Part shown: positions 1-64,000 of the stretch, one piece after another | How positions within the stretch are numbered: position 1 is the stretch's first letter | How the letters are laid out: the number at the start of each line of letters is the position of its first letter | The notes under the pieces: generated by a model | Database searches by the model: none | What the model was told of the DNA's origin: nothing | Seen by the model: the letters and a program-made list of their open reading frames with translations, nothing else | Translations under genes and position numbers: made by a program | From: Lewinella sp. 4G2 | GTDB taxonomy: Bacteria; Bacteroidota; Bacteroidia; Chitinophagales; Saprospiraceae | Assembly (NCBI RefSeq): GCF_001625015.1 | Contig: NZ_LVWJ02000011.1 | Span: 250,501 to 314,500 of the forward strand | Length of the DNA stretch: 64,000 nucleotides | Reading direction: 5' to 3'

Positions 1-1766
1 ACAAACTTGTTGATGTTCTGCACCTGCAAGGGCAACAAACTGGCGTCGTCAAATTCGAAGCGGACCGTCATATTGCGCTTTACGATCCGAGCCTTCGTAC
101 GGATGGTTTCTGTCTCCACCTCTTCCTCCGGTTCGGGTTCCGGTTCTTCCACTACTGGTTCGGGAGCAACCTCCGGTGGAGGTGGAGGCGGGGTATTCTC
201 GGAACGCAACTTGACGTCAATGCGGTAGTACTCCGTGTTATCCCACGTGGGTATGGGAAAGGTCCGGGCGTAAGGAAAGTAAGCCGGGTTGGAAACGGTC
301 AGGTCCAACTCTTCGTTGGCCGGGCTGCAAATGAAGAAGCGGCCTTCGTAGTTAGTATAATAGGTCTTGCCCGAAGGCAGCACTACGGCTTGCTCCGTCA
401 CCGGCTCCCCCGTCAGGCTATCAGTGACGTAACCGGAGACGTAGGTGATGTCTCGGCCGGTCAACGCGGCGTCGAGTTCAAATTGGTAGATGTCCAAACC
501 ACCACGGCCACCGGGTCGGTCGCTGGCGAAGTAGCCGGTACGGCCGTCGCTCGTGAGGTGGAAACCCAGTTCGCGGTGGGGGCCGTTCACCGGTGGGCCG
601 ATGTTCATGGCCCGGGTGAAGCGCTTGGTGAGGTTATCCCACCGGCTCATGAAGATATCCTGGTCCCCCAAACTATTGTGACCCATGCTGGCGAAGAAGA
701 GGGTCTGCCCGTCGTTACTGAGGAAGGGACCTTCTTCGTCCTGGGTCGTATTGATACCATCGCCCAAATTGGTGGGGGGCGACCAAGTGCCGTCCGGGTT
801 TTTCTGGCACCGGTAGATATCACTGCCACCCATCCCACCCGGCCGGATACTGGCGAAGAAGAGTTGCTGTCCATCACACGAGATGGCCGGTTGGCTCTCC
901 CAACTTGGGGAGTTAATGTAGTCGGGTAGCGGTTGCATATCACGGACCTTCCCATTCACGAGCAGGGCACTGTAGATGTCACATCCACCCTGGCTCGTCT
1001 CTTCGTGGCAAAGGGTAAAGTAGATCCGTTCCCCGTCGCGGACGAGCGTACACATCCCTTCTGGTTGCAGCGTATTGAAGTTGCCGAAACGGTTGGTAGT
1101 CCACTTCCCATCTTCGCTGCTACGCTTTCCCTGGATCAGGTCTTCGTCGCGCAGCTCTCCCTGGCGGGTGTAGTAAAAGCTCTTGCGGTCGTTGGCAAAG
1201 AAGGGGAAGTAATCATCCCGCATCGTGTTAATGGGGACGTCCACGTTGCGCACTTCCGTCACGTTGACGAACTGGCTGCTATCCTGGGTGATCTGGGCGG
1301 CCAGAATGTCCTGGTCCAATTTCAGTAGAGCAGTTGCTTCGGCGCGCCGTTCCTCGTCGCCATTACGGCCAAACTTGACGAGCGGTACACTTTGGAGGTC
1401 CTTAAATATATTGAGGTAGATCTCCGCCTCTTCCGGGCGGGAGAGCTTGTAGTACACCTTTCCCAATTGATAGTAGAGCAGGCGGCTGAAGAGGGAATCG
1501 CGCTCCAGGACGTATTCGTAGGATTCCGCAGCTTCTCCATAATTCCCGGCAGTTTCTTCGGCCAAACCGAGCAGCCGGTAGGCGGGTATAAAGTCCTTAT
1601 CCAACTTCGTAGCCTTACGGAATAGTTTGGCTGCTTTCTCTGCTTTGCCCTGCGTTAGGGCCTCGCTTCCCTTTTGGAACTCCACCGTGGCGCGGGCGCG
1701 GTCCTGCCCCCAACAGTGCGCGCTCACCACCGTGCAACAACAGAGTAATAGAATTCTAAGCAGCAT
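1..1766 (-). CDS. PorE-like TPR/PD40/OmpA envelope protein (C-terminus beyond window)
   Basis: About 588 residues are visible, starting from ATG at 1766. A hydrophobic signal peptide (residues 1-21) is followed by TPR-like helices (about 30-105), a PD40/WD40-type beta-propeller (about 170-400, repeated DIY and LFFAS motifs), a carboxypeptidase-regulatory-like domain (about 435-500), a Pro/Glu-rich linker, and the opening of an OmpA C-terminal domain (VRFEFDDASLLPLQ near residue 569). This domain order matches PorE, the T9SS subunit that binds peptidoglycan at the outer membrane. Bacteroidota often carry several paralogues, so assignment to PorE itself is inference. PorE is a lipoprotein, and no clean lipobox is seen here although Cys residues lie in the signal region. 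The gene is incomplete because the window ends, not because it is broken. Confidence 0.85.
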   Translation of the reverse strand, partial: MLLRILLLCCCTVVSAHCWGQDRARATVEFQKGSEALTQGKAEKAAKLFRKATKLDKDFIPAYRLLGLAEETAGNYGEAAESYEYVLERDSLFSRLLYYQLGKVYYKLSRPEEAEIYLNIFKDLQSVPLVKFGRNGDEERRAEATALLKLDQDILAAQITQDSSQFVNVTEVRNVDVPINTMRDDYFPFFANDRKSFYYTRQGELRDEDLIQGKRSSEDGKWTTNRFGNFNTLQPEGMCTLVRDGERIYFTLCHEETSQGGCDIYSALLVNGKVRDMQPLPDYINSPSWESQPAISCDGQQLFFASIRPGGMGGSDIYRCQKNPDGTWSPPTNLGDGINTTQDEEGPFLSNDGQTLFFASMGHNSLGDQDIFMSRWDNLTKRFTRAMNIGPPVNGPHRELGFHLTSDGRTGYFASDRPGGRGGLDIYQFELDAALTGRDITYVSGYVTDSLTGEPVTEQAVVLPSGKTYYTNYEGRFFICSPANEELDLTVSNPAYFPYARTFPIPTWDNTEYYRIDVKLRSENTPPPPPPEVAPEPVVEEPEPEPEEEVETETIRTKARIVKRNMTVRFEFDDASLLPLQVQNINKF

Positions 1767-2139
1767 AATTCTCGGCCCCGCGCACTGGTAGGGGCGTATT
1801 TAAACAGTGAATGACCTTATCCGTAAGGTACGACTAAAAAAAGCTTGGGCCCCGCCGTAAGGCGGAGCCACAAGATAAAATGAGTGCATTAGTAAACTAT
1901 CGCCGCTAATGTAGGGCAATTTTTCAAAAAGATGGAAAAATTGCCCAATCCAATGAACAATTCCCAGATTTGGTATTAGCGTCCATTTATTGGTCTGCGA
2001 CAATTCATACCGGAATGGTCCTCCTTGCACCCTGTCCTTATTTCGCACCCGCGGCAGCGCCCTACTGAACGTATTCTGCGTTTACGCGGCTGTCCGTACG
2101 CGACACAACCACCAAGGCCGGCGGGGCGTTGTTGACGGC
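1767..2139. other. Divergent intergenic region with a hairpin and an 18-bp dispersed repeat
   Basis: This 373-bp spacer separates two divergently transcribed envelope genes and should hold both promoters, though no promoter can be named with confidence. An imperfect hairpin lies at about 1845-1879 (GGC-CCGCC, loop GTAA, GGCGG-GCC, with flanking CTTG/CAAG). It has no U-run on either strand. The dispersed repeat at 2045-2062 is the other recognisable element. Open frames here have no recognisable family and run through the palindrome. Confidence 0.5.
2045..2062 (+). repeat. Dispersed 18-bp repeat, copy 1
   Basis: The sequence GCACCCGCGGCAGCGCCC sits 78 bp upstream of the lipoprotein gene start at 2140. 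Other copies are at 12521, 34107, 36766 (inverted) and 60915. A T-rich stretch precedes it. Confidence 0.8.
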
Positions 2140-3081
2140 ATGAAAATCATCCCCGCCCTCCTCTTGCTTTGCTGTTTATTCGCCGCTTGTGACGCCCCGA
2201 ACGGGGAGCGAGAAGTAGCTAAAGCCCAACTCAACAGCGCCCCCGCTCCCGGTCAGTTCCGCGGTGAATTGACGGATTACTGGCACCAGGGCAAGGCGGA
2301 AATCAACGTGTATGACCTACAGCAGGTACGCTACGGAGAGGTACACCCCGGTACAGTGAGCCTAATTTTCGTGACCGAAGATTTCCTGACCGATAAGCAG
2401 GTGAAGAATGACAACTACACGAACCCTAATTCTACACCCATCCTGAAAACCAACCAGTTACGCCGGTTTACGACGGGCATCTACGATTACTCGCAGATGA
2501 CCTCGGTGTTCACCCCGACGGACCTTGCCAAGCAACCCCACACCCTAAAAGTCACGACATCGGTGCAGGATTGGTGCGGCCAGACCTTCACGCAGTTCAA
2601 CCACGACGGTGGGGGCGGTTGGGACGTGGAACTCCGCTCTTACTTCGAAAAGGAAGGCGACGTGGAGACCAGCGCACCGGCCGATTTCATTGAGGATGAG
2701 ATCATGAACCGCATCCGCGCTGGTTGGAAAGAGCTCCCAGTAGGCGACAAAAAAGTCATCCCCGCAAGCGGTTACTTGGTGATGATGCATAAGCCATTCG
2801 CGGCCGCCAGCGCTACGCTTACTTTGGGCGCTTACGCGGGTGCGAAGTTTAGTGGAGAAGACTTGCGCAGCTACAAAATTGAGTACCCCGCCCTGAACCG
2901 GGAGGTCGAATTCGTTTTCGACGCCGCCGCCCCCCACGTGATTCGGGGTTGGACCGAAACCTACCCCAGCCGGGGAAAAACGCTGACTACCGTGGCTACG
3001 TTGCAAAAGCAGGCGATGGAGCCCTACTGGTCGCAAAACAGCCTCGCGGACGGGCCCAAGCGAAAGGCACTCGGGCTGTAG
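2140..3081 (+). CDS. Putative lipoprotein of unknown function
   Basis: The product is 313 residues. The start at 2140 is chosen over the in-frame upstream ATG at 1990 because it places a typical SpII signal (MKIIPALLLLCCLFAAC) at the N-terminus, with lipidation expected near Cys17. The mature part is a soluble mixed alpha/beta domain with no motif that I can name. It contains an FVTEDFLTD segment and a GGGGWDVE stretch. I recall similar Bacteroidota proteins annotated only as hypothetical septum-formation-inhibitor or lipoprotein families, but I cannot assign one. The PAP2 gene follows after 55 bp on the same strand, so co-transcription is possible. Confidence 0.75.
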   Translation: MKIIPALLLLCCLFAACDAPNGEREVAKAQLNSAPAPGQFRGELTDYWHQGKAEINVYDLQQVRYGEVHPGTVSLIFVTEDFLTDKQVKNDNYTNPNSTPILKTNQLRRFTTGIYDYSQMTSVFTPTDLAKQPHTLKVTTSVQDWCGQTFTQFNHDGGGGWDVELRSYFEKEGDVETSAPADFIEDEIMNRIRAGWKELPVGDKKVIPASGYLVMMHKPFAAASATLTLGAYAGAKFSGEDLRSYKIEYPALNREVEFVFDAAAPHVIRGWTETYPSRGKTLTTVATLQKQAMEPYWSQNSLADGPKRKALGL

Positions 3082-3136
3082 GGCGAACATCCCCCAACCG
3101 TAGCGGTTGCAGCAGCGGACCTAATAGCCAGCCCCG

Positions 3137-3886
3137 ATGATGAACGCCCGACTTTCCGCTCTCCTGGTACTGATCGCCCTCTGTTTCAGTACCCTACTTC
3201 CCGCTCAGAACGTACCCCAGCCGTACAACCCGAGCAACCGGACGAATGCCATCCTACTGGGTCTGGGCACCACCCTGACGGCTACCTCCGTCTACCTGGA
3301 TCGGAAGATCCCCAAACTCACCGAGGCAGACGTGACGGCGTTGGACTACGCCCGTATCCCCGGTATCGACCGTTACTCCACCCGCCACTTCTCCCTGAAA
3401 ACGGACGAGTGGACGGACAAACTGTTGATGACGAGTTTCGCCAGCCCCTTCTTCCTGCTGCTCAACGAGAATGGCCGCCAGAATTTTGACCAGGCTGCCC
3501 TCGTCGTGTTCGAAGGTGCGCTACTGAACGCGGCCATGATTAACCTGACGAAGGTCGTCGTGCGGCGACCCCGCCCCTTCAACTACAATCGGAACGTCCC
3601 CGGAGACCTGAAACTGAGCAAAAATTCCCGCTTCAGCTTTTACAGTGGCCACGTGGCAACAACGGCCTTCTTCAGTATGACGACGGCCCAACTTTACAGT
3701 GATCTAAACCCCAATAGTAAGGCCCGCCCCTACGTATGGGCGGCGGCCGGCATCATCCCCGCCGCGGTGGCTTATGGACGAATGCGCGCGGGCAAACACT
3801 TCTTTACGGACGTACTTATCGGCTTCGTGACCGGCACGGCGGTAGCCCTTACCGTACCCGCCCTGCACCGCGCTGGCGGGGAGTAA
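3137..3886 (+). CDS. PAP2-family phosphatase
   Basis: The product is 249 residues with an N-terminal signal peptide ending near AQN (about residue 24). The three PAP2 motifs are present in order: K-x6-RP as KVVVRRPRP (about residues 135-145), the SGH motif as SFYSGH (about 168-173), and R-x5-H-x3-D as RMRAGKHFFTD (about 215-225). Family members hydrolyse lipid or soluble phosphomonoesters and diphosphates, such as undecaprenyl-PP or phosphatidate, on the periplasmic side. The substrate cannot be told from sequence. Two consecutive ATG codons open the frame; the first is used here. Confidence 0.88.
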   Translation: MMNARLSALLVLIALCFSTLLPAQNVPQPYNPSNRTNAILLGLGTTLTATSVYLDRKIPKLTEADVTALDYARIPGIDRYSTRHFSLKTDEWTDKLLMTSFASPFFLLLNENGRQNFDQAALVVFEGALLNAAMINLTKVVVRRPRPFNYNRNVPGDLKLSKNSRFSFYSGHVATTAFFSMTTAQLYSDLNPNSKARPYVWAAAGIIPAAVAYGRMRAGKHFFTDVLIGFVTGTAVALTVPALHRAGGE

Positions 3887-3982
3887 AGTCTCGCTTTGAG
3901 CATCGGTTAATACCGCACTAAAGGTCTTCCCTTTTCGTCAGGACAGGGCGCTAAGGCGCTGCTTCTTAACGTTTGGCTCCCC

Positions 3983-5260
3983 GTGAGACCCGCCCAAAAC
4001 AAGATTGGACCCTGGAGCGCCGGCGCACTCGTTGTCGCCAATATGATAGGTACTGGTGCCGTGACCACGCTGGGCTTACAACTGGAATACATCACCAATG
4101 GCACTACCCTGCTCCTCATCTGGCTGGCGGGCGGCATCGTAGCTCTCTGTGGTGCAGTGACCTACGCTGAGTTGGGGAGCCGGATGCCGAAGTCGGGCGG
4201 GGAAGCCCACTTTTTGGGAGAGATCTTTCACCCCGTGTTGGGATTCCTGAGTGGCTGGGTCAGCGTCACCGTAGGCTTTGCGGCGGCAGTCGCCCTGAGT
4301 GCAGTGGCGGTAGGCCACTACCTGGAAGCTATATTGGGATGGCCGCCGGTGGGGACGGCTGCGGCTGCGATTATTCTCCTCTCGGCCCTCCACAGCCTTG
4401 GCAACCGCGGGTCGAGCCGCATCCAGAATAGCCTAACGGCCCTGAAGTTGCTCGTAGTACTGGGGTTGGGTCTAGCCTGTGCCCTGTTGCCCGCCGACCC
4501 GGTCTCCCCTACTCTTTGGCTTGTTCCGAGTTTAGGCGAACTACGAAACGGTGGGGCGGCCGTTGCGCTCATCGGTGTCCTCTACGCCTTCTCCGGTTGG
4601 AATGCGGCGGCCTACATCGTCGGGGAGATCCGCGATCCGGACCGCAATCTTCCCAGGGCACTGATCGGCGGGACGGCACTGGTAACCATACTTTTCCTAC
4701 TCTTACAATTCGGCTTCCTCCGCCAAGCGGGTGGTGAAGCCCTGAGGGGTGAGATCGAAGTGGGCCGCGTGGCGGCGGAGGTGATGCTGGGGCCGGCCTT
4801 TGGGGGCTACGTAAGTGCCGTGATTGGCCTCCTGCTATTAACCGGAATTTCCGCGATGATTTGGGTTGGGCCACGGGTGACTTTGGCCATGGGTGACCAA
4901 CATTCGCTGTGGCGTTCCTTCGGTCGCTTGAGCCAGTACGGCGTCCCCCTGCGGGCGACCTGGTTGCAGGCAGCCATTAGCTTGTTCTTGGTCTTTACTG
5001 CCAGTTTTGAGCGGGTGTTGCTGTACAGTGAGTTCGTCCTTCAGCTCTTCACTTTAATGGCGGTCCTCGGACTAATCGTCCTACGTTATCGCCGGAGTGC
5101 GCATGCAGGATACCGGGCACCTTTTTTCCCCGTTCCCCAGATCTTATTCCTTGGTTTTACGGGTTGGTCCCTCGCCTATTTGTTGGTGCACAATCCGGTT
5201 GAGAGCCTCCTCGGGTTACTCAACCTGGTGACGGGTTTGATCGCCTATAGATTACGTTGA
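3983..5260 (+). CDS. APC-family amino-acid permease
   Basis: A 425-residue integral membrane protein with about 11-12 hydrophobic helices. The first helix carries the APC signature region (VVANMIGTGAVTTLG), where the broken TM1 binds the substrate amino/carboxyl groups in LeuT-fold carriers. The start is GTG at 3983, and the family alignment begins immediately after it. A conserved AFSGWNAAAYIVGEI segment (TM6 region, about 204-218) and the following cytosolic DPDRNLPRA loop are typical of the AAT/LAT subgroups. The substrate is unknown. The gene stands alone, with an unrelated SDR 102 bp downstream. Confidence 0.88.
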   Translation: MRPAQNKIGPWSAGALVVANMIGTGAVTTLGLQLEYITNGTTLLLIWLAGGIVALCGAVTYAELGSRMPKSGGEAHFLGEIFHPVLGFLSGWVSVTVGFAAAVALSAVAVGHYLEAILGWPPVGTAAAAIILLSALHSLGNRGSSRIQNSLTALKLLVVLGLGLACALLPADPVSPTLWLVPSLGELRNGGAAVALIGVLYAFSGWNAAAYIVGEIRDPDRNLPRALIGGTALVTILFLLLQFGFLRQAGGEALRGEIEVGRVAAEVMLGPAFGGYVSAVIGLLLLTGISAMIWVGPRVTLAMGDQHSLWRSFGRLSQYGVPLRATWLQAAISLFLVFTASFERVLLYSEFVLQLFTLMAVLGLIVLRYRRSAHAGYRAPFFPVPQILFLGFTGWSLAYLLVHNPVESLLGLLNLVTGLIAYRLR

Positions 5261-5362
5261 TGAATAAGTAAAAGGTGTAGATCCACGACGCCAGACTGGA
5301 ATTTGTCCGCCGGGCACCAACATCACCCCGGGTGCTACGTTCCGCAGGCAAAGTAGCAATCT

Positions 5363-6163
5363 ATGGAGCTTAATTTGAAGGGCCAGGTGGCCATTATTAC
5401 TGGTTCGAGCACGGGGATCGGGGCTGCTTGCGCCAAAGGCTTAGCAGAAGAAGGCGTCAAAGTAGTGATCAATTACCGGTCTTCCGCCGAGGAGGCCGAA
5501 GCCGTCCAGCGTCACATTAAAGGCAACGGAGGGGAGGCGATCGTCGTCCAGGCAGACGTCTCCAAGGAAGCCGACGTAGAACGGCTCGTCCAGGCCTGCC
5601 TCGACGAGTACGGCCACCTCGATATAATGGTAGCCAACGCCGGCCTGCAGCAGGATGCCGCCTTCACCGAAATGTCGCTGGAGCAGTGGAATACGGTAAT
5701 GGACGTCAACCTCACGGGCCAGTTTCTCGTCTGTCGGGCGGCGGCTCGGATATTCCGTAAACAGGGCGTCCACAGCCACGGGCGCGCGGCGGGGAAGATC
5801 ATCTGTATGAGTTCGGTCCACGACGAGATCCCTTGGGCGGGCCACGTGAATTACGCAACGGCTAAGGGCGGCGTCAAGATGTTAATGGAATCCATGGCGC
5901 AAGAGCTGGCCCCGGATAAGATTCGCATCAACAGCGTCTCACCCGGGGCCATCAAGACGGACATCAACAAGGACGCCTGGGAGAACCCGGAGGACCTTAA
6001 GCAGCTCCTTACCCTCGTCCCCTACGGTCGCATCGGTGAGGGAACGGACGTGGCAAACGTAGTGGCCTTTCTCTGCTCCGACGCCGCTGATTACGTGACT
6101 GGTGCCACGCTCTACGTTGACGGCGGCATGATGCTCTTCCCCGGCTTCGCGGACAATGGATAG
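5363..6163 (+). CDS. SDR oxidoreductase, glucose 1-dehydrogenase-like
   Basis: The product is 266 residues, a classical short-chain dehydrogenase. The cofactor loop TGSSTGIGAA is at residues 13-22, NAG is near 92-94, the catalytic Ser lies in ICMSS, and YATAK is the Tyr-x3-Lys pair. The tail segment PGAIKTDINKDAWENPEDL and the C-terminal DGGMMLFPGF resemble glucose 1-dehydrogenases (NAD(P)+-dependent oxidation of beta-D-glucose to gluconolactone). SDR substrate assignment by sequence is unreliable, so the sugar specificity is inference. The gene is transcribed alone, with no sugar-pathway neighbour. Confidence 0.8.
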   Translation: MELNLKGQVAIITGSSTGIGAACAKGLAEEGVKVVINYRSSAEEAEAVQRHIKGNGGEAIVVQADVSKEADVERLVQACLDEYGHLDIMVANAGLQQDAAFTEMSLEQWNTVMDVNLTGQFLVCRAAARIFRKQGVHSHGRAAGKIICMSSVHDEIPWAGHVNYATAKGGVKMLMESMAQELAPDKIRINSVSPGAIKTDINKDAWENPEDLKQLLTLVPYGRIGEGTDVANVVAFLCSDAADYVTGATLYVDGGMMLFPGFADNG

Positions 6164-6311
6164 GCGACCTGGCTTATCTAGAAACCTATTTAGTCTTTTT
6201 ACAAACTACACGGAATCAAGCCCTTAAGCCAACAAATGGTACCCGGCCCACCTTATAATTGTGAAGGCCAACTGGCTGACAGTATTTATAAACTTTAAAA
6301 CATTACCAATT

Positions 6312-6509
6312 ATGGAAGCTACTTGCAAAACCTGTAACCACTGGGAAAACGATGCCCCCGCCGTCCAAAACCGCGACAATTTCGGTGAATGCGACGTACT
6401 CAGCGAAAGCGGCATGAAATTCGTCCTTCCCGTTCTCCAGGAACAATCCGCCAAGACCGACATCATCACCAGCGCCGACTTCGGCTGCAACCAGTATGAT
6501 AGTAAATAG
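6312..6509 (+). CDS. Small Cys-rich protein, putative metal-binding
   Basis: The product is 65 residues, with the start at 6312 chosen because the Cys pattern begins at once (MEATCKTCNHWEND). Cysteines occur as C-x2-C, then a GEC, then a C-terminal GC, with an HW between. This looks like a small zinc- or iron-binding knuckle similar to widespread short CxxC-x-HW hypothetical proteins. It is followed within 30 bp by a strong intrinsic terminator, which supports its being a real transcript end. Function is unknown. Confidence 0.65.
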   Translation: MEATCKTCNHWENDAPAVQNRDNFGECDVLSESGMKFVLPVLQEQSAKTDIITSADFGCNQYDSK

Positions 6510-6536
6510 TGGGTTAGTCTACTGTTTAAAATTATG

Positions 6537-6574
6537 AACCCCGTCTCGGCATTTAGTTGAGACGGGGTTTTCTA
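6537..6574 (+). terminator. Intrinsic terminator after the small Cys-rich gene
   Basis: The stem AACCCCGTCTC / GAGACGGGGTT encloses an 11-nt loop and is followed by TTTTC. It lies 27 bp after the stop codon at 6509. Confidence 0.85.
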
Positions 6575-6586
6575 TGTCACGCTTTT

Positions 6587-6671
6587 AGTAGCGTAGTCGG
6601 GTAGTATGGTAGTCGGGTAGTACCGCACTACCCGACTACTCAACTACCCGACTACCCGACTACCCAACTAA
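6587..6671. repeat. TAGTCGGG inverted array
   Basis: Units of GTAGTCGGGTAG run rightward to a centre (ACCGC near 6622) and then continue as the complementary CTACCCGACTAC, giving 13-bp perfect arms. The right end contains the TAG stop codon of the DAHP synthase gene (6668-6670). A second element of the same design is at 56201-56253. Confidence 0.8.
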
Positions 6672-7744
6672 TTCCTATTGACGATTGCATCCTGGTGGTC
6701 AATGCTCTCCTGGTGGATCGCCTTCAGGTACTTCTCCATAAACTCCGGGCTCAGTCCGTGCTTGGATCCGTCATCGGCTGCCTTTTTCAGGATGGCTTCC
6801 CAGCGGTCGCTTTGGAGGACGGCGATGTTGCGCTCGGCTTTGAACTCTCCAATGCTGTCGGCGAGTTTCATGCGGCGGCCGATCATTCCGATCAGGTCGT
6901 TATCGATCTCGTCGATTTGGCGGCGGAGTTCGATGAGGTCGGCCATTTCAACCTCGCTGGCGCTAGGCTTGCGGAGGCGGAGGTTCTGAAGCATTTCCCC
7001 AAATACCTGTGGGGTGATTTGCTGGGCGGCGTCAGACCAGGCTTCATCCGGGCGGGGGTGTACTTCGGTCATCAGCCCGTCGTAGTTGAGGTTGAGGGCT
7101 TCCTGGGCGACTTCTTGCAGCGTATCGCGGCGGCCGCAGATGTGGCTGTTGTCCACGAACATTTGCAGGTCGGGGAACTTGCGTTTCATCTCAATGGCCA
7201 TCTGCCAGCGGGGGACGTTCCGGTAGTTGGATTCCCCGTGGTAGGAGAAGCCCCGGTGGATGAGTCCGATCCGAGTGATGCCGGCTTTGTAGATGCGTTC
7301 CACCGCTCCCTGCCACAGACCGAGGTCCGGGTTGATCGGGTTTTTGATGAGTACGGGGATATTCGTTCCACTCAGTGCATCCGCTACTTCCTGGACGCTG
7401 AAGGGGTTTACGGTCGTCCGCGCACCCAGCCATAATACGTCGATCCCGGCCTTGAGGCAGTCGTAGACGTGGCTGGCTTTAGCTACCTCGGTCGTCGTCT
7501 TCATGCCGGTTTCTTCCTTGACGCGCTTCAGCCACTGCAAGCCTTCCTTGCCAACGCCTTCAAAGCTTCCGGGGCGGGTCCGGGGCTTCCAGATACCCGA
7601 GCGGAAGAGGTCCACCTGGCCAAGTTTGGCCAAATCCTTGGCGCACTGCATCACCTGGCCTTCGGTTTCGGCGCTACACGGGCCGGCAATAACTAAACCA
7701 CGGCCAGGCGTGGGGGTTACGACTTTTCCAATTTTCATTTCCAT
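6668..7744 (-). CDS. Bifunctional DAHP synthase / chorismate mutase
   Basis: The product is 358 residues. Residues 1 to about 265 form a type I-beta DAHP synthase (aroF/aroA(G)-like: GPCSAE, LFRSGIWKPRTRPGSFEG, WLGARTTVNPFSVQ, VDNSHICGRRD and TEVHPRPDEAWSD), which condenses PEP and erythrose-4-phosphate. Residues about 270-358 are an AroQ-class chorismate mutase (LIELRRQIDEIDNDLIGMI). The fusion is usual in Bacteroidota and couples entry into the shikimate pathway with the branch to prephenate. It lies 110 bp downstream of tyrA on the same strand and closes the aromatic operon. Its stop codon lies inside a repeat array. Confidence 0.95.
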   Translation of the reverse strand: MEMKIGKVVTPTPGRGLVIAGPCSAETEGQVMQCAKDLAKLGQVDLFRSGIWKPRTRPGSFEGVGKEGLQWLKRVKEETGMKTTTEVAKASHVYDCLKAGIDVLWLGARTTVNPFSVQEVADALSGTNIPVLIKNPINPDLGLWQGAVERIYKAGITRIGLIHRGFSYHGESNYRNVPRWQMAIEMKRKFPDLQMFVDNSHICGRRDTLQEVAQEALNLNYDGLMTEVHPRPDEAWSDAAQQITPQVFGEMLQNLRLRKPSASEVEMADLIELRRQIDEIDNDLIGMIGRRMKLADSIGEFKAERNIAVLQSDRWEAILKKAADDGSKHGLSPEFMEKYLKAIHQESIDHQDAIVNRN

Positions 7745-7854
7745 AACGTATCTAATTTATTATTTCACTTGTATCAGTTGCAAGCACCTTATAAAGGAAT
7801 TTGCTATTTACTGAATATTTATTTCCATTAGCATCACGGCGTTCATTTACGCCG

Positions 7855-8697
7855 TCACTGCAATATTTTAGTTATTTCATTGGCTTTCTCAATCCGCTCG
7901 TGGAACCCATCAAAATCGCGTTTGATGAGTTGGGTCCGGAAGCGGGAGAGTTGCTCGATGTGTTCGTCCAGTACGTCGAGTACGTGGTCGCGGTTTTGGC
8001 GGAAGATGGGTACCCACATATCGGCGGAACTCTTGGCTAAACGGACGGTGGAGCCAAAGCCGGAACTCGCCAGTTCAAAGATCCGCTGCTCATCCTTTTC
8101 CTTCTCCAAGACCGTCAGGGCCAGCGCGAAACTGGCAATGTGAGAGATGTGGCTGACGTAGGCACAGTGCAGATCGTGGGCCTTACGATCGAGGTAGCTC
8201 ATGTTCATGCCGGCACTGCGAAATAGGCGGTGGGCCATATCCAGCGCGTCGTCAGCACTGTCTTCGCGGTCTACGACTACGCAGGTTTTGCCGTCGAAGA
8301 GGCCGGGCAGGGCGGCTTCCGGTCCGCTTTTTTCCGTACCCGCCATTGGGTGGCAGGCGACGTAGCGGTTGCGGTTCGGGTGGGCTGCGACTTCATTTAG
8401 CAACAGTTCTTTAGTGGAACCGACGTCCACAATGGTTTGGGAGTTGGTTACCCCATCCAGCAAGGTTGGCAGTAGGGTACGCATCACGTCGACGGGGGTG
8501 GCGAGAATGAGTACGTCCGCAACCTGTAAGGCACTGCCCAGTGACATTTCTTCCGTGATGAGGCGGCGGCGAATCGCCTTATCCACGCTTTCCGGGTTAG
8601 CGTCCACGCCGATTACGCGGGTTGCGAAACCATTCTCCTGGAGGGTGATCCCCAGCGAGCCGCCGATGAGGCCGATTCCAATGATGGCGACTACCAT
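7855..8697 (-). CDS. tyrA: Prephenate dehydrogenase
   Basis: The product is 280 residues. An N-terminal Rossmann domain carries GIGLIGGSLGI (residues 6-16), and the dehydrogenase signature HPMAGTEKSGP is in the middle (catalytic His region). It oxidatively decarboxylates prephenate to 4-hydroxyphenylpyruvate. The start ATG overlaps the stop codon of the upstream aminotransferase by one base (TAATG), which indicates translational coupling. No ACT domain is visible at the C-terminus, so feedback control by Tyr would have to act elsewhere, for example at the leader attenuator upstream of pheA (inference). Confidence 0.94.
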   Translation of the reverse strand: MVVAIIGIGLIGGSLGITLQENGFATRVIGVDANPESVDKAIRRRLITEEMSLGSALQVADVLILATPVDVMRTLLPTLLDGVTNSQTIVDVGSTKELLLNEVAAHPNRNRYVACHPMAGTEKSGPEAALPGLFDGKTCVVVDREDSADDALDMAHRLFRSAGMNMSYLDRKAHDLHCAYVSHISHIASFALALTVLEKEKDEQRIFELASSGFGSTVRLAKSSADMWVPIFRQNRDHVLDVLDEHIEQLSRFRTQLIKRDFDGFHERIEKANEITKILQ

Positions 8698-9881
8698 TAT
8701 TGCAGAGGGCTTAAACGGTGAAGGGCTTCCGTGAGGGTGGCCTCGTCGGAGCAGAGACTAATGCGTACGTAGTGCTCCCCCTGGCTGCCAAAGATGCCGC
8801 CGGGCGTAATGAATACGTCCCGGTCGTAAAGGGCGACGTCGGAAATTTCGTAGCCGGTCTTTCCGTTCGGGCAGCGGGCCCAGACGAATAGTCCCACTTG
8901 GTCATCAGCGTAAGTACAACCCAGTACATCCATTATTTGGCGGGCGATCTTCCGGCGTTTGCGGTAGTGTCCGTTCAGTGCGGCGTACCACTCCGGCCCG
9001 AGTTGCAGGGCGGCCACGGCGGCTTCCTGGAGGGGTCGGAACATCCCGCTATCCATATTACTTTTAAAGCGGAGGATGCTTGCCAGATATTGTTGGGCAC
9101 CTGCGACAGCGCCCACGCGCCAGCCGGCCATATTCTGGGCCTTGCTCAATGAATTTAATTCGAGCGCAACCTCTTTTGCTCCCGGTATAGACAAAATACT
9201 TTTTTGGTTATCGGTAAGAATAAATGCGTAAGGATTATCATTTACCAGTAATATCCGATGCTCGCGGGCGAAAGCAATTAATTCGTTAAAAAAGCCTTCC
9301 GGGGCCTGGGTGCCGGTGGGCATGTGCGGGTAATTCACCCACATTATTTTCGTTTTGGCGCTGACGCGGGTGCTCAACAAAGAAAGATCCGGCAACCACC
9401 CATTTTCGGGAGATAAATCGTACGATTGAACGACCCCGCCCGCCAGTTCCGTCGCCGACCGATAAGTGGGGTAGCCGGGGTTAGGGACCAGCACTTCGTC
9501 ACCCTCATTCAAAAAGGCCATGCTGATGTGCATGATCCCCTCCTTACTACCGATGAGGGGCAGGATCTCCGACGCCGGATCCAAACTCACCCCAAAGTAA
9601 CGGTCGTACCACCCAGCAAAGGCAGCCCGCAACTCCGGCCGGCCGACGTAAGGCTGGTAACCGTGCACGTCGGGCCGTTGGGCGGTGGACGTCAGCGCGG
9701 AAATGACCTCCGGCGGCGGCGGCATGTCCGGAGAACCGATGCCCAGATTGATGATAGGTTTCCCGGCTTCCCGCAGGCGGGCCAGCTCCTTCAGTTTCGT
9801 ACTGAAGTAATATTCTTTGGTCTCCCCCAGCCGGTCGGAAGTGGGAATGATGGTCTTCATCACGGTGTCAGTATTGGTCAT
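8697..9881 (-). CDS. Class I/II pyridoxal-phosphate aminotransferase, aromatic operon
   Basis: The product is 394 residues, counted from ATG at 9881. That start lies just after the pheA stop, while an in-frame ATG further upstream would overlap pheA by about 50 bp and adds no family sequence. Fold-type I motifs include GIGSPDMPPPPEV, GSKEGIMH, NPGYPTY, VNYPHMPTG, NDNPY and the PLP Schiff-base Lys in SLSKAQNMAGWRVG. By position it probably transaminates phenylpyruvate and hydroxyphenylpyruvate made by the flanking PheA and TyrA; specificity is inference. A second in-frame ATG at 9860 is an alternative start. Confidence 0.9.
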   Translation of the reverse strand: MTNTDTVMKTIIPTSDRLGETKEYYFSTKLKELARLREAGKPIINLGIGSPDMPPPPEVISALTSTAQRPDVHGYQPYVGRPELRAAFAGWYDRYFGVSLDPASEILPLIGSKEGIMHISMAFLNEGDEVLVPNPGYPTYRSATELAGGVVQSYDLSPENGWLPDLSLLSTRVSAKTKIMWVNYPHMPTGTQAPEGFFNELIAFAREHRILLVNDNPYAFILTDNQKSILSIPGAKEVALELNSLSKAQNMAGWRVGAVAGAQQYLASILRFKSNMDSGMFRPLQEAAVAALQLGPEWYAALNGHYRKRRKIARQIMDVLGCTYADDQVGLFVWARCPNGKTGYEISDVALYDRDVFITPGGIFGSQGEHYVRISLCSDEATLTEALHRLSPLQ

Positions 9882-9886
9882 GAGGA

Positions 9887-10744
9887 TCAGGGTTTTACAC
9901 CGGCGTTGTACACGCCCAGGACGCGCAATTCCGTACAAATAGGGGTGATGGCTTCCAGGGCCTGCTCCAGCGTGACGTGGCCCTCCAGCAAGAAATCTAC
10001 GTGGAAACGATACTGGAAGGGCCGCCCTACGATCGGTTTGCTCTGGATCTTCGTCAGGTTAATCTGGTAGGCCGCCAGGACCATGAGCACCCGGTAAAGA
10101 CTACCGGCTTCGTGGGTCGTCGAAAAACTGAGGGATACCTTATTACCGACGTCGGCCAAGTGGTCGCGGCCACGCTCCAGCACCAGGAAGCGGGTGTGGT
10201 TCAATTTATTCGTTTCGATACCGGGGGCTAGGATTTCCAAGTTGTACAGCTCCGCCGCCGCCGCGCTGGCGATGGCGCCCCGGGTGGGGTCCTGAGACTC
10301 GAGTACTTCGCGGGCGCTGAGGGCGGTGTCGGTATCCTCGACGAGTTCAATCTGCGGCCACACTTTGAAGTATTCCCGGCACTGGGCCAGCGCAACGGGG
10401 TGAGAATGCACCTGGCGCAGATCCTTTAATTGCGCTCCGGGAAGGGCCATCAGGTTGAGGCGAATACGTAGGTAAACCTCCGCTGTGATGCGCAGATTGG
10501 CGGTCTGGAGCAGATCGTAATTATCCATCAGGCTACCGGCGAGGGTATTTTCGATGGCCATCAGCCCGAGGTCGGACACGCCGGATTCCACCTGTTCCAC
10601 GACGTCGGTAAAAGTGTGGGCGGGGACGGTCACCACCTCCTTCGTGCTAAAGTGCTGGCGGGCAGCAGCCTCGTGAAAGGCACCCGCGTAGCCCTGGATG
10701 CTGACGCGTAATTGTTCGACCGAAGGGGTTACCGTGGAGTTCAT
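9887..10744 (-). CDS. pheA: Prephenate dehydratase
   Basis: The product is 285 residues and converts prephenate to phenylpyruvate. The PDT domain (about 1-185) has the periplasmic-binding-like fold with IQGYAGAFHEAAA, the conserved MAIENTLAGS and the catalytic NHTRF motif. The C-terminal ACT domain (about 195-280) contains HEAGSLYRVL and the IQSKPI variant of the ESRP motif, so allosteric Phe binding is expected. There is no chorismate mutase fused here; that activity is on the DAHP synthase at the end of the operon. It is the first structural gene behind the leader peptide and terminator. Confidence 0.95.
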   Translation of the reverse strand: MNSTVTPSVEQLRVSIQGYAGAFHEAAARQHFSTKEVVTVPAHTFTDVVEQVESGVSDLGLMAIENTLAGSLMDNYDLLQTANLRITAEVYLRIRLNLMALPGAQLKDLRQVHSHPVALAQCREYFKVWPQIELVEDTDTALSAREVLESQDPTRGAIASAAAAELYNLEILAPGIETNKLNHTRFLVLERGRDHLADVGNKVSLSFSTTHEAGSLYRVLMVLAAYQINLTKIQSKPIVGRPFQYRFHVDFLLEGHVTLEQALEAITPICTELRVLGVYNAGVKP

Positions 10745-10775
10745 GGTAATGGAATTAAATAGCTAGATAGGTCAT

Positions 10776-10815
10776 AAAAAAAGTGGCCCCGGCTCAATGC
10801 TGGGACCACTTTTTG
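10776..10815 (-). terminator. Attenuator terminator upstream of pheA
   Basis: Read on the minus strand, the stem AAAAAGTGG-T-CCC-A-GC pairs across a short ATTGA loop with GC-C-GGG-G-CCACTTTTT and ends in a run of seven Ts. It lies between the leader peptide stop (10849) and the pheA start (10744). The 5-nt GGGAC just after the leader stop (10844-10848) is complementary to GTCCC in the 5' arm (10802-10806). It could form an antiterminator when a ribosome stalls on the aromatic codons. Confidence 0.85.
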
Positions 10816-10848
10816 AATTATCGTTCTTTACAATAAGATCAGCGTCCC

Positions 10849-10905
10849 TTACCCATTGGGGTAAAAGTAGTAGCTAAACCAGAAGTAAAAATTACGATTA
10901 TCCAT
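10849..10905 (-). CDS. Phe/Tyr leader peptide of the aromatic operon
   Basis: An 18-residue peptide, MDNRNFYFWFSYYFYPNG, ends with TAA. Nine of the ten codons at positions 6-15 are aromatic (4 Phe, 4 Tyr, 1 Trp). It ends 33 bp before an intrinsic terminator that precedes pheA. This matches known transcription-attenuation leaders of aromatic operons: low charged tRNA-Phe or tRNA-Tyr stalls the ribosome and favours antitermination. It also sits at the end of a longer open frame (from 11088), whose upstream part has no leader-like features. The peptide itself is not expected to have another role. Confidence 0.88.
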   Translation of the reverse strand: MDNRNFYFWFSYYFYPNG

Positions 10906-11086
10906 GGTTATACAACCCGGGAGTTTTGCTCCCTTGCCAGCAAACCTACGGCACGATTTACGGACCGCAAAATGTTGTTCTGGCAAGTGACGGCAATAAA
11001 TTGTGGAGCCGAACCACAGCAAGCAAGCGCAAAGCCGCGCGGATAAAGGATTTATCCTATCTTCCACCCCACTAAACATTGTTAGC

Positions 11087-11608
11087 ATGATCCCGAATAA
11101 TCCCTGGCTACTGCTCCTAGTGGGTTTGATTCCCCTGCTCGTCGGTGCCCTTTACTACAGCCCGATCGGCTTCCACAAAGCGTGGATGAAAGCCAATAAT
11201 TTCACTGAAGCTGACCTGGAGGGCGCCAACATGGTGAAAATCTTCGGATTGGCTTACCTCTACGGCGTCATCCTGGCCTCCTTCCTGCCTTCGCTCGTCA
11301 TGCACCAAACTGGGCTCTCCGGCATCTTCGGGATGTTGCCCGAGTGGGCGGATAAATCCAGCGCCCTCTGGACGGACCTTAACGCCATGGACGATAAATG
11401 GGGGATGTTCAGCCGCCACCTGCACTTTGGCCACGGCGTTATGCACGGCATCGTTTCCAGTGTATTTTTGGTAGTACCCATTGTCTCCATCAATTCCTTG
11501 TTTGAACGGCGGGGTTGGAAGTACGCTGCGATCCATATCGGTTACTGGACGATCTGTTTAGCTCTAATGGGTGGCGTCCTCTGTGAGTTCCTGGAACTTC
11601 CCCTTTAA
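11087..11608 (+). CDS. DUF1761 membrane protein
   Basis: The product is 173 residues, with the start at 11087 chosen because it begins the first hydrophobic segment. The family signature is clear in the N-terminal half (ALYYSPIGFHKAWMKAN, then ANMVKIFGLAYL). Four hydrophobic helices are predicted. Between helices 2 and 3 lies an insertion of about 40 residues rich in Trp, Asp and His (FSRHLHFGHGVMHG), which makes it longer than the usual 130-140-residue family members. Function is unknown. It is divergent from the aromatic operon leader. Confidence 0.8.
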   Translation: MIPNNPWLLLLVGLIPLLVGALYYSPIGFHKAWMKANNFTEADLEGANMVKIFGLAYLYGVILASFLPSLVMHQTGLSGIFGMLPEWADKSSALWTDLNAMDDKWGMFSRHLHFGHGVMHGIVSSVFLVVPIVSINSLFERRGWKYAAIHIGYWTICLALMGGVLCEFLELPL

Positions 11609-11629
11609 AGGTTACCTACCTACCCATTT

Positions 11630-12967
11630 TTGAAGTCATCCTCACAATCCGGCCGTTCCGCGCCTAATGGGTCCCCTCCCCTCTACCCCGCCTGGCAACG
11701 GTTGGGACTAGTGGTGCTGCTCCTGATCGCCGTTATTGGCTTTGTCGTTGGTGACTTCCGCCCCCCTGCTACCCCCACACTATACGATCTCCAAGCTCGG
11801 GGACTACGCGCGACGTTGGCGCTCCGGGACGGGCAGGAGTTCACCTTCCCGGTGGAGGACTTCCCCTTCAACCCCAACACCGTAACGCAGGAAGAACTCG
11901 TCCGCCTGGGTCTTTCGGACCGACAGGCCTCCACCTGGATAAAGTACCGGGGTGATCGGGCGGATGCTTTTAAATCAGCCGGAGACATCAGTAAATTATA
12001 CACGCTGGACGATGCGTTGAAGGATCGACTGATCGGTTTGGCCGTGCTCCCTACGGATGACTTGCCCCCAGTTTCCACCCGAGCTGAAAGTTTTGCGTTT
12101 GACCCTAACGCCGTCACTCAGGCTGAATTGGAACGTCTTGGCCTACAAACCTTCCAGGCCCGGGCCTACCTGAAGTACCGGAGTAAGATTGAGGATGGTT
12201 TTACCTCGGCGCGGCAACTTTCTCGACTAAAATTCCTGGAGGACAAGCAACGGGATAACCTGTTGCGCAACGCCCGCTTCCCCGCCCCGCCGGCCCTGGC
12301 ATTAAAACAGTCTTTTCCCTTCGACCCGAACCTGATCTCTGCCGATAGTCTCGAGCTACTCGGCTTCCCTAAGTATCAGGCCCGGGGTTTGGTAGCTTAC
12401 CGCGGCGACCGGCGGGTGACCTTTCGCCGGCCCGAAGATCTCCTCCGCGTGAAAAGTCTTGATACGGGGCTGGTAAAGTTAGTCCTTCCGCTCGTGCGCA
12501 TCGTCTTGCCTACTTCCCTCGCACCTGCGGCAGCGCCCAGAACGTACGCAAAATTTACGCTGCCCGAAACGGCTTCAGTTGACCTGAATACCGCGGATAC
12601 TACCCTACTAAAGACGCTACCCGGCATTGGGTCTTACCGCGCTAAACGGTTGCTGCGTTACCGTGATGCGCTCGGAGGATTTTACAGTTTGGAACAGGCC
12701 GCTGGCACCTACGGCATCCCGGATTCTACCTGGCAAGCCATTGTGCCTTACGTGACGGCGGGGCCAGTTTACCGCAAGATCAACGTCAATGAAGCTGATG
12801 TCGGAGAGCTGAAAAAGCACCCCAACATCAACTCTAAGCTGGCGAATGCCGTTGTCCGCTTTCGGGAGAAACACGGGCCGTTCCGTGACGCGGAAGACCT
12901 ACGCCGTGTCCGCCTTTTTACGGACGACAACCTTCCCGGAATTCTCCCCTACCTCAGTTTTGAATAG
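11630..12967 (+). CDS. Membrane-anchored protein with five helix-hairpin-helix repeats
   Basis: The product is 445 residues from a TTG start. A short cytosolic N-terminus and one TM helix (about 26-45) are followed by five ComEA-type HhH units of about 60-70 residues. The first three are degenerate (FPFNPNTVTQEELVRLGL, FAFDPNAVTQAELERLGL, FPFDPNLISADSLELLGF). The last two are canonical (VDLNTADTTLLKTLPGIG and INVNEADVGELKKHPNI). ComEA binds incoming DNA in competence, but Bacteroidota members of this long form are uncharacterised. The linker between repeats 3 and 4 is encoded by a copy of the 18-bp dispersed repeat. cysM follows after 6 bp. Confidence 0.85.
   Translation: MKSSSQSGRSAPNGSPPLYPAWQRLGLVVLLLIAVIGFVVGDFRPPATPTLYDLQARGLRATLALRDGQEFTFPVEDFPFNPNTVTQEELVRLGLSDRQASTWIKYRGDRADAFKSAGDISKLYTLDDALKDRLIGLAVLPTDDLPPVSTRAESFAFDPNAVTQAELERLGLQTFQARAYLKYRSKIEDGFTSARQLSRLKFLEDKQRDNLLRNARFPAPPALALKQSFPFDPNLISADSLELLGFPKYQARGLVAYRGDRRVTFRRPEDLLRVKSLDTGLVKLVLPLVRIVLPTSLAPAAAPRTYAKFTLPETASVDLNTADTTLLKTLPGIGSYRAKRLLRYRDALGGFYSLEQAAGTYGIPDSTWQAIVPYVTAGPVYRKINVNEADVGELKKHPNINSKLANAVVRFREKHGPFRDAEDLRRVRLFTDDNLPGILPYLSFE
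12521..12538 (+). repeat. Dispersed 18-bp repeat, copy 2 (inside a coding region)
   Basis: GCACCTGCGGCAGCGCCC is read in frame as APAAAP in the linker between HhH repeats 3 and 4. It differs from copy 1 at one base. Confidence 0.75.
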
Positions 12968-12973
12968 CTTCCT

Positions 12974-13852
12974 ATGAACGCGCTTTTTTCCCTGATCGGC
13001 AACACTCCGCTTATTAACCTGTCCCACTTTTCGGAAAACAAACAGGTCAAGATCTTCGGCAAATTGGAGGGCCAGAACCCCGGTGGCAGCGTCAAGGACC
13101 GCGCTGCCCTCTCGATGATTCTCGGAGCCCGCGAGCGGGGGGAGTTGGCCGATGGCCGAGCCATCGTTGAAGCGACCAGTGGCAATACCGGCATCGCCAT
13201 GGCCATGATCGCCGCCAGCCTCAACATCCCCATCACGCTGATCATGCCCGAGAATTCTACGGTGGAACGCGTAAAAACCATGCAGGCCTACGGCGCGGAA
13301 GTCATCCTCACCCCGGCCGAAAAAACCATCGAGTACTCCCGCGAGCTCGCCCAGGAAATGGCGGCCACCGGCGACTACCTGCTCCTCAATCAATTCGGCA
13401 ACGACGACAATTGGAAAGCCCACTACCGCACCACCGGCCCCGAGATCTGGCGGGATACGGACGGTAAAATCACCCACTTCGTTTCCAGCATGGGCACGAC
13501 CGGGACGATCACCGGCAGCGGTAGATTCCTGCACGAGCAATCAGAAGACGTTCAGGTGGTTGGTGTACAACCGCTCGACGGCAGCCGCATCCCCGGCATC
13601 CGCCGTTGGAGCCCCGGTTTTTTGCCCGCCATCTACGACGCAAGCGTGGTAGACCAGATCATCGACATCAGCCAGGACGACGCGGTGGCCACCATGCGCC
13701 GATTAGCGAGAGAAGCGGGCGTATTTGCTGGCATGAGCTCCGGTGGGTCCACTTTTGCGGCCTTAGAACTGGCGAAGACACTCGAGGAAGGCCTCATCGT
13801 CTGCATCATCTGCGATCGGGGTGACCGGTACCTGAGCCAGGATCTGTACTGA
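12974..13852 (+). CDS. cysM: Cysteine synthase, CysM type
   Basis: The product is 292 residues, a fold-type II PLP enzyme making L-cysteine from O-acetylserine (or O-phosphoserine) and sulfide or thiosulfate. The PLP Lys is K41 in GGSVKDRAA, the substrate loop is TSGNTG, and the phosphate-binding loop is GTTGT. IPGIRRW followed by a YDASVVD-like segment, and the C-terminal CDRGDRYLS, are closer to CysM than CysK. Six bases separate it from the HhH gene, so they are likely co-transcribed. A bidirectional terminator follows. Confidence 0.92.
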   Translation: MNALFSLIGNTPLINLSHFSENKQVKIFGKLEGQNPGGSVKDRAALSMILGARERGELADGRAIVEATSGNTGIAMAMIAASLNIPITLIMPENSTVERVKTMQAYGAEVILTPAEKTIEYSRELAQEMAATGDYLLLNQFGNDDNWKAHYRTTGPEIWRDTDGKITHFVSSMGTTGTITGSGRFLHEQSEDVQVVGVQPLDGSRIPGIRRWSPGFLPAIYDASVVDQIIDISQDDAVATMRRLAREAGVFAGMSSGGSTFAALELAKTLEEGLIVCIICDRGDRYLSQDLY

Positions 13853-13876
13853 TTTCTCCTCATCGTATTCACCAAT

Positions 13877-13918
13877 AAAAATTGCCCCCTCCAGAAATAC
13901 TGAAGGGGGCAATTTATT
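13877..13918. terminator. Bidirectional terminator between cysM and the giant PKD gene
   Basis: AAATTGCCCCCT and its inverted AGGGGGCAATTT enclose a short loop, with A/T runs on both sides. It serves convergent transcripts ending at 13852 (+) and 13947 (-). Confidence 0.85.
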
Positions 13919-13946
13919 TACGAGCTAAGTGCTCAGCGTCGGTAGT

Positions 13947-16900
13947 CTACTGGACTACTATACGCCGCGCCCAGGCTTCACCCGCTTGCGTACCGCGGAG
14001 GGTGTAGACGCCCGGCTTGAGACCGCGTAGGTCTAACGATATGACGTCACGTTCATCAACCCTTTGGCCAACGGTAAACGTACGTACTTGTTGGCTCGTA
14101 CCATTCAGCAACTCGAGTCGGTTATCATCAGCGTCCGTGGCCAACTTGCCGTATTCCAGATAAACCTGTTCGCGGGCGGGGTTAGGGTAGACACTGATCT
14201 GGAGAATTTCATCTTGGCTACCATCGTCCTCACCGGAAATCCGAACCAAGCGGCGGCGGACGCTACTATCACACCGGTCTCGATCGTTATTGTAACGCGT
14301 GACGCGCATGCGAATATCGTACAGCCCTTCCTCTGGGAAGGTGAACTCTGCGGGGTTGCCTTCCAGGATACCCAAATTACGATTCACCGGCTCGCGTTGG
14401 CGGATTTCCCACGACACTTCGTCACAAGAGCCAAAATCTGCATTCGCCGTAAAGTCATAAGTCAGCGAACTGCCCTGCTGCACTACCGTAAACAGTTGGT
14501 TCATATCGTTGCGTAGTGGCTCGCACTTACAGTCCGTGATTGCGCAATCCGGCATTACGAGGCAGGCTTCAAATTTGCAGCAATTAAGGTGGAAGTCTTG
14601 CCCATCCTCGGTAGTCTCGTGCAGGATCACTTCCACGCAGATCGTATCATTCGCCAGGGCGGGGACGCCGATGGGGAATGAGATGGATGTCGATGCACCG
14701 GGAGCCAACGGCGGGAAGGTGATTTCCAGATCGTAAGCATCCAGCGCGGCTGGGAAGTCGATGTAGGCCTCGCTCACCGAAACGTCAGAAGTATTGGTCA
14801 GTATACCATTCCAGATGTATACGTTGCCTTCGCAGTACACTTCTTCGGGGGTCAAGTAACCACAATCGGGCTCGCAGAAGAGAGAAACGGTATCGCGGCA
14901 CACGACCTCACCGTTAATGCGCCATTTGATTTCCAGCAGGTTCTCGGCCTGCGTTCCTGCATCCAGGCATACGCGGGGCAACTGGAAGCTACCGCCGGGC
15001 AGAAAGGCCCCTTCGGTCGACGCTACTTTGATGGACCGGCCATCCGTACTCGTCACGGCCTGCAAATCTGCCGCAGGCGTATTGATGGCACTGATGGTAG
15101 CGCCTGAATTCGGGTCAATGAGGCAGAGCACGACATCGTCAAAATCAAAGTTGTCCGCATCATCGAACAAGAAGATGTCGTAGCAGCAATCTTCTCCGGT
15201 TTCGGCGAGTTCCGCGTACAGATCATCACAGGGGTCACAGTCGGGGATTTCCAGGCACCGCTTCTCTTTCGTCGAGCAACAAAGTGCGGCAGGGTCCTCG
15301 TCGGGGTCAGCGCTGTGGGCGACGAGCATGTAGCAGAACTCTTCGCCGGCGGGCAGCGCGGTAGCGGGGAAGGTCAGCGTTTCACAGGTTCCGGGCGCTA
15401 TCGCAGGTGCGAAGTTTTGTCCGGAGGGGAGCAATGCGGAAGCGGCTGGTGACTGATCGATAAACTGGAGGTGGCTGACGGGGAAGTCCGCATCGGCCGG
15501 CACGCAAACGGTGACGGAGAAGACGACCAGTTTGTCCTCCGTACAGATCAGGGTGTCACTGGCGACGTACGCACAGTCGGGGGTAGGCTCACATTCCGTG
15601 ACGACTTCATCTTCACAGATCACTTCGCCTTCCGCGTCGAGGTATTCAATCAGAATGACCTGGGGGGACTCGGTAATGTTCTCGGGGCAAATGGTCATGA
15701 TTCCAGCCAGGTTGGTTGGTAGTTCCGTAACCAGACCGGGATCGATCGCCAGTTGAATGGCGCCACCCAGCGTAGTAGACGAGAATCCGAAAATTGGGTT
15801 TACGGATCCGGGAGTGATAGCTAAATCCGCATCAGCAGTGGATACCTGAATGAGGTAAGCACCCGCCGGCAGGTCAGTGTAGGCCAGTTCGTAACAACAG
15901 CCTTCATCCGTAGTGGAAGCGGATACGCGCGTAGCAACCGTTTCCAGCTCATCGCAGTCACCACAGTTGATCACCTCGAGGAAGAGCTCACCACTCGTTG
16001 TACCACATAGCGTAGAGGTGTTCTCTACGTACACCTGGTACATACCTTCCATATCCACGGTGATGGATTGGGTAGTAGCGAACGGCGAACCATCCTTGAA
16101 CCACTGGTAGGTGTACGGACCGTCAGGACCAGAAATCGTGTAAGGGCGGCAGACCTCGTAGCAACCGGAGGGTACGCTACAAACGTCGGGCAGCGGATTG
16201 ATGACCACGCTACTCGAGGAGGAACAACCCGTCACGGAGTGCGTAGCGACGACACTGATGGGCCCCGCCAACGTAGTAGTGGTACTAGTGCCCGAGCCAC
16301 CGTTGCTCCAGGTATAGTTGACCTCAGGGTCGGGGTTAACGATACTGATGGTGTTATCGTCACCCTCACAACCCGTTCCGCTCAGAGCGAGGGAAGCATC
16401 GGGGAGGGGTTCTTCCGTCACGTCAAAATTGGCCGTCGAAGTACAGCCGAAATCCGGATTGGTCACCGTCAACTGTACTTGGTGGAGCCCAGCGCCGTTG
16501 GCTGCGATGGTGATGGAGTTAGCCGTAGAGGTCTGGCCAGTGGTCAGGTCTTCCCACAAGACGTTTTCGCCGCCGCTGGCCGTAGCCGTAAGGGTGGTGC
16601 TTCCAGGGATGCCACAGATGTAAGGGTTACCGAACCAGCCGGCGGATGGTAGGGGTACCACCTGTACTTCTACTCCCTCGACGGCACGGGTACAGCCGAA
16701 ACTATTCGTCACCGTTACCGCGTAGGTACCCGCAGTCGATACCATAATGGACGGATCGGTGCTTCCGTTGGACCAGGCGTAGGTATGCCCGGGAAGGTCA
16801 TCAACCGATAGCTCCGTTTCGTCACCGTCACAGATGATCAAGCCATTGCTGGCTTCGATTTCATCCTCAAGTGGAAGCGGGTTCACGGTCACCGTTTTAG

Positions 16901-19900
16901 TTAGGCTATCGCGGCAACCATTTATGTTGACAGTAAGTAACTCTACCGTGTAAGTCGTAGGAACGAGGGGATCATAGGTCTTCTGGGCCATTTCCGAAAC
17001 TAGGCTGGTGCCATCGCCAAAGTCCCATTCCCAGTAAACCAGGCCGGTGCCAGCTGGCGTGAAATCAATCACTTCACCCGCACATGCCGTTGAGGAGCTG
17101 ATGGTGAAATCGGCCGTCGCGATCTGATCTACCGTAATCGTTTCTTCATAGCGGCTTTGGCAGCCGCCGTCGTCGACAATGAGGACGACCGTATAGGTGT
17201 CATTCATCGCGTAGGTGTGGGTGGGGTTCGGTCCGGATCCGGTCGCACCGTCGCCGAAGGCCCAAGTGTACGTCAGAGGGCCAGCTAGTAGAGCTGGTGC
17301 AGTAAGGGTGCGGTCGGAGAAGGATACTTCACCGCAAATCTCTTCCCAACTGAATTCAGCTTGGTGAGGGATGCAGATATCGATAAACTCAGTCAATCCA
17401 CACACGACGGTATCAGGCCCGCTCGTGGTCATGGTGATCAAGGAGTCGTAGACCGTACTGTACACCCGGGAGCAACCGACTTCGTTGAGGCGAATACGAA
17501 TGGAAGTGCTACCACTGGCGACTGACCCACCGGCGCTCAGGATGCTAAAGTCACTACCGAGGCTGTAGAAATCGTGGCGATCCGCACTGTCCGCGGAGAA
17601 AGTGGCCGTAACGTTTACCGTATCGCACCAGGGGGACTCTGGGGTAGCCACTAAATCGTGGATGCGAGAAACCCCACTGGCATCACATCCAGGGTTGGGC
17701 CCACAAGTCCGTTCGTAAACGAGGACAGGGTCGCTATCCTCAAAACAGCCGTTAGCGTCGAAGATGCGCACGTAGTAGCTGAAAGTACCGGCGGTACCCG
17801 TCCAGTTATGGGTGAAGGAACTGTTCGCCGGGCTGGCCGTCCCCTGCGGCGCGTTATTACAGAACCAGAGGAAGTCCACCCCGGTATCCGTAATGGCAGA
17901 CAGTACGGGTGGCGCTGGATAGGGCGTATTGCTAATACAGATATCGTTATCCCCAGTGATGGTAGCGTCAGCCGACGGGCCACCGGAAAACGAAACCTGG
18001 TAATTAGCAAAACCGGTACAACCGTTTACGTCCGTCGTTGTGACCTGGTAGTTACCAGGCGTCGTCACGGTAGTCGTCGAACCGGTAGCGCCGTTGCTCC
18101 ACGTAGCCATAGGGAAGGCCGCAGCATTGATGCTGAGCTGGGTGGAATTGCCATTACAAAGATTTCCGGTCTGCGTAATCACGGGAGTATCGGCAGTCCG
18201 CAGATTGACGGCGTAGGAGAGGGTGAGCGTTTGCCCACACACCGTTATTTCCAGGATGACGGAAGTACTTACGTCGTCCGCATTCCACTGTATTTCGCAG
18301 GAAGTCCCATCCGTGGCACTTACTACTGACCCGGCACCTGCGTCAGCGACAAACCAGTTGTACGTGGCGCTTGGATGTTGGGGGGTATCGAGTGAATACA
18401 TGGCCGTTTCGTTGGTGCAGGCCGGGTCGCCCGTAATGGCGGGTGAGCCAATGAAGTCAATACTCGTCAGTGATGCACTAGCGGTTTCGCTAAAGCAGAA
18501 GGGCGCATTAGTATCCTGGCCCGAGACCGCGACGGAAGCACCGGCGGGGGAAGAAAACACGAAGGTCGCCAGTGGCCCACCCTGCCCCTGAACGATGGCA
18601 CCATTAGTGGCCGTCCAGTTATAGTTGTAGCCCGGCGCGGGGTTAGTGATTTCGAAAATCACACTATCGCCCACGCAGTACTCGGAAGGACCAGTGATGA
18701 TCGGTAGCAACTGCTCCTCCACAAAAACGGTGACTTGCTGCACGGGGCGGCAGTAGTCCGACGCATTATCTACCGTTACTTCTACCGTGTAGGTGCCGGC
18801 GGCCGGCCAATTGATGCTGTGCGTTGAGCCGGATCCGGCAAGGCTTGGTTCTCCCAGAACTTCCCAATCCAAATTAGCGCTGGGATCGATGTTACTGGTG
18901 GCGCTCAGGAAGGTCGTACCATCCACGCAAGCTGGGTTTGGGGAAGCAAACACAGTGAAGTCGCCGAGTACCGTGACTTCAAACGTAGCCGTGCCCTGAC
19001 AATCCGACGCGTCGTGGCCGGGAAGGCCCTGCAGAAAATCACTTTGGTAGGTGGCCGTGATTACGTAAGTACCGGGCGTCGTGCCCCAGGTAACGGACAT
19101 GATGTTGCCCGTAGGCGTACCGTTGATGGTGCCACCTCCACTAATGGACCAACTGTAGGCAGTCGTCATCCATTTAGGCAATTCGTAGGTAGCCGTAACG
19201 CCGGGGCAGACGGAGTCGTCTCCTTCGATTGGCCCATCGTCAGAAATGATGGGGACGATGGCTACTGAGGGGACCGGACAATACTCGTCGTCACAACCCA
19301 ACGCTTCAAGGGTGATCGTACCCGTAGGGCCATCACCCCAGGAGACCGTGATGCGGTCCGTCCCAGCGCCGGCGGTGATGGTACCGTTACCGGACACACT
19401 CCAGTCGTATGTGCTGCAGTTTTTGGCATCCGTCCAGTATTCGCTTTCGTCGCCTTCGCAGAGGGTAGAGATCCAGTAAATGGCGGGGCCGGGGTCTTCC
19501 GAGACATCGATCACGTAGGAGATAGAATCGGTACAGCAACAGCCCTGGGAGCCATCCGCGTTGATATTCTCCGAGGTGGCGTAGAGCGTTACCGTTTTGG
19601 GGCCAGGCGTAGTGTAAGTATGGTTTGGGTTAGCGACATTTTGGGCCGTTGTGCCGTCGCCAAAATCCCAGTCGTAAGTGGCCGGGGGGCCGGTGGTCAT
19701 ATTGGTGAAGTAAACGGCCTGGTCGAGGCAGACATCGGTTGGCGCGCTAAAGTCGGCGACCGGCGTCAGGTTGAGTTCTACGCACCAGGTACGGGTGTAC
19801 AGTAGCTGTCCATCTTCGTCAAGCACATCCACCGAGAGTGAGCCCGTAGAGGCGGGGCCCCACTCGACTAGCAGTTCGTTTGAGCCATCCGTGTAGGATG

Positions 19901-20411
19901 GGTCGCCGTTCGTAGCGGACCAATCGTACTGAACGTTTTCACCGGGCGTGAAAACGTAGGTGATGAAGCTGTTTTCACAGGCGACGAGGCAGTCTTCGTC
20001 CTGCATTCCATCGCTCTGAGGGTTTGGTGGGGATAAGTCTAGTTCTACGAGACTGCAATCCGGTTTCGGGCACTTAATGGTGAGGGCAACCGGTTGGACC
20101 ACGACCGGATCTCCAACGCCACCGGCGGGGTCCGCATCAAAAAAAGTGATGTTGAACGTGTCGGTGAAACCGCAACAGCGTTCTTCGGTAGCCTCCCGGC
20201 TGAAGGAGACGTTGCCCTGCTGATCAACCTGGTAGCAGAGCCCTCCGGGGCCTTCCGCGAAGTAGGGTTGGCCGACCAGAAACTCCGGCGTCACGTTAGC
20301 GATGACACCCTGACCGAGGGGAGCGCAGAGGTCGCGCAAAGGGAACTGTTCTTGCGCCGCCATGGCAACGGAAAGCAAGAGGAGGAAGAAGATGGTGTAA
20401 AGTTTTCTCAT
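13947..20411 (-). CDS. Giant PKD-repeat secreted protein with T9SS C-terminal sorting domain
   Basis: The product is 2154 residues. A Sec signal peptide (1-19, ending AMAA) is followed by a long chain of Ig-like and PKD domains. Canonical PKD cores occur near residue 250 (DWDFGDGTT), 1050 (WAFGDGATG) and 1130 (WEWDFGDGTS), and many degenerate PKD-like units lie between them. The C-terminal third is rich in Cys-Cys and acidic motifs with repeated CDEL or CDPCDD segments. The last 85 or so residues are a type A T9SS sorting domain (ISVYPNPAREQVYLEYG ... LKPGVYTLRG), so the protein is expected to cross the outer membrane and be surface-attached or released. Adhesin or gliding-associated roles are inference. 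No enzyme domain was recognised. Confidence 0.92.
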   Translation of the reverse strand: MRKLYTIFFLLLLSVAMAAQEQFPLRDLCAPLGQGVIANVTPEFLVGQPYFAEGPGGLCYQVDQQGNVSFSREATEERCCGFTDTFNITFFDADPAGGVGDPVVVQPVALTIKCPKPDCSLVELDLSPPNPQSDGMQDEDCLVACENSFITYVFTPGENVQYDWSATNGDPSYTDGSNELLVEWGPASTGSLSVDVLDEDGQLLYTRTWCVELNLTPVADFSAPTDVCLDQAVYFTNMTTGPPATYDWDFGDGTTAQNVANPNHTYTTPGPKTVTLYATSENINADGSQGCCCTDSISYVIDVSEDPGPAIYWISTLCEGDESEYWTDAKNCSTYDWSVSGNGTITAGAGTDRITVSWGDGPTGTITLEALGCDDEYCPVPSVAIVPIISDDGPIEGDDSVCPGVTATYELPKWMTTAYSWSISGGGTINGTPTGNIMSVTWGTTPGTYVITATYQSDFLQGLPGHDASDCQGTATFEVTVLGDFTVFASPNPACVDGTTFLSATSNIDPSANLDWEVLGEPSLAGSGSTHSINWPAAGTYTVEVTVDNASDYCRPVQQVTVFVEEQLLPIITGPSEYCVGDSVIFEITNPAPGYNYNWTATNGAIVQGQGGPLATFVFSSPAGASVAVSGQDTNAPFCFSETASASLTSIDFIGSPAITGDPACTNETAMYSLDTPQHPSATYNWFVADAGAGSVVSATDGTSCEIQWNADDVSTSVILEITVCGQTLTLSYAVNLRTADTPVITQTGNLCNGNSTQLSINAAAFPMATWSNGATGSTTTVTTPGNYQVTTTDVNGCTGFANYQVSFSGGPSADATITGDNDICISNTPYPAPPVLSAITDTGVDFLWFCNNAPQGTASPANSSFTHNWTGTAGTFSYYVRIFDANGCFEDSDPVLVYERTCGPNPGCDASGVSRIHDLVATPESPWCDTVNVTATFSADSADRHDFYSLGSDFSILSAGGSVASGSTSIRIRLNEVGCSRVYSTVYDSLITMTTSGPDTVVCGLTEFIDICIPHQAEFSWEEICGEVSFSDRTLTAPALLAGPLTYTWAFGDGATGSGPNPTHTYAMNDTYTVVLIVDDGGCQSRYEETITVDQIATADFTISSSTACAGEVIDFTPAGTGLVYWEWDFGDGTSLVSEMAQKTYDPLVPTTYTVELLTVNINGCRDSLTKTVTVNPLPLEDEIEASNGLIICDGDETELSVDDLPGHTYAWSNGSTDPSIMVSTAGTYAVTVTNSFGCTRAVEGVEVQVVPLPSAGWFGNPYICGIPGSTTLTATASGGENVLWEDLTTGQTSTANSITIAANGAGLHQVQLTVTNPDFGCTSTANFDVTEEPLPDASLALSGTGCEGDDNTISIVNPDPEVNYTWSNGGSGTSTTTTLAGPISVVATHSVTGCSSSSSVVINPLPDVCSVPSGCYEVCRPYTISGPDGPYTYQWFKDGSPFATTQSITVDMEGMYQVYVENTSTLCGTTSGELFLEVINCGDCDELETVATRVSASTTDEGCCYELAYTDLPAGAYLIQVSTADADLAITPGSVNPIFGFSSTTLGGAIQLAIDPGLVTELPTNLAGIMTICPENITESPQVILIEYLDAEGEVICEDEVVTECEPTPDCAYVASDTLICTEDKLVVFSVTVCVPADADFPVSHLQFIDQSPAASALLPSGQNFAPAIAPGTCETLTFPATALPAGEEFCYMLVAHSADPDEDPAALCCSTKEKRCLEIPDCDPCDDLYAELAETGEDCCYDIFLFDDADNFDFDDVVLCLIDPNSGATISAINTPAADLQAVTSTDGRSIKVASTEGAFLPGGSFQLPRVCLDAGTQAENLLEIKWRINGEVVCRDTVSLFCEPDCGYLTPEEVYCEGNVYIWNGILTNTSDVSVSEAYIDFPAALDAYDLEITFPPLAPGASTSISFPIGVPALANDTICVEVILHETTEDGQDFHLNCCKFEACLVMPDCAITDCKCEPLRNDMNQLFTVVQQGSSLTYDFTANADFGSCDEVSWEIRQREPVNRNLGILEGNPAEFTFPEEGLYDIRMRVTRYNNDRDRCDSSVRRRLVRISGEDDGSQDEILQISVYPNPAREQVYLEYGKLATDADDNRLELLNGTSQQVRTFTVGQRVDERDVISLDLRGLKPGVYTLRGTQAGEAWARRIVVQ

Positions 20412-20703
20412 GATGGCAAATGCGTTGTGTCCCCTGCCGAATCGGACCGGGTCCCGTGAAAGATTGAAGGCTTAAGTGTTTGGACATCGTCTTCAATTTA
20501 GGAATCTTACCCCCACCCCGGAAAAATATTTACAACTGTACTTATTTGCGCCTTGAAGACACCCCCAGCCCAATACTTAAAGTGAAGTTTTGAGCTCAAT
20601 TGCTGGCATGGTATGCTAGTCCTCACCAGCTAGCACGCATGGGGATTGCCGGAATAAATTGTATCATGAGTGCTTATTGCTTTAGCCCACTACCCACCAC
20701 CTT

Positions 20704-21786
20704 ATGCTAGACCGCCTTTACATCGCCGCTACCTCCCAACACGTGGGGAAAACTACCTGTACCCTTGGCTTAATGGCGGCCATCCGAGCCCGGGGCCACA
20801 AGGTCAGCTACTGCAAACCTGTCGGGCAGGAGTTCGTGGAACTCGGTGAATTGAAGGTGGATAAGGACGCGCTGCTCTTTTCGCGGGGGATGGATTTCGA
20901 ACTGAGTTCAGAGTTGCACAGCCCCATCATCATTGGCCGCGGCGTCACGGCGGAGTACCTGGATGACCCGACCCGCTTCAACTTTGCGGATGGCATCACC
21001 AAGGCCAGCCGGCGGCTGCAGGCGGAGAACGACTTCGTCATCTACGAAGGCACCGGCCACCCGGGGGTGGGGTCGGTTTGTGATATGTCCAACGCCCAGG
21101 TGGCCCAACTCCTGGGTTCGCCCGTCGTGATGGTCGTGGAGGGGGGCATCGGCAATACGATCGACAAACTCAACATGAACCTGGCCATGTTCCGGGAGCG
21201 GCGGGTGCCGGTGCGTGGGGTGATCGTCAACAAATGCATCCCCGGCAAACTGGAAAAGGTGCGGCACTACGTGGACATCTACCTCAAGAAACTGGGCATT
21301 CCCCTCCTCGGCGTACTGCCCTACGAGCGGCAGCTGAGCAGCCCGATCATGTCGTCCATCCGCCGCGCCCTGAACGGCAAGACACTCATGCACCGCAAGC
21401 GCATGGATAACCGGGTAGAGAACATCGCCAGTGGCAGCCTTTTGGCGCAGGAGGAAGTGGAGAACCTGAAGAACCTCCTCATCATTGTCAGTCACCGCCG
21501 CTACGACGAGGCGATCGCGGCCCTGCAGCTGATCCTGGCCGAACGTGGCTTACCTGGCTCCACCATCAGCGGTATCGTGATTACCGGCATGGTGGATACG
21601 GAGCTTACGCACGTAGATTTTCTCGATGCGTTTAAGATTCCCGTCGTGTCCTGCCCGCTCGATACTTACGGGGCAGCGGTGCGCATTAATGCGATGGAGG
21701 TGAAGATTAATTTGAAGACGCCGTGGAAGATTCGGCGGGCGGTGGAGTTGATTGAGGAGTATGTGGATATGGATTTGTTGTTGTAG
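20704..21786 (+). CDS. BioD-like P-loop plus DRTGG domain protein
   Basis: The product is 360 residues. The N-terminal half is a dethiobiotin-synthetase-like P-loop domain (SQHVGKTTCTLGL at 10-22; EGTGHPGVGSV near 115; VNKCIPGK). The C-terminal part (about 220-335) resembles the DRTGG domain. The same pair forms the N-terminal regulatory region of long bacterial phosphotransacetylases (Pta), but the catalytic PTA domain is absent here and does not follow downstream. It may be a nucleotide-sensing regulator; function is inference. The gene is divergent from the giant PKD gene across a 292-bp spacer in which nothing else was recognised. Confidence 0.82.
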   Translation: MLDRLYIAATSQHVGKTTCTLGLMAAIRARGHKVSYCKPVGQEFVELGELKVDKDALLFSRGMDFELSSELHSPIIIGRGVTAEYLDDPTRFNFADGITKASRRLQAENDFVIYEGTGHPGVGSVCDMSNAQVAQLLGSPVVMVVEGGIGNTIDKLNMNLAMFRERRVPVRGVIVNKCIPGKLEKVRHYVDIYLKKLGIPLLGVLPYERQLSSPIMSSIRRALNGKTLMHRKRMDNRVENIASGSLLAQEEVENLKNLLIIVSHRRYDEAIAALQLILAERGLPGSTISGIVITGMVDTELTHVDFLDAFKIPVVSCPLDTYGAAVRINAMEVKINLKTPWKIRRAVELIEEYVDMDLLL

Positions 21787-21817
21787 GGGGGGCGTTTTGT
21801 GGGGTTTTATCTTAGCC

Positions 21818-22150
21818 TTCTTTTCGTTGGGATCTTTCTTGACATTTCTTTCGCCGGGATCTTTGCTGACCTTCTTTTCGCCGGGATCTTTCCTGACCTT
21901 CGGTCAGTCTGATGCGCTTCGCGGCTACTGCGTGGTCCGGGCTATCTTGGTGATGCGCTTCGCGTCTACTTCGTGGTCCTATCGGGATCGGGTGTCATCC
22001 CTTCCGGAGATCAGGGTTCATCCTTATCGGGATCTGGTGTTATCCTTACCGAGATCTGGTGTTATCCTTACCGAGATCTGGTGTTATCCTTACCGAGATC
22101 AGGTGTCATCCTTTCCCAGGGTCGTCGGCCTGCGGCCTTGGGACCCTGGG
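21818..22150. repeat. Three-part tandem repeat tract ending in a hairpin
   Basis: Three imperfect units of about 30 bp built on TTCGCCGGGATCTTTCCTGAC occupy 21818-21900. Two 42-bp-period units built on TGATGCGCTTCGCG and CGTGGTCC occupy about 21909-21979. About six 22-bp units of ACCGAGATCTGGTGTTATCC occupy about 21980-22112. A hairpin with arms CCCAGGGTC / GACCCTGGG closes the tract (22116-22150). The tract fills the 409-bp gap before the CDP-alcohol transferase. It stays open in two forward frames, but the translation is only the repeat. Confidence 0.85.
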
Positions 22151-22195
22151 TTAAGGGGGACCCCTTCAGGGTCTGGCGTTTTATATTCGTGGCTC

Positions 22196-22906
22196 ATGAA
22201 GAAGATTTTCGCCTGGTCCGTTCACATTTTTACTGCTTCCGGTTTGCTGGCGGGGTTCATGGGCCTGCTGGCTACGGTGGCGGGAGACTACCGGGCGGCG
22301 ATGCTGTGGTTGCTGGCTACCCTCGTGATTGATGGGATCGACGGGACGTTTGCGCGCATGGCTAACGTGCAGGAGGTACTGCCCGGGGTGAGTGGGAAAA
22401 CGATTGATTACGTGATCGACTTTTTCACCTACGCCATTCTGCCTGCTTACCTCTTTTACGTGGCCGTGGACATGCCGGATACGCCGCGCCTCATCGGGAG
22501 CTTTTGTATGCTGATGTCCGCCGCCATCTACTACGGGTTGGATGGGATGGTGAGTGAGGACGGTAAGCACTTCGTCGGTTTTCCAGTGATGTGGAACATG
22601 GTCGTCTACGCCTACATCTTCGTTTTTCCGGACGTTGGCTGGCCCGTCCTGCTGGGTCTTACGGTCTTCTTCGCGGTCATCCACTTCGTACCCATCCTGT
22701 TCCCCTACCCCAGCCGCGGTGGCCGCTGGTGGGTACTGACGATCGTGGCGACGGTGGTCTTTATTGCTACCGCGGTAGTCAACGTGTGGTACTATCCGGA
22801 GCCGGTGGCGTGGGCGCGATGGGCGACGGTGGCGGCGATTGTTTACTACGGAGTGGTGAGTACCCTGGATACGATCTCGGCCCGCCGGAAGCAATCACAT
22901 AAGTGA
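22196..22906 (+). CDS. CDP-alcohol phosphatidyltransferase, phosphatidylcholine synthase-like
   Basis: The product is 236 residues with about 7-8 TM helices. The start at 22196 is chosen because upstream codons lie in tandem repeats. The catalytic motif is DGTFAR, then 12 residues, then G-x3-D-x3-D (GKTIDYVID), near residues 45-75. The long 12-residue spacing matches the modified motif described for bacterial Pcs, which makes phosphatidylcholine from CDP-diacylglycerol and choline in the inner membrane. Length also fits Pcs (about 240 residues). Phosphatidylserine or other alcohol specificity is not excluded. No choline uptake gene is adjacent. Confidence 0.78.
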   Translation: MKKIFAWSVHIFTASGLLAGFMGLLATVAGDYRAAMLWLLATLVIDGIDGTFARMANVQEVLPGVSGKTIDYVIDFFTYAILPAYLFYVAVDMPDTPRLIGSFCMLMSAAIYYGLDGMVSEDGKHFVGFPVMWNMVVYAYIFVFPDVGWPVLLGLTVFFAVIHFVPILFPYPSRGGRWWVLTIVATVVFIATAVVNVWYYPEPVAWARWATVAAIVYYGVVSTLDTISARRKQSHK

Positions 22907-23212
22907 TATCCTTTTATCGTATGAACCTGAAAATCAATAAGTAACTACCCTGTCACTGATTGATTTAATATCTCGAATTAGTAAATTCCTTCAGGCTTAC
23001 ACCGCGCAGATAACCACATTACTGCCTGCGCGCGAATAGGGTTTCCAATGGATTTAATTGGATAACGGACCGCCCCGTGTCGCCTCAAGACAGTCATGCC
23101 GATCCAGAGAAACACAACGCAGCCTCAGGAGAGAAACGGAAGTAGGGGGGAGTACATCACTTAGCGCTGGGTGGTGTGTCAACCTTCACTAATCAACCAA
23201 AATCTAATCGTG
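22907..23212. other. 306-bp intergenic region
   Basis: No gene or RNA recognised. A small hairpin has arms CGCGCAG (23003-23009) and CTGCGCG (23026-23032) without a U-run. The segment presumably carries the promoter of the downstream lipoprotein gene. Confidence 0.4.
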
Positions 23213-24493
23213 ATGACCCTCCGTTTTTCAACTTATTTTTCTCTCCTACTTGCGGGTTTGGTCCTGGTCGGCTGCCAGGAAGAGCAGCTCGTTACCCCCA
23301 GCGAAACCATTGATGATTCCGCCAGCTTCGACCTGGTCGATGACTTCGCGGCCGAAGACGCCGAAATGTTGAAGTTGGACGCCGACGAATACGTTTCCTC
23401 CGCTGAGCTCGCCGCCATGGTGGAAGAGCAGTTCGCCGCTAAGGGTGATGCGCTCCAAAAGAATACGACCAACCGCCGGGGTACCACCGTCTACACCCTC
23501 ACCAACAGCGTCGTTGACAACGAAGTGATCGTCTTCGATGCAGCCGACGATGGCACCCTCACCGAAAGCGGCCGGTTCCGGACGCAGGGGCAGGGCAGCG
23601 ACGATAACCTCGCCAACCAGGGTGCGTTATTTCTCGACAACCGCAGTAACCTCCTGTACGCCATCAACGCCGGCTCCAACGAGTTAACGGTATTCGGCGT
23701 CAACCGTAATGGTAGCCTTGGCTTTCTGGATAAAATCGCCACCCAGGGTGAGCGCCCCGTTAGCGTAACCGCTTATGAAAACGTGATCTACGTCGTCAAC
23801 GCCGGTACGGATAACGTAGAAGGGTTCCGCCTGAACCGCAATGGCCGCCTGCGCCAGATGAACAACAGCGTCCGCCCACTGAGTAGCACGGGTACGGCGC
23901 CGGCGCAGATCAGCTTCAAACCCAATGGTCAGGCCCTCCTCGTAACGGAGAAGGCCACGAATCAATTGACGTCCTACCGCGTCAACCGAGCCGGCCGCCT
24001 CAGCCGCCCGAGCTTCCTCACGGCGGCCAACAACACCCCGTTTGGGTTTGACTTCCTCAGTGGCCGGACCATCGTTTCCGAAGCGGCCGGCGGCAACGAC
24101 GGCCTCGGCACCGCCAGCGTTTACCGCCTCAGAAACGACGGCACCGTCCGCCTACTCAGCGGCCCCACCGAACTCGGGGAAACCGCTACCTGCTGGATCT
24201 CAGCCAACCGCCGGACTGGTAACGTCTTTGCGACCAACACTGCTTCCAGCAACATCAGTAGCCTGGCGCTGGCCGGCAATGACCTCGCCATTACCAATGG
24301 TGGGCAGACAACGCCTGCGCCCACCATCGTGCACGACGCCGGGCAGAACCGGGAAGGCACCTACCTCTACGCGGTAACGATTGGTTCCGACGAAGTGCTC
24401 AGCTACCGCATTGGCGATAACGGCAGTCTGGTCCAGATTGATACGGACCCAACCTTAGCTGACTTTGCATCGGGCATCGTCGTACGTCGGTAA
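23213..24493 (+). CDS. Beta-propeller lipoprotein, lactonase-like
   Basis: The product is 426 residues. The start at 23213 is chosen because it gives an SpII signal (LLLAGLVLVGC, lipidated Cys near 21). An acidic linker (about 25-85) is followed by a propeller of about seven repeats of the form VYVVNAGTDNVEGFRLNRNGRL. This pattern resembles the 6-phosphogluconolactonase/YVTN fold. The repeats are nearly regular, with N-R-x-G-x-L turns. Catalytic use of the fold is not supported by any motif; a binding or scaffold role at the outer membrane is equally possible. A terminator follows. Confidence 0.85.
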   Translation: MTLRFSTYFSLLLAGLVLVGCQEEQLVTPSETIDDSASFDLVDDFAAEDAEMLKLDADEYVSSAELAAMVEEQFAAKGDALQKNTTNRRGTTVYTLTNSVVDNEVIVFDAADDGTLTESGRFRTQGQGSDDNLANQGALFLDNRSNLLYAINAGSNELTVFGVNRNGSLGFLDKIATQGERPVSVTAYENVIYVVNAGTDNVEGFRLNRNGRLRQMNNSVRPLSSTGTAPAQISFKPNGQALLVTEKATNQLTSYRVNRAGRLSRPSFLTAANNTPFGFDFLSGRTIVSEAAGGNDGLGTASVYRLRNDGTVRLLSGPTELGETATCWISANRRTGNVFATNTASSNISSLALAGNDLAITNGGQTTPAPTIVHDAGQNREGTYLYAVTIGSDEVLSYRIGDNGSLVQIDTDPTLADFASGIVVRR

Positions 24494-24528
24494 TCGATTC
24501 AGCGATATATAATAGTCCAAAAGCGCCG

Positions 24529-24560
24529 CTTCGTCCCCTGGATGATGCGGCGCTTTCCAT
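24529..24560. terminator. Intrinsic terminator after the propeller lipoprotein
   Basis: AAAAGCGCCGC and GCGGCGCTTT form a 10-bp stem around a short loop. The flanks are A-rich on one side and have only a short T-run on the other. Confidence 0.75.
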
Positions 24561-24642
24561 TTCTTAATTCCATCGTTCGGAGCTCGGTACCGGGCAACAA
24601 AACCTACCCTACCTTTGTCTTCCCACAAACCGCAACCAATAG

Positions 24643-25554
24643 ATGATCGACCTGCCCGTAACCAACGCCCGGCCCCAAACGGAAGCCGCCGCTCCCGTTA
24701 AGCTCGATAAAAAAGGACGCGCCCGTAAGCCCGACTGGCTCCGGGTCAAACTCCCCATCGGGCCGGATTACAAGCGGGTACGCGCGCTGGTGGATGAGTA
24801 CAATCTCCACACCATTTGCCAGTCCGGCAACTGCCCTAACATGGGCGAATGCTGGGGCGCCGGCACGGCCACGTTCATGATCCTCGGCAACACTTGCACT
24901 CGTTCTTGTTCCTTCTGCGCCGTCAAGACCGGCCGGCCTACGGAGTACGATACCGACGAGCCCCGCCGCGTCGCCGAAGCCATCGATTTGATGCAAGTCA
25001 AGCACGCCGTCCTCACCTCCGTCAACCGTGACGAACTCAAGGACCGCGGCGCCGAGATCTGGTACCAGACCGTCGTACAGATCAAGGAGCGCACGCCGAA
25101 TACGACCATCGAAACGCTGATCCCCGACGTCCGTGGTAACTGGGACGCTCTTTACCGGATGATCGACGGCGGCCAAGAAGTGGTGAGCCACAACATGGAG
25201 ACCGTCCGCGAGCTCTACCGCAAGGTCCGGCCCCAGGGCAAGTACGACCGCAGCCTCGAAGAACTACGCCGCATCAAGGAATACGGCAAACGCACGAAGA
25301 CCGGTTTCATGGTCGGGCTCGGCGAAACGGAAGCCCAGGTCGAGCAGATCCTCAAAGACCTCCGCGAAGTTGGGGTGGACGTCGTCACCATCGGCCAGTA
25401 CCTCCAACCCACCGCCATGCACCTGGCCGTCGACTCCTTCGTCACGCCCGACACCTTCGCGCACTACAAAGCGATGGGGATGGAGCTGGGTTTTGACTTC
25501 GTAGAGAGCGGGCCATTGGTTCGGAGTTCTTACCATGCGGAACGGCATTTATAG
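24643..25554 (+). CDS. lipA: Lipoyl synthase
   Basis: The product is 303 residues, a radical-SAM enzyme that inserts two sulfurs into protein-bound octanoate. The auxiliary cluster Cys are C59, C64 and C70 ([12 protein letters not shown]), and the radical-SAM Cys are C85, C89 and C92 (CTRSCSFC). The C-terminal RSSYHAE provides the Ser ligand of the auxiliary cluster. A segment usually written SVDRDDL is SVNRDEL here. The TAG stop forms the first triplet of a TAG-phased repeat. No lipB is nearby. Confidence 0.96.
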
Positions 25555-25576
25555 TCTGTAGTCTGTAGTCAACAGT
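25552..25576. repeat. AGTCTGT array at the lipA stop codon
   Basis: TAGTCTGTAGTCTGTAGTC starts with the lipA TAG stop itself. A related array is at 30968-31005. Confidence 0.7.
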
Positions 25577-25617
25577 ACCATGTCCAATTAAGTACGCGCT
25601 TCAATCAAAGCGGATTC

Positions 25618-27072
25618 ATGTCAAGTGCGGTAGCCAATCAGTCCTCGCCAATCGAGACTCGAGAATCGAGAATCTACCGGCCCACCCCCATCCACACCCT
25701 AGTCTTCCTCCGCATCGCCCTCGGCCTGCTGGGTGGCGGCGATATTTTGGGCAACGGGATTTACTATCACTGGTACCTGGACGAGTTCAGCGGGTTCACC
25801 TTTCGCTACTTTGGGTTTGAGTGGGTGCACCCGTTTCCGGAACCCTTCCTGTCCCTCTTTTTCATCGTTGGTTTTTTGCTGGGTTTGGCCGTCGCAGTCG
25901 GTTGGCGATTTCGGGTTACGGCGCCGTTATTCGCCCTGTTTTTCAGCTACCTCTTCTTTCTCGAAAAGGCCCACTACCTCAACCACGCCTACCTATTCAT
26001 GGTCCTGGCCTGGCTGCTGTGTCTGACGCCGGCCTGGCGGGAATTTTCCTTGGACGTTCGCCGAAACCCGGCCGATTGGTCGCCCGTCGCGCCCGCTTGG
26101 AGCGTGTATTTATTCCCCGCGCTAATGGGGGTCGTTTATTTTTTCGGCGGCATCAACAAGATCAATTACGACTGGCTCATCGAGGCAATGCCCCTCCATT
26201 TGTGGCTCGAAAACCGGCGGGAGATGCCCCTGCTGGGTCCAATTTTCGCTAAGAAAACCACCGCCTACGTCATGGCCTGGGGTGGTATGTTACTCGATCT
26301 CACGGCGGGTTTCCTCCTGTGCCACCGTACGTTACGTTGGGTGGCTTTGGGCCTGCTTTTCTTCTTCCACGCCACCAACCACCTCATCTTCAACATCGGC
26401 ATATTCCCCTACCTCAGTATGGTGCTGACAAGCCTCTTCTTTGCACCTGATTGGCCAAAACGCCTGGTGGATTGGATCGCCGATCACGCTTCTTGGACTT
26501 GGGCGCGGACGCAGGTGCAAAGTTGGCGGGACGGGTGGCAAGCCCGGATTACAGGACGAGACGCCAGCCAAGGGACGAGACCCTTCTGGCAGGACCAACC
26601 GCAGTACCGAGTGGGAGTGGCCGCCTTCCTGATCCTTTTATTCGCCGTAAACATCTTCCTCCCCCTCCGCAACCACGCCTTCAACAACGACGTCAACTGG
26701 ACGGAAGAAGGCCACCGCTACAGCTGGCGGATGATGCTCCGTAGCAAACAGGGAAGTGGCTACTACCAACTGACGGACCAAGCCACGGGGGAAGAATGGA
26801 GGGTATCTCCCCGGGACAGCCTCCACCCCAAGCAAGCCCGTAAAATGGCCACCCACCCGGATATGATCCTCCAGTACGCCCACCATTTGCGGGATCTCTA
26901 TGCGGACCAGGGAAAGGATGTTGCCGTCCGCGGCCGTTTCAAGGTGAGGCTCAACGGCCGCCGCCGCCACCCCTACATCGACCCGGAGGTGGACCTCGGC
27001 CGTACCCCCTGGACCTGGGGCGAAAAGGACTGGATCCTGCACGAACCCGCCCCGGAGCCAACCAATAACTAA
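25618..27072 (+). CDS. HTTM / vitamin K-dependent gamma-carboxylase-like membrane protein
   Basis: The product is 484 residues with about 8-9 TM helices. The HTTM core is recognisable: an early FRIALG-type helix, FFGGINKINYDWL (about 178-192, aligned by eye with the catalytic-Lys region of GGCX), and HATNHLIFNIGIFPYLS, which resembles the conserved family segment. The C-terminal soluble part (about 340-484) resembles the beta-rich domain of bacterial homologues. Bacterial members have uncertain substrates; gamma-carboxylation is not shown. Codons 11-22 (IETRESRIYR region) are a CGAGAATC-type repeat array, so the N-terminus looks repeat-derived. The Ig-like gene follows after 17 bp. Confidence 0.82.
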   Translation: MSSAVANQSSPIETRESRIYRPTPIHTLVFLRIALGLLGGGDILGNGIYYHWYLDEFSGFTFRYFGFEWVHPFPEPFLSLFFIVGFLLGLAVAVGWRFRVTAPLFALFFSYLFFLEKAHYLNHAYLFMVLAWLLCLTPAWREFSLDVRRNPADWSPVAPAWSVYLFPALMGVVYFFGGINKINYDWLIEAMPLHLWLENRREMPLLGPIFAKKTTAYVMAWGGMLLDLTAGFLLCHRTLRWVALGLLFFFHATNHLIFNIGIFPYLSMVLTSLFFAPDWPKRLVDWIADHASWTWARTQVQSWRDGWQARITGRDASQGTRPFWQDQPQYRVGVAAFLILLFAVNIFLPLRNHAFNNDVNWTEEGHRYSWRMMLRSKQGSGYYQLTDQATGEEWRVSPRDSLHPKQARKMATHPDMILQYAHHLRDLYADQGKDVAVRGRFKVRLNGRRRHPYIDPEVDLGRTPWTWGEKDWILHEPAPEPTNN

Positions 27073-27089
27073 AACTCTACCTTCGCCCA

Positions 27090-28745
27090 ATGCCCACCAA
27101 GCTGCTGGCCACTTTCTTGTTTTTAGGACTTCTCTGCCTGCCCTTCCTCGGCCTGCAGCGTTGTGCGACCCCGACGGCACCGACCGGAGGACCGCGGGAT
27201 AGCCTCGGTCCCGTCCTGGTGGTGGAAGAAAGCACCCCGAACTTTCAGACCAACTTCCGGCCGGAAGAGATCGTCCTGACCTTCGATGAATGGGTGGAGA
27301 TCGACCCTAAGCAACCCATATTGATCTCCCCACCCCTGGAGCTGGGGGAGCTAAACCGCCCTCAATTGCGCCGGCGTAGCCTCGTCATTAATTTAGAAGG
27401 TTTGGAGCTGCGGGATAGCGTTACCTACGTCGTCAACATCGACGCAGCGATCAAGGACCTCAACGAGGGAAACCCCACGGATAACCTGCGCTTCGTTTTT
27501 GCCACAGGGCCAGTACTCGATTCGGCCACCGTTTCCGGTACGCTGGTGACGGACTTCTCCGGGGAGCCGATCGAAAACGGGACCTTCACCTTATTCAGCA
27601 ACCTCGCGGATACGGCGGTGACCACGGAAAACCCGACCTACTTCGCCCAGACGGATGAGGACGGGAAGTTTACGGTGTACAATATCCGTCCGGGCACCTA
27701 CCGAGCGGTGGCCCTGCAGCGAAACCCGTCGGCGACCAACTATTTCTACGACCTGAAGGGCTACGCCCAACCCCAATCTGCCGGCTTCGTGGACTCCTTG
27801 ATTACCATTGAAGACGGAACCAACGAAGTGGGTACCATCCGCCTCTCCCCCATCCAAAAACCGGTACGGATCAACGCGGTGGATATGACCGTCAACGGCG
27901 TCATTCGCCTGACGGTGAACCAAGCCGCCGAACTGGTCGACCTGGAGTACTCCGGTGACTACGAGCGGCAGGATTTGAACGATACGATTGCCCTATTCTA
28001 CCGGACGCCTACGGTGGATACTGTTTTCGCCGTCCGCAACGGGGAGCGGGTGGATACGGTGGTGATGGAGGGGCAGCCCGGGGCGGTAGTCCGCAACTTC
28101 AGGCTCCTGCGTTCCCCCGGCAGCCGAATCTTTACTGGAGATGGGATCGAGGTGTTGCTGGACCGGCCGTTGGAGCGGCTGGACACCAGCTTGGTATCAC
28201 TTACGCAGGACACCTTCACGGCGCGGTTACCCTACACTTATGCGTTGGATTCCACTCAAGCCGGGCGGATCACTTTTCAGCGGAAGTTCAACCCCAGCTC
28301 CCGCTACGAACTGAGTTTCCTGCCGGGCGCTTTGACGGACTGGGTGGGGAACGTGAATACGGATACCATCGTCACCCGATTCACGGCGGATGAGGAGGAG
28401 AAGTACGGTTCCCTCGCTCTCCAGCTTACGGATCTGGACCCGACTTCGAACTACATTCTGCGTCTCGTCCAGAACGATAAGGTGTTGATCGCTACGCGGC
28501 GCTACGTTGAGAAGCGTTTTGCGTACGATGTGACGTACCGAGGACTGAAGCCGGGGACGTACACGGTGGAACTGTTGTATGATTCCAATGAGAACAACCG
28601 GTATGATTCGGGAGATTTCTTGTTTGGACGGCAGCCGGAGGAGGTGCGTAGGATTGAAGTGGAGCCTCTGCGGGCGAATTGGGAGGTGGAACAGGTGATT
28701 AGTTTGAAGACTGGTGGGGAGCGGGAAGCGGTGGAGGAGCGGTAA
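27090..28745 (+). CDS. Lipoprotein with Ig-like and carboxypeptidase-regulatory-like domains
   Basis: The product is 551 residues. The signal ends at QRCATPTAPTGGPRDS, the usual Bacteroidota lipoprotein start (Cys near 25). An SbsA-type Ig-like domain (about 40-130, ending in FVFATGP) precedes a carboxypeptidase-regulatory-like domain (about 135-250, DEDGKFTVYNIRPGTYRAVAL). More beta-sandwich sequence and a final cell-surface-type segment (LYDSNENNRYDSGDF) follow. The family is common, usually one copy per genome, and uncharacterised. It probably sits on the periplasmic or outer face of the outer membrane. The gene is probably in one transcript with the preceding HTTM gene (17-bp gap). Confidence 0.85.
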   Translation: MPTKLLATFLFLGLLCLPFLGLQRCATPTAPTGGPRDSLGPVLVVEESTPNFQTNFRPEEIVLTFDEWVEIDPKQPILISPPLELGELNRPQLRRRSLVINLEGLELRDSVTYVVNIDAAIKDLNEGNPTDNLRFVFATGPVLDSATVSGTLVTDFSGEPIENGTFTLFSNLADTAVTTENPTYFAQTDEDGKFTVYNIRPGTYRAVALQRNPSATNYFYDLKGYAQPQSAGFVDSLITIEDGTNEVGTIRLSPIQKPVRINAVDMTVNGVIRLTVNQAAELVDLEYSGDYERQDLNDTIALFYRTPTVDTVFAVRNGERVDTVVMEGQPGAVVRNFRLLRSPGSRIFTGDGIEVLLDRPLERLDTSLVSLTQDTFTARLPYTYALDSTQAGRITFQRKFNPSSRYELSFLPGALTDWVGNVNTDTIVTRFTADEEEKYGSLALQLTDLDPTSNYILRLVQNDKVLIATRRYVEKRFAYDVTYRGLKPGTYTVELLYDSNENNRYDSGDFLFGRQPEEVRRIEVEPLRANWEVEQVISLKTGGEREAVEER

Positions 28746-28768
28746 ATATTTTGGGCACGGGTTTGGGG

Positions 28769-28906
28769 TACGGCTAAAGCCGTCCCTACCGGTATAGTGC
28801 TGGCGGGTACGGCTAAAGCCGTCTTTTCGGGTGGTGGGCTGGCTAGGTTACGGCTGAAGCCGTAACTACGGACGCTGCGCTTCGCTGGCGGGTACGGCTA
28901 AAGCCG
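28769..28906. repeat. Four copies of TACGGCTAAAGCCGT
   Basis: The palindrome TACGGCTAAAGCCGT occurs at 28769-28783 and 28808-28822, as TACGGCTGAAGCCGTA at 28849-28864, and truncated at 28893-28906. The copies are spaced by about 40 bp of GGCGGG-rich filler. The array fills the gap between the Ig-like and LysM genes. Confidence 0.85.
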
Positions 28907-28963
28907 GACGCTACGGGCGAACCATGGGGGGAAGTGTGCGTTGCCTATGCAAAACCATACTCT

Positions 28964-29365
28964 ATGAGCTTGCAAGACAAGTACCGCAGCGTCCTGAACA
29001 TGGGCGAAAAATTCAATGCCCGCGATGGCTACGTAGAAGAAGCCGACGGCAAACTCCGCATCGGCGGAACGGTGGAATACCAGCACCAGAAAGACCAGAT
29101 GTGGGACGAAATCAAACGCGTTGGCGGCGAACAGGCCCGCGACATCGAGGCAGACATCAAGGTCACTAATAAGACCGTCTACGCCCGCCACACCGTGGAG
29201 AAAGGTGAAAGCCTCTCCCTCATCGCCAAGGAATACCTCGGTGACGTGATGGCCTACAAAGAACTCTTCGCCTTCAACTCCGACAAACTGGACGATCCGA
29301 ACAAGATCTTCCCCGGGCAGGATCTGGCCATTCCCTTTCCGGAGGGGCGGAGCGCAGATGCTTAA
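28964..29365 (+). CDS. LysM protein with BON-like N-terminus
   Basis: The product is 133 residues from ATG at 28964; the upstream in-frame ATG at 28934 adds only non-family residues. Residues about 20-70 look like a BON domain (DGKLRIGGTVEYQ ... DIEADIKVTN), and residues 74-125 are a LysM (HTVEKGESLSLIAKEYLGD ... IFPGQDLAIP). This architecture matches the E. coli potassium-binding protein Kbp/YgaU. There is no signal peptide, so a cytoplasmic role is expected. The stop codon is followed immediately by a TAGATTTT-type array and then a terminator. Confidence 0.85.
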   Translation: MSLQDKYRSVLNMGEKFNARDGYVEEADGKLRIGGTVEYQHQKDQMWDEIKRVGGEQARDIEADIKVTNKTVYARHTVEKGESLSLIAKEYLGDVMAYKELFAFNSDKLDDPNKIFPGQDLAIPFPEGRSADA

Positions 29366-29402
29366 CTAGACGTTAGATTTTGGACGTTAGATTTTAGACG
29401 TC
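29366..29402. repeat. CGTTAGATTTT array after the LysM gene
   Basis: The array contains GACGTTAGATTTTGGACGTTAGATTT and related units. It begins directly after the TAA stop of the LysM gene. Confidence 0.7.
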
Positions 29403-29403
29403 G

Positions 29404-29436
29404 GACGGCCGGATCATACAGTGATTCGGCCGTTTT
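29404..29436 (+). terminator. Intrinsic terminator after the LysM gene
   Basis: ACGGCCGGATCA pairs with TGATTCGGCCGT across a short loop and is followed by TTTTTGC. It is likely the end of the 28964-29365 transcript. Confidence 0.82.
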
Positions 29437-29489
29437 TGCTTCGTAGTTGGTCTTTCAATTGAGCGCTGCGTACGCCGTTACTATTTTGA

Positions 29490-30962
29490 TCATGTCCTCA
29501 ACACCGAACGGAGCCATTTATACTCTACGGCACCGTACGTCACTATCAGGGCAGCGAACATCGCGATTCTTGCCCCTAAACCTGCATCCAGCGACAGCGC
29601 CCCGTACACGGTGAGGGCGGAGAGGATGATATAAAGGAGAATGCGGAGAAGTGGATAGGGGACCGGAAAAACCCGGCGGGTGACCAACCAGGCGAGGACG
29701 CACATCGTTAAATAACAGGCCAGCATGGCGAGCGCGGGGGCGATGATGCCGTACTCCCCGATGAAACCGATGCCCACCGCAGCACAGATGATGCTGCCGG
29801 TAAAGGCGATGATGCCGCCGAGATAGGTCTTGTCCGTGAGCTTGTAGGCGATGGAAAAATTGCTGTAAAGGCCGAGAAAAAAGTTACCCGCCAGGATGAA
29901 GGGTAGGACGAAAAGCCCCTCCTGAAGGTCGCGGCCGATGAAGTCTTTGAGCCAGGGTAAGAAGACGAGGATGCCGGCGCAAACCAGGGTGCCGACGATG
30001 GCGTAGGCGCGGGCGGCGTCGGCGTAAATGGTGCGGTCCGCCGTAGCCAGGTCGCTACCCGCCTGGCGGAAGAAGAAGGGCTCGGCGGCGTAATTGAATG
30101 CCGTGACGAAGAGGTTGAGGATCACTGCCAGCTTGAGGGCGGCGGAGAACTGGCCCGTCCAGTAAAGGTTGCTCGTCACGTCGTCCCCGAAAAATTCTTT
30201 AATGACGGCCAGGCCGGATTGAGCGTTGTACACCCCGGCCACAGCCACCAAAGTGAGCGGCGCGCTGTAGGCCAACATCTTGCCGTAATTTGGGGAACTG
30301 GACCAATCGGTCTTGCGCTTGCGGTAGCGCCACAGGCCGTCAGCGAGCAACAGCAAGTATCGAAAGGCCGCCGCCACCGCGATCGCCCCCATGTAGTAGA
30401 CGACCTGGTAACTCTCTTCGTAGGCGACGCCGAATAGCGTACCCCATTCCGGCCAGAAGTGTAGTAACGTAAAAACCAGCGCCAGCAGCAGGAGGACGTT
30501 GCCCAGATTCACGAAGACGAAGAACCAGGCCCGCCGCTCCAGCCGCAAACGGGCCAACGGGACGGCACTCAGGCAATCGCAGGCCACCGTCAGTAAAAAG
30601 AGGACAACATACACATCGCGATCGGGGTAGGACATCCATTCCGCCACGTTGCCAGCGAGTAACAAACCAGTACCCACGACGGCCAATACGGCGCCGACGA
30701 CAAAGCGTTGCGCCTTGCGGAAGACGGCCCGCGCGTCGTACTCCTTCCGGCTGGCGAAACGAAACACGACGGTATCCATCCGGAACGTGAGCAGGGCGAT
30801 GAGCAGGGCAATCCAGAAGAAGAGGTCACCGACCACGCCGTAGTCCTCACTCACCATCACCGCGGTAAGGAAAGGCACCAAAATGACGAAGTTCAACAAC
30901 CGGGGGAGGATGTTGGCCAGTCCGTAGATGATGGTTTCGCCGCCTAGTTGCTTTAAAGACAT
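29490..30962 (-). CDS. Oligosaccharide/lipopolysaccharide flippase (Wzx/MVF type)
   Basis: The product is 490 residues with about 14 predicted TM helices. The N-terminus (QLGGETIIYGLANILPRLLNFVILV) is the characteristic start of polysaccharide-biosynthesis flippases of the MOP superfamily, which move undecaprenyl-linked glycans across the inner membrane. The substrate is unknown and no glycosyltransferase cluster surrounds it. Its upstream side is bordered by an AGTCTG-type repeat array that ends five bases before the start codon. Confidence 0.88.
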   Translation of the reverse strand: MSLKQLGGETIIYGLANILPRLLNFVILVPFLTAVMVSEDYGVVGDLFFWIALLIALLTFRMDTVVFRFASRKEYDARAVFRKAQRFVVGAVLAVVGTGLLLAGNVAEWMSYPDRDVYVVLFLLTVACDCLSAVPLARLRLERRAWFFVFVNLGNVLLLLALVFTLLHFWPEWGTLFGVAYEESYQVVYYMGAIAVAAAFRYLLLLADGLWRYRKRKTDWSSSPNYGKMLAYSAPLTLVAVAGVYNAQSGLAVIKEFFGDDVTSNLYWTGQFSAALKLAVILNLFVTAFNYAAEPFFFRQAGSDLATADRTIYADAARAYAIVGTLVCAGILVFLPWLKDFIGRDLQEGLFVLPFILAGNFFLGLYSNFSIAYKLTDKTYLGGIIAFTGSIICAAVGIGFIGEYGIIAPALAMLACYLTMCVLAWLVTRRVFPVPYPLLRILLYIILSALTVYGALSLDAGLGARIAMFAALIVTYGAVEYKWLRSVLRT

Positions 30963-31445
30963 TTTAATAGTCTGGAGTCTACAGTCTGTAGTCTGGAGTC
31001 TGGAGACTTTCGGCTAATGGACAGCAGGTCAGGATGGTTGGCAAAAGTAGGTGGTTGGGGGTTGGGGAGGGAACGGGCTTGGTTAATTTTGCTAAATGAT
31101 GGGTTTGCTAAACGTGGGATTATGTAGATGCGGAAGCAATCGTAAGGAAATCGGAGATTTCAGCCCCTTTCTTCTCATCCATCTCTTCCGCCTTTCACTT
31201 CTTTGCGCAACAAATGCAGCGGTTGCAGGGATTCGCCACACTTCGATCATAAGTAAAATTCCAATGGCTGCGTGAAGGCACGACAATCGCTAATCGAGTA
31301 TCATGACCACGAAGTAGCGCAGAGCAAATCAAGAATCGAGTATCGAGATTCGCCAATCGAGAATCCTAGAGCTCTTCCTCTACCCCATCCGCCCGTTCGT
31401 CGATTAAGGCCCGTGCGCTTCCGGGGCCTTCGTACCTTCACCCCC
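30963..31445. other. 483-bp divergent region with two repeat arrays and a decayed element
   Basis: At 30968-31005 there is an AGTCTGGAGTCTACAGTCTG-type array. At about 31160-31230 a segment (TTCTTCTCATCC ... CTTCTTTGCGCAA) resembles one half of the MITE-like elements at 60583-60821. At 31280-31370 there is a CGAGTATCGAG-type array containing a GACCACGAAGTAGCGC word that also occurs inverted in the 21909-21979 tract. A long open frame runs through it into the permease gene, but this part is repeat, not protein. Promoters for both flanking genes must lie here. Confidence 0.6.
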
Positions 31446-32693
31446 ATGGGTCTTCTAGAAAATTTTCGCGTAGCCCTGCGCAGCGTTAACGCCAACCTTT
31501 TGCGCGCGCTGCTCACTACGCTCATCATCGCCGTGGGCATCATGGCGCTCGTCGGTATCCTGACGGCGATTGACGTGGCCATTTATTCCTTGTCCTCCAA
31601 TCTCTCCAGCCTGGGGGCGAATACGATTGAGATCGAGCGCGTCAGCACCACCGTTAGTGGCGGGCGGCGGCAGGGGCGGCGGGGCGTCAAGAAACGCTCG
31701 GACCCCTTCACTTACGACCAGGCGATGGAATTCAAGGAGCGCTACCAGTACCCGGCCGAGATCAGTGTAAGCAACTTCGCTACGGGGGCTACGGTCGTTA
31801 AATACGGTGAGGAGGAGACGAACCCCAACGTCAGTGTCTTCGGCGCCACCTCCAACTACCTCGACACGAAAGGGTACGAGATCGAGGCCGGCCGCAACAT
31901 CACCGAAAAGGAAGCACTAGAAGGTGGCAACCTCGTCGTCATCGCTTCCGACCTCGTGGACGCCCTCTTCGACGGCAAACCTCAGGAAGCCATCGGAAAG
32001 GAAATCAGTGCCGGGCCACTCCGTCTCTCCGTGATCGGCGCCCTCAAAAGCCGGGGCAGTTCGATGAACGCCAGCCAGGATCGCCGGCTCATCATTCCCC
32101 TTCAAACCGCCAAACGCTACTACGGCTCCAGCCGGACGAATTACGATATCCTTATCGCCATTCCCGATCCTACGGGAGTTGACGCGGCGATGGGCGAAGC
32201 GACCCTCACGATGCGGGGCGTCCGCCGCCTGAAGGCCGGGGAGGAGAATGACTTTGAAGTCAAGAACAGTTCTGACCTCGTCAGCATCATCAAAGAAAAC
32301 ACGGTTACGCTACGCTCAGCGGCGCTCGGTATCGGCCTCATTACCCTGCTGGGGGCGGCCATTGGGCTGATGAACATCATGCTCGTTTCCGTGACCGAAC
32401 GGACGCGGGAGATTGGCGTCCGCAAAGCCCTCGGGGCCACCAAACGCAACGTGCTCCTACAATTTCTGATCGAAGCCATCCTCATTTGTCAGATCGGCGG
32501 TGTGCTGGGCATCATCCTTGGCGTTGCGGCGGGTAACGTCATCGCACTCGTGCTGGGCGGAAGCTTCATCGTCCCCTGGGTGTGGATTGGTCTGGCCCTG
32601 GTTACCTGTACTATCGTGGGCTTGATGGCAGGGCTTTACCCGGCGATGCGAGCGGCGGCTTTGGACCCGATTGAGTCGTTGCGTTATGAATAG
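31446..32693 (+). CDS. MacB/FtsX-type ABC transporter permease
   Basis: The product is 415 residues. The start at 31446 (MGLLENFRVALRSVNANLLRALLTTLIIAVGI) is chosen because it matches the family N-terminus, while the longer frame from 31272 begins in repeats. TM1 is followed by a large periplasmic MacB core domain (about 45-285) and three TM helices of the FtsX domain (about 290-405), with ERTREIGVRKALGA in the coupling loop. It would pair with a MacB-type ATPase that is not in this window, and the substrate is unknown. The stop TAG begins an inverted repeat that ends at the stop codon of panD. Confidence 0.9.
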   Translation: MGLLENFRVALRSVNANLLRALLTTLIIAVGIMALVGILTAIDVAIYSLSSNLSSLGANTIEIERVSTTVSGGRRQGRRGVKKRSDPFTYDQAMEFKERYQYPAEISVSNFATGATVVKYGEEETNPNVSVFGATSNYLDTKGYEIEAGRNITEKEALEGGNLVVIASDLVDALFDGKPQEAIGKEISAGPLRLSVIGALKSRGSSMNASQDRRLIIPLQTAKRYYGSSRTNYDILIAIPDPTGVDAAMGEATLTMRGVRRLKAGEENDFEVKNSSDLVSIIKENTVTLRSAALGIGLITLLGAAIGLMNIMLVSVTERTREIGVRKALGATKRNVLLQFLIEAILICQIGGVLGIILGVAAGNVIALVLGGSFIVPWVWIGLALVTCTIVGLMAGLYPAMRAAALDPIESLRYE

Positions 32694-32757
32694 ATATTAG
32701 ATTTTAGAAGTTAGATATTAGAGGGTTGTGTGTCTAAAATCTAAAGTCTAAATTCTA
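32691..32757. repeat. TTAGATTTTAGA inverted array spanning two convergent stop codons
   Basis: Perfect 12-bp arms TTAGATTTTAGA (32697-32708) and TCTAAAATCTAA (32733-32744). The left edge is the TAG stop of the permease gene (32691-32693) and the right edge contains the TAG stop of panD (32748-32750). Confidence 0.82.
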
Positions 32758-33092
32758 TTGTCTTCATCTGGAAACGCAATCTTCGGCTCAAACGCCAACG
32801 CTTCCTCCTCAGTCATATACCCGTAGGCAATGATGATGACGACATCCCCCACCTGGCAGCGGCGGGCGGCGGCGCCGTTTAGGCAAATGATCCCACTCCC
32901 TTCTTCACCACGGATGGTATAGGTCTCGATCCGCTCCCCGTTGTTGTTGTTGACGATCTGTACTTTTTCGCCTTCAATGATGCCGGCCGCGTCGAGCAGG
33001 AGGCCGTCGATGGTGATGGAGCCCACGTAGTTGAGGTCCGCTTCCGTGATGGTCGCGCGGTGGATCTTTCCTTTGAATCTCTGAATCAGCAT
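32748..33092 (-). CDS. panD: Aspartate 1-decarboxylase
   Basis: The product is 114 residues. The start at 33092 ([16 protein letters not shown]) matches the family start, while an upstream in-frame ATG at 33167 adds unrelated residues. The self-processing Gly-Ser site is G24-S25 (YVGSITID), giving the pyruvoyl group that decarboxylates aspartate to beta-alanine. The conserved NGAAARR is present. It follows panC on the same strand after 95 bp. The last codons and the TAG stop lie in a repeat array. Confidence 0.96.
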
Positions 33093-33187
33093 AAATCGGC
33101 AATCTGGTGGGGTCAAAAAAAGTAAATCGGTACACTTAGGACGTCGAAACGGCCGCGAAGGCAACACCTCAATTTGTTAAGGGTTGG

Positions 33188-34048
33188 CTAAAAGCTTGTC
33201 CGGACAATAAAATTATCAATCAGCCGGACGGGGCCGCAACGGACGGCCGTGGCCACGACCAACTCCCGGACGGGAGCATCCGCGGCCCAGGGCTGAAGGG
33301 TGTCACCATCGAAGATGCTTACGTATTCGGGGGCGAGTAGTTCGTGGTGGGCCATCTCCCGAAAGGCCGTTTTTTCCAATTCCTTAGGGTCCCAACCGGC
33401 AGTCAGACCGGCGGCGACGGCTTTGAGGTGGAGGTTGATGGTCCCGGCGGCCAGGCGTTCGGCATCATTCAGCCGGCGGTTGCGGGAGCTGAGGGCCAAT
33501 CCATCCCGTTCACGGACGGTGGGGACGACGGTGACATCCACCTTCACTCCCAATTGCTCGATCATGGAACGGATGACTGCCACCTGTTGGTAATCCTTCT
33601 GCCCCAGTACGAGGGTGGTGGGCCGGACGATATCCAATAACCGGTAAACCACTTGTGCCACCCCGGCAAAATGCCCCGGTCGGTTCGCGCCTTCCATGAC
33701 GGCGACGAGGGGGCCAAAATCCAGTCGAGATGTCCGGTCTTCGTAGTCCGATGGGTATACGTCTTCCACGGCGGGTAGGTACAGGGCATCGCAACCGTGA
33801 AGCTGCAGCAGGTCTGCATCCGCTTCGGGGGTGCGGGGGTAAGTATCCAGGTCGCTCGCTTCGTTGAACTGGGTGGGGTTGACGAAGATGCTGGCCACCA
33901 CCACGTCGTGGCTGTCCCGGGCCGCAGTGATCAGGGCCATGTGCCCGGCGTGGAGGGCGCCCATCGTCGGAACGTAGGCTACGGTTTGATCATTGGGGAG
34001 TCCGTCCAAATAAGTCCGTAGTCCGGTGGCAGTGGGGAAGGTCCGCAT
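33188..34048 (-). CDS. panC: Pantothenate synthetase (pantoate-beta-alanine ligase)
   Basis: The product is 286 residues. The HIGH-like motif HAGH is at 33-36 (PTMGALHAGHMAL), with FVNPTQF, the ATP-binding GQKDYQQ and the KMSKS-like LSSRNRRL. It joins pantoate with beta-alanine made by the neighbouring PanD, completing pantothenate synthesis for CoA. The divergent gene is the starch-synthase-like protein, an arrangement I recall as conserved in Bacteroidota. Confidence 0.96.
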   Translation of the reverse strand: MRTFPTATGLRTYLDGLPNDQTVAYVPTMGALHAGHMALITAARDSHDVVVASIFVNPTQFNEASDLDTYPRTPEADADLLQLHGCDALYLPAVEDVYPSDYEDRTSRLDFGPLVAVMEGANRPGHFAGVAQVVYRLLDIVRPTTLVLGQKDYQQVAVIRSMIEQLGVKVDVTVVPTVRERDGLALSSRNRRLNDAERLAAGTINLHLKAVAAGLTAGWDPKELEKTAFREMAHHELLAPEYVSIFDGDTLQPWAADAPVRELVVATAVRCGPVRLIDNFIVRTSF

Positions 34049-34106
34049 GGATAAAGCTGGTATTTATGGTTGGACGGTAGGTCCCATTTTGCTTGCCTAT
34101 TTCTTG

Positions 34107-34124
34107 GCACCCGCGGCAGCGCCC
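34107..34124 (+). repeat. Dispersed 18-bp repeat, copy 3
   Basis: GCACCCGCGGCAGCGCCC, identical to copies 1 and 5, lies in the 263-bp divergent region between panC and the starch-synthase-like gene. Confidence 0.8.
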
Positions 34125-34311
34125 AAAAGCGGCCACACATTGAGGTAACGTACACACGCTTAGGCAGGTAGCCCGTTGGTGGACTTCCTAAGGGGCCGCG
34201 AAGATAGTCCGTCCGGATAAAATTTTGTAAATTTGCGTTTAGCCACGCTCCGGAACTCCCCAATTTTTGGTATAACCGGCCCCGGTGTATTGTATAGACA
34301 CAGACATTAAT

Positions 34312-35136
34312 ATGAGTAAGACAAAGGTGCTAGTAGTCACCCAGGAAATGGAGCCTTACACGATTGCGAAGGACATTTCCACCACCGTGCGGGCCCTCGC
34401 CCCACACCTCCAGCGTAACAAAATGGAAATCCGCGTGCTGATGCCCCGCTACGGCACGATCAACGAACGCCGCCACCGTCTTCACGAAGTTGTCCGCCTC
34501 TCCGGCATGAACATTATCGTGGACGACAATGACTTCCCCCTGATCATCAAAGTGGCTTCCCTCCAGGACAAAAGCACCCGCATGCAGGTCTACTTCCTGG
34601 ACAACGAAGACTTCTTCAAGCGCAAGTTCGTCCACACCGACAAGGCTGGCAAGTACTTCGACGATAACGCCGACCGCTCCATCTTTTTCTGTAAGGGCGT
34701 GATCGAAACCGTCAAGAAATTCGGTTGGCCGCCAGACATCATCCACTGCCACGGCTGGATGACCTCCCTCATCCCCTTCTACCTGCGCACAGCCTACGCG
34801 ACCGAGCCCCTGTTCCAGGACAGCAAGATTGTGTACAGCCTCTACCAGGAAGGCGCCGAGGATAACCTCGATGAGGACTTCGCCATGAAGGCCTCCATCA
34901 ACGCCCTCTCCGAAGAAGATCTGGCCCCATTCATGAACGGCGACAAGCCCGACGTGCACGCCGGCGCCCTCAAGTACGCCGATGCCGTCATCAAAGGCAC
35001 CTCAGAATTGAACGAGCACAATGCCAGCCTGCTGGAAGGCCTCGAGATTCCCGTTCTCGACGTACAGGGTGAAGAAGCCCCCGCGGCGAGCGTGGAATTC
35101 TACCATAGCCTCCTCGAAGAAGAAGTAGCAGAGTAA
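34312..35136 (+). CDS. Starch/glycogen-synthase catalytic-domain-like protein, N-terminal half only
   Basis: The product is 274 residues, with the start at 34312 (MSKTKVLVVTQEMEPY). It matches only the N-terminal GT5 Rossmann domain: an MPRYG-type segment, CKGVIETVKKFGWPPDIIHCHGWMTSL (about 122-148), then a short tail. The KTGGL loop that binds ADP-glucose in true glycogen synthases is replaced (TIAKDISTTV), and the C-terminal GT-B half is absent. This is a full-length member of a short Bacteroidota family rather than a fresh truncation (inference from conserved neighbours panC and DUF4270). Catalysis is doubtful. Confidence 0.8.
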   Translation: MSKTKVLVVTQEMEPYTIAKDISTTVRALAPHLQRNKMEIRVLMPRYGTINERRHRLHEVVRLSGMNIIVDDNDFPLIIKVASLQDKSTRMQVYFLDNEDFFKRKFVHTDKAGKYFDDNADRSIFFCKGVIETVKKFGWPPDIIHCHGWMTSLIPFYLRTAYATEPLFQDSKIVYSLYQEGAEDNLDEDFAMKASINALSEEDLAPFMNGDKPDVHAGALKYADAVIKGTSELNEHNASLLEGLEIPVLDVQGEEAPAASVEFYHSLLEEEVAE

Positions 35137-35159
35137 ACCACCGCCCAGCCGACAATCTT

Positions 35160-35200
35160 CCGAAGCACCGCAGTACTTTCTGCGGTGCTTCGGTGGTTTA
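35160..35200 (+). terminator. Intrinsic terminator after the starch-synthase-like gene
   Basis: CCGAAGCACCGCAG and CTGCGGTGCTTCGG form a perfect 14-bp stem with a 6-nt loop. The outer bases TAAACCACCG and CGGTGGTTTA can extend it. Confidence 0.8.
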
Positions 35201-35225
35201 AAGATCCCGGTAGGGATCATCACGA

Positions 35226-35271
35226 TAGCCGGGGATCAGGCTTGACCGCAGGTCAAACAGATCCCCGGCTA
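35226..35271. repeat. 46-bp nested palindrome
   Basis: TAGCCGGGGATC / GATCCCCGGCTA arms (12 bp perfect) enclose a second stem TTGACC / GGTCAA. A smaller GATCCC/GGGATC hairpin lies just upstream (35203-35218). Neither has a U-run. Confidence 0.8.
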
Positions 35272-35372
35272 AAGTCCCAACCAACCCTAACCAAGAAAGC
35301 CCCATCTTTGCGGCAAATTTGGGTTCAGCCCTCACTACCCCATTACGTAAGTACTCCCGATAGCACCACCGA

Positions 35373-36761
35373 ATGAAACAATTTCCTTTTATCCTTTGCC
35401 TGTTGCTCCTTGCCCTGGCTTCCTGTACCGACCCAATTACGGTCGGCGCGGATATTCTGCGTGGCGATCAGGCCGACGTAGGCCAGATCAACGACTTACC
35501 AATGACCGTCCGTACCGTGCGTGAGGATAGCCTGGCGGTATTCGCCGTGGAGGAAAACGCCTTTCGGGAAACCTTCTCCTTCGGCCGTTCTGAGGACGAT
35601 ATTTTCGGCACCTGGACGCAAAGCGTGGCCATCGCCCCCGGTCTGCAGCAGACGACGGGCTCCCTCTTCCAGGAAGTGATCGTACCCGAGTTCGTGGAGA
35701 ATCCGGATGCCAATATCGACTCCATCGTGCTCATCCTACCCATCGATACATTCGCTGGCTTTTACGGGCCGGGCCGGACGTTCAACGTGACGCTCAGCCG
35801 TTTGATCGATCCCATTCCTACGGACCAGGATATCTTTTCCTCTTATGACCGCCCCTTAACGGGTAGCAGTTTGACGGACGACGCGTCCTTTGTCGCAAAA
35901 GCCGAGGCGACAATTCTCTACGATACGATCTATTCCGACGGTGATACCGTCAGTTTGCCCCACGTACGGCTCCGGCTGAACCAGTCTTTTGTGGATGTGA
36001 TGAATACCTTGGATTCTACGAATTACGTATCGGATACCGTCTTCCGCGAAACCTTCGCGGGAGTCTACCTGGAGCCCAACGACGACGTGGATGGCTTCTT
36101 CACCATCCGCCCCCGCGGTACTACCGGTACACTGGAGCGCTCGGGCTTCTACTTTTTCTACCCCGACCCTTCCGACAATGATCCGGCCTCCTTCTACCGC
36201 GTTCCTTTCAACGGTTGGTTCCCCCGCTACAGTTTTGATTTTGCGGGAACCCTCGCCGGGGAACTGCTGAACGGTGATGATTCCACGCAAACTCTGGTGG
36301 GAGGCACCGGCGCCTACATGACCGAGATTACTTTTACGGATCTAGACGCATTGCAGGACAAGCTCATCAACCGCGCCGAGATCACCTTCTACCGCGAATT
36401 GATCGAAGATTACGACTACGGCACCTACCCCGCCCCAAGTTTTCTTGGCCTTTACTACCGCAACAACAGTGGTGATCTGGTCAACATTCTCGACCAGGAA
36501 TTGCTCCAAAACAATACGGATGCCGTGCGATCCTTCCTTGGCGGTTTCGCCGAAACGGACGCTGACGACGACACGCAAAGCTTCTACCAGAACCGCTTAT
36601 CCGTCCACATGCAGGGCATCATCGACGGTGATTTCGCCGAGCCGAAAATCTACCTGCGCGTCGTCCCCATCGCTTCCGATCCATCGCGGGCGGTCCTTTC
36701 CGGGCCGGCTGCGACTTCTAATGGCGCGTCCAACGTCATTACGTTTACCAACATCCAGTAG
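35373..36761 (+). CDS. DUF4270 lipoprotein
   Basis: The product is 462 residues with an SpII signal (LLLLALASC, Cys near 18), then CTDPITVGADIL, the typical DUF4270 opening. The rest is predicted beta-rich with the family's repeated FxxxVxRL and F-G-pattern segments, and a C-terminal NRAEITFYRE-type motif (about 330). The family is restricted to Bacteroidota and uncharacterised. Its place between the starch-synthase-like gene and glmS is, as I recall, a widely kept arrangement. A strong palindrome lies upstream and an inverted copy of the 18-bp repeat lies 4 bp after the stop. Confidence 0.88.
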   Translation: MKQFPFILCLLLLALASCTDPITVGADILRGDQADVGQINDLPMTVRTVREDSLAVFAVEENAFRETFSFGRSEDDIFGTWTQSVAIAPGLQQTTGSLFQEVIVPEFVENPDANIDSIVLILPIDTFAGFYGPGRTFNVTLSRLIDPIPTDQDIFSSYDRPLTGSSLTDDASFVAKAEATILYDTIYSDGDTVSLPHVRLRLNQSFVDVMNTLDSTNYVSDTVFRETFAGVYLEPNDDVDGFFTIRPRGTTGTLERSGFYFFYPDPSDNDPASFYRVPFNGWFPRYSFDFAGTLAGELLNGDDSTQTLVGGTGAYMTEITFTDLDALQDKLINRAEITFYRELIEDYDYGTYPAPSFLGLYYRNNSGDLVNILDQELLQNNTDAVRSFLGGFAETDADDDTQSFYQNRLSVHMQGIIDGDFAEPKIYLRVVPIASDPSRAVLSGPAATSNGASNVITFTNIQ

Positions 36762-36765
36762 CACT

Positions 36766-36783
36766 GGGCGCTGCCGCAGGTGC
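36766..36783 (-). repeat. Dispersed 18-bp repeat, copy 4 (inverted)
   Basis: The plus strand reads GGGCGCTGCCGCAGGTGC, so the repeat runs on the minus strand with T at the variable base as in copy 2. It starts four bases after the stop codon of the DUF4270 gene. Confidence 0.78.
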
Positions 36784-36962
36784 AATGTAATTGGACGGGG
36801 GAACGGGCCTATGCCGGAGAGGGATATTCAGCACAATGGTGGGAAAGGAAAGGTGGACAAACTATCCCTTCCGAAATTCCGTTGCTAAAGAGAATTAGCT
36901 GGCCCGCGGGCCGCAAGACTTAAAAAAGGGGCCAACCCCTTCACTCACTAGACTTCAAATAT

Positions 36963-38801
36963 ATGTGTGGTATTGTCGGTTACATCGGCCCCCGACAGGC
37001 GGATGAACTCATTATCAAAGGGCTCGAACGCCTTGAATACCGGGGCTACGACAGCGCCGGTATTGCCATTATGAACGATGGCCTCCAGGTTTTCAAAAAG
37101 CAGGGAAAAGTAAAGGGCCTCCGCAAGCTCATCAGTGATAAGGATACGTCCGGCCACCTCGGGATCGGCCATACCCGCTGGGCCACCCACGGGCCACCGA
37201 ACGACGAGAACGCCCACCCCCACACCGGGGAGAGCAGCCGCCTGGCACTCGTCCACAATGGGATCATTGAGAACTACGCCGTCCTGAAATCTGCCCTCAT
37301 CGCTGAAGGCCATACCTTTACGAGTGACACCGATACGGAAGTGCTGGTCCACCTCATTGAGGAGATCCAGAAGGAAGGTAATCTACGCCTTTCCCAAGCC
37401 GTACGCCTCGCCCTTAACCGGGTGGAAGGTGCGTACGCCATCGCCGTGATTGACCGGGACGATCCGAACGTACTCGTCGGTGCCCGCAAGGCCAGCCCAC
37501 TCGTCGTGGGTGTCGGCGAAGGAGAATTCTTCATCGGTTCGGATGCCTCCCCCTTCCTCGACTCCACCAAGCGCGTGGTCTACCTCGAGGACAACCAAGT
37601 AGCGACCATCACCCTGGAGCACGGCTTGCAAATCAAGAACACGGACAACGAAGAGATGCCGCCCTTCATCCAGGAGCTTGACCTACAGATCGAAGCTCTT
37701 GAGAAAGAAGGTTACGATCACTTCATGCTTAAGGAAATTTACGAGCAACCTAAGACCATTAAGGATGCCATGCGGGGACGCATCAGCTCCAAGAACGGCA
37801 AAGTGTGGCTGCGCGGGGTGGATGAGTACGCCAACCGTTTCGTTCGGGCGAACCGCATCATCATCGTCGCCTGTGGTACCAGCTACCACTCCGGCTTGAT
37901 CGGGGAATACTTAATTGAAGAACTGGCCCGCATCCCCGTGGAGGTGGAATACGCCAGTGAGTTCCGTTACCGCAACCCCATCCTCAGCGAGCGCGACATC
38001 GTGATCGCCATCAGCCAGTCCGGTGAAACGGCCGATACGATGGCTGCCCTGGAGATGGCTAAGAAAAAGGGTGCCATGATCTACGGCATCGTCAACAGCG
38101 TTGGTTCCAGCATCGCACGTCTGACGGACGCCGGGAGCTATATTCACTGTGGCCCGGAAATCGGCGTCGCCAGTACGAAGGCCTTTACCGGCCAGGTGAC
38201 GGTGCTGACGTTGATGGCCCTCAGTTTGGCCCGCCGCCTCTCCACGATCAGTAATACCCAGTTCCAGACCTTGATCCGGGAGTTGGAGTTGATCCCCGGC
38301 AAGGTGGAATCCGTCCTTCAGCAGAATGACCATATCAAGGCGATTGCCAGTGAGATCAAGGACCACCATAATGCGTTGTACCTTGGCCGCGGTTACAACT
38401 TCCCCGTTGCTCTCGAGGGTGCGCTGAAACTGAAAGAGATCAGCTACGTTCACGCAGAAGGCTACCCCGCCGCGGAGATGAAGCACGGACCGATTGCCCT
38501 CATCGACGAGAACATGCCCGTGATCGTGACGGCTACTAACCGTTCCGCCTACGAAAAGATCGTCAGCAACGTGCAGGAGGTACTCGCCAGGAAGGGCCGC
38601 GTCATTGCCGTGGTTAACGAAGGAGAGACGGCAATTGCCGAGATTGCGGACCACGTGATCCACATTCCGGCTACGGAGGAACCTTTCTCTCCGCTGCTGT
38701 CCGTCATCCCCCTGCAGTTGCTGAGCTACCACATTGCCGTTGAACTCGGCAAGAACGTGGACCAACCCCGCAACCTGGCCAAATCCGTAACGGTAGAGTA
38801 G
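36963..38801 (+). CDS. glmS: Glutamine-fructose-6-phosphate aminotransferase
   Basis: The product is 612 residues. The Ntn glutaminase domain starts at MCGIVGYIG, with Cys2 as nucleophile, and extends to about residue 230 (GHTRWATHG, HNGIIENY). Two SIS isomerase domains follow (about 285-425 and 455-600), with CGTSYHSG, SQSGETADT and the C-terminal AKSVTVE containing the usual Lys. It makes glucosamine-6-phosphate for peptidoglycan and LPS. Small palindromes lie just upstream (GGCCCGCGGGCC at 36901-36912; AAGGGG/CCCCTT at 36926-36941). I see no glmS ribozyme. DUF4290 follows after 60 bp. Confidence 0.96.
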   Translation: MCGIVGYIGPRQADELIIKGLERLEYRGYDSAGIAIMNDGLQVFKKQGKVKGLRKLISDKDTSGHLGIGHTRWATHGPPNDENAHPHTGESSRLALVHNGIIENYAVLKSALIAEGHTFTSDTDTEVLVHLIEEIQKEGNLRLSQAVRLALNRVEGAYAIAVIDRDDPNVLVGARKASPLVVGVGEGEFFIGSDASPFLDSTKRVVYLEDNQVATITLEHGLQIKNTDNEEMPPFIQELDLQIEALEKEGYDHFMLKEIYEQPKTIKDAMRGRISSKNGKVWLRGVDEYANRFVRANRIIIVACGTSYHSGLIGEYLIEELARIPVEVEYASEFRYRNPILSERDIVIAISQSGETADTMAALEMAKKKGAMIYGIVNSVGSSIARLTDAGSYIHCGPEIGVASTKAFTGQVTVLTLMALSLARRLSTISNTQFQTLIRELELIPGKVESVLQQNDHIKAIASEIKDHHNALYLGRGYNFPVALEGALKLKEISYVHAEGYPAAEMKHGPIALIDENMPVIVTATNRSAYEKIVSNVQEVLARKGRVIAVVNEGETAIAEIADHVIHIPATEEPFSPLLSVIPLQLLSYHIAVELGKNVDQPRNLAKSVTVE

Positions 38802-38861
38802 CCAGCCCGCCGGGTCTTCCGTTTGGGAGGCCCACCAACTTAACTGATAAAAGAAGAAATT

Positions 38862-39563
38862 ATGGAATGGGATATCGCCTATAACACCACCCAAGCCCAG
38901 CTGATCAACAGCGAATACGGCCGTGGCGTGCAGGATCTCCTCCGCAAGGCCAACGCCGTTGAAGACGACGCCGAGCGCCAACAGTACGTGGAACGCGTCA
39001 TCCAGCTCATGCTACAGATGCAACCGGACATCAAAACTCAGGAAAACTACATCGAACGCCTGTGGCGTCACGCTTTCGTGATTGCCGGCGAACCACTCAA
39101 CGTTGAGATCCCCGAGGGCATCACCATCGAAGAAGAAGCGGAGAAAGAGCGGCCAACGCCCCTTCCCTACCCGGACCAGGCCAAGACCCGGATGCGTCAT
39201 TACGGCCAGAACGTCCAGCAGCTCATCAAGGCTGCCGTCGCATTGGAGGAAGGCCCCCAACGCGATGCGGCCACCTACACCGCTGCCTATTACATGAAAG
39301 TGGCATTAGACACGTGGGACCAGGGTAAGTTCGTCAACGAAGAAGTCATTCGTAAGGATCTGTACGAAATGTCGGAGAAGCAACTCGTGCTGGCCCCCGA
39401 CGTCAAAATTGGTACGCCCGGTCCTAATCAGCCCGACCAAAACATCAACCTGCGTAAGCGCAAAAAGAAGAACAAGCGTAACAACCAGCAGAAGAAGCAA
39501 AAGCCCTCGGCTTACGGCAACGGCGGCTCCAAAAACAAGCGAAGAAATAAGCGCCGCCGGTAG
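38862..39563 (+). CDS. DUF4290 protein
   Basis: The product is 233 residues. The first 180 or so are helical (EWDIAYNTTQAQLINSEYGRG, then MLQMQPDI and LWRHAFVIAG), matching DUF4290, a family seen only in Bacteroidota. The C-terminus is a very basic Lys/Arg/Asn tail of about 45 residues (RKRKKKNKRNN and so on), suggesting nucleic-acid or ribosome contact (inference). There is no signal peptide. It lies 60 bp after glmS and may share its transcript. Confidence 0.88.
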   Translation: MEWDIAYNTTQAQLINSEYGRGVQDLLRKANAVEDDAERQQYVERVIQLMLQMQPDIKTQENYIERLWRHAFVIAGEPLNVEIPEGITIEEEAEKERPTPLPYPDQAKTRMRHYGQNVQQLIKAAVALEEGPQRDAATYTAAYYMKVALDTWDQGKFVNEEVIRKDLYEMSEKQLVLAPDVKIGTPGPNQPDQNINLRKRKKKNKRNNQQKKQKPSAYGNGGSKNKRRNKRRR

Positions 39564-39645
39564 GTAACGGCCACCCTATTTTAGCAAGCATTAGTAAGGA
39601 TGGATCTCCGCCCCGGCGTCCCGAGATCCGGGTAATGGAGGTCAC

Positions 39646-41325
39646 GTGAAATTTACGGCGGAGCAGGAGACGATTTTTGATTTCGTGCGCGCGGGCAGCG
39701 GCCACGGCATCATCGACGCTGTAGCCGGAGCGGGTAAGACTACGACCATCATGGAATGCGTCCGCTTTACGGAAGCACCGAACCGGGTGCTTTTCTGTGC
39801 CTTCAACAACGCGATCGCTCAGGAAATTCGCCGCAAATTCAAGAAGCGGGGGCTGGGTATGGTGTCCGTCCAAACGAACCACTCCCTCGGCTTACGCTTA
39901 CTCCGGCAGAACCCAACTTTTGATCGCAAGTCCAAGATTTCCGACCTTAAGTATCTCAGCATCTATAAAAGTGACGCGATGCAGCGTACGCTCGGGCCAC
40001 TTAAGACCGAGCTGGTAGAACTTAACGGACTGAAGGGAACGAGCGGGGGAGCCCGGGCTTTCGCCGCCAAGAACCTGGAGTTCAAGATTCAACGCAAGCT
40101 GCTGGACATGAACCAGAAGCACCGGTCCTGCCTCAACGGGCCGAAGGAAACCCGGTTCCGGGAGATGGTCATGCACTACGGCATCTTCAACGACGCGGAG
40201 GAATGCGGTGAGCATTTTGAGGAGGAATTGAAGATCTACTTCCAGATGCACCGCATGCTGCTGGAAGAAGGGAACCGCGTGGCAGCTGAGGAAGGCTTGA
40301 TCGACTTCACGGACATGATCTACCTGCCCTTCATCTGGAAGTTGGAGTCGCCCGTCCGCTACCAGTGGATCTTCATTGATGAATGCCAGGACCTCAGCAA
40401 AGCGCAGTTTGCCATCGCGGCCAAGTACGGCAAGAAGGGCAGCCGCATCCTGGCCGTTGGAGACCCACGCCAAAGTATCTACGGGTTTACGGGCGCTGAC
40501 GCGGAGAGCTTTGACCGGATCAAGCGGATGACCAAAGCGACCCAACTACCCCTTACGCTCTCCTTCCGCTGCCCTAAGGCCGTGATTGAATTAGCCCAGA
40601 CCATCCGGCCAGACATACGGGGTTCCAAACGGCGAAAGGGAAAGGTGAGTGAGATCCTACGCTCCAACATTCTGCGCCACCTGAAGCAGGAGGATATGGT
40701 GATCAGCCGTTTGCGGGCACCGCTATTACTGTTGGCCTTCGACCTCATCGACAAAAACGCCCGCGTACAACTGGCGCCAGATGAAGTCAACGAAGTGATG
40801 AGCGAACTCAAGAGCCTGTTCAAACCCGCTGAACGACAGGCGACCATCAAAAGGCAGTACAAGTCCTTCAAGGCCTTCGCCGAGCAGGTAGAAAGCCGCA
40901 ACCTCTGGGTAATCCGCCAGGACGGTGGCCAAATGCCCAACCCGGACGCCCGGGAAAAGTACCTGGAAGCCGAAGCCGAATACCTCAAACGGCGGCTTGA
41001 GTTTTTGGGTAGAAAGTACCGGCAGTGGTCCGCCGAATGCCGTAGCATCGATGCGGTACTGGACCGGATCAAGGAATACCTCTCTTCAAAAAAAGACGCC
41101 ATTCGGCTATCGACCATCCACCGGGCGAAAGGCCTGGAAGAGAAGCGGGTCTTTATTTTGGACTACGACAAGATGCCCCTGCACCGCCACGGGCAGAAAG
41201 ATTGGGAGATGGTGCAGGAAGAGAATCTGCAGTACGTGGCCATTACGCGCGCGGAAGAATCGCTTTACCTGGTGCTGTCCACCGAAGCGGAGGAGGAACT
41301 CATTAAGGAGGGACAGGCCAAATAA
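39646..41325 (+). CDS. UvrD/Rep-family helicase (SF1)
   Basis: The product is 559 residues from a GTG start preceded by GGAGG at a good distance, one of the few clear Shine-Dalgarno sites here. Motif I is AGAGKTTT (27-34), motif II is IDECQD (about 246-251), motif III is GDPRQSIYGF, motif IV is LSFRCP, and motif VI is VAITRAEESLYLVLS. A charged insertion (about 375-465) lies between the two RecA lobes. It is shorter than UvrD or PcrA (about 650-700 residues) and lacks their extra subdomains, resembling small solitary bacterial SF1A helicases of unknown pathway. The next gene is rseP. Confidence 0.88.
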   Translation: MKFTAEQETIFDFVRAGSGHGIIDAVAGAGKTTTIMECVRFTEAPNRVLFCAFNNAIAQEIRRKFKKRGLGMVSVQTNHSLGLRLLRQNPTFDRKSKISDLKYLSIYKSDAMQRTLGPLKTELVELNGLKGTSGGARAFAAKNLEFKIQRKLLDMNQKHRSCLNGPKETRFREMVMHYGIFNDAEECGEHFEEELKIYFQMHRMLLEEGNRVAAEEGLIDFTDMIYLPFIWKLESPVRYQWIFIDECQDLSKAQFAIAAKYGKKGSRILAVGDPRQSIYGFTGADAESFDRIKRMTKATQLPLTLSFRCPKAVIELAQTIRPDIRGSKRRKGKVSEILRSNILRHLKQEDMVISRLRAPLLLLAFDLIDKNARVQLAPDEVNEVMSELKSLFKPAERQATIKRQYKSFKAFAEQVESRNLWVIRQDGGQMPNPDAREKYLEAEAEYLKRRLEFLGRKYRQWSAECRSIDAVLDRIKEYLSSKKDAIRLSTIHRAKGLEEKRVFILDYDKMPLHRHGQKDWEMVQEENLQYVAITRAEESLYLVLSTEAEEELIKEGQAK

Positions 41326-41434
41326 CGGACCACCAACAAATCGCACAATAGGGACTCCCCCCGAACAACCTTACTTTTGCGCGTTCGTTACTTTACAGCA
41401 GGTTCCATTCTAGGGCCTCGCCCTAAAATCGTCT

Positions 41435-42790
41435 ATGGATCTTTTAGTCACAATCGGCCAGCTCGTTCTCAGTTTGTCCATCCTCATCGTGCTGCACGAA
41501 TTTGGCCATTTCCTGCCCGCCCGGCTTTTCGGGACGCGGGTAGAGAAGTTCTACCTTTTCTTCGACCCCTACTTCAGTCTCTTCAAGAAGCAGATTGGTG
41601 AGACGGAGTACGGCATCGGCTGGTTACCCCTCGGTGGATACGTCAAGATCAGCGGCATGATCGACGAGAGCTTCGATAAGGAGCAGATGGCGCAAGAACC
41701 CCAACCCTGGGAGTTTCGCAGCAAACCGGCGTGGCAACGGCTCATCATCATGCTGGGTGGGGTGACGGTCAACTTCATCCTCGGCTTCCTCCTCTTTGCG
41801 ATGACGCTCTTCGTCTGGGGGGAGCAGTACCTACCCAATGAAAACGTGACGGCGGGCATCTACGCCGATTCCCTCGGCCGCGATATGGGGCTGCAAACGG
41901 GAGATAAGATCCTCTACGTCGGCGACCGTGAACTAGAACGGTTCAGTGACCGGGAACTGCTGCGGGATATCGCCATCAACAACGTGCGTGAGGTGACCGT
42001 CGAACGCAACGGTGCCCAACAGAAGATAGAGATTGGTAACGAGTGGGCGGATATCCTTACCCGCCGGGAGAACAAGAAACGGCGCATTTTTACCGCCAGG
42101 CTTCCCTTCGTCGTCAGCACCGTCGTGGAAGAGAGCCCCGCCGAGGAGGCCGGTTTGAAAGTATTTGATCAGATCGTCAGCGTAGATGGTACCCCGACGC
42201 CCTACTACGACCAGTTTGTTGAGGCCGTCGACGGTAAGAATGCCACCGAGATTACGCTGGGGGTTAAGAGCAAGGATTCCGAAGCTGTACGGCCAGTAAA
42301 GCTCACTACTTCGGATAAAGGGAAGATCGGTGTACTGGCTGCTCCGGCTGATTACTTCTACGATATGGAGACCATTGAGTACGGGTTTGCGGAGGCCTTC
42401 CCCGCCGGCATCAAAAAAGGTACCGGTTTCATCAGCGATCAGCTTAGTGCCTTTGGAGAGATTGGCAAGGGTAATATCTCCTTCAAGGAAAGCATTGGCG
42501 GCTTCGGTAGCATTGCTGGCATGTACGGTACCACCTGGATCTGGGAGCGTTTCTGGATCATGACGGCATCCCTTTCCCTGATTCTGGCGATCATGAACCT
42601 CTTGCCCATCCCCGCACTGGACGGAGGCCACGTCATGTTCTTACTCTACGAAGTCATCACGGGCAACAAACCTAGCGATGCATTCATGGAGAAGGCCACC
42701 ATGGTTGGCTTCGTACTCGTACTTGGCTTACTCCTCACCGCTAATGGCCTGGATGCCTGGTACTGGTTGAAGGGGCTCTTCGGCGGCTAG
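41435..42790 (+). CDS. rseP: Site-2 zinc metalloprotease RseP
   Basis: The product is 451 residues. The zinc motif HEFGH is at 21-25 in the first TM helix, a PDZ domain lies at about 205-290 (EAGLKVFDQIVSVDGTP), and the third metal ligand motif is NLLPIPALDGGHV near 392-404. It cleaves anti-sigma factors or signal peptides within the inner membrane. Bacteroidota members commonly sit apart from an rseA gene, as here. Confidence 0.95.
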   Translation: MDLLVTIGQLVLSLSILIVLHEFGHFLPARLFGTRVEKFYLFFDPYFSLFKKQIGETEYGIGWLPLGGYVKISGMIDESFDKEQMAQEPQPWEFRSKPAWQRLIIMLGGVTVNFILGFLLFAMTLFVWGEQYLPNENVTAGIYADSLGRDMGLQTGDKILYVGDRELERFSDRELLRDIAINNVREVTVERNGAQQKIEIGNEWADILTRRENKKRRIFTARLPFVVSTVVEESPAEEAGLKVFDQIVSVDGTPTPYYDQFVEAVDGKNATEITLGVKSKDSEAVRPVKLTTSDKGKIGVLAAPADYFYDMETIEYGFAEAFPAGIKKGTGFISDQLSAFGEIGKGNISFKESIGGFGSIAGMYGTTWIWERFWIMTASLSLILAIMNLLPIPALDGGHVMFLLYEVITGNKPSDAFMEKATMVGFVLVLGLLLTANGLDAWYWLKGLFGG

Positions 42791-42867
42791 GGCGACGGAA
42801 TGGCGTAAGGATTTTCTTCCGCTATTGACATCAAACGATTTACTACCCAAGCTTTAAGCATTTACCC

Positions 42868-43377
42868 GTGCAGAACTATTTCGACTTCTTCGGCCTTCCC
42901 GTTTCTCCCAGCGTCGACCGCGCGCAACTTAAGCGGACCTTTCTGGCTAACAGTAAACGCTTTCACCCAGACTTCCACACGCTGAGTGATGAAGCAACCC
43001 AGGAAGACGCTCTGGAACAGAGTACAACGAATAACCGGGGCTACAAGGTCCTCAACAACGAAGACCAACGCCTGAAGCACTTTCTGGACGTCCACGGCGC
43101 CCTGGGTGAGGAAGGCACGAATACCGTTCCTCAAGACTTCCTGATGGAGATCATGGAAGTCAACGAAGCCCTGATGGAATTGGAGTTTGACGATGACCCG
43201 ATGGCCCGCCTGAAAGTGGAAGGCCTCATTGCCCAACTGGAGAAAGATTTGCAAGGCGAAGTGGCGCCGGTGTTAGCTGCCTACGACCCCGAACAGCCCG
43301 ACGAAAGCTCCATCAATGCACTCCGGGATTATTATTTAAAACAGCGCTACCTGATGCGTCTACGCCAAAAGATTTAA
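42868..43377 (+). CDS. hscB: Fe-S cluster co-chaperone HscB
   Basis: The product is 169 residues from a GTG start. A J-domain with HPD at 33-35 (RFHPDFH) is followed by the C-terminal three-helix HscB domain (about 85-165) that binds IscU. It stimulates the HscA/DnaK ATPase during cluster transfer. No isc genes are adjacent. It ends 3 bp before yaaA, so the two are co-transcribed. Confidence 0.92.
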   Translation: MQNYFDFFGLPVSPSVDRAQLKRTFLANSKRFHPDFHTLSDEATQEDALEQSTTNNRGYKVLNNEDQRLKHFLDVHGALGEEGTNTVPQDFLMEIMEVNEALMELEFDDDPMARLKVEGLIAQLEKDLQGEVAPVLAAYDPEQPDESSINALRDYYLKQRYLMRLRQKI

Positions 43378-43380
43378 CCC

Positions 43381-44142
43381 ATGCTCCTGCTATTATCCCC
43401 TGCCAAAACGCTGGATATGCAACCGCAGCCGCGTAAGTCGACCCAACCCCGGTTGCAAAATGACACGGCTGAATTGGCCACCCTACTGCGAGGCAAATCA
43501 AGTGCGGACCTACAAAAACTCATGCACATCAGCGAAAAGCTGGGTGATCTCAACTTCCAGCGCTTTCAGGATTACAAGACACCCTTTACGCCGGAGAATG
43601 CTGCCGCCGCTGGATTCGCCTTCCGGGGTGACGTCTACCAAGACCTAGACTATTCCAGCTTAACGGAAACGCAGAAAGACTTGGCCGACCAGCAGATCCG
43701 TATCCTCAGTGGATTCTACGGCCTCCTGCGCCCCAGTGACCTCATGCAGGCCTACCGGTTGGAGATGGGTACCCGCCTGGAGAATGAGCGGGGCAAGAAC
43801 CTCTACGAGTTTTGGGGCGATCGCATTACGGGCCTCATCAACGAAGACCTGGCGGAAACGGATGACGACACTATCGTCAACCTCGCCAGCCAGGAATACT
43901 TCAAGAGCGTCAAAGCGGACCAATTAGAGGGCCGGCTCCTCAACGTACATTTTAAGGAAGAACGGAACGGTAAACTGAAAGTGATCGCCTTCAACGCTAA
44001 AAAGGCCCGTGGCCGGCTCGCTCGCCTGGCTATAATTGAAAACCTCACCTCACCCGCAGGCATGAAGGAATTGGTCGTAAATGACTACATCTACAATGAT
44101 ACGTTGAGTACGGAGACGGATTGGTACTGGATCAAGGAATAA
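43381..44142 (+). CDS. yaaA: YaaA-family peroxide stress protein
   Basis: The product is 253 residues, matching the DUF328/UPF0246 family along its length: MLLLLSPAKTLD at the start, ILSGFYGLLRPSDLMQAYRLEMGTRL in the middle (about 110-138) and IAFNAKKARGRLARL later. E. coli YaaA limits intracellular iron under peroxide stress and carries a DNA-binding helix-hairpin-helix-like fold. It sits directly behind hscB, an iron-sulfur gene, which is consistent with an iron-related role (inference). Confidence 0.93.
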   Translation: MLLLLSPAKTLDMQPQPRKSTQPRLQNDTAELATLLRGKSSADLQKLMHISEKLGDLNFQRFQDYKTPFTPENAAAAGFAFRGDVYQDLDYSSLTETQKDLADQQIRILSGFYGLLRPSDLMQAYRLEMGTRLENERGKNLYEFWGDRITGLINEDLAETDDDTIVNLASQEYFKSVKADQLEGRLLNVHFKEERNGKLKVIAFNAKKARGRLARLAIIENLTSPAGMKELVVNDYIYNDTLSTETDWYWIKE

Positions 44143-44192
44143 CAAACAATCGGTAACCGCTGGTGCTATCCGTAGCAAAGACTAAGTGCTGA

Positions 44193-44783
44193 TTAAGCAG
44201 TCTTGATCTTTCGCTTTAGCCGTACTGAGCCCGGAATACAAGCACCGTAGGCACTCTCGCCCCACCAGGGGCCGGTAAGCACCATCCCCTCCGCGGTGTA
44301 CTCCGCGCGGAGTTCGTACTCCTTCATGCACCAGGATAGATCGTTCGGCTTCTGGCTACGCAGGATCTCAGTTTCCGTAATTACGATAACTCCATTCTCT
44401 TTTTGGTACCCGCTGAAACGCATCTCAGCCCAGATGCCTTGGTGGCTAACGTAGGAAGTGCCCCGCACAAAAATGCCGTTGTGGGCGATCTCCATCGTGA
44501 AGGCAAATTCCGGTGCAATCCCTCCTTCGTTTTGTAATAACTTCCCCGTCCAGGTACCACTAACGTTGGGTTGCGGGATAAACTGTGCCTGAGCATCTAA
44601 GGTCCTAACACCATCAGTCTGCCGTTCATGAATAGCTTCCACCGTCCCCTGCGCCCGGCTCTCTGCCTCAGTGCGGGCGACGGATGTAGCTATAGCAACG
44701 GCCAACAAAGCAGTCGTCAGTAAGCTGAGCGCCGAGGCGTAGTGCTGGATTTGAGATAAGGTGTCAGAAAGGGTTTTAGGCAT
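44193..44783 (-). CDS. Single-TM protein with lipocalin-like periplasmic domain, unknown function
   Basis: The product is 196 residues. One TM helix lies at about 18-36 (LSLLTTALLAVAIATSVA). A short helical linker precedes a beta-rich domain (about 70-190) opening with VSGTWTGKLLQ, typical of lipocalin-like or DUF4488-type barrels, and containing two WW/GPWWGESAYGACIPG segments. I recognise no family. It is convergent with yaaA; its promoter side faces the OmpA terminators. Confidence 0.65.
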   Translation of the reverse strand: MPKTLSDTLSQIQHYASALSLLTTALLAVAIATSVARTEAESRAQGTVEAIHERQTDGVRTLDAQAQFIPQPNVSGTWTGKLLQNEGGIAPEFAFTMEIAHNGIFVRGTSYVSHQGIWAEMRFSGYQKENGVIVITETEILRSQKPNDLSWCMKEYELRAEYTAEGMVLTGPWWGESAYGACIPGSVRLKRKIKTA

Positions 44784-44895
44784 GGCGTAAAGATAATTGG
44801 GAAATCAGTCAAAATATTTCGTCAAGCGGGCCACGAATTTTTCCCGGCGAGTATCTAGTGGGTGTATTGAGTTGATTTCAGAGCGATTAATCTTC

Positions 44896-44930
44896 AAACG
44901 CCCGGCCCGCACTTCGCGGACCGGGCGTTT
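44896..44930 (-). terminator. Second of two tandem terminator hairpins after the OmpA gene
   Basis: AAACGCCCGG-C-CCGC and GCGG-A-CCGGGCGTTT form a strong stem. The T-run TTTTTTCTTT is on the plus-strand side, but no plus-strand gene ends here, so a backup terminator for the OmpA transcript is the simplest reading. A short plus-strand RNA ending here is not excluded. Confidence 0.6.
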
Positions 44931-44942
44931 TTTCTTTAACGA

Positions 44943-44979
44943 AAACGCCCCTCCGTACCGATTGTACGAAGGGGCGTTT
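44943..44979 (-). terminator. Intrinsic terminator after the OmpA gene
   Basis: On the minus strand AAACGCCCCTTCGTAC pairs with GTACGGAGGGGCGTTT with one mismatch, followed by TTCGTT. It lies 35 bp after the stop codon. Confidence 0.8.
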
Positions 44980-45013
44980 GTCCATCACCGCGAAGGGTGG
45001 TCAGTCATTTGAC

Positions 45014-46552
45014 TTAGTAACCACGACGGTTGGAGGAACCGGCGGGGGCACCATCTTCGCGGGCACCAGCCTCAGCGGAAAGGAACTCGACGCGGCGGTT
45101 CACTACGGAACGATCTTGCGGTACGAGGTTTTCGTCTTCGCCACGGTACTGAAGGATCAGGCGATCGCGGCTGATACCGTGCTGGTTTACCAGGTGAGAA
45201 ATCACGTTGCTGGCGCGGCGGTAAGATAGCTCCCGGTTGTAAGAATCGGAACCTACTTTATCGGTGTAACCGCGGACGATCAAGCGCATGTCGGGGTTAC
45301 CCTTCATTACGCGCGCTACGCTGGAGAGCGTACCGTAGTCAGCGTACTTCACGGTAGCCTGGTTGAGGGGGAAGTAGATGATCGGCAGGTACATCTCACC
45401 GCGGTTAGTGACTACCGTAGTGGAAGTTGGGCCGAGGTCAGCCTTGATCTTCGAGATTGAAGCGTCGATCATTTCTTGAATGCGGTCTTCCGTTATGGGC
45501 TTGTCGATGCGGTTGGTTACTACACCATTAGCGTCAACTGTTTCACCGGCGCGGGGTGGGAAGAAAGGCTCGAGGTCTTTATAATCAGCTACACCGTCAC
45601 CGTCAGAGTCCAACAGGCGACCTTTCGTATCTACCGGCGCACCCATGGGGGTGTTAGCTTCCTGATCGATGGCATCCACTACACCGTCGCCGTCAGCGTC
45701 GTTGGTAGCGGCGTTCACCTTACCGTCCATATCTACGAGGTCTTTCTTGACGCCGTTGAAGGGGTTCTCCCAGTAACGTGGCTCCATCTGCGTGGCGGCG
45801 TTACCAATGTTGAAGTTGAGCGAGAGGGAAGCAGCGTTCTGTACGTCGCGGAAGTTGGAAGCTTTGTAACCGTCGATGAGGTCAGCCCGCTTACCCAGAG
45901 GGATCAAGGCCTGGTACTCCAAACCGACGTTGAAGCGGGAGCTGATGCGGAAAGCGACACCGGCACCGGCGGCCCAGTGGGCACCGAATTCGCGATCGAG
46001 GATGTCGTTACGCTCGTTGTCCAGCGGCTCGTCCTCGGCGAAGTTATCGGCGTTGGCTTTTTGAGAGGCTACTTTAAAGGTGTTACCACCGGCACCACCC
46101 ATCAGGTAGATATTGGTGTTGCGCTGGCCACCTTCGTACTTCAGGTTGTTCAGCGTAGCGACGGCGAACACAGTACCGCTCGTCCAACGGGATTCAAAGC
46201 GGCGGTTGCCACGGCGGCCGGACTCATTATCACCACTGGTCGCGGCGTAGAGACCGTCAAGGCGGACGGAGAAGATGTGGTCGAAAGCCTTGCGGGCGTG
46301 GATGCCGAGGCCGTAGCCACCGGTTGCGTCCACGTCACCGGCTACCCAACTGTAGGTAGGGCGGAGGCCGAACTCAAACATGGAGCCGGTCTTCTTGCCT
46401 TCCATAGCAGCAACGTCGGCGAGTTCTTCGATGGTCATGTCCGTAGTCTCCATCTTGGAGTCATCGGTAGCGGGAACGGGCGTTCCCTGGGCTTGAACGC
46501 CGTAGCTGAGGGGTAACAGGACAGCCAGGCTAAGAGTGTGCAATAATTTCAT
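45014..46552 (-). CDS. OmpA-family porin with TSP3 repeats
   Basis: The product is 512 residues. The signal peptide ends at VQAQ (about 22). A beta-barrel-like N-terminal part (about 55-255; FGLRPTYSW, GVAFRISSRFNVGLEY) is followed by calcium-binding type-3 repeats (NDADGDGVVDAID and DSDGDGVADYKDLEP, about 280-330). The OmpA C-terminal peptidoglycan-binding domain (about 385-495) contains GYTDKVGSDSYNRELSYRRA. It anchors the outer membrane to the wall and is probably abundant, consistent with the tandem terminators. Confidence 0.94.
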   Translation of the reverse strand: MKLLHTLSLAVLLPLSYGVQAQGTPVPATDDSKMETTDMTIEELADVAAMEGKKTGSMFEFGLRPTYSWVAGDVDATGGYGLGIHARKAFDHIFSVRLDGLYAATSGDNESGRRGNRRFESRWTSGTVFAVATLNNLKYEGGQRNTNIYLMGGAGGNTFKVASQKANADNFAEDEPLDNERNDILDREFGAHWAAGAGVAFRISSRFNVGLEYQALIPLGKRADLIDGYKASNFRDVQNAASLSLNFNIGNAATQMEPRYWENPFNGVKKDLVDMDGKVNAATNDADGDGVVDAIDQEANTPMGAPVDTKGRLLDSDGDGVADYKDLEPFFPPRAGETVDANGVVTNRIDKPITEDRIQEMIDASISKIKADLGPTSTTVVTNRGEMYLPIIYFPLNQATVKYADYGTLSSVARVMKGNPDMRLIVRGYTDKVGSDSYNRELSYRRASNVISHLVNQHGISRDRLILQYRGEDENLVPQDRSVVNRRVEFLSAEAGAREDGAPAGSSNRRGY

Positions 46553-47002
46553 AAGTCGATGTGAGAATGTTGTGAATGAAAACTAGGGATCAGTTCTTTA
46601 GGGTGGCCAAAGGCGAGCGCCATTCAGCCGCAATTTCTGCTGCCAACCAGCGTAGAAACGTCAGGGCGCCGTTGGTTTAAGAGGCGCTGAAAGACAAACG
46701 TTTACGAGGTTGGGGAGGGAAGACTGCAGGCGCAAAGGTAGACCTTCTTAGTAATACGTGCTACTTCTGCCCCCTGGTAACTGATTTTTTAGTCTTTACT
46801 TCGGGTGGTTGGGGAGGATTAGTTGGTTAGAATTAGTGTTAGTATTTGGCCAGGCATTAACTTACCAGGTGTAAATCGGTCCGGCAGTGGTCCGGCTAGG
46901 ACAATATTTTGTTCCAGCAAGCGCACCAGGCTATCACCGCTCCAGAAAATAGTTGATCTTCGCAGCGATGACCGGACCGTTAACGCGGTAAACCCATTGA
47001 TT
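46553..47002. other. 450-bp divergent intergenic region
   Basis: The region lies between the OmpA gene and the arginase-fold gene, so both promoters lie here, but I cannot place them. No repeat family, RNA or extra gene is recognised. The open frame entering the arginase gene from 46823 carries no family sequence before residue 61. Confidence 0.4.
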
Positions 47003-48085
47003 ATGTACGAGAATTGGTTAAAACCTGCTAAAATTTCTACGGAGGATTGCGTTCCGTACCAATTGGGAAGCCATTTGAAGAAGAACCCGCGCAAGTGCCC
47101 GGTTGTCATTATTGGGCTGGATGAACGCGTGGCTAACGAAACCAGGAAGGCACTTTACAAAACCGCTTTCGATTTTGATCAGCTTAACATTGCCGACCTG
47201 GGAGACATCCGTAAATCAACGGCAGCTTCCCTTATTCCGCTGCTCCGTGAGCTTTATACGTCCGGTATAACTCCAATATTGCTGGGATGTTCGACGAAGC
47301 TCTTTGAGGCACAGTACCTGGCCTTCAACGAAATTCGCCGCCAGGTAAGTCTGCTGAATATTGATAGTGAGGTGGAACTCGACGTAACGGACGAAGGAAA
47401 TTACTCCCTCAATGCCGCCGTCCACCGCAAGGGGAAACGGCAGTTCCACCTTACCCACATCGGCAGCCAACAACACTTGGTAGACCCCGCCATCTGGAAA
47501 CTTTTCGACGGTGCTGGTTACGAAGCCGTCCGCCTGGGCATCGCTCGCAAGGACGTTACCGAGTTGGAGCCACAGATCCGCGACGCTGATCTCGTTGGTT
47601 TAAACATCCGGGCCATTAACCACATCGACGCACCCGCTCGGCCGCAACGCCAACCCAGTGGCCTCGACCTGCAGGAGGCCAGCCAATTGGCCTACTACGC
47701 CGGGAACAGCGATAAGCTGAGCAGTTTTGGCCTCTTCGGCTTCAACCCGGAAGGTGCTTCCCCTCAGGATGTGGAACTTACCGGAGCAACCTACGCCCAA
47801 CTTATTTGGTACTTCCTCCAGGGGTTCGCCCGCCGCGCCGGCGACTTCCCGGCCGCCAAGGAAGAAATGCAGAGTTACGTAGTAGCCATTGATGGGAGCC
47901 CCGACCTTACTTTCCGCCGCTCAAAGATCACCAACCGGTGGTGGGTAGAAATGACTTCCCCCGTCTCCCGGGGGAGCGAACGCCACCGCCTCATCGCCTG
48001 CTCCTACCAAGATTACAAAAATGCCCGCCACGAACAGATCGTGCCCGACCGATTGATCCTGGCCTTTAAGCGGTTTACGCAGTAG
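47003..48085 (+). CDS. Arginase/formiminoglutamase-fold protein lacking metal ligands
   Basis: The product is 360 residues, with the start at 47003 chosen because the family begins with MYENWLKPAK. The ureohydrolase fold is recognisable by segment order: VVIIGLDE, then a helix, ITPILLGCSTKLFEAQYLAF (about 89-108), LLNIDSEVELD (117-127) and GLNIRAINHIDAPA (about 198-211). True arginases have GGDHS, DAHxD and SxDxDxxDP at these three places and bind two Mn ions. All of these Asp and His ligands appear to be missing. It is therefore probably a non-catalytic member; I recall such formimidoylglutamase-like proteins as common in Bacteroidota. Confidence 0.8.
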   Translation: MYENWLKPAKISTEDCVPYQLGSHLKKNPRKCPVVIIGLDERVANETRKALYKTAFDFDQLNIADLGDIRKSTAASLIPLLRELYTSGITPILLGCSTKLFEAQYLAFNEIRRQVSLLNIDSEVELDVTDEGNYSLNAAVHRKGKRQFHLTHIGSQQHLVDPAIWKLFDGAGYEAVRLGIARKDVTELEPQIRDADLVGLNIRAINHIDAPARPQRQPSGLDLQEASQLAYYAGNSDKLSSFGLFGFNPEGASPQDVELTGATYAQLIWYFLQGFARRAGDFPAAKEEMQSYVVAIDGSPDLTFRRSKITNRWWVEMTSPVSRGSERHRLIACSYQDYKNARHEQIVPDRLILAFKRFTQ

Positions 48086-48125
48086 GGTAAATTTAAAACC
48101 TCACGAGCGCCACCTCTGCGGGCAA

Positions 48126-48614
48126 TCACTTTTTCTTCTTCGTCGTCCACGCAGGAATCACGGTAATGACTGCCGGCACCTCGTCGTCCGCATCACGGAT
48201 ATCCACTTCGATGACAACCTCTCCCTTCGGTTCGGTTTGGATCTGATGCAGTTGCTCATCCGTCAGGCGGGCAATGGCGCGAATGCGGCCACTGGAACGG
48301 CGGACAAATTGGGCGTTTACGCTTTTTACTAGTGGGAGACGGTCCGCCGGCAAGTTCATCGCCATCATGGTAACGGCTACGGATTCCGCCAGCGTCATCA
48401 TCGCACCAGCGTGGACTTGCTGCAGGTGGTTATGTACTTCAGGCTCGTTCGGCACGTGGGCGATCCACTCCTGGCTCGTCACCTTTTCGTAGTGCACCTT
48501 ACTCGTCGCTACGAAAGGCACCGCCATTTGGAAGGCCATATTCGTTGCCGCGTTCTGGCTTTCTTCGGGCATTTCGGCGATCTGCCGGAGGGCCTCCGCA
48601 ATAATGTTTGCCAT
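48126..48614 (-). CDS. Hotdog-fold protein, DUF4442 type
   Basis: The product is 162 residues. A single hotdog domain holds the central helix motif NHLQQVHAGAMMTLAESVA (about 62-80), like thioesterases of the PaaI/DUF4442 group that act on acyl-CoA or related thioesters. There is a Lys-rich tail (TTKKKK). The substrate is unknown. It follows the HerA-like gene region on the same strand with a 75-bp gap. Confidence 0.82.
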   Translation of the reverse strand: MANIIAEALRQIAEMPEESQNAATNMAFQMAVPFVATSKVHYEKVTSQEWIAHVPNEPEVHNHLQQVHAGAMMTLAESVAVTMMAMNLPADRLPLVKSVNAQFVRRSSGRIRAIARLTDEQLHQIQTEPKGEVVIEVDIRDADDEVPAVITVIPAWTTKKKK

Positions 48615-48689
48615 GATCTTTATCGTTTTTAATCGGGAGAATTGCCCCGCGATTAGTCTTTAATCTTTCGTTGTGGTCTGACCGCTAGA

Positions 48690-50273
48690 TTACCACCAGC
48701 CGTTACTCTTCCGGCTACGGCTGCGGGATTTGATCCCTAACATTCCAAGGAGCCCCCGTGTGAGTTCCCGGGCCACCGTATTACCAATCTGCCGCGTAGT
48801 GGTACTGTTCAGGACCTTATCGAAGGTCGATTTCTCTTTGCTGGAACGGCGGCGCGTACTGGTTTTCTTCCCCTTCTCCCGCTGGGCTTCCATCTCCGCC
48901 TGGTGCTCGGCCTCGTTGGCCGCTTTGATCTTTTCTTCCAGGATCTCGTAAGCGCTCTCCCGGTCCACCACCTTATTGTACTTCTTAGCCAGCGGGCTGC
49001 GCGCTACGATGGATTTGATCTCCTTATCCGTCAGCACGTCCATGCGGCTGGCGGGTGCGCGGAGGAGGGTACGAACGAGTGCCGTCGGTCTACCCTTCCG
49101 GTCCAGGGCCGTGACGAAGGCTTCACCGGTGCCCAGTTCGGTAAGGGTTTGGTCGATATCGTAGTAATCCGAAAGCGGATAATTTTCGCTGGCTAGTTTG
49201 ATGGCCTTGCGGTCCTTCGCCGTAAAGGCACGGAGGGCGTGCTGCACCTTCAAACCAAGCTGGCCCAGGATGTCACTGGGAATGTCCGCTGGGTTCTGGG
49301 TAACGAAGAAGATGCCGACGCCCTTCGAACGAATCAGCTTGATGATGGCTTCCAGTTGGTCCAATAGCGCATCGGTGGCCTCCTCGAAAATGAGGTGAGC
49401 CTCATCGATAAAGATGACCAACTTCGGCCGGTCCAGATCACCCTCTTCGGGGAAGGTGGCGTAGATCTCGGCCAGCATCTGCAGCATGAAGGTGCTGAAC
49501 AACTTGGGCCGGTCCTGCACGTCCGTCAGTCGTAGGATGGATACGATGCCGCGGCCGAGTTCATCCAGTCGGGTGAGGTCGTTCACGTCGAAGCTGACCT
49601 CGCCGAAAAAGGCTTCCGCGCCCTGGGTTTCCAGCTCCACGATCCGGCGCATGATCGCACCCGTGCTCGCCGTAGAGATGCGGCCATATTCCTTGCTCAC
49701 TTCTGCTTTCCCTTCGCCGGTCATGTACTGAAGGATCTTCCGGAAATCCTTCAGGTCCAGTAGCGGTAACGCGTTTTGTTCGGCGTAGCGGAAGGCGACG
49801 GCGACGATCCCCGACTGCGCGTCGTTCAACGCCAGCATCTTGGAGAAGAGCACCGGGCCAAACTCCAACACCGTGGCGCGGAGGCGGGCGCCGGGTTCAT
49901 CGCTCAGGGAAAGCAATTCCACGGGGCTACCGGTCGCTTCGAAGGGGATACCGATTGCGGCGTGGCGCTCATCAATTTTGGGGTGGCCGGGGCTCGGCAT
50001 CGCAATGCCGGAGAGGTCACCCTTAATGTCCATCAACAAACTCGGCACGCCTTCCTGACTGAGTTGCTCAGCGATGATCTGCAGCGTCTTCGTCTTACCC
50101 GTACCGGTGGCTCCGGCGATGAGGCCGTGGCGGTTCAGCGTGCCGAGAGGGAGCTTTACGAGGGCATCCGACACGGCTTCGTCGCCAAGCATGGCGCCGC
50201 CGAGCACGAAACTCGGGCCCTTGAATGTATAGGCTTCGTTGATGTGTTCGCGAAAAGCATCAGTCGTTGACAT
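48690..50273 (-). CDS. HerA-like ATPase (DUF853 helicase family)
   Basis: The product is 527 residues. The start at 50273 is chosen because MSTTDAFREHINEAYTF matches the family, while the upstream frame overlaps the nuclease gene more. Walker A is GATGTGKT (54-61) and Walker B is VIFIDEAHLIFEE (about 287-299), followed by FVTQNPADIP. A Lys/Arg-rich C-terminus (about 460-527) ends in GLLGMLGIKSRSRSRKSNGWW. DUF853 proteins are FtsK/HerA hexameric ATPases of unknown pathway. HerA works with the NurA nuclease in archaea, and here a different nuclease gene overlaps the start by 14 bp, so coupling is possible but unproved. Confidence 0.88.
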   Translation of the reverse strand: MSTTDAFREHINEAYTFKGPSFVLGGAMLGDEAVSDALVKLPLGTLNRHGLIAGATGTGKTKTLQIIAEQLSQEGVPSLLMDIKGDLSGIAMPSPGHPKIDERHAAIGIPFEATGSPVELLSLSDEPGARLRATVLEFGPVLFSKMLALNDAQSGIVAVAFRYAEQNALPLLDLKDFRKILQYMTGEGKAEVSKEYGRISTASTGAIMRRIVELETQGAEAFFGEVSFDVNDLTRLDELGRGIVSILRLTDVQDRPKLFSTFMLQMLAEIYATFPEEGDLDRPKLVIFIDEAHLIFEEATDALLDQLEAIIKLIRSKGVGIFFVTQNPADIPSDILGQLGLKVQHALRAFTAKDRKAIKLASENYPLSDYYDIDQTLTELGTGEAFVTALDRKGRPTALVRTLLRAPASRMDVLTDKEIKSIVARSPLAKKYNKVVDRESAYEILEEKIKAANEAEHQAEMEAQREKGKKTSTRRRSSKEKSTFDKVLNSTTTRQIGNTVARELTRGLLGMLGIKSRSRSRKSNGWW

Positions 50274-51165
50274 TATTCCAATTTTTAATGCGCTTATCAA
50301 ATTTTTTCTTGCTGAAGGGCCACAGATCGGGGTTCCCGATGGACTCCAGGGCGGCCTCTACGTCGGCGGCCATAAGCTCGGGAAAAAAGTCGATACCGGC
50401 GATGGCTTCCACTTCATCGATACTCATGGCGTACTTCGGCAGGGGTTCGAAGCTGATCTCGTTGGGGATCACAAAGCCAATTCCTTTTTGTTCCGGGTCG
50501 TCGAGATCCAGCAACACCTTATAGTAGGCCGTCGGGATGGCCACCTTGTTTTTGCGGCCAATCGTTCCTTTCGGGTCGCTCGTCATCACCGGGCCGGTTA
50601 CAACGTACAAGCGTTTGAAGCGTTTTGCCCAGTCCCTCGTCAGTTCTTCCAGTTCCCGCCACACGCCCTGGTTAAATTGCCGGGCCTGGGGGCTGATGTT
50701 GCTCATGTAAAAAGTTTCACGCGCCAAGTCGGCGTTCCAGGCGAAGTCCGCAAAGGGGGCCAGGTGGCCGCGGTCGTAGCCGGAGCCCCGGTAATCGTAG
50801 TCGTCCGCGCTGCCGGTCCGGACGTCTGGATCGGGCCCAAAACGGTCGTTGCGTTTGCTCCATTTCTGGTTCAGGTTGTCGCGTTCCAGCGTGTAGGCGA
50901 CCCAGTTCGCTTGCTCCCATTCTTCGTTGTAGGAGAGGGTGAAACCTCCGTGTCGCACGATCTCCCCGTCTCCGGCGGCGGGTAAGAATCCGCCCGGTTC
51001 AGTAGCCGTTGCGGTCGGTCCGTCCGTCCCCACCTCTGCATCTACGTAAGCGCCAAACAGGTAAACGAGGGCGGCGAGAATGGCTCCGAAAATACTGATC
51101 TTGGTGATGGCGCCCCCGGAGACACCGGTGCCTTTGGAAACGTGATTGCGGCGGAGTTTGGCCAT
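50260..51165 (-). CDS. Membrane-anchored DNA/RNA non-specific endonuclease (NucA/EndoG type)
   Basis: The product is 301 residues. An N-terminal TM anchor (about 20-42) and a Thr/Pro-rich linker precede the nuclease domain (about 68-290). The active-site motif is DRGH at 131-134 (YDRGHLAPFADF), with the metal-ligand Asn in NISPQARQFNQGVWRELE. The enzyme degrades DNA and RNA in the periplasm or outside the inner membrane. Its stop overlaps the start of the HerA-like gene. Upstream, the histidine kinase gene ends 15 bp away on the same strand. Confidence 0.92.
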   Translation of the reverse strand: MAKLRRNHVSKGTGVSGGAITKISIFGAILAALVYLFGAYVDAEVGTDGPTATATEPGGFLPAAGDGEIVRHGGFTLSYNEEWEQANWVAYTLERDNLNQKWSKRNDRFGPDPDVRTGSADDYDYRGSGYDRGHLAPFADFAWNADLARETFYMSNISPQARQFNQGVWRELEELTRDWAKRFKRLYVVTGPVMTSDPKGTIGRKNKVAIPTAYYKVLLDLDDPEQKGIGFVIPNEISFEPLPKYAMSIDEVEAIAGIDFFPELMAADVEAALESIGNPDLWPFSKKKFDKRIKNWNNVND

Positions 51166-51180
51166 GAAGAAGAGAGAGAT

Positions 51181-54100
51181 TTAAAGACGTTTCATGCGGA
51201 AGACCAAGGTATAACCAAAACGGTCGTCGATGGAGATTTCCCCGCCAAGTCTTGCGGCGCGCATCTTCATATTATCACGGCCCTGCCCGGTTTTTTCCCG
51301 CCGGACGCGCTGCCGTTGCTGGGCGCTGTCGCTGGTGCCGGGTAATGGGTCCGGGGTCTCCTCTTTCTTTTCGCCGTTATCCCGGATGAAGAGTTGGAAC
51401 TGGTTAGCCGTTTGGGTGAGCTCAATGTCAACGTGGGTGGCGTTGGAATGGCGCGCAATGTTGTTGATGGCTTCTTTATAAATGAAGTACAGATCCTGGC
51501 GGATGTTGCCAGAAAGCTCGTTCTCCTCGTCCAGCCCCACGGCCTTGAATTGGTAACGAATCTCGATGGGTAACAGCACCTCATCCGCGTGCTCCTGCAT
51601 CCGTTGGAGGAGATTGCCAATGGTATCCCGCCGGGAATCGATGCTCCAGATGACGTCGCTCATCTTGGAGAGGGCAGTGCGGCCGGCCTCCCCCACCCGG
51701 TCGAGTTTGCCCTGCATTACCTCGTCTTCGGTGCGCCCCTTCAGCAGTTCAGCCTGGAGGGTAATACCGGCGAGCAAGCCGGAAACTTCGTCGTGGATGT
51801 CACTACTGAGCTGGGTCCGCAGTTGCTCATTACGAAGCCGCTCCTTCAACTTGGATTGCAGGATGACCAGGACGAGGGACGCAAAACAGAAAAGCACGAG
51901 CGCCTGAAACCACAATTTCTCGTAGAGGTACTGACGGACGTTGATGCGTAGGGTGGTTTCCTCCGTACCAAAGTTCCCGTTGGCGCCCGCGCCCTGGATG
52001 CGCAGGGTATACTTCCCCGAGCCGAGATTGTTGAAGCGAATGGTCCGTTCATTCGTGAGGGGTACCCAGTCGTCATTGAACCCTTCCAGACGGTAACGGA
52101 ATTGGGTGGAACTCGGCAAATGACCGGCGGGCAGTGCGAAGGAAATGGCCACTGATTTTTCAGCGGCGAAGACAGTCACCTGCCGCAACTCATCGAGGTT
52201 GGTATTGATGATACGCACGTCGTTCCGCCCGTAGACGGTTACTTCGGTGATCATCACCCGGCCTTCGTAGGCCTGGGTACTGAAGTCGCCTTCCCGAAAG
52301 ACTGTGAGGCCATTCGTTCCCCCGAAGAAGAATCGCCCGTCGGTTGCGCGGTGGTGGCTGAGGGGCGTGAATACGTCGCCGGCCAGCCCGTCCTCCCGGT
52401 AGAATCGGCGGAAGTCGTCCGGGTTGAAGGACCGGGTGAGGTGGGTCAACCCGTTATTGCTGGAGAGCCACAGGCCGCCGCTCGTATCCGGCGTGATGCC
52501 AACGATCTGGTTGCTACTCAGCCCGTCCACCCGGGAATAATCTTTGAGGGATTTTCCATCCAAGCCGTACGTTTTCAGGCCGGATGTCGTGGCCAGGTAG
52601 TAAACGTTGTTGAGCTCAAGGATGCTGGTGATGGGTTCGGAAAAAGCACCAAGGGCGACCTCTTCCGGAGAGGAGGTGAGGTAGGTGAGGTTTCGCGTTT
52701 CCGGCTCGAATCGCAGTAGGCCCCGATCCGCCGTTCCGAGTAGAAGTTCTCCCTTCGCCGCGCGGGTGAGCGACTCAATGGCGAAGCCGCTGATGGGCTT
52801 GGGGGCGTCTTCCCCCTTCGCTTCCACTACGGTGAACAAATTGGTGGTCTCGTTAAATTCCAGCAACATGCCGACTTCACTTGCGTCGGAGGCGGCGATG
52901 TACGTCTTTCCCCTGGCATCCTGCGCCAGCGCCCCTAATGGATAAAGACTGGGGAATACTTGTGCACGTAGGGTTGCCAAATCGACTTGGATGAGAATAC
53001 CGCCCTTCTTGCGGTCGGCGGATTTGGCCGTGGCCCAAAGGGCGTTGTATTCCGGGTCGTAGAGCAGGCCGTAACCGGCGCGAAAATTGAGCAGTTCCGT
53101 AGTGTCCGCGGCGAGGGTAATTTGTAAGGTATCGGGTTGCTCCGCACCGGCGGGAAAGGCGTAGATGTGGCCCTCTTTTTCGATGACGTAGACGGTTCCG
53201 TTGTCGTCTTCGCAGATACCGTGGAGGGTGTTCTGGCCAAGTTTATCCTCCGCCCGGGTGGTGAGAAAGGTGCGGACGGAATTGGAGTAGCGCTCGATGA
53301 CGCCGAGCCCCTCCCGCAGGCCGAGGTAAACCGTTTCGTTGAAATCGAGTGCGGTAGCAGCGGTCACGGCCCGCCCGGTGGGAAGTGATTTTTCGAAGAG
53401 GGTGAAGTCTCCGGTGGTGTCCACCAGGTAGTACTCGCTGGGGAAGGCATCGCCAAGAATATCCTCCGTGGCCTGAATGAGCAGTTGCCCTTTTTCGTCG
53501 TGAGAAACGGCCGGGTAGCGCAAACCATCATCAAGTTGTGACACTGGGAAGGGAGGTTGATCGCCACCGGGCTGCCAGTTGAAGAGCGGATAACCATCGC
53601 GAAAGCTGAAATACACCCCGCCATCGGCCGCTTCGGCAAAGAAATAAAAACGCCGTTGCCCGGCGGTGGATTCGAAGGGCGTACTCAAGATCTCACCAGT
53701 AGCGCTAAGATGGCGGAAGCCGTGCTCCTCATCGTAAAGCACGAATTGGCCGTTGGTAAGGGGCAGTAGTTCGACGCGGGGCGCAAGCGTCGTCCAGGCA
53801 TCGTTGGGCTCGTGAAAGATGGGGGTGAATTGCCGCGCCGGATCCTGCACGTATGGGGTATACTCGTAAATGAAGGTCCCTTCACTGCCGATCGTTACTA
53901 CGAAGACTCGCCCAAGCGCATCCGTCGTAATCGCCCGCGGATAGCCGAGGACGCCCGTGCTGGGGACGAGTGCTACCTGCCGCACTTCCTTCGTGACGGG
54001 GTTGAAGCGGTCGAAGTAGCCGTAGAAACCGCCGGGGGTAAGGACGAACCAGCCTTCATTATCCAGCGAGATATTGCTGATGGCGCCTTCGGAAAGTTGT

Positions 54101-54333
54101 TGATCTTCCGCCGGTCCGACGCCGAAGCGGGTGAAGCGCTGGCCGTCAAAGCGGTTAAGGCCGTCCATGGTCGCGACCCATAAGAAGCCGTCCTCGCTGA
54201 TGTAGAAGTCATTGATCTCCCGCTCACTCAGGCCGTCATTGACGGTGAAGTACTCGATGCGGAGTTGCTGAGCGATCCCAATATTGGGAAGGCAGCAGCT
54301 GGCAAGGAGGAGTAGGAGGAGAGGGCGAAGCAA
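51181..54333 (-). CDS. Hybrid-sensor-like histidine kinase with Reg_prop and Y_Y_Y domains
   Basis: The product is 1050 residues. A signal peptide (to about 22) leads to two periplasmic seven-bladed propellers built of Reg_prop repeats (about 25-690; LWVATMDGLNRFDG, LWLSSNNGLTHL), then a Y_Y_Y domain (about 730-800) and one TM helix (about 810-830). The HisKA_3-type dimerisation helix carries the phosphoacceptor His in SDIHDEVSGLLAGI (about 852), and the HATPase_c domain shows NNIARHSNATHV, RDNGE and GQGRDNMKMRAARLGGEI. Between the D and G boxes there is an unusual charged stretch of about 30 residues. No receiver domain is fused. A NarL-type regulator lies beyond hldD. Confidence 0.92.
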   Translation of the reverse strand: MLRPLLLLLLASCCLPNIGIAQQLRIEYFTVNDGLSEREINDFYISEDGFLWVATMDGLNRFDGQRFTRFGVGPAEDQQLSEGAISNISLDNEGWFVLTPGGFYGYFDRFNPVTKEVRQVALVPSTGVLGYPRAITTDALGRVFVVTIGSEGTFIYEYTPYVQDPARQFTPIFHEPNDAWTTLAPRVELLPLTNGQFVLYDEEHGFRHLSATGEILSTPFESTAGQRRFYFFAEAADGGVYFSFRDGYPLFNWQPGGDQPPFPVSQLDDGLRYPAVSHDEKGQLLIQATEDILGDAFPSEYYLVDTTGDFTLFEKSLPTGRAVTAATALDFNETVYLGLREGLGVIERYSNSVRTFLTTRAEDKLGQNTLHGICEDDNGTVYVIEKEGHIYAFPAGAEQPDTLQITLAADTTELLNFRAGYGLLYDPEYNALWATAKSADRKKGGILIQVDLATLRAQVFPSLYPLGALAQDARGKTYIAASDASEVGMLLEFNETTNLFTVVEAKGEDAPKPISGFAIESLTRAAKGELLLGTADRGLLRFEPETRNLTYLTSSPEEVALGAFSEPITSILELNNVYYLATTSGLKTYGLDGKSLKDYSRVDGLSSNQIVGITPDTSGGLWLSSNNGLTHLTRSFNPDDFRRFYREDGLAGDVFTPLSHHRATDGRFFFGGTNGLTVFREGDFSTQAYEGRVMITEVTVYGRNDVRIINTNLDELRQVTVFAAEKSVAISFALPAGHLPSSTQFRYRLEGFNDDWVPLTNERTIRFNNLGSGKYTLRIQGAGANGNFGTEETTLRINVRQYLYEKLWFQALVLFCFASLVLVILQSKLKERLRNEQLRTQLSSDIHDEVSGLLAGITLQAELLKGRTEDEVMQGKLDRVGEAGRTALSKMSDVIWSIDSRRDTIGNLLQRMQEHADEVLLPIEIRYQFKAVGLDEENELSGNIRQDLYFIYKEAINNIARHSNATHVDIELTQTANQFQLFIRDNGEKKEETPDPLPGTSDSAQQRQRVRREKTGQGRDNMKMRAARLGGEISIDDRFGYTLVFRMKRL

Positions 54334-54384
54334 GGGGGGATGATCTAATTAAGGATACACTGGTGGCAGGAGCGTGTTATGAGG

Positions 54385-54420
54385 CCCTCTCCCCCAGCCC
54401 CTCTCCAGGGGAGAGGGGAG
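54385..54420. repeat. CCCCTCTCC palindrome
   Basis: CCCTCTCCCCCAGCCCCTCTCC followed by GGAGAGGGG gives a 9-bp perfect stem. It lies in the 156-bp gap between the kinase and hldD. Similar words occur in many unrelated bacterial genomes. Confidence 0.65.
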
Positions 54421-54489
54421 CAATAATCTACTTGTTATCAGACAATTTAGTTTTGATCTCTTAATACACTGTTTATAACAACTGCACCA

Positions 54490-55461
54490 TCAAAGATATT
54501 CACCGGGCACTAGGTATTCGCTGACGTACTCCCCCACCCCTTCTTCGAGGGAGCGGAAGGGAGCGTCGTAACCGGCGGCGCGAAGTTTGCCCATTTCTGC
54601 CTGGGTGTAGTACTGGTACTTATCGCGGATATCGGCCGGAGTGTCGATGAAGCTGATGGCTTCTTCTTTACCCATGGCCCGGAAGGTGGCGCGGGCGAGA
54701 TCGAGGAAGGTGCGGGCTTCGCCGGTGCCGAGGTTGTAGAGGCCGTGGTTCTCCGGTTGCTCGCTCATGAGCCAGATCATGACGTTGCAGAGATCCTTGA
54801 CGTAGATGAAATCGCGCTGCTGGTGGCCGTCCGCAATGTCATCCCGGTGGCTGCGGAAGAGCTTCATCGCGCCGGTGGCCCGGACCTGACGGTAGGTGTG
54901 CCAGACGACGCTGGCCATGCGGCCCTTGTGGTATTCGTTGGGGCCGTAAACGTTGAAAAATTTGAGGCCATACCAGGACGGTGGCGTGGCGGATTCCGCG
55001 AGGGCCCAGGCATCGAAGTCGTTCTTACTACGGCCGTATTCGTTGAGGGGCTCGAGGTCACTTACGATGTCGTGGCGGTCTTCGTAGCCCAATTCCCCCA
55101 AGCCGTAGGTGGCACCAGAAGAGGCATAAATGAGGGGGATGGACCACTGGGTGCAACGCTTCCATACCTCTTTGGAATAGTTGCGGTTTAGGCGGTCGAA
55201 CAGTGGTTTGTTGGTTTCGGTAGTGTCCGTCCGGGCACCCAGGTGGAAGACGCCTTTCAGGGGCCACTGCTTTTCGTCCCAGACGGTGAAGAAGTCATCC
55301 CGCTCGATCTTTTCGGTGAATTGCTTACCGAGGAGGTTGGGCGTCTTATCGTGGTAGTGGACGAAATCGTCGACCAAAATGAGGTCGGTGACGTTTTGCT
55401 GGTTAAGGAGGCCAACGAGGGCACTCCCGATGAACCCGGCCGCTCCGGTGATGACGTACAT
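54490..55461 (-). CDS. hldD: ADP-L-glycero-D-manno-heptose 6-epimerase
   Basis: The product is 323 residues, an extended SDR. The nucleotide loop TGAAGFIGS is at 5-13, and GLKFFNVYGPNEYHKGRMASV (about 172-192) is the HldD signature that separates it from other epimerases. The catalytic YGRSK lies near 142-146. It converts ADP-D-glycero-D-manno-heptose to the L-glycero form for LPS core. It stands between a kinase and a response regulator without other heptose genes. Confidence 0.93.
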   Translation of the reverse strand: MYVITGAAGFIGSALVGLLNQQNVTDLILVDDFVHYHDKTPNLLGKQFTEKIERDDFFTVWDEKQWPLKGVFHLGARTDTTETNKPLFDRLNRNYSKEVWKRCTQWSIPLIYASSGATYGLGELGYEDRHDIVSDLEPLNEYGRSKNDFDAWALAESATPPSWYGLKFFNVYGPNEYHKGRMASVVWHTYRQVRATGAMKLFRSHRDDIADGHQQRDFIYVKDLCNVMIWLMSEQPENHGLYNLGTGEARTFLDLARATFRAMGKEEAISFIDTPADIRDKYQYYTQAEMGKLRAAGYDAPFRSLEEGVGEYVSEYLVPGEYL

Positions 55462-55560
55462 ACGTTGCTATTTAGGGGCACAAAGATACTTGAGGTAACG
55501 TTCCTTGTTGGTTTTAGGTCGCCGTGCATTACATTACCTTCCGCAACCAATTGCCCTACT

Positions 55561-56202
55561 ATGATCCACCTCGGAATGATTGAAGACGAACCCATCATGC
55601 TGGCCAGCATCGGGGAATGTTTTGAGGGCAACCGGGATGTAGAGATCGTCCTGGCCGCCACCTCTGTGGAGGATTTCCTCGCCAATGCGCCCGAAGATGG
55701 CAAGCTCAACACCTTACTACTGGACATCATGCTACCCGGAATGTCGGGCATCGCGGGCATCCCCCGGTTACTGGACCTGGCGCCGGAGTTGGATATCATC
55801 ATGCTTACGAACTCCGATGATTCGGATAATATCTTCCAGGCCCTGCAGGCGGGAGCCGTTGGGTACATCTCAAAGAAGCGGATCAACCCAAGTATCATCC
55901 AGGATGCCGTCTATACGGTACACCGGGGTGGTTCTTACATGAGCCCTAGTATTGCGCGCAAGGTGGTGGCCTTTCACAACCAGCAGAACCGCCGCCCGAC
56001 GATGGACCCCGCCAACCGCCTCACCCCAAGGCAACTGGACATCGTTCAGGGATTGGTCGACAACCTGAGCTACCGGGAAATTGGGGAACGCCTCAACATC
56101 AGCATCGAAACCGTGCGGGACCACATCAAGAACATTTACCGGAAACTACGCGTCAACTCCAAGATGGAGGTGGTGCATAAGAAATTGAAAGGAGAAATAT
56201 AG
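55561..56202 (+). CDS. NarL/FixJ-type response regulator
   Basis: The product is 213 residues. The start at 55561 is chosen because it begins the receiver domain; a longer frame from 55243 covers hldD antisense. The receiver domain has acidic E8/D9, phosphoacceptor D55 (LLLDIMLPG), Thr in LTNSDD and Lys in YISKK. The LuxR HTH is at about 148-205 (LTPRQLDIVQGLVDNLSYREIGERLNISIETVRDHI). It is the likely partner of the histidine kinase 1.2 kb away on the other strand, a HisKA_3 type that typically pairs with NarL regulators (inference). Confidence 0.93.
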   Translation: MIHLGMIEDEPIMLASIGECFEGNRDVEIVLAATSVEDFLANAPEDGKLNTLLLDIMLPGMSGIAGIPRLLDLAPELDIIMLTNSDDSDNIFQALQAGAVGYISKKRINPSIIQDAVYTVHRGGSYMSPSIARKVVAFHNQQNRRPTMDPANRLTPRQLDIVQGLVDNLSYREIGERLNISIETVRDHIKNIYRKLRVNSKMEVVHKKLKGEI

Positions 56203-56253
56203 TCAGGTAGTAGCGTAGTCGGGTAGTGCCGCACTACCCAACTACCCGACTAA
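56201..56253. repeat. TAGTCGGG inverted array, second copy
   Basis: The array starts with the TAG stop of the response regulator (56200-56202), then GTAGTCGGGTAGT-GCCGC-ACTACCCAACTAC. It has the same design as 6587-6671. Confidence 0.8.
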
Positions 56254-56281
56254 AATCTTCCCGACTAAGAAACTAACAAAC

Positions 56282-57286
56282 ATGAACTCCAGCACACTAG
56301 GCGAATTCCTCCTCGGCCGGCCCGGCGATTTTCAGTACGAGAACGCGGAGCTGGGTCGCCTCCTAAATGCCATCCGCCTGGCGGGTAAGGTCGTTTCCCA
56401 CGAGATCCGCAAGGCTGGACTAGTAGACATTACCGGTACGGTGGGTTCCACCAACGTGCAGGGGGAAGAGCAGCAGAAATTGGACATCTTCGCCAACGAC
56501 GCTTTTATCAACACCCTGACCAACCGGGAGATCGTGTGTGGGATTGTTTCCGAAGAGAATGAGGACATCATCGAGATCCACGGCGCGGATAATCGCAATC
56601 GAAATAAGTACGTCGTGGTGATGGACCCGCTGGATGGCAGCTCGAACATCGACGCCAACATTACGGTGGGGACGATCTTTGGTATCTACCACCGGATCTC
56701 CCCCATCGGTACGCCGGTGACGATGGAGGACTTCCTGCAGAGTGGCAACAATCAAGTAGCGGCAGGTTTCATCGCTTACGGTACGTCCACGATGATGGTA
56801 TATACTACCGGCAACGGGGTGAACGGTTTCACGCTGAACCCGGCTATCGGCACCTATTACCTCTCCCACCCTAACGTGACCATCCCGAAAGACGGCGGCA
56901 TCTTTAGTGTGAATGAGGGCGGCTACGTCCACTTCCCGCAGGGCGTAAAAAACTACATTAAGTACTGCCAGAAGGAAGAGGGGGACCGCCCCTACAAAGG
57001 CCGTTACGTAGGTTCCATGGTCGCCGACGTCTGGCGGACGATGCTCCAGGGCGGGATCTACTTTTACCCCGAAAGCACGGGCAAACCCCACGGCAAGTTG
57101 CGTCTACTCTACGAGTGCAATCCCCTGGCCTTCCTGATGGAACAAGCCGGCGGTAAAGCCACCAACGGCCACATGCGCATCATGGACATCAAGCCGACGG
57201 ATATCCACCAACGGATGCCCTTCTTTGGAGGGGATGCGAAGATGGTGGATAAAGCGATGGAGTTTATACGGTTGGCTGGGGAGTAA
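56282..57286 (+). CDS. fbp: Fructose-1,6-bisphosphatase, class 1
   Basis: The product is 334 residues. The metal/catalytic motifs are [13 protein letters not shown] (about 118-130), EENED near 92-96, the substrate Tyr/Arg region [12 protein letters not shown] (about 239-250), and [14 protein letters not shown] near the C-terminus. The enzyme is gluconeogenic. Upstream is the second TAGTCGGG array, so any promoter lies within or behind repeat DNA. Confidence 0.96.
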
Positions 57287-57376
57287 GGGCATAATGGCGA
57301 GAATTGTCTACCGCCGCGGGTGAGTTAGCGGTGGCCATCAGGAATTTAATCCGGGCGTTATGCCTACCTTTCTTTT

Positions 57377-57946
57377 ATGGGCATTCAATATTCTGGCGAC
57401 GATACGGCTAAGACCGCTCAACCCTGGTTGACGATCGGCTACCGAATATTCAGCCAGGAAGGACCCGGTGCGCTGCACATTGAACGCCTGGCAAAACAGC
57501 TGGGCAAGAGTAAATCTTCCTTTTACCACCATTTTTCCGATCGAGAGATCTTCATTTCCAAGCTTCTCGATTTACACTTTAACCGAGCAGTTGCCATCGC
57601 TGTTAAGGAAAAGGATTGCGAGAATGCAGAGGGTTTAATTAGCATTCTCCTGGAGCACCGTCAGGATATGTTCTTTCACCGTGCGTTACGGTACCACGCC
57701 AAAGAAGAAATGTTTGCTAAATGCATCGAGGCCGTTGATGACGTTACCACCACCGCCGTTAGCGGTGTATGGGCTCGAATCACCGGCCTTGAAATGAATT
57801 CATTTCTGGCTACCCGGCTATACCAGCTCCAGGTAGATAGCTTTTTCCTGCGCCTGGACTCCGAAGACTTTACCGCTCGCTGGTTAGCGGCCTACTTTAA
57901 AGAAGTAGCGCAGATGGTACTGGAGATACGACGGCTGTCTGCTTAG
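57377..57946 (+). CDS. TetR-family transcriptional regulator
   Basis: The product is 189 residues. The HTH is at about 24-55 (PGALHIERLAKQLGKSKSSFYHHFSDREIFI), and the rest is a helical ligand-binding domain with no further family sign. Codon use is more AT-rich at wobble positions than in FBPase. The next gene downstream, a small membrane protein, is 143 bp away on the same strand and may be its target. The ligand is unknown. Confidence 0.88.
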   Translation: MGIQYSGDDTAKTAQPWLTIGYRIFSQEGPGALHIERLAKQLGKSKSSFYHHFSDREIFISKLLDLHFNRAVAIAVKEKDCENAEGLISILLEHRQDMFFHRALRYHAKEEMFAKCIEAVDDVTTTAVSGVWARITGLEMNSFLATRLYQLQVDSFFLRLDSEDFTARWLAAYFKEVAQMVLEIRRLSA

Positions 57947-58089
57947 TCCCAGTAGAATAAGTAGGGCTTATATACCTGAATTATAGTATTTTGGGTATAG
58001 CTGTGGAAGGTAGAAGAGAATAATTAGACGCTACCGTCTAATCAGCACTACTTACCGGCCTGATCTTGCGGATAAATTAATCCATAACA

Positions 58090-58548
58090 ATGAAAAGTGC
58101 TGCTACTTTTACTTCAACTCCTTTTTTTCGCACGCCTACTGGTCACCGATTTTGGTTAAGAATATCGGCAATCGTTATTGGATCATTCGGTCCGATTTTT
58201 ATGCTTGGAGCCTGGCTACCTACGGCCGAGGCAGCCCGCTGGTCGCTGGACCTACTGTCATGGCCACTCGATGGAGACACTCGGTACACAGACCCGGACA
58301 CTCGGTTTCTCTCTGCGCTTACCGGCGGGTTCTTAATGGGCTGGGGAATGATGGTTTGGGGCATTTCCCGGTGGGTGCCCAACGAAGGGCTCAATGCTGC
58401 ACGTAGGAGCCTGGTCCTTGGGTTTCTGGCGTGGTTTATAACGGATAGTGTGGGCTCCGTGCTAGCCGGAGCAGCATCTAATGTTGGGTTCAACATCTTG
58501 ATCCTACTGATTGGAGTAGGGCCGCTTTGGTGGAGGGCTCGTGTCTAG
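58090..58548 (+). CDS. Small four-TM membrane protein, unknown function
   Basis: The product is 152 residues with four hydrophobic helices (about 22-45, 72-92, 104-122, 128-148). It contains GWGMMVWGISRWVPN and LSALTGGFLMGWG. I recognise no family. It probably responds to the upstream TetR regulator (inference from order alone). The antisense 3' end overlaps the ATPase remnant frame. Confidence 0.6.
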   Translation: MKSAATFTSTPFFRTPTGHRFWLRISAIVIGSFGPIFMLGAWLPTAEAARWSLDLLSWPLDGDTRYTDPDTRFLSALTGGFLMGWGMMVWGISRWVPNEGLNAARRSLVLGFLAWFITDSVGSVLAGAASNVGFNILILLIGVGPLWWRARV

Positions 58549-58599
58549 AGTTAAATACTCTAGGGGAATCGTGGACTTTCTCCTGGCAGTCAATTTCCC

Positions 58600-58770
58600 C
58601 GTCTGCAATCCCGTCAAGTCGAAAGCGAAATCGTCAGCGTATGCCGTTCGTATCAAGAAGGTATTTCCGACACGGCGGCGACCAATCACGGCGACCATCT
58701 CGGGTTGGTCGGATTCTAAGTCTTGCTGGAGAATAACCAAAGGCTGCTCTCTACCAATGAACTGATGCAT
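58600..58770 (-). pseudogene. N-terminal remnant of a P-loop ATPase (DUF234/DUF4143-like)
   Basis: About 57 residues match the start of the large AAA proteins of the archaeal-ATPase type: FIGREQPLVILQQDL, then GRRRVGNTFLIR where the family has GRRRVGKTFLIR. The Walker A Lys is therefore changed to Asn, and the match ends near residue 57, after which the frame is unrelated. Intact members are about 400-500 residues. This is a decayed remnant; no other part is visible nearby. Direct repeats at 58778-58846 flank its start. Confidence 0.7.
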
Positions 58771-58777
58771 GACTCAT

Positions 58778-58846
58778 ACTTCCCGCCAATTATAACTCCA
58801 TATCTGGCGTAAAGTCCTTTCCAGACCCCACTTCCCGCCAATTATA
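58778..58846. repeat. Direct repeat ACTTCCCGCCAATTATA, two copies
   Basis: Copies are at 58778-58794 and 58830-58846, 52 bp apart, in the gap between the ATPase remnant and the VWA gene. Confidence 0.8.
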
Positions 58847-58855
58847 GCACCAAAA

Positions 58856-60364
58856 CTAACGTGAACCCACCAACGACAACCCCCGCGTAACCTCCCGAAT
58901 CACCCCCTTCCGCGCCGGGTCGTAGATCCAATTGGTATCAAAACGGCCGAGGAGGTCGCCGTTGGCCTCCGTGCTGAGGGCGAGGCTGTGGAATTCGGTA
59001 TTCTTATTCTGCTGGAAGTAGGCCACCTCGTTCAGGACGTCCTGGTCGATCTTGTACATCACGAAGTCGGAGATCATGAGCACGTCCGCATCCTCGTAGT
59101 CGTGGGACTTTAGTTGGCGGAGGGCTTCGTAGAGCGCGAGCGTCGCGTCCGTCCCGCCGTAGAAGGACATTTGGAGGAACTTGGCCAACTCATCGATGCT
59201 GTTGGCGATATCGTAGAGGTCGATGGTTTGAATGCCGGTACTGAAGTTGATCAGGTAGGCCCGCCGGCTGGAGTTGATGGCCATCTTCAGGATGCCCAAG
59301 GTCAGCACTTTGGCGATCTCTTCGGGGCGGCCCATCATGGATTGCGAGGTGTCCACGCAAACGATGAACGGACCCTTCTCACGCTGCTTTACGCGCTGGT
59401 GGACTTCCATAATCTGGTCCTCACTCCGCACCAATTTCCGGTCTTCGTAGCGAAGGGTGATCAGACGTTCATCGGCGAATTTCTTCAGGAAGGCCGTCTC
59501 CGTTGCCGCGTCGCTCAATAGTGCGGTTTCGGAACTGAGGAGGTGATTCAGGTCATTGGATTCCCGCACGCCTACAATCTCGGTTTTGGCCAGTTCGTCC
59601 GTTACCCATTCCTGGCGGACGATCGTTTTCTCGAAGGTCTCCTCCTCAATCTCGATCTCGGCTTCCCGCAATTGGCCCAACAAATCGGCGAGGCGGCGGA
59701 GGGATTCTTCGTCGGCCAGTAGGTCATTGTATTGTGCCAGGGCATCGAAGCTGGTGGATTGCCAGAGGTCGCGGCTCATGTCCCACCCCAGGTAGTCGGT
59801 AAAGGGGTTGATGATGGACTTTAGCCGGCGGTATTCCTCCACCTTATTGGTGAGGAGATCCACGAAGTTTTCCTTCGCTTCGCTGAATTTTTGGAGTTGG
59901 TAGGCCAGGATCTTCGCCTGGAGGAGGGCATCCCACTGCCCCAACAGATCGGTCAGGATGCGTTCGAAGTTTTGGCGGTCTTCGGCCGTCCACTCCGTCA
60001 CCTCCTTTTCGAAATAAGTATCCAGCCGATTGCGGTAGAACTCAACGTCCAGTTCTTCCCTGGTATAAAAAGTGGTGAGGTTTTGCAGCAGATACGGGTA
60101 GCGCGTACTGAAGGCTTTCACTGGCGTGACGCTCCAACCGGATAGTAGGTCCACCTCCTTCACGTAGGGGTGCTTACTCTCCACTTTCGCAAAGGTCTTT
60201 TTAATCCAGTAAAGCGTATCCAGCACGATCTGCTGGGTGATGCTTTCGTTGTCCTTACAGACAAACAGCAGTTGGTCAATAGCAAACACTTCGTCTAGGG
60301 CGCGGACAAAGTAGCGGGCGTACTGGTCGTTGAGCTCCTCCCCTTCGTAGTCGCGACCCGTCAC
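58856..60364 (-). CDS. VWA-domain protein, ViaA-like
   Basis: From GTG at 60364 the product is 502 residues. The N-terminal 300 are helical and acidic. The C-terminal VWA domain (about 330-495) has a MIDAS DTSQS (CVDTSQSMMG), Thr in GGTDA and Asp in ISDFV. This layout resembles ViaA, the partner of the MoxR ATPase RavA, but no RavA gene is here. The frame continues upstream for about 35 codons (EQEYQRFIEFGQLLDRRTRR and following) that look like real protein but contain no ATG, GTG or TTG. The annotated start is therefore probably too short, or the true start was lost. Confidence 0.82.
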   Translation of the reverse strand: MTGRDYEGEELNDQYARYFVRALDEVFAIDQLLFVCKDNESITQQIVLDTLYWIKKTFAKVESKHPYVKEVDLLSGWSVTPVKAFSTRYPYLLQNLTTFYTREELDVEFYRNRLDTYFEKEVTEWTAEDRQNFERILTDLLGQWDALLQAKILAYQLQKFSEAKENFVDLLTNKVEEYRRLKSIINPFTDYLGWDMSRDLWQSTSFDALAQYNDLLADEESLRRLADLLGQLREAEIEIEEETFEKTIVRQEWVTDELAKTEIVGVRESNDLNHLLSSETALLSDAATETAFLKKFADERLITLRYEDRKLVRSEDQIMEVHQRVKQREKGPFIVCVDTSQSMMGRPEEIAKVLTLGILKMAINSSRRAYLINFSTGIQTIDLYDIANSIDELAKFLQMSFYGGTDATLALYEALRQLKSHDYEDADVLMISDFVMYKIDQDVLNEVAYFQQNKNTEFHSLALSTEANGDLLGRFDTNWIYDPARKGVIREVTRGLSLVGSR

Positions 60365-60483
60365 CTTGGCGCGTAGGTACTCTACGAGGTAGCGGCGGGT
60401 GCGCCGGTCCAGGAGTTGGCCGAATTCGATGAAGCGTTGGTATTCTTGTTCTAGGAGGGAGATTATTGGGGGACTTTGGAGGT

Positions 60484-60502
60484 TAGATTTTGGATTTTAG
60501 AG
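60484..60502. repeat. TTAGATTTTGGATTTTAGA array near the VWA start
   Basis: The same word family as 29366-29402 and 32691-32757. Here it borders the 5' end of a gene that lacks a visible start codon. Confidence 0.7.
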
Positions 60503-60582
60503 TCGGTGTGTTTTCGACAAGAGGGAAAAGGAGATAAGGGAGGATAGGGAGTTTGCTCCTGCGGAGCTTTCATCTCTTTCTT

Positions 60583-60821
60583 CTCTACCGTCTTAAACTT
60601 CTTTGCGAAACCTGAGGAGCTTTGTAAAACCTTGCTGCGCATATTTCGCAAAGATGAATAAGGAGATTGAGGCGAATGAGAAGATGCCACGCGAGTTTCT
60701 TCTCAATCCTCTCTACCGCCTTAAACTCCTTTGCGAAGCCTGAGGAGCATTGCAAAACCTTGCTGCGCATATTTCGCAAAGATGTCCAAGGAGTTTAAGG
60801 CGAATGAGAAGAGGCCATGCG
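60583..60821. repeat. Pair of MITE-like nested palindromes, 128-bp period
   Basis: Copy A is at about 60583-60693 and copy B at about 60711-60821. Copy B has perfect arms CCTTAAACTCCTT / AAGGAGTTTAAGG, with inner arms TTTGCGAA / TTCGCAAA. Copy A keeps the inner arms but its outer arms have diverged. A decayed relative is at 31160-31230. Confidence 0.85.
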
Positions 60822-60914
60822 TACTTAACTCCAATCTTCCGTAAAGGTTAGCGCTTCTTCTGAAAGTTTACCTTTAGCGCCATAGGGCCGGCTATTCTAC
60901 TCATTCCGAATTTT

Positions 60915-60932
60915 GCACCCGCGGCAGCGCCC
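60915..60932 (+). repeat. Dispersed 18-bp repeat, copy 5
   Basis: GCACCCGCGGCAGCGCCC lies 53 bp upstream of the GH43 gene start. Confidence 0.8.
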
Positions 60933-60984
60933 AAATGGCAGAACAGCGGAAACCAATTATCTTCAAGGCTCATAGATTACACCC

Positions 60985-62010
60985 ATGTTTAGACCTTTAC
61001 TACTTGGCTTTTTGGCCTCACTACTGTTTACTTCCTGCAGCGAAAAGCCCATCGTCGACGAAGGCAATGACGAACCCGCCTACTCCGGCAACCCCATTTT
61101 CGAGGGCTGGTACGCGGACCCCGAAGGCATCCGTTTCGGCGATGAATACTGGATCTTTCCTACATATTCGGACGACTTCGACAAGCAACTCCATTTTGAT
61201 GCCTTTTCCTCAACCGATCTGGTGAATTGGGAGAAACACCCGAACGTGCTGGACACGACGATCGTGCCGTGGGTGAAGCAAGCCTTGTGGGCACCTTCGG
61301 TTATTGAACATAAGGGAAAGTATTACTTATTCTTCGGCGCGAACGATATCCAAAACCCGGAGCGACCTGGGTACCGGCCGGAATATGATAAATATAAGGA
61401 TGGGGGGATTGGCGTAGCCGTTGCCGACCAACCCGGCGGGCCTTACGTAGATCACCTCGGTGGGCCGCTAGTGGATAAATTTTATAATATGGCCCAGCCC
61501 ATCGATCAGTTCGTTTATCGAGATGATGATGGTACGGTCTACTTCTTCTACGGCGGTTGGGGCCGGTGTAACCTCGGGCGATTGAATGATGACTTTACCG
61601 GATTTATTCCCTGGGAGGATGGCGAATTATTTCATGAAATTACCCAGGAAGGCTACGTGGAAGGGCCCTTCATGTTTAAGCGCAATGGTATCTATTATTT
61701 TATGTGGAGTGAAGGTGGCTGGACGAACGGCAGCTACAAAGTGGCCTACGCCACGGCGCCCGCCGTCACCGGACCCTACACCCGCCGGGGCACGATTTTG
61801 GAAAGCCAGGAAGGCATTGCGACCGGCGCTGGCCACCATTCGGTCATCAAAGTAAAAGATGAGGACCGCTACCTGATGGTCTACCACCGCCGCCCCATCC
61901 CCAACGAGGACCGCGACCACCGGGTGACCTGCCTGGACGAAATGTACTTTAATGCGGACGGGACGATCAAACCCGTCGTGATGACCTTCGAAGGCGTTCG
62001 GGGGATCTGA
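60985..62010 (+). CDS. GH43-family glycoside hydrolase lipoprotein
   Basis: The product is 341 residues with an SpII signal (LLFTSC, Cys near 18). The five-bladed GH43 propeller motifs are visible: the catalytic base Asp in GWYADPEGI (about 45), the pKa-modulating Asp in AQPIDQFVY (about 175) and the acid Glu in VEGPFMFKRNG (about 225), plus ALWAPSVIEHKGKYYLFF. It probably cleaves arabinan or xylan side chains at the cell surface. It is not in a polysaccharide-utilisation locus: no SusC/D gene is present. Confidence 0.93.
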   Translation: MFRPLLLGFLASLLFTSCSEKPIVDEGNDEPAYSGNPIFEGWYADPEGIRFGDEYWIFPTYSDDFDKQLHFDAFSSTDLVNWEKHPNVLDTTIVPWVKQALWAPSVIEHKGKYYLFFGANDIQNPERPGYRPEYDKYKDGGIGVAVADQPGGPYVDHLGGPLVDKFYNMAQPIDQFVYRDDDGTVYFFYGGWGRCNLGRLNDDFTGFIPWEDGELFHEITQEGYVEGPFMFKRNGIYYFMWSEGGWTNGSYKVAYATAPAVTGPYTRRGTILESQEGIATGAGHHSVIKVKDEDRYLMVYHRRPIPNEDRDHRVTCLDEMYFNADGTIKPVVMTFEGVRGI

Positions 62011-62111
62011 CAGCGATAGGTTTGCAGGCTTCGGGGTCTTGACATTATGCTGAACATTGCTAACGCCGGCGGCTTTAACTTGCGCGACTGCCCCAAGCCC
62101 CGCCTCCGCCC

Positions 62112-64000
62112 ATGCTACTATCCCTGCACGACCGCCTGAAAAAGGACATTTTATCGCTGGATTACGACGATTTCGTCCACCTCGTCGCCATCATGCTGCA
62201 GGGTTACGAAGTGAGTATTTACGATCTATTTCAGACAGCTTTTGTCGTCACTGGCCAGCGTAGTTCGAGCTATACGGAACGGTCGGTGGAGAAGCTATTA
62301 AAGCGAGAATTGGTCTACACGACTTGGCGCACCGTGGCCATTTCGGCGCAGTACCGCGTGCCTACCGTATTCGCCGCTCAGCAGTTGCGGCCGGGGCATT
62401 TGAAGGCTTTGATTGCGCAAGTGAACCAGCAACGCTCCTTCCCTTCGGGCGATTCACCGCACAGCCGGATGGGCCGCCGGTATGCGGATATCGGTCTGCG
62501 GGCCATCCATAAAATTCTGTTGGATAAGTCGCGTGAATTCCGCTCGCTCTACCGCGAGCTCGAGCAACAGACGCCGTACCTGATGTACGAGCGCACGGGC
62601 GCGCTCTCCCGCGTAGATGCCGTGCTGGGCACCATCGACTGGCCATTTTGGGACGAGCGGGACGCGGTCTTCCAGGAATTAACCTGGATATCCATTCAAA
62701 AAAATTACCGCAACTGGGATGAAGCCACGGCGCAGCGCATGGAGGTTGGGTTTCAGCGCCTTTTCGTCGGGAACCAGCGGCTGCCGGAAATTGCCAGGGC
62801 TGGCTTGGTCCTGGCCTGGGGACACTTCCGTGAGCGTACTGATTTATTTAGTGGCGACGACGGTCTGCAATTTTTAGCCGCCATCACCTCGGGCCGCCAA
62901 CCCGACGCCTTTTCGGTAGAAAGTATTAATCCTACCGGCACCCAATCCGTAGGTTTCGTGGCCGCAGCGCAGCTACTTTATCTATATGGTAAAAAATTAA
63001 TTGATGCAACTACGCTTTCCACTACGGCGAATACTTTTAAATACAGCAACTACCCTATTTTAGTTAATTGCATCATTGCGCTATCACTCGTTGAAAACGA
63101 GCGCCCGGTAGAAGGCGAAAATTTATACGAAGCCCAATTAAAAAGTGATATCCGCCACCCGCTCGATTGGCTCATTGCGCTGCTCTGCGCCGGGTGGATG
63201 GGGTACAAACTGCGTACTTCCCAACTCAGCCCCCTCCTTACCATCCTGGAAGCGGGTGAATTTGATAACGTCCCCTGGCTACACGGCGAGATCCTCTTTG
63301 CCCTGCGCGCTGTTTCTCCGGCGACCTTCACGGCTCACCAAACTAAGATCGGGGCGCTGACGCAGGTGCCAGCTGAGTCGGGACTTTACGGACTCCTCCC
63401 CCAAAAACCAACCTGGGCCTATACCTTAAGACAGCTCCAAAAAGCAACCGCCGCCAGCGCCACCGAAGCGACGGACCCCGAGTTCCGGACCATCTGGATC
63501 GTCGATTTCGACAACCAGGAAGTGATGTGCAAGGAACAAAAAATGGGCAAGAAAGGCTGGAGCAAGGGCCGCCGCGTAAAGTGGATGGAACTCATCAACC
63601 CCAAAGCCAGCGCCAACCTGGAAGAAGCCGACCAACGCGCCGTGCAGGGCATCTCCATGACGGACGGCCGCATCGTGAGAGCCGGAGGCTACTATTCCGA
63701 GGATATGCTCCACGCCAGCTTCGGCCGCATCCTCTACGAAATTGCGGACCACCCCCGCATCTACCTAGGCGACAAACAACGAATCCCCCTCGAACTGAAA
63801 CGGGCTGAAGCGGAACTGCAAGTCTCCGAAACCGCCGCCGGCCTCAAACTGAGTTTTGACCCACCCGTAGAGCGCGCCGGCTACGTCTGGCGGAAGGATA
63901 CCCCTACCCGCTACAAAGTGTACCACCTGACGGAAGAACAAGCCCAGATCGCTTTCTCAGTCGGCGAAGGCGTGGAGATCCCCAATACGGAGCGGGATAA
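62112..64000 (+). CDS. Large protein, possibly SNF2-type helicase N-terminus (cut by window edge)
   Basis: About 629 residues are visible from ATG at 62112, with no stop before the right edge. The first 400 are helical, with several Trp-rich segments (TIDWPFWDERD). Then comes WIVDFDNQEVMCKEQKMG and a region (about 520-629) with HPRIYLGDKQRIPLELKRA and EIPNTERDK. This reminds me of N-terminal regions of Bacteroidota DEAD/SNF2 helicases, but no ATPase motif is in view, so the call is weak. It may be an unrelated protein. Confidence 0.5.
   Translation, partial: MLLSLHDRLKKDILSLDYDDFVHLVAIMLQGYEVSIYDLFQTAFVVTGQRSSSYTERSVEKLLKRELVYTTWRTVAISAQYRVPTVFAAQQLRPGHLKALIAQVNQQRSFPSGDSPHSRMGRRYADIGLRAIHKILLDKSREFRSLYRELEQQTPYLMYERTGALSRVDAVLGTIDWPFWDERDAVFQELTWISIQKNYRNWDEATAQRMEVGFQRLFVGNQRLPEIARAGLVLAWGHFRERTDLFSGDDGLQFLAAITSGRQPDAFSVESINPTGTQSVGFVAAAQLLYLYGKKLIDATTLSTTANTFKYSNYPILVNCIIALSLVENERPVEGENLYEAQLKSDIRHPLDWLIALLCAGWMGYKLRTSQLSPLLTILEAGEFDNVPWLHGEILFALRAVSPATFTAHQTKIGALTQVPAESGLYGLLPQKPTWAYTLRQLQKATAASATEATDPEFRTIWIVDFDNQEVMCKEQKMGKKGWSKGRRVKWMELINPKASANLEEADQRAVQGISMTDGRIVRAGGYYSEDMLHASFGRILYEIADHPRIYLGDKQRIPLELKRAEAELQVSETAAGLKLSFDPPVERAGYVWRKDTPTRYKVYHLTEEQAQIAFSVGEGVEIPNTERD

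Follow-up and report, generated by a model that had tools for sequence, protein, structure and literature searches.

Leader-peptide attenuation is a textbook mechanism, taught from Proteobacteria. The pheA attenuator of Escherichia coli, with its leader pheL, is represented in Rfam by the Phe_leader family, and multivalent leaders are known in which one short peptide carries the codons of several amino acids: ilvL (Ile/Val/Leu) and thrL (Thr/Ile).

A survey published in 2010 (PMC2965389) stated that, to its authors' knowledge, no such case had been shown outside Proteobacteria and Actinobacteria before their own example from Firmicutes, the atypical ermC leader aside. Several reports bear on the phylum considered here. 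A structured 5' element has been described before pheA in Flavobacterium psychrophilum and is present in other Flavobacteriaceae genera (PMC9723704); the same article notes leader-peptide attenuation before amino-acid operons. Bacteroid-trp (RF01692) appears in Table 1 of PMC2864571 as a Bacteroidetes candidate RNA, probably cis-regulatory. The Bacteroides thetaiotaomicron map contains small ORFs in long 5' UTRs, described as reminiscent of leader peptides, and its main text mentions neither prephenate nor phenylalanine. Tandem attenuators, with two short ORFs in one leader region, have been described for Salmonella mgtCBR (PMC3641672).

Here, a locus of Lewinella sp. 4G2 was analyzed together with its relatives. 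The window, that is, the whole stretch of DNA analyzed, comprised 64,000 nucleotides (contig NZ_LVWJ02000011.1, positions 250,501 to 314,500). We estimate a probability of about 0.93 that this locus carries a ribosome-mediated transcription attenuator which senses charged tRNA-Phe and tRNA-Tyr, shortage of either one sufficing, and which controls an operon encoding pheA, an aminotransferase, tyrA and a DAHP synthase/chorismate mutase. The mechanism itself is already known; the Phe/Tyr version was common in relatives and seems to be little described in the open-access literature.

Leader, terminator and operon in Lewinella sp. 4G2

Coordinates are those of the window, and features are on the minus strand unless otherwise indicated. 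The leader peptide ORF (MDNRNFYFWFSYYFYPNG, 10849-10905) comprised 18 codons, from an ATG at 10905-10903 to a TAA at 10851-10849, and nine of the ten putative regulatory codons, 6 to 15 (F Y F W F S Y Y F Y, 10861-10890), were aromatic. This can be read directly from the sequence, as it had been in a first-pass annotation of the same DNA (an 18-codon minus-strand peptide, with Phe, Tyr or Trp at nine of ten successive codons). The end of the ORF was included in a hairpin, termed 1:2 (CTTTTACCC-CAAT-GGGTAAGGG, 10846-10867), which was observed in RNA folds and whose 3' arm holds the stop codon. A GGGAC (10848-10844), directly 3' of the leader stop, begins region 2, the antiterminator strand (GGGACGCTGA, 10839-10848), which was delimited by pairing tests and folds. 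The terminator followed: its 5' arm, or region 3 (AAAAAGTGGTCCC, 10802-10814), ends in GTGGTCCC, with GTCCC at 10806-10802, and is the potential partner of region 2 or of region 4, the 3' arm (GGGGCCACTT plus T-run, 10776-10790), closed by seven T at 10782-10776. The pairing of GGGAC with GTCCC had been proposed in the first-pass annotation; both motifs were found in place, and the pairing co-varied in relatives (see below). The strong terminator also proposed there was found; its distance had to be corrected from 33 bp after the leader to 34 nt past the leader stop, the stem starting at about 10814.

The leader RNA (10943-10770) was considerably more stable than its shuffled versions (z = -4.9; none of 200 shuffles equally stable), and the minimum-energy state of the whole leader was the 1:2 hairpin plus the terminator. 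The antiterminator stretch folded alone gave z = -1.7, with 11 of 200 shuffles equally stable. Of the two alternative structures whose folding was initially proposed, the terminator formed in the best fold of the whole leader, and the antiterminator by itself was unremarkable. A simple terminator scan missed the minus-strand hairpin and reported part of it on the plus strand, probably because the scan permits loops of 3 to 8 nt only; the hairpin was plain in the fold.

Four genes were recognized downstream: pheA, a prephenate dehydratase with a C-terminal ACT-like stretch (9887-10744; Pfam PDT above the cut-off, ACT slightly below); an aminotransferase gene (8697-9938, start position provisional), whose closest models were LL-diaminopimelate and aspartate aminotransferases, below their cut-offs; and, from domain/protein searches, tyrA, encoding prephenate dehydrogenase (7855-8697), and a DAHP synthase gene fused to chorismate mutase, at the entry and branch point of the pathway (6668-7744). 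The order pheA-aminotransferase-tyrA given earlier was therefore correct, albeit incomplete, the DAHP synthase/chorismate mutase gene also belonging to the operon. A GC-rich hairpin (ACCCCGTCTC ... GAGACGGGGT, 6580-6530) was observed after the last gene, preceded by repeats of GGGTAGTC, and constitutes a plausible operon end.

Transcription units often end in strong intrinsic terminators, and an aromatic ORF could lie beside the terminator of an upstream gene by chance. The upstream gene (DUF1761 in Pfam, 11003-11608, plus strand) is divergent, so this terminator is not its own; none of 1000 dinucleotide shuffles of the 560 local bases contained an ORF with nine or more aromatic codons in ten; and leader and terminator were widely conserved upstream of pheA. 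Coincidence is scarcely credible in view of these results.

Conservation, promoter and antiterminator pairing in relatives

The leader was present in all 20 same-genus genomes with upstream sequence (own included); 21 had a pheA match, one of which, L007, ended at a contig edge. The detector used for the wider comparison (a short ORF containing six or more F/Y/W codons in ten, with a terminator no more than 110 nt further on; 500 nt scanned) accepted 19 of these 20, L011 failing on the stricter terminator demand. Leader and terminator were detected in 113 of 129 pheA loci, compared to 3 of 2365 windows elsewhere in related contigs and none of 1032 shuffles, though the proportion of 113/129 overstates the true share, because loci were ranked by PheA similarity, and still includes L127, likely false. 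Repeats and near-duplicates (L031, L032, L035, L111, L112, L114, L115) and loci with short upstream sequence (L007, L056, L078) were left out of this count. For the analyses of 126 modules described below, the seven near-duplicate loci, L127, and a spurious second ORF from each of L039 and L041 were removed.

Among named loci, positives included Saprospiraceae, Haliscomenobacteraceae, Chitinophagaceae, Bacteroidaceae, Tannerellaceae, Rikenellaceae and Marinilabiliaceae; no leader was found in three loci named Flavobacteriales (L062, L067, L090). A fairer sample than the PheA-ranked set was spread by hand over genera, among the matches listed, best scores first (60 regions, of which L156 was left out): 12 of 16 same-class genomes were positive, against 1 of 43 genomes from other classes. 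In the latter, the PheA domain sometimes lies in a longer protein, and the 1500 nt taken upstream may then hardly have room for a leader. The four same-class failures in this sample, among the matches listed, were three loci without a leader and one leader for which no terminator was found. Given this difference, the attenuator characterizes the class and not the phylum as a whole; judging from the named relatives, the class would be Bacteroidia. Phe/Tyr leaders before pheA were also observed in some other-class genomes (L118, L121, L128, L137, L160), whose PheA proteins were mostly high-scoring against the profile; transfer of operon and attenuator together is possible in these cases.

Upstream of the leader, genus comparison by eye revealed a conserved element (TTGCCAGAACAACATTTTG, 10968-10986), retained with minor changes in the same-genus loci, L021 excepted. 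It includes a TTTG at 10971-10968, presumably the -33 part of a promoter, and is followed, 19 nt past TTTG, by a -7-like box of the TAnnTTTG type (TAGGTTTG, 10941-10948). TAGGTTTG fits the TAnnTTTG promoter consensus of the phylum (PMC9723704). The TTTG, at its spacing, agrees with a -33 element, and the transcript would start just downstream of TAGGTTTG. The 19-mer TTGCCAGAACAACATTTTG was also considered as a shared operator and rejected, having a single match at up to 3 mismatches in its own genome. Of 113 loci, 83 had TAnnTTTG in the 100 nt preceding the leader ATG; the corresponding figures were 14 of 550 for control windows and 7 of 113 for shuffles. Inside the terminator-pheA gap, which is short (median 37 nt), the box was present in 1 of 113. 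The spurious second ORFs of L039 and L041 were kept in this count. The predicted promoters thus lay upstream of the leader, and not downstream of the hairpin, the position which had been regarded at the outset as incompatible with attenuation.

Control by a metabolite-binding RNA or a T-box instead of a ribosome was also considered, as these elements likewise act via terminators. Rfam gave no match at the curated gathering threshold in the whole window, Phe_leader included; a permissive scan of the leader (E up to 1) returned a Brucella sRNA and a yeast snoRNA only, both far below their thresholds, and ten relatives gave tRNAs only, in L103. Moreover, what is conserved is a run of codons within an ORF, and we consider such control extremely improbable.

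The pairing between region 2 and the terminator was analyzed by swapping arms between modules in place of column-wise covariation, MAFFT having misplaced G runs in the genus alignment. Over the 126 modules, the mean pairing energy of region 2 was -15.5 kcal/mol with the terminator arm of the same module, -10.4 kcal/mol with swapped arms (permutation z = -21.3) and -7.9 kcal/mol with a shuffled region; swapped arms attained -8 kcal/mol in 73% of pairs, because many arms share G/C runs. Watson-Crick cores of at least 6 bp were present in 82 of the 126 own pairs (mean 20.7, maximum 35 in 2000 permutations), with 60 distinct core sequences among the 82, a pattern which, in loci that are related and hence not independent, reads as compensatory change on a wide scale.

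Region 2 started at a median of 9.5 nt past the last aromatic codon, and between 5 and 15 nt in 119 of the 126 modules (298 of 1260 shuffled). The stop codon was found 6 to 36 nt past that codon (5th to 95th percentile). Pairing reached -8 kcal/mol or better in 124 modules, and in 117 of them the pairing strand was at most 12 nt from the stop. By these positions, the spacing of the strand is kept relative to the last aromatic codon, and not relative to the stop codon. A ribosome reaches up to 12 nt beyond the stop codon (PMC4833913); given this reach and the spacing of the strand, the strand would be accessible while the ribosome is positioned on the run, and covered once the ribosome is at the end of the ORF.

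Leader peptides which act themselves have been reported elsewhere (peTrpL, TnaC), and the peptide described here might similarly work in trans, as a small protein released from the ribosome, or be a TnaC-like nascent chain that stalls the ribosome in response to a free amino acid. We consider this very unlikely: residues outside the aromatic run varied freely, the peptide ends differed (YPNG, YCLRE, YGRP, YFSK and others), and it was the RNA pairing which co-varied. The comparison of upstream regions proposed in the first-pass annotation accordingly gave aromatic codons and terminator kept, and a pairing strand kept or co-varying.

Modeled ribosome positions and the proposed sensing of Phe and Tyr

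The attenuator would work as follows. When Phe or Tyr is scarce, the ribosome would slow within codons 6-15; GGGACGCTGA, just ahead, would remain free and capture GTGGTCCC while the second half of the terminator is yet to be transcribed, and with this pairing RNA polymerase would read into the operon. When Phe and Tyr are both plentiful, the ribosome would reach the stop and cover GGGAC, the terminator would form, and transcription would end some 30 nt short of pheA. In an untranslated leader, the GGG would be held by the 1:2 hairpin, favoring termination.

The effect of ribosome position was modeled by folding, at equilibrium, the RNA ahead of the ribosome at each codon, with the transcript ending at the terminator loop. 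In the window, sequestration of the terminator arm by upstream RNA was 0.53-0.69 with the ribosome on aromatic codons, so that the antiterminator is predicted to be only moderately favored, and 0.01 with the ribosome at the stop (values for a footprint edge of 12 nt; edges of 10, 12 and 14 nt agree). In the model, at least, the ribosome at the stop masks GGGAC and the stalled one exposes it, as originally suggested. Means for the 126 modules were 0.73 on aromatic codons and 0.17 at the stop; the best aromatic position exceeded the stop value by 0.3 in 110 modules, and 62 of the 126 still showed at least 0.15 at the stop codon. The value at the last aromatic codon dropped from 0.71 to an average of 0.43 when spacers were shuffled. 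The attenuator reading of the first-pass annotation thus withstood the tests made, both on codons, terminator and pairing in relatives and on modeled ribosome positions.

A hairpin at the end of the leader was present in 17 of the 19 loci folded (absent from L019 and L021), and this region was more stable than shuffles in 109 of the 126 modules. In the folds, the hairpin at 10867-10846, which the first-pass annotation had not mentioned, is predicted to compete with the antiterminator for GGG. The untranslated leader gave 0.53 in the window (mean of 0.61 over modules), a value at which the model does not clearly show the 1:2 hairpin to impose termination; in view of this and of the z of -1.7 for the antiterminator alone, a protector role of the 1:2 hairpin (termination without translation) is put forward tentatively.

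Phe and Tyr codons were both present in the run of all 126 modules, and both occurred within the last four codons of the run in 116. In 109 of 126, a modeled stall exceeded the stop value by 0.3 both when placed at the last F and when placed at the last Y. Phe accounted for 22% of leader residues, Tyr for 16% and Trp for about 1% (only L031, L035, L111, L112 and L115 left out), and when ten positions were counted backwards from where the run ends, Tyr was seen at every one of them. A mixed Phe/Tyr sensor over both branches was initially considered less usual; the mixture of codons is the norm here. The higher share of Phe codons, and the mere two Tyr codons of some leaders (L052, L132), would agree with an attenuator for Phe only (or for Tyr only), with the other aromatic codons as neutral passengers; yet Tyr accompanied Phe in every run, mostly with both in the last four codons, and Tyr occurred at all ten positions, whereas Trp, an equally aromatic bystander, was rare, and this explanation is unlikely. 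The Phe/Tyr mixture suits an operon which covers both branches and the entry enzyme.

The idea that Tyr codons are owed solely to a downstream tyrA was weakened by two loci, L084 and L085, whose leaders had F and Y, with pheA and DAHP synthase present and no recognized tyrA nearby (locus surroundings only). The tyrA search with the window protein overlooked a divergent family; Pfam PDH_N was then found in L057, L110 and L042 (all three tested). In L042, aroB, aroD and aroC were confirmed to be downstream of the leader and pheA as well, and by eye L040, L046 and L052 resembled it, DAHP synthase and shikimate genes coming after pheA; in these four loci, a single Phe/Tyr leader may therefore control a large part of the shikimate pathway.

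Tandem modules, other leaders and comparison with known systems

Two serial modules, each with F and Y, preceded pheA in 12 of the 117 loci having a leader-terminator pair (L022, L023, L027, L033, L034, L036, L084, L086, L093, L100, L113 and L119), Chitinophaga and Phaeodactylibacter being among the relatives concerned; the window has a single module. Both own pairings were stronger than both cross pairings in 7 of the 12, and at least one cross pairing was stronger than an own pairing in L022, L023, L036, L084 and L093. The second leader of L113 overlaps the first module by its assigned start. On a PheA tree built by a quick method, the tandem label was scattered, with no single origin and 10 changes at fewest, 5 of them forced by well-supported branches. 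The label was hardly clustered, as shuffled labels gave a mean of 11.6 changes and were equally low in 26 of 500 shuffles; L011, L082, L088, L099 and L129 (leader present, terminator undetected) were set to single by hand, and L127 to none. The chances are about even that the dual Phe/Tyr attenuator is an old and widespread regulator of the aromatic pathway in the class of the window, presumably Bacteroidia, extended in some lineages over aroB, aroD and aroC, with a second serial module gained or lost several times, read-through then needing two successive stalls. If true, serial two-stall control would increase the dynamic range multiplicatively, or give Phe and Tyr weights of their own.

Leaders matched to other products were also found in the genus. 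A His-run ORF preceded hisG in 8 of 9 same-genus loci, the flank of the ninth, L207, being cut and not read; that of the window genome (L206) was MIYAIHHHRAINPCHTGE. A Trp-run ORF preceded trpE in L211-L213, L215, L216, L218 and L219, with three adjacent Trp codons in L212, L213, L215, L216 and L218 and two in L211 (the window genome) and L219; L214 and L217 were left out, their flanks being cut. Terminators after the His and Trp leaders were seen by eye. Product-matched leader peptides appear from these sequences to be a general habit of the genus, which makes the attenuator reading at pheA stronger, and also more ordinary. The His leader followed a same-strand tRNA gene, identified as tRNA-Phe in L206 (ARAGORN) and seen by eye in L205, L208 and L210; in the last three the leader ATG directly adjoined the tRNA end, suggesting a putative common transcript for tRNA and his leader.

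At the Lewinella locus, aromatic amino acids are very probably made only when short, by means of a leader peptide and a terminator. A single regulator of this kind would explain the control of Phe and Tyr synthesis in a large group which includes gut Bacteroides, Parabacteroides and Alistipes, and offers a compact spacing rule leading from codon run to fold. Single and tandem versions occur naturally and could serve to test theories of sensitivity, for example the one by Elf and Ehrenberg (PMC1183508).

Compared to known systems, the pheA element of F. psychrophilum concerns the same gene in the same phylum and is possibly the same kind of element; in the passages of PMC9723704 which deal with it, no leader sequence, codon analysis or antiterminator is given. 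The attenuator described here may be a candidate identity for that unexplained Flavobacteriaceae element, in a comparison in which no pheA locus was named Flavobacterium. Bacteroid-trp (RF01692) is, from its published description, a different motif, named for trp, and had no match in the window or in the four trpE/hisG loci tested. The tandem attenuators of mgtCBR, as reported, serve another operon and another task, whereas like Phe/Tyr modules stand in series in the 12 relatives, the window excluded. From its description, the E. coli pheA attenuator shares with this locus a Phe-rich leader, a terminator/antiterminator switch and pheA downstream; here, in contrast, Phe and Tyr codons are mixed, the operon spans both branches and DAHP synthase, and the Rfam family is not matched. 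The multivalent leaders ilvL and thrL, likened by description only, involve other amino acids and other operons, and share with the Phe/Tyr attenuator, as proposed here, the principle of a single leader responding to more than one end product of a branched pathway.
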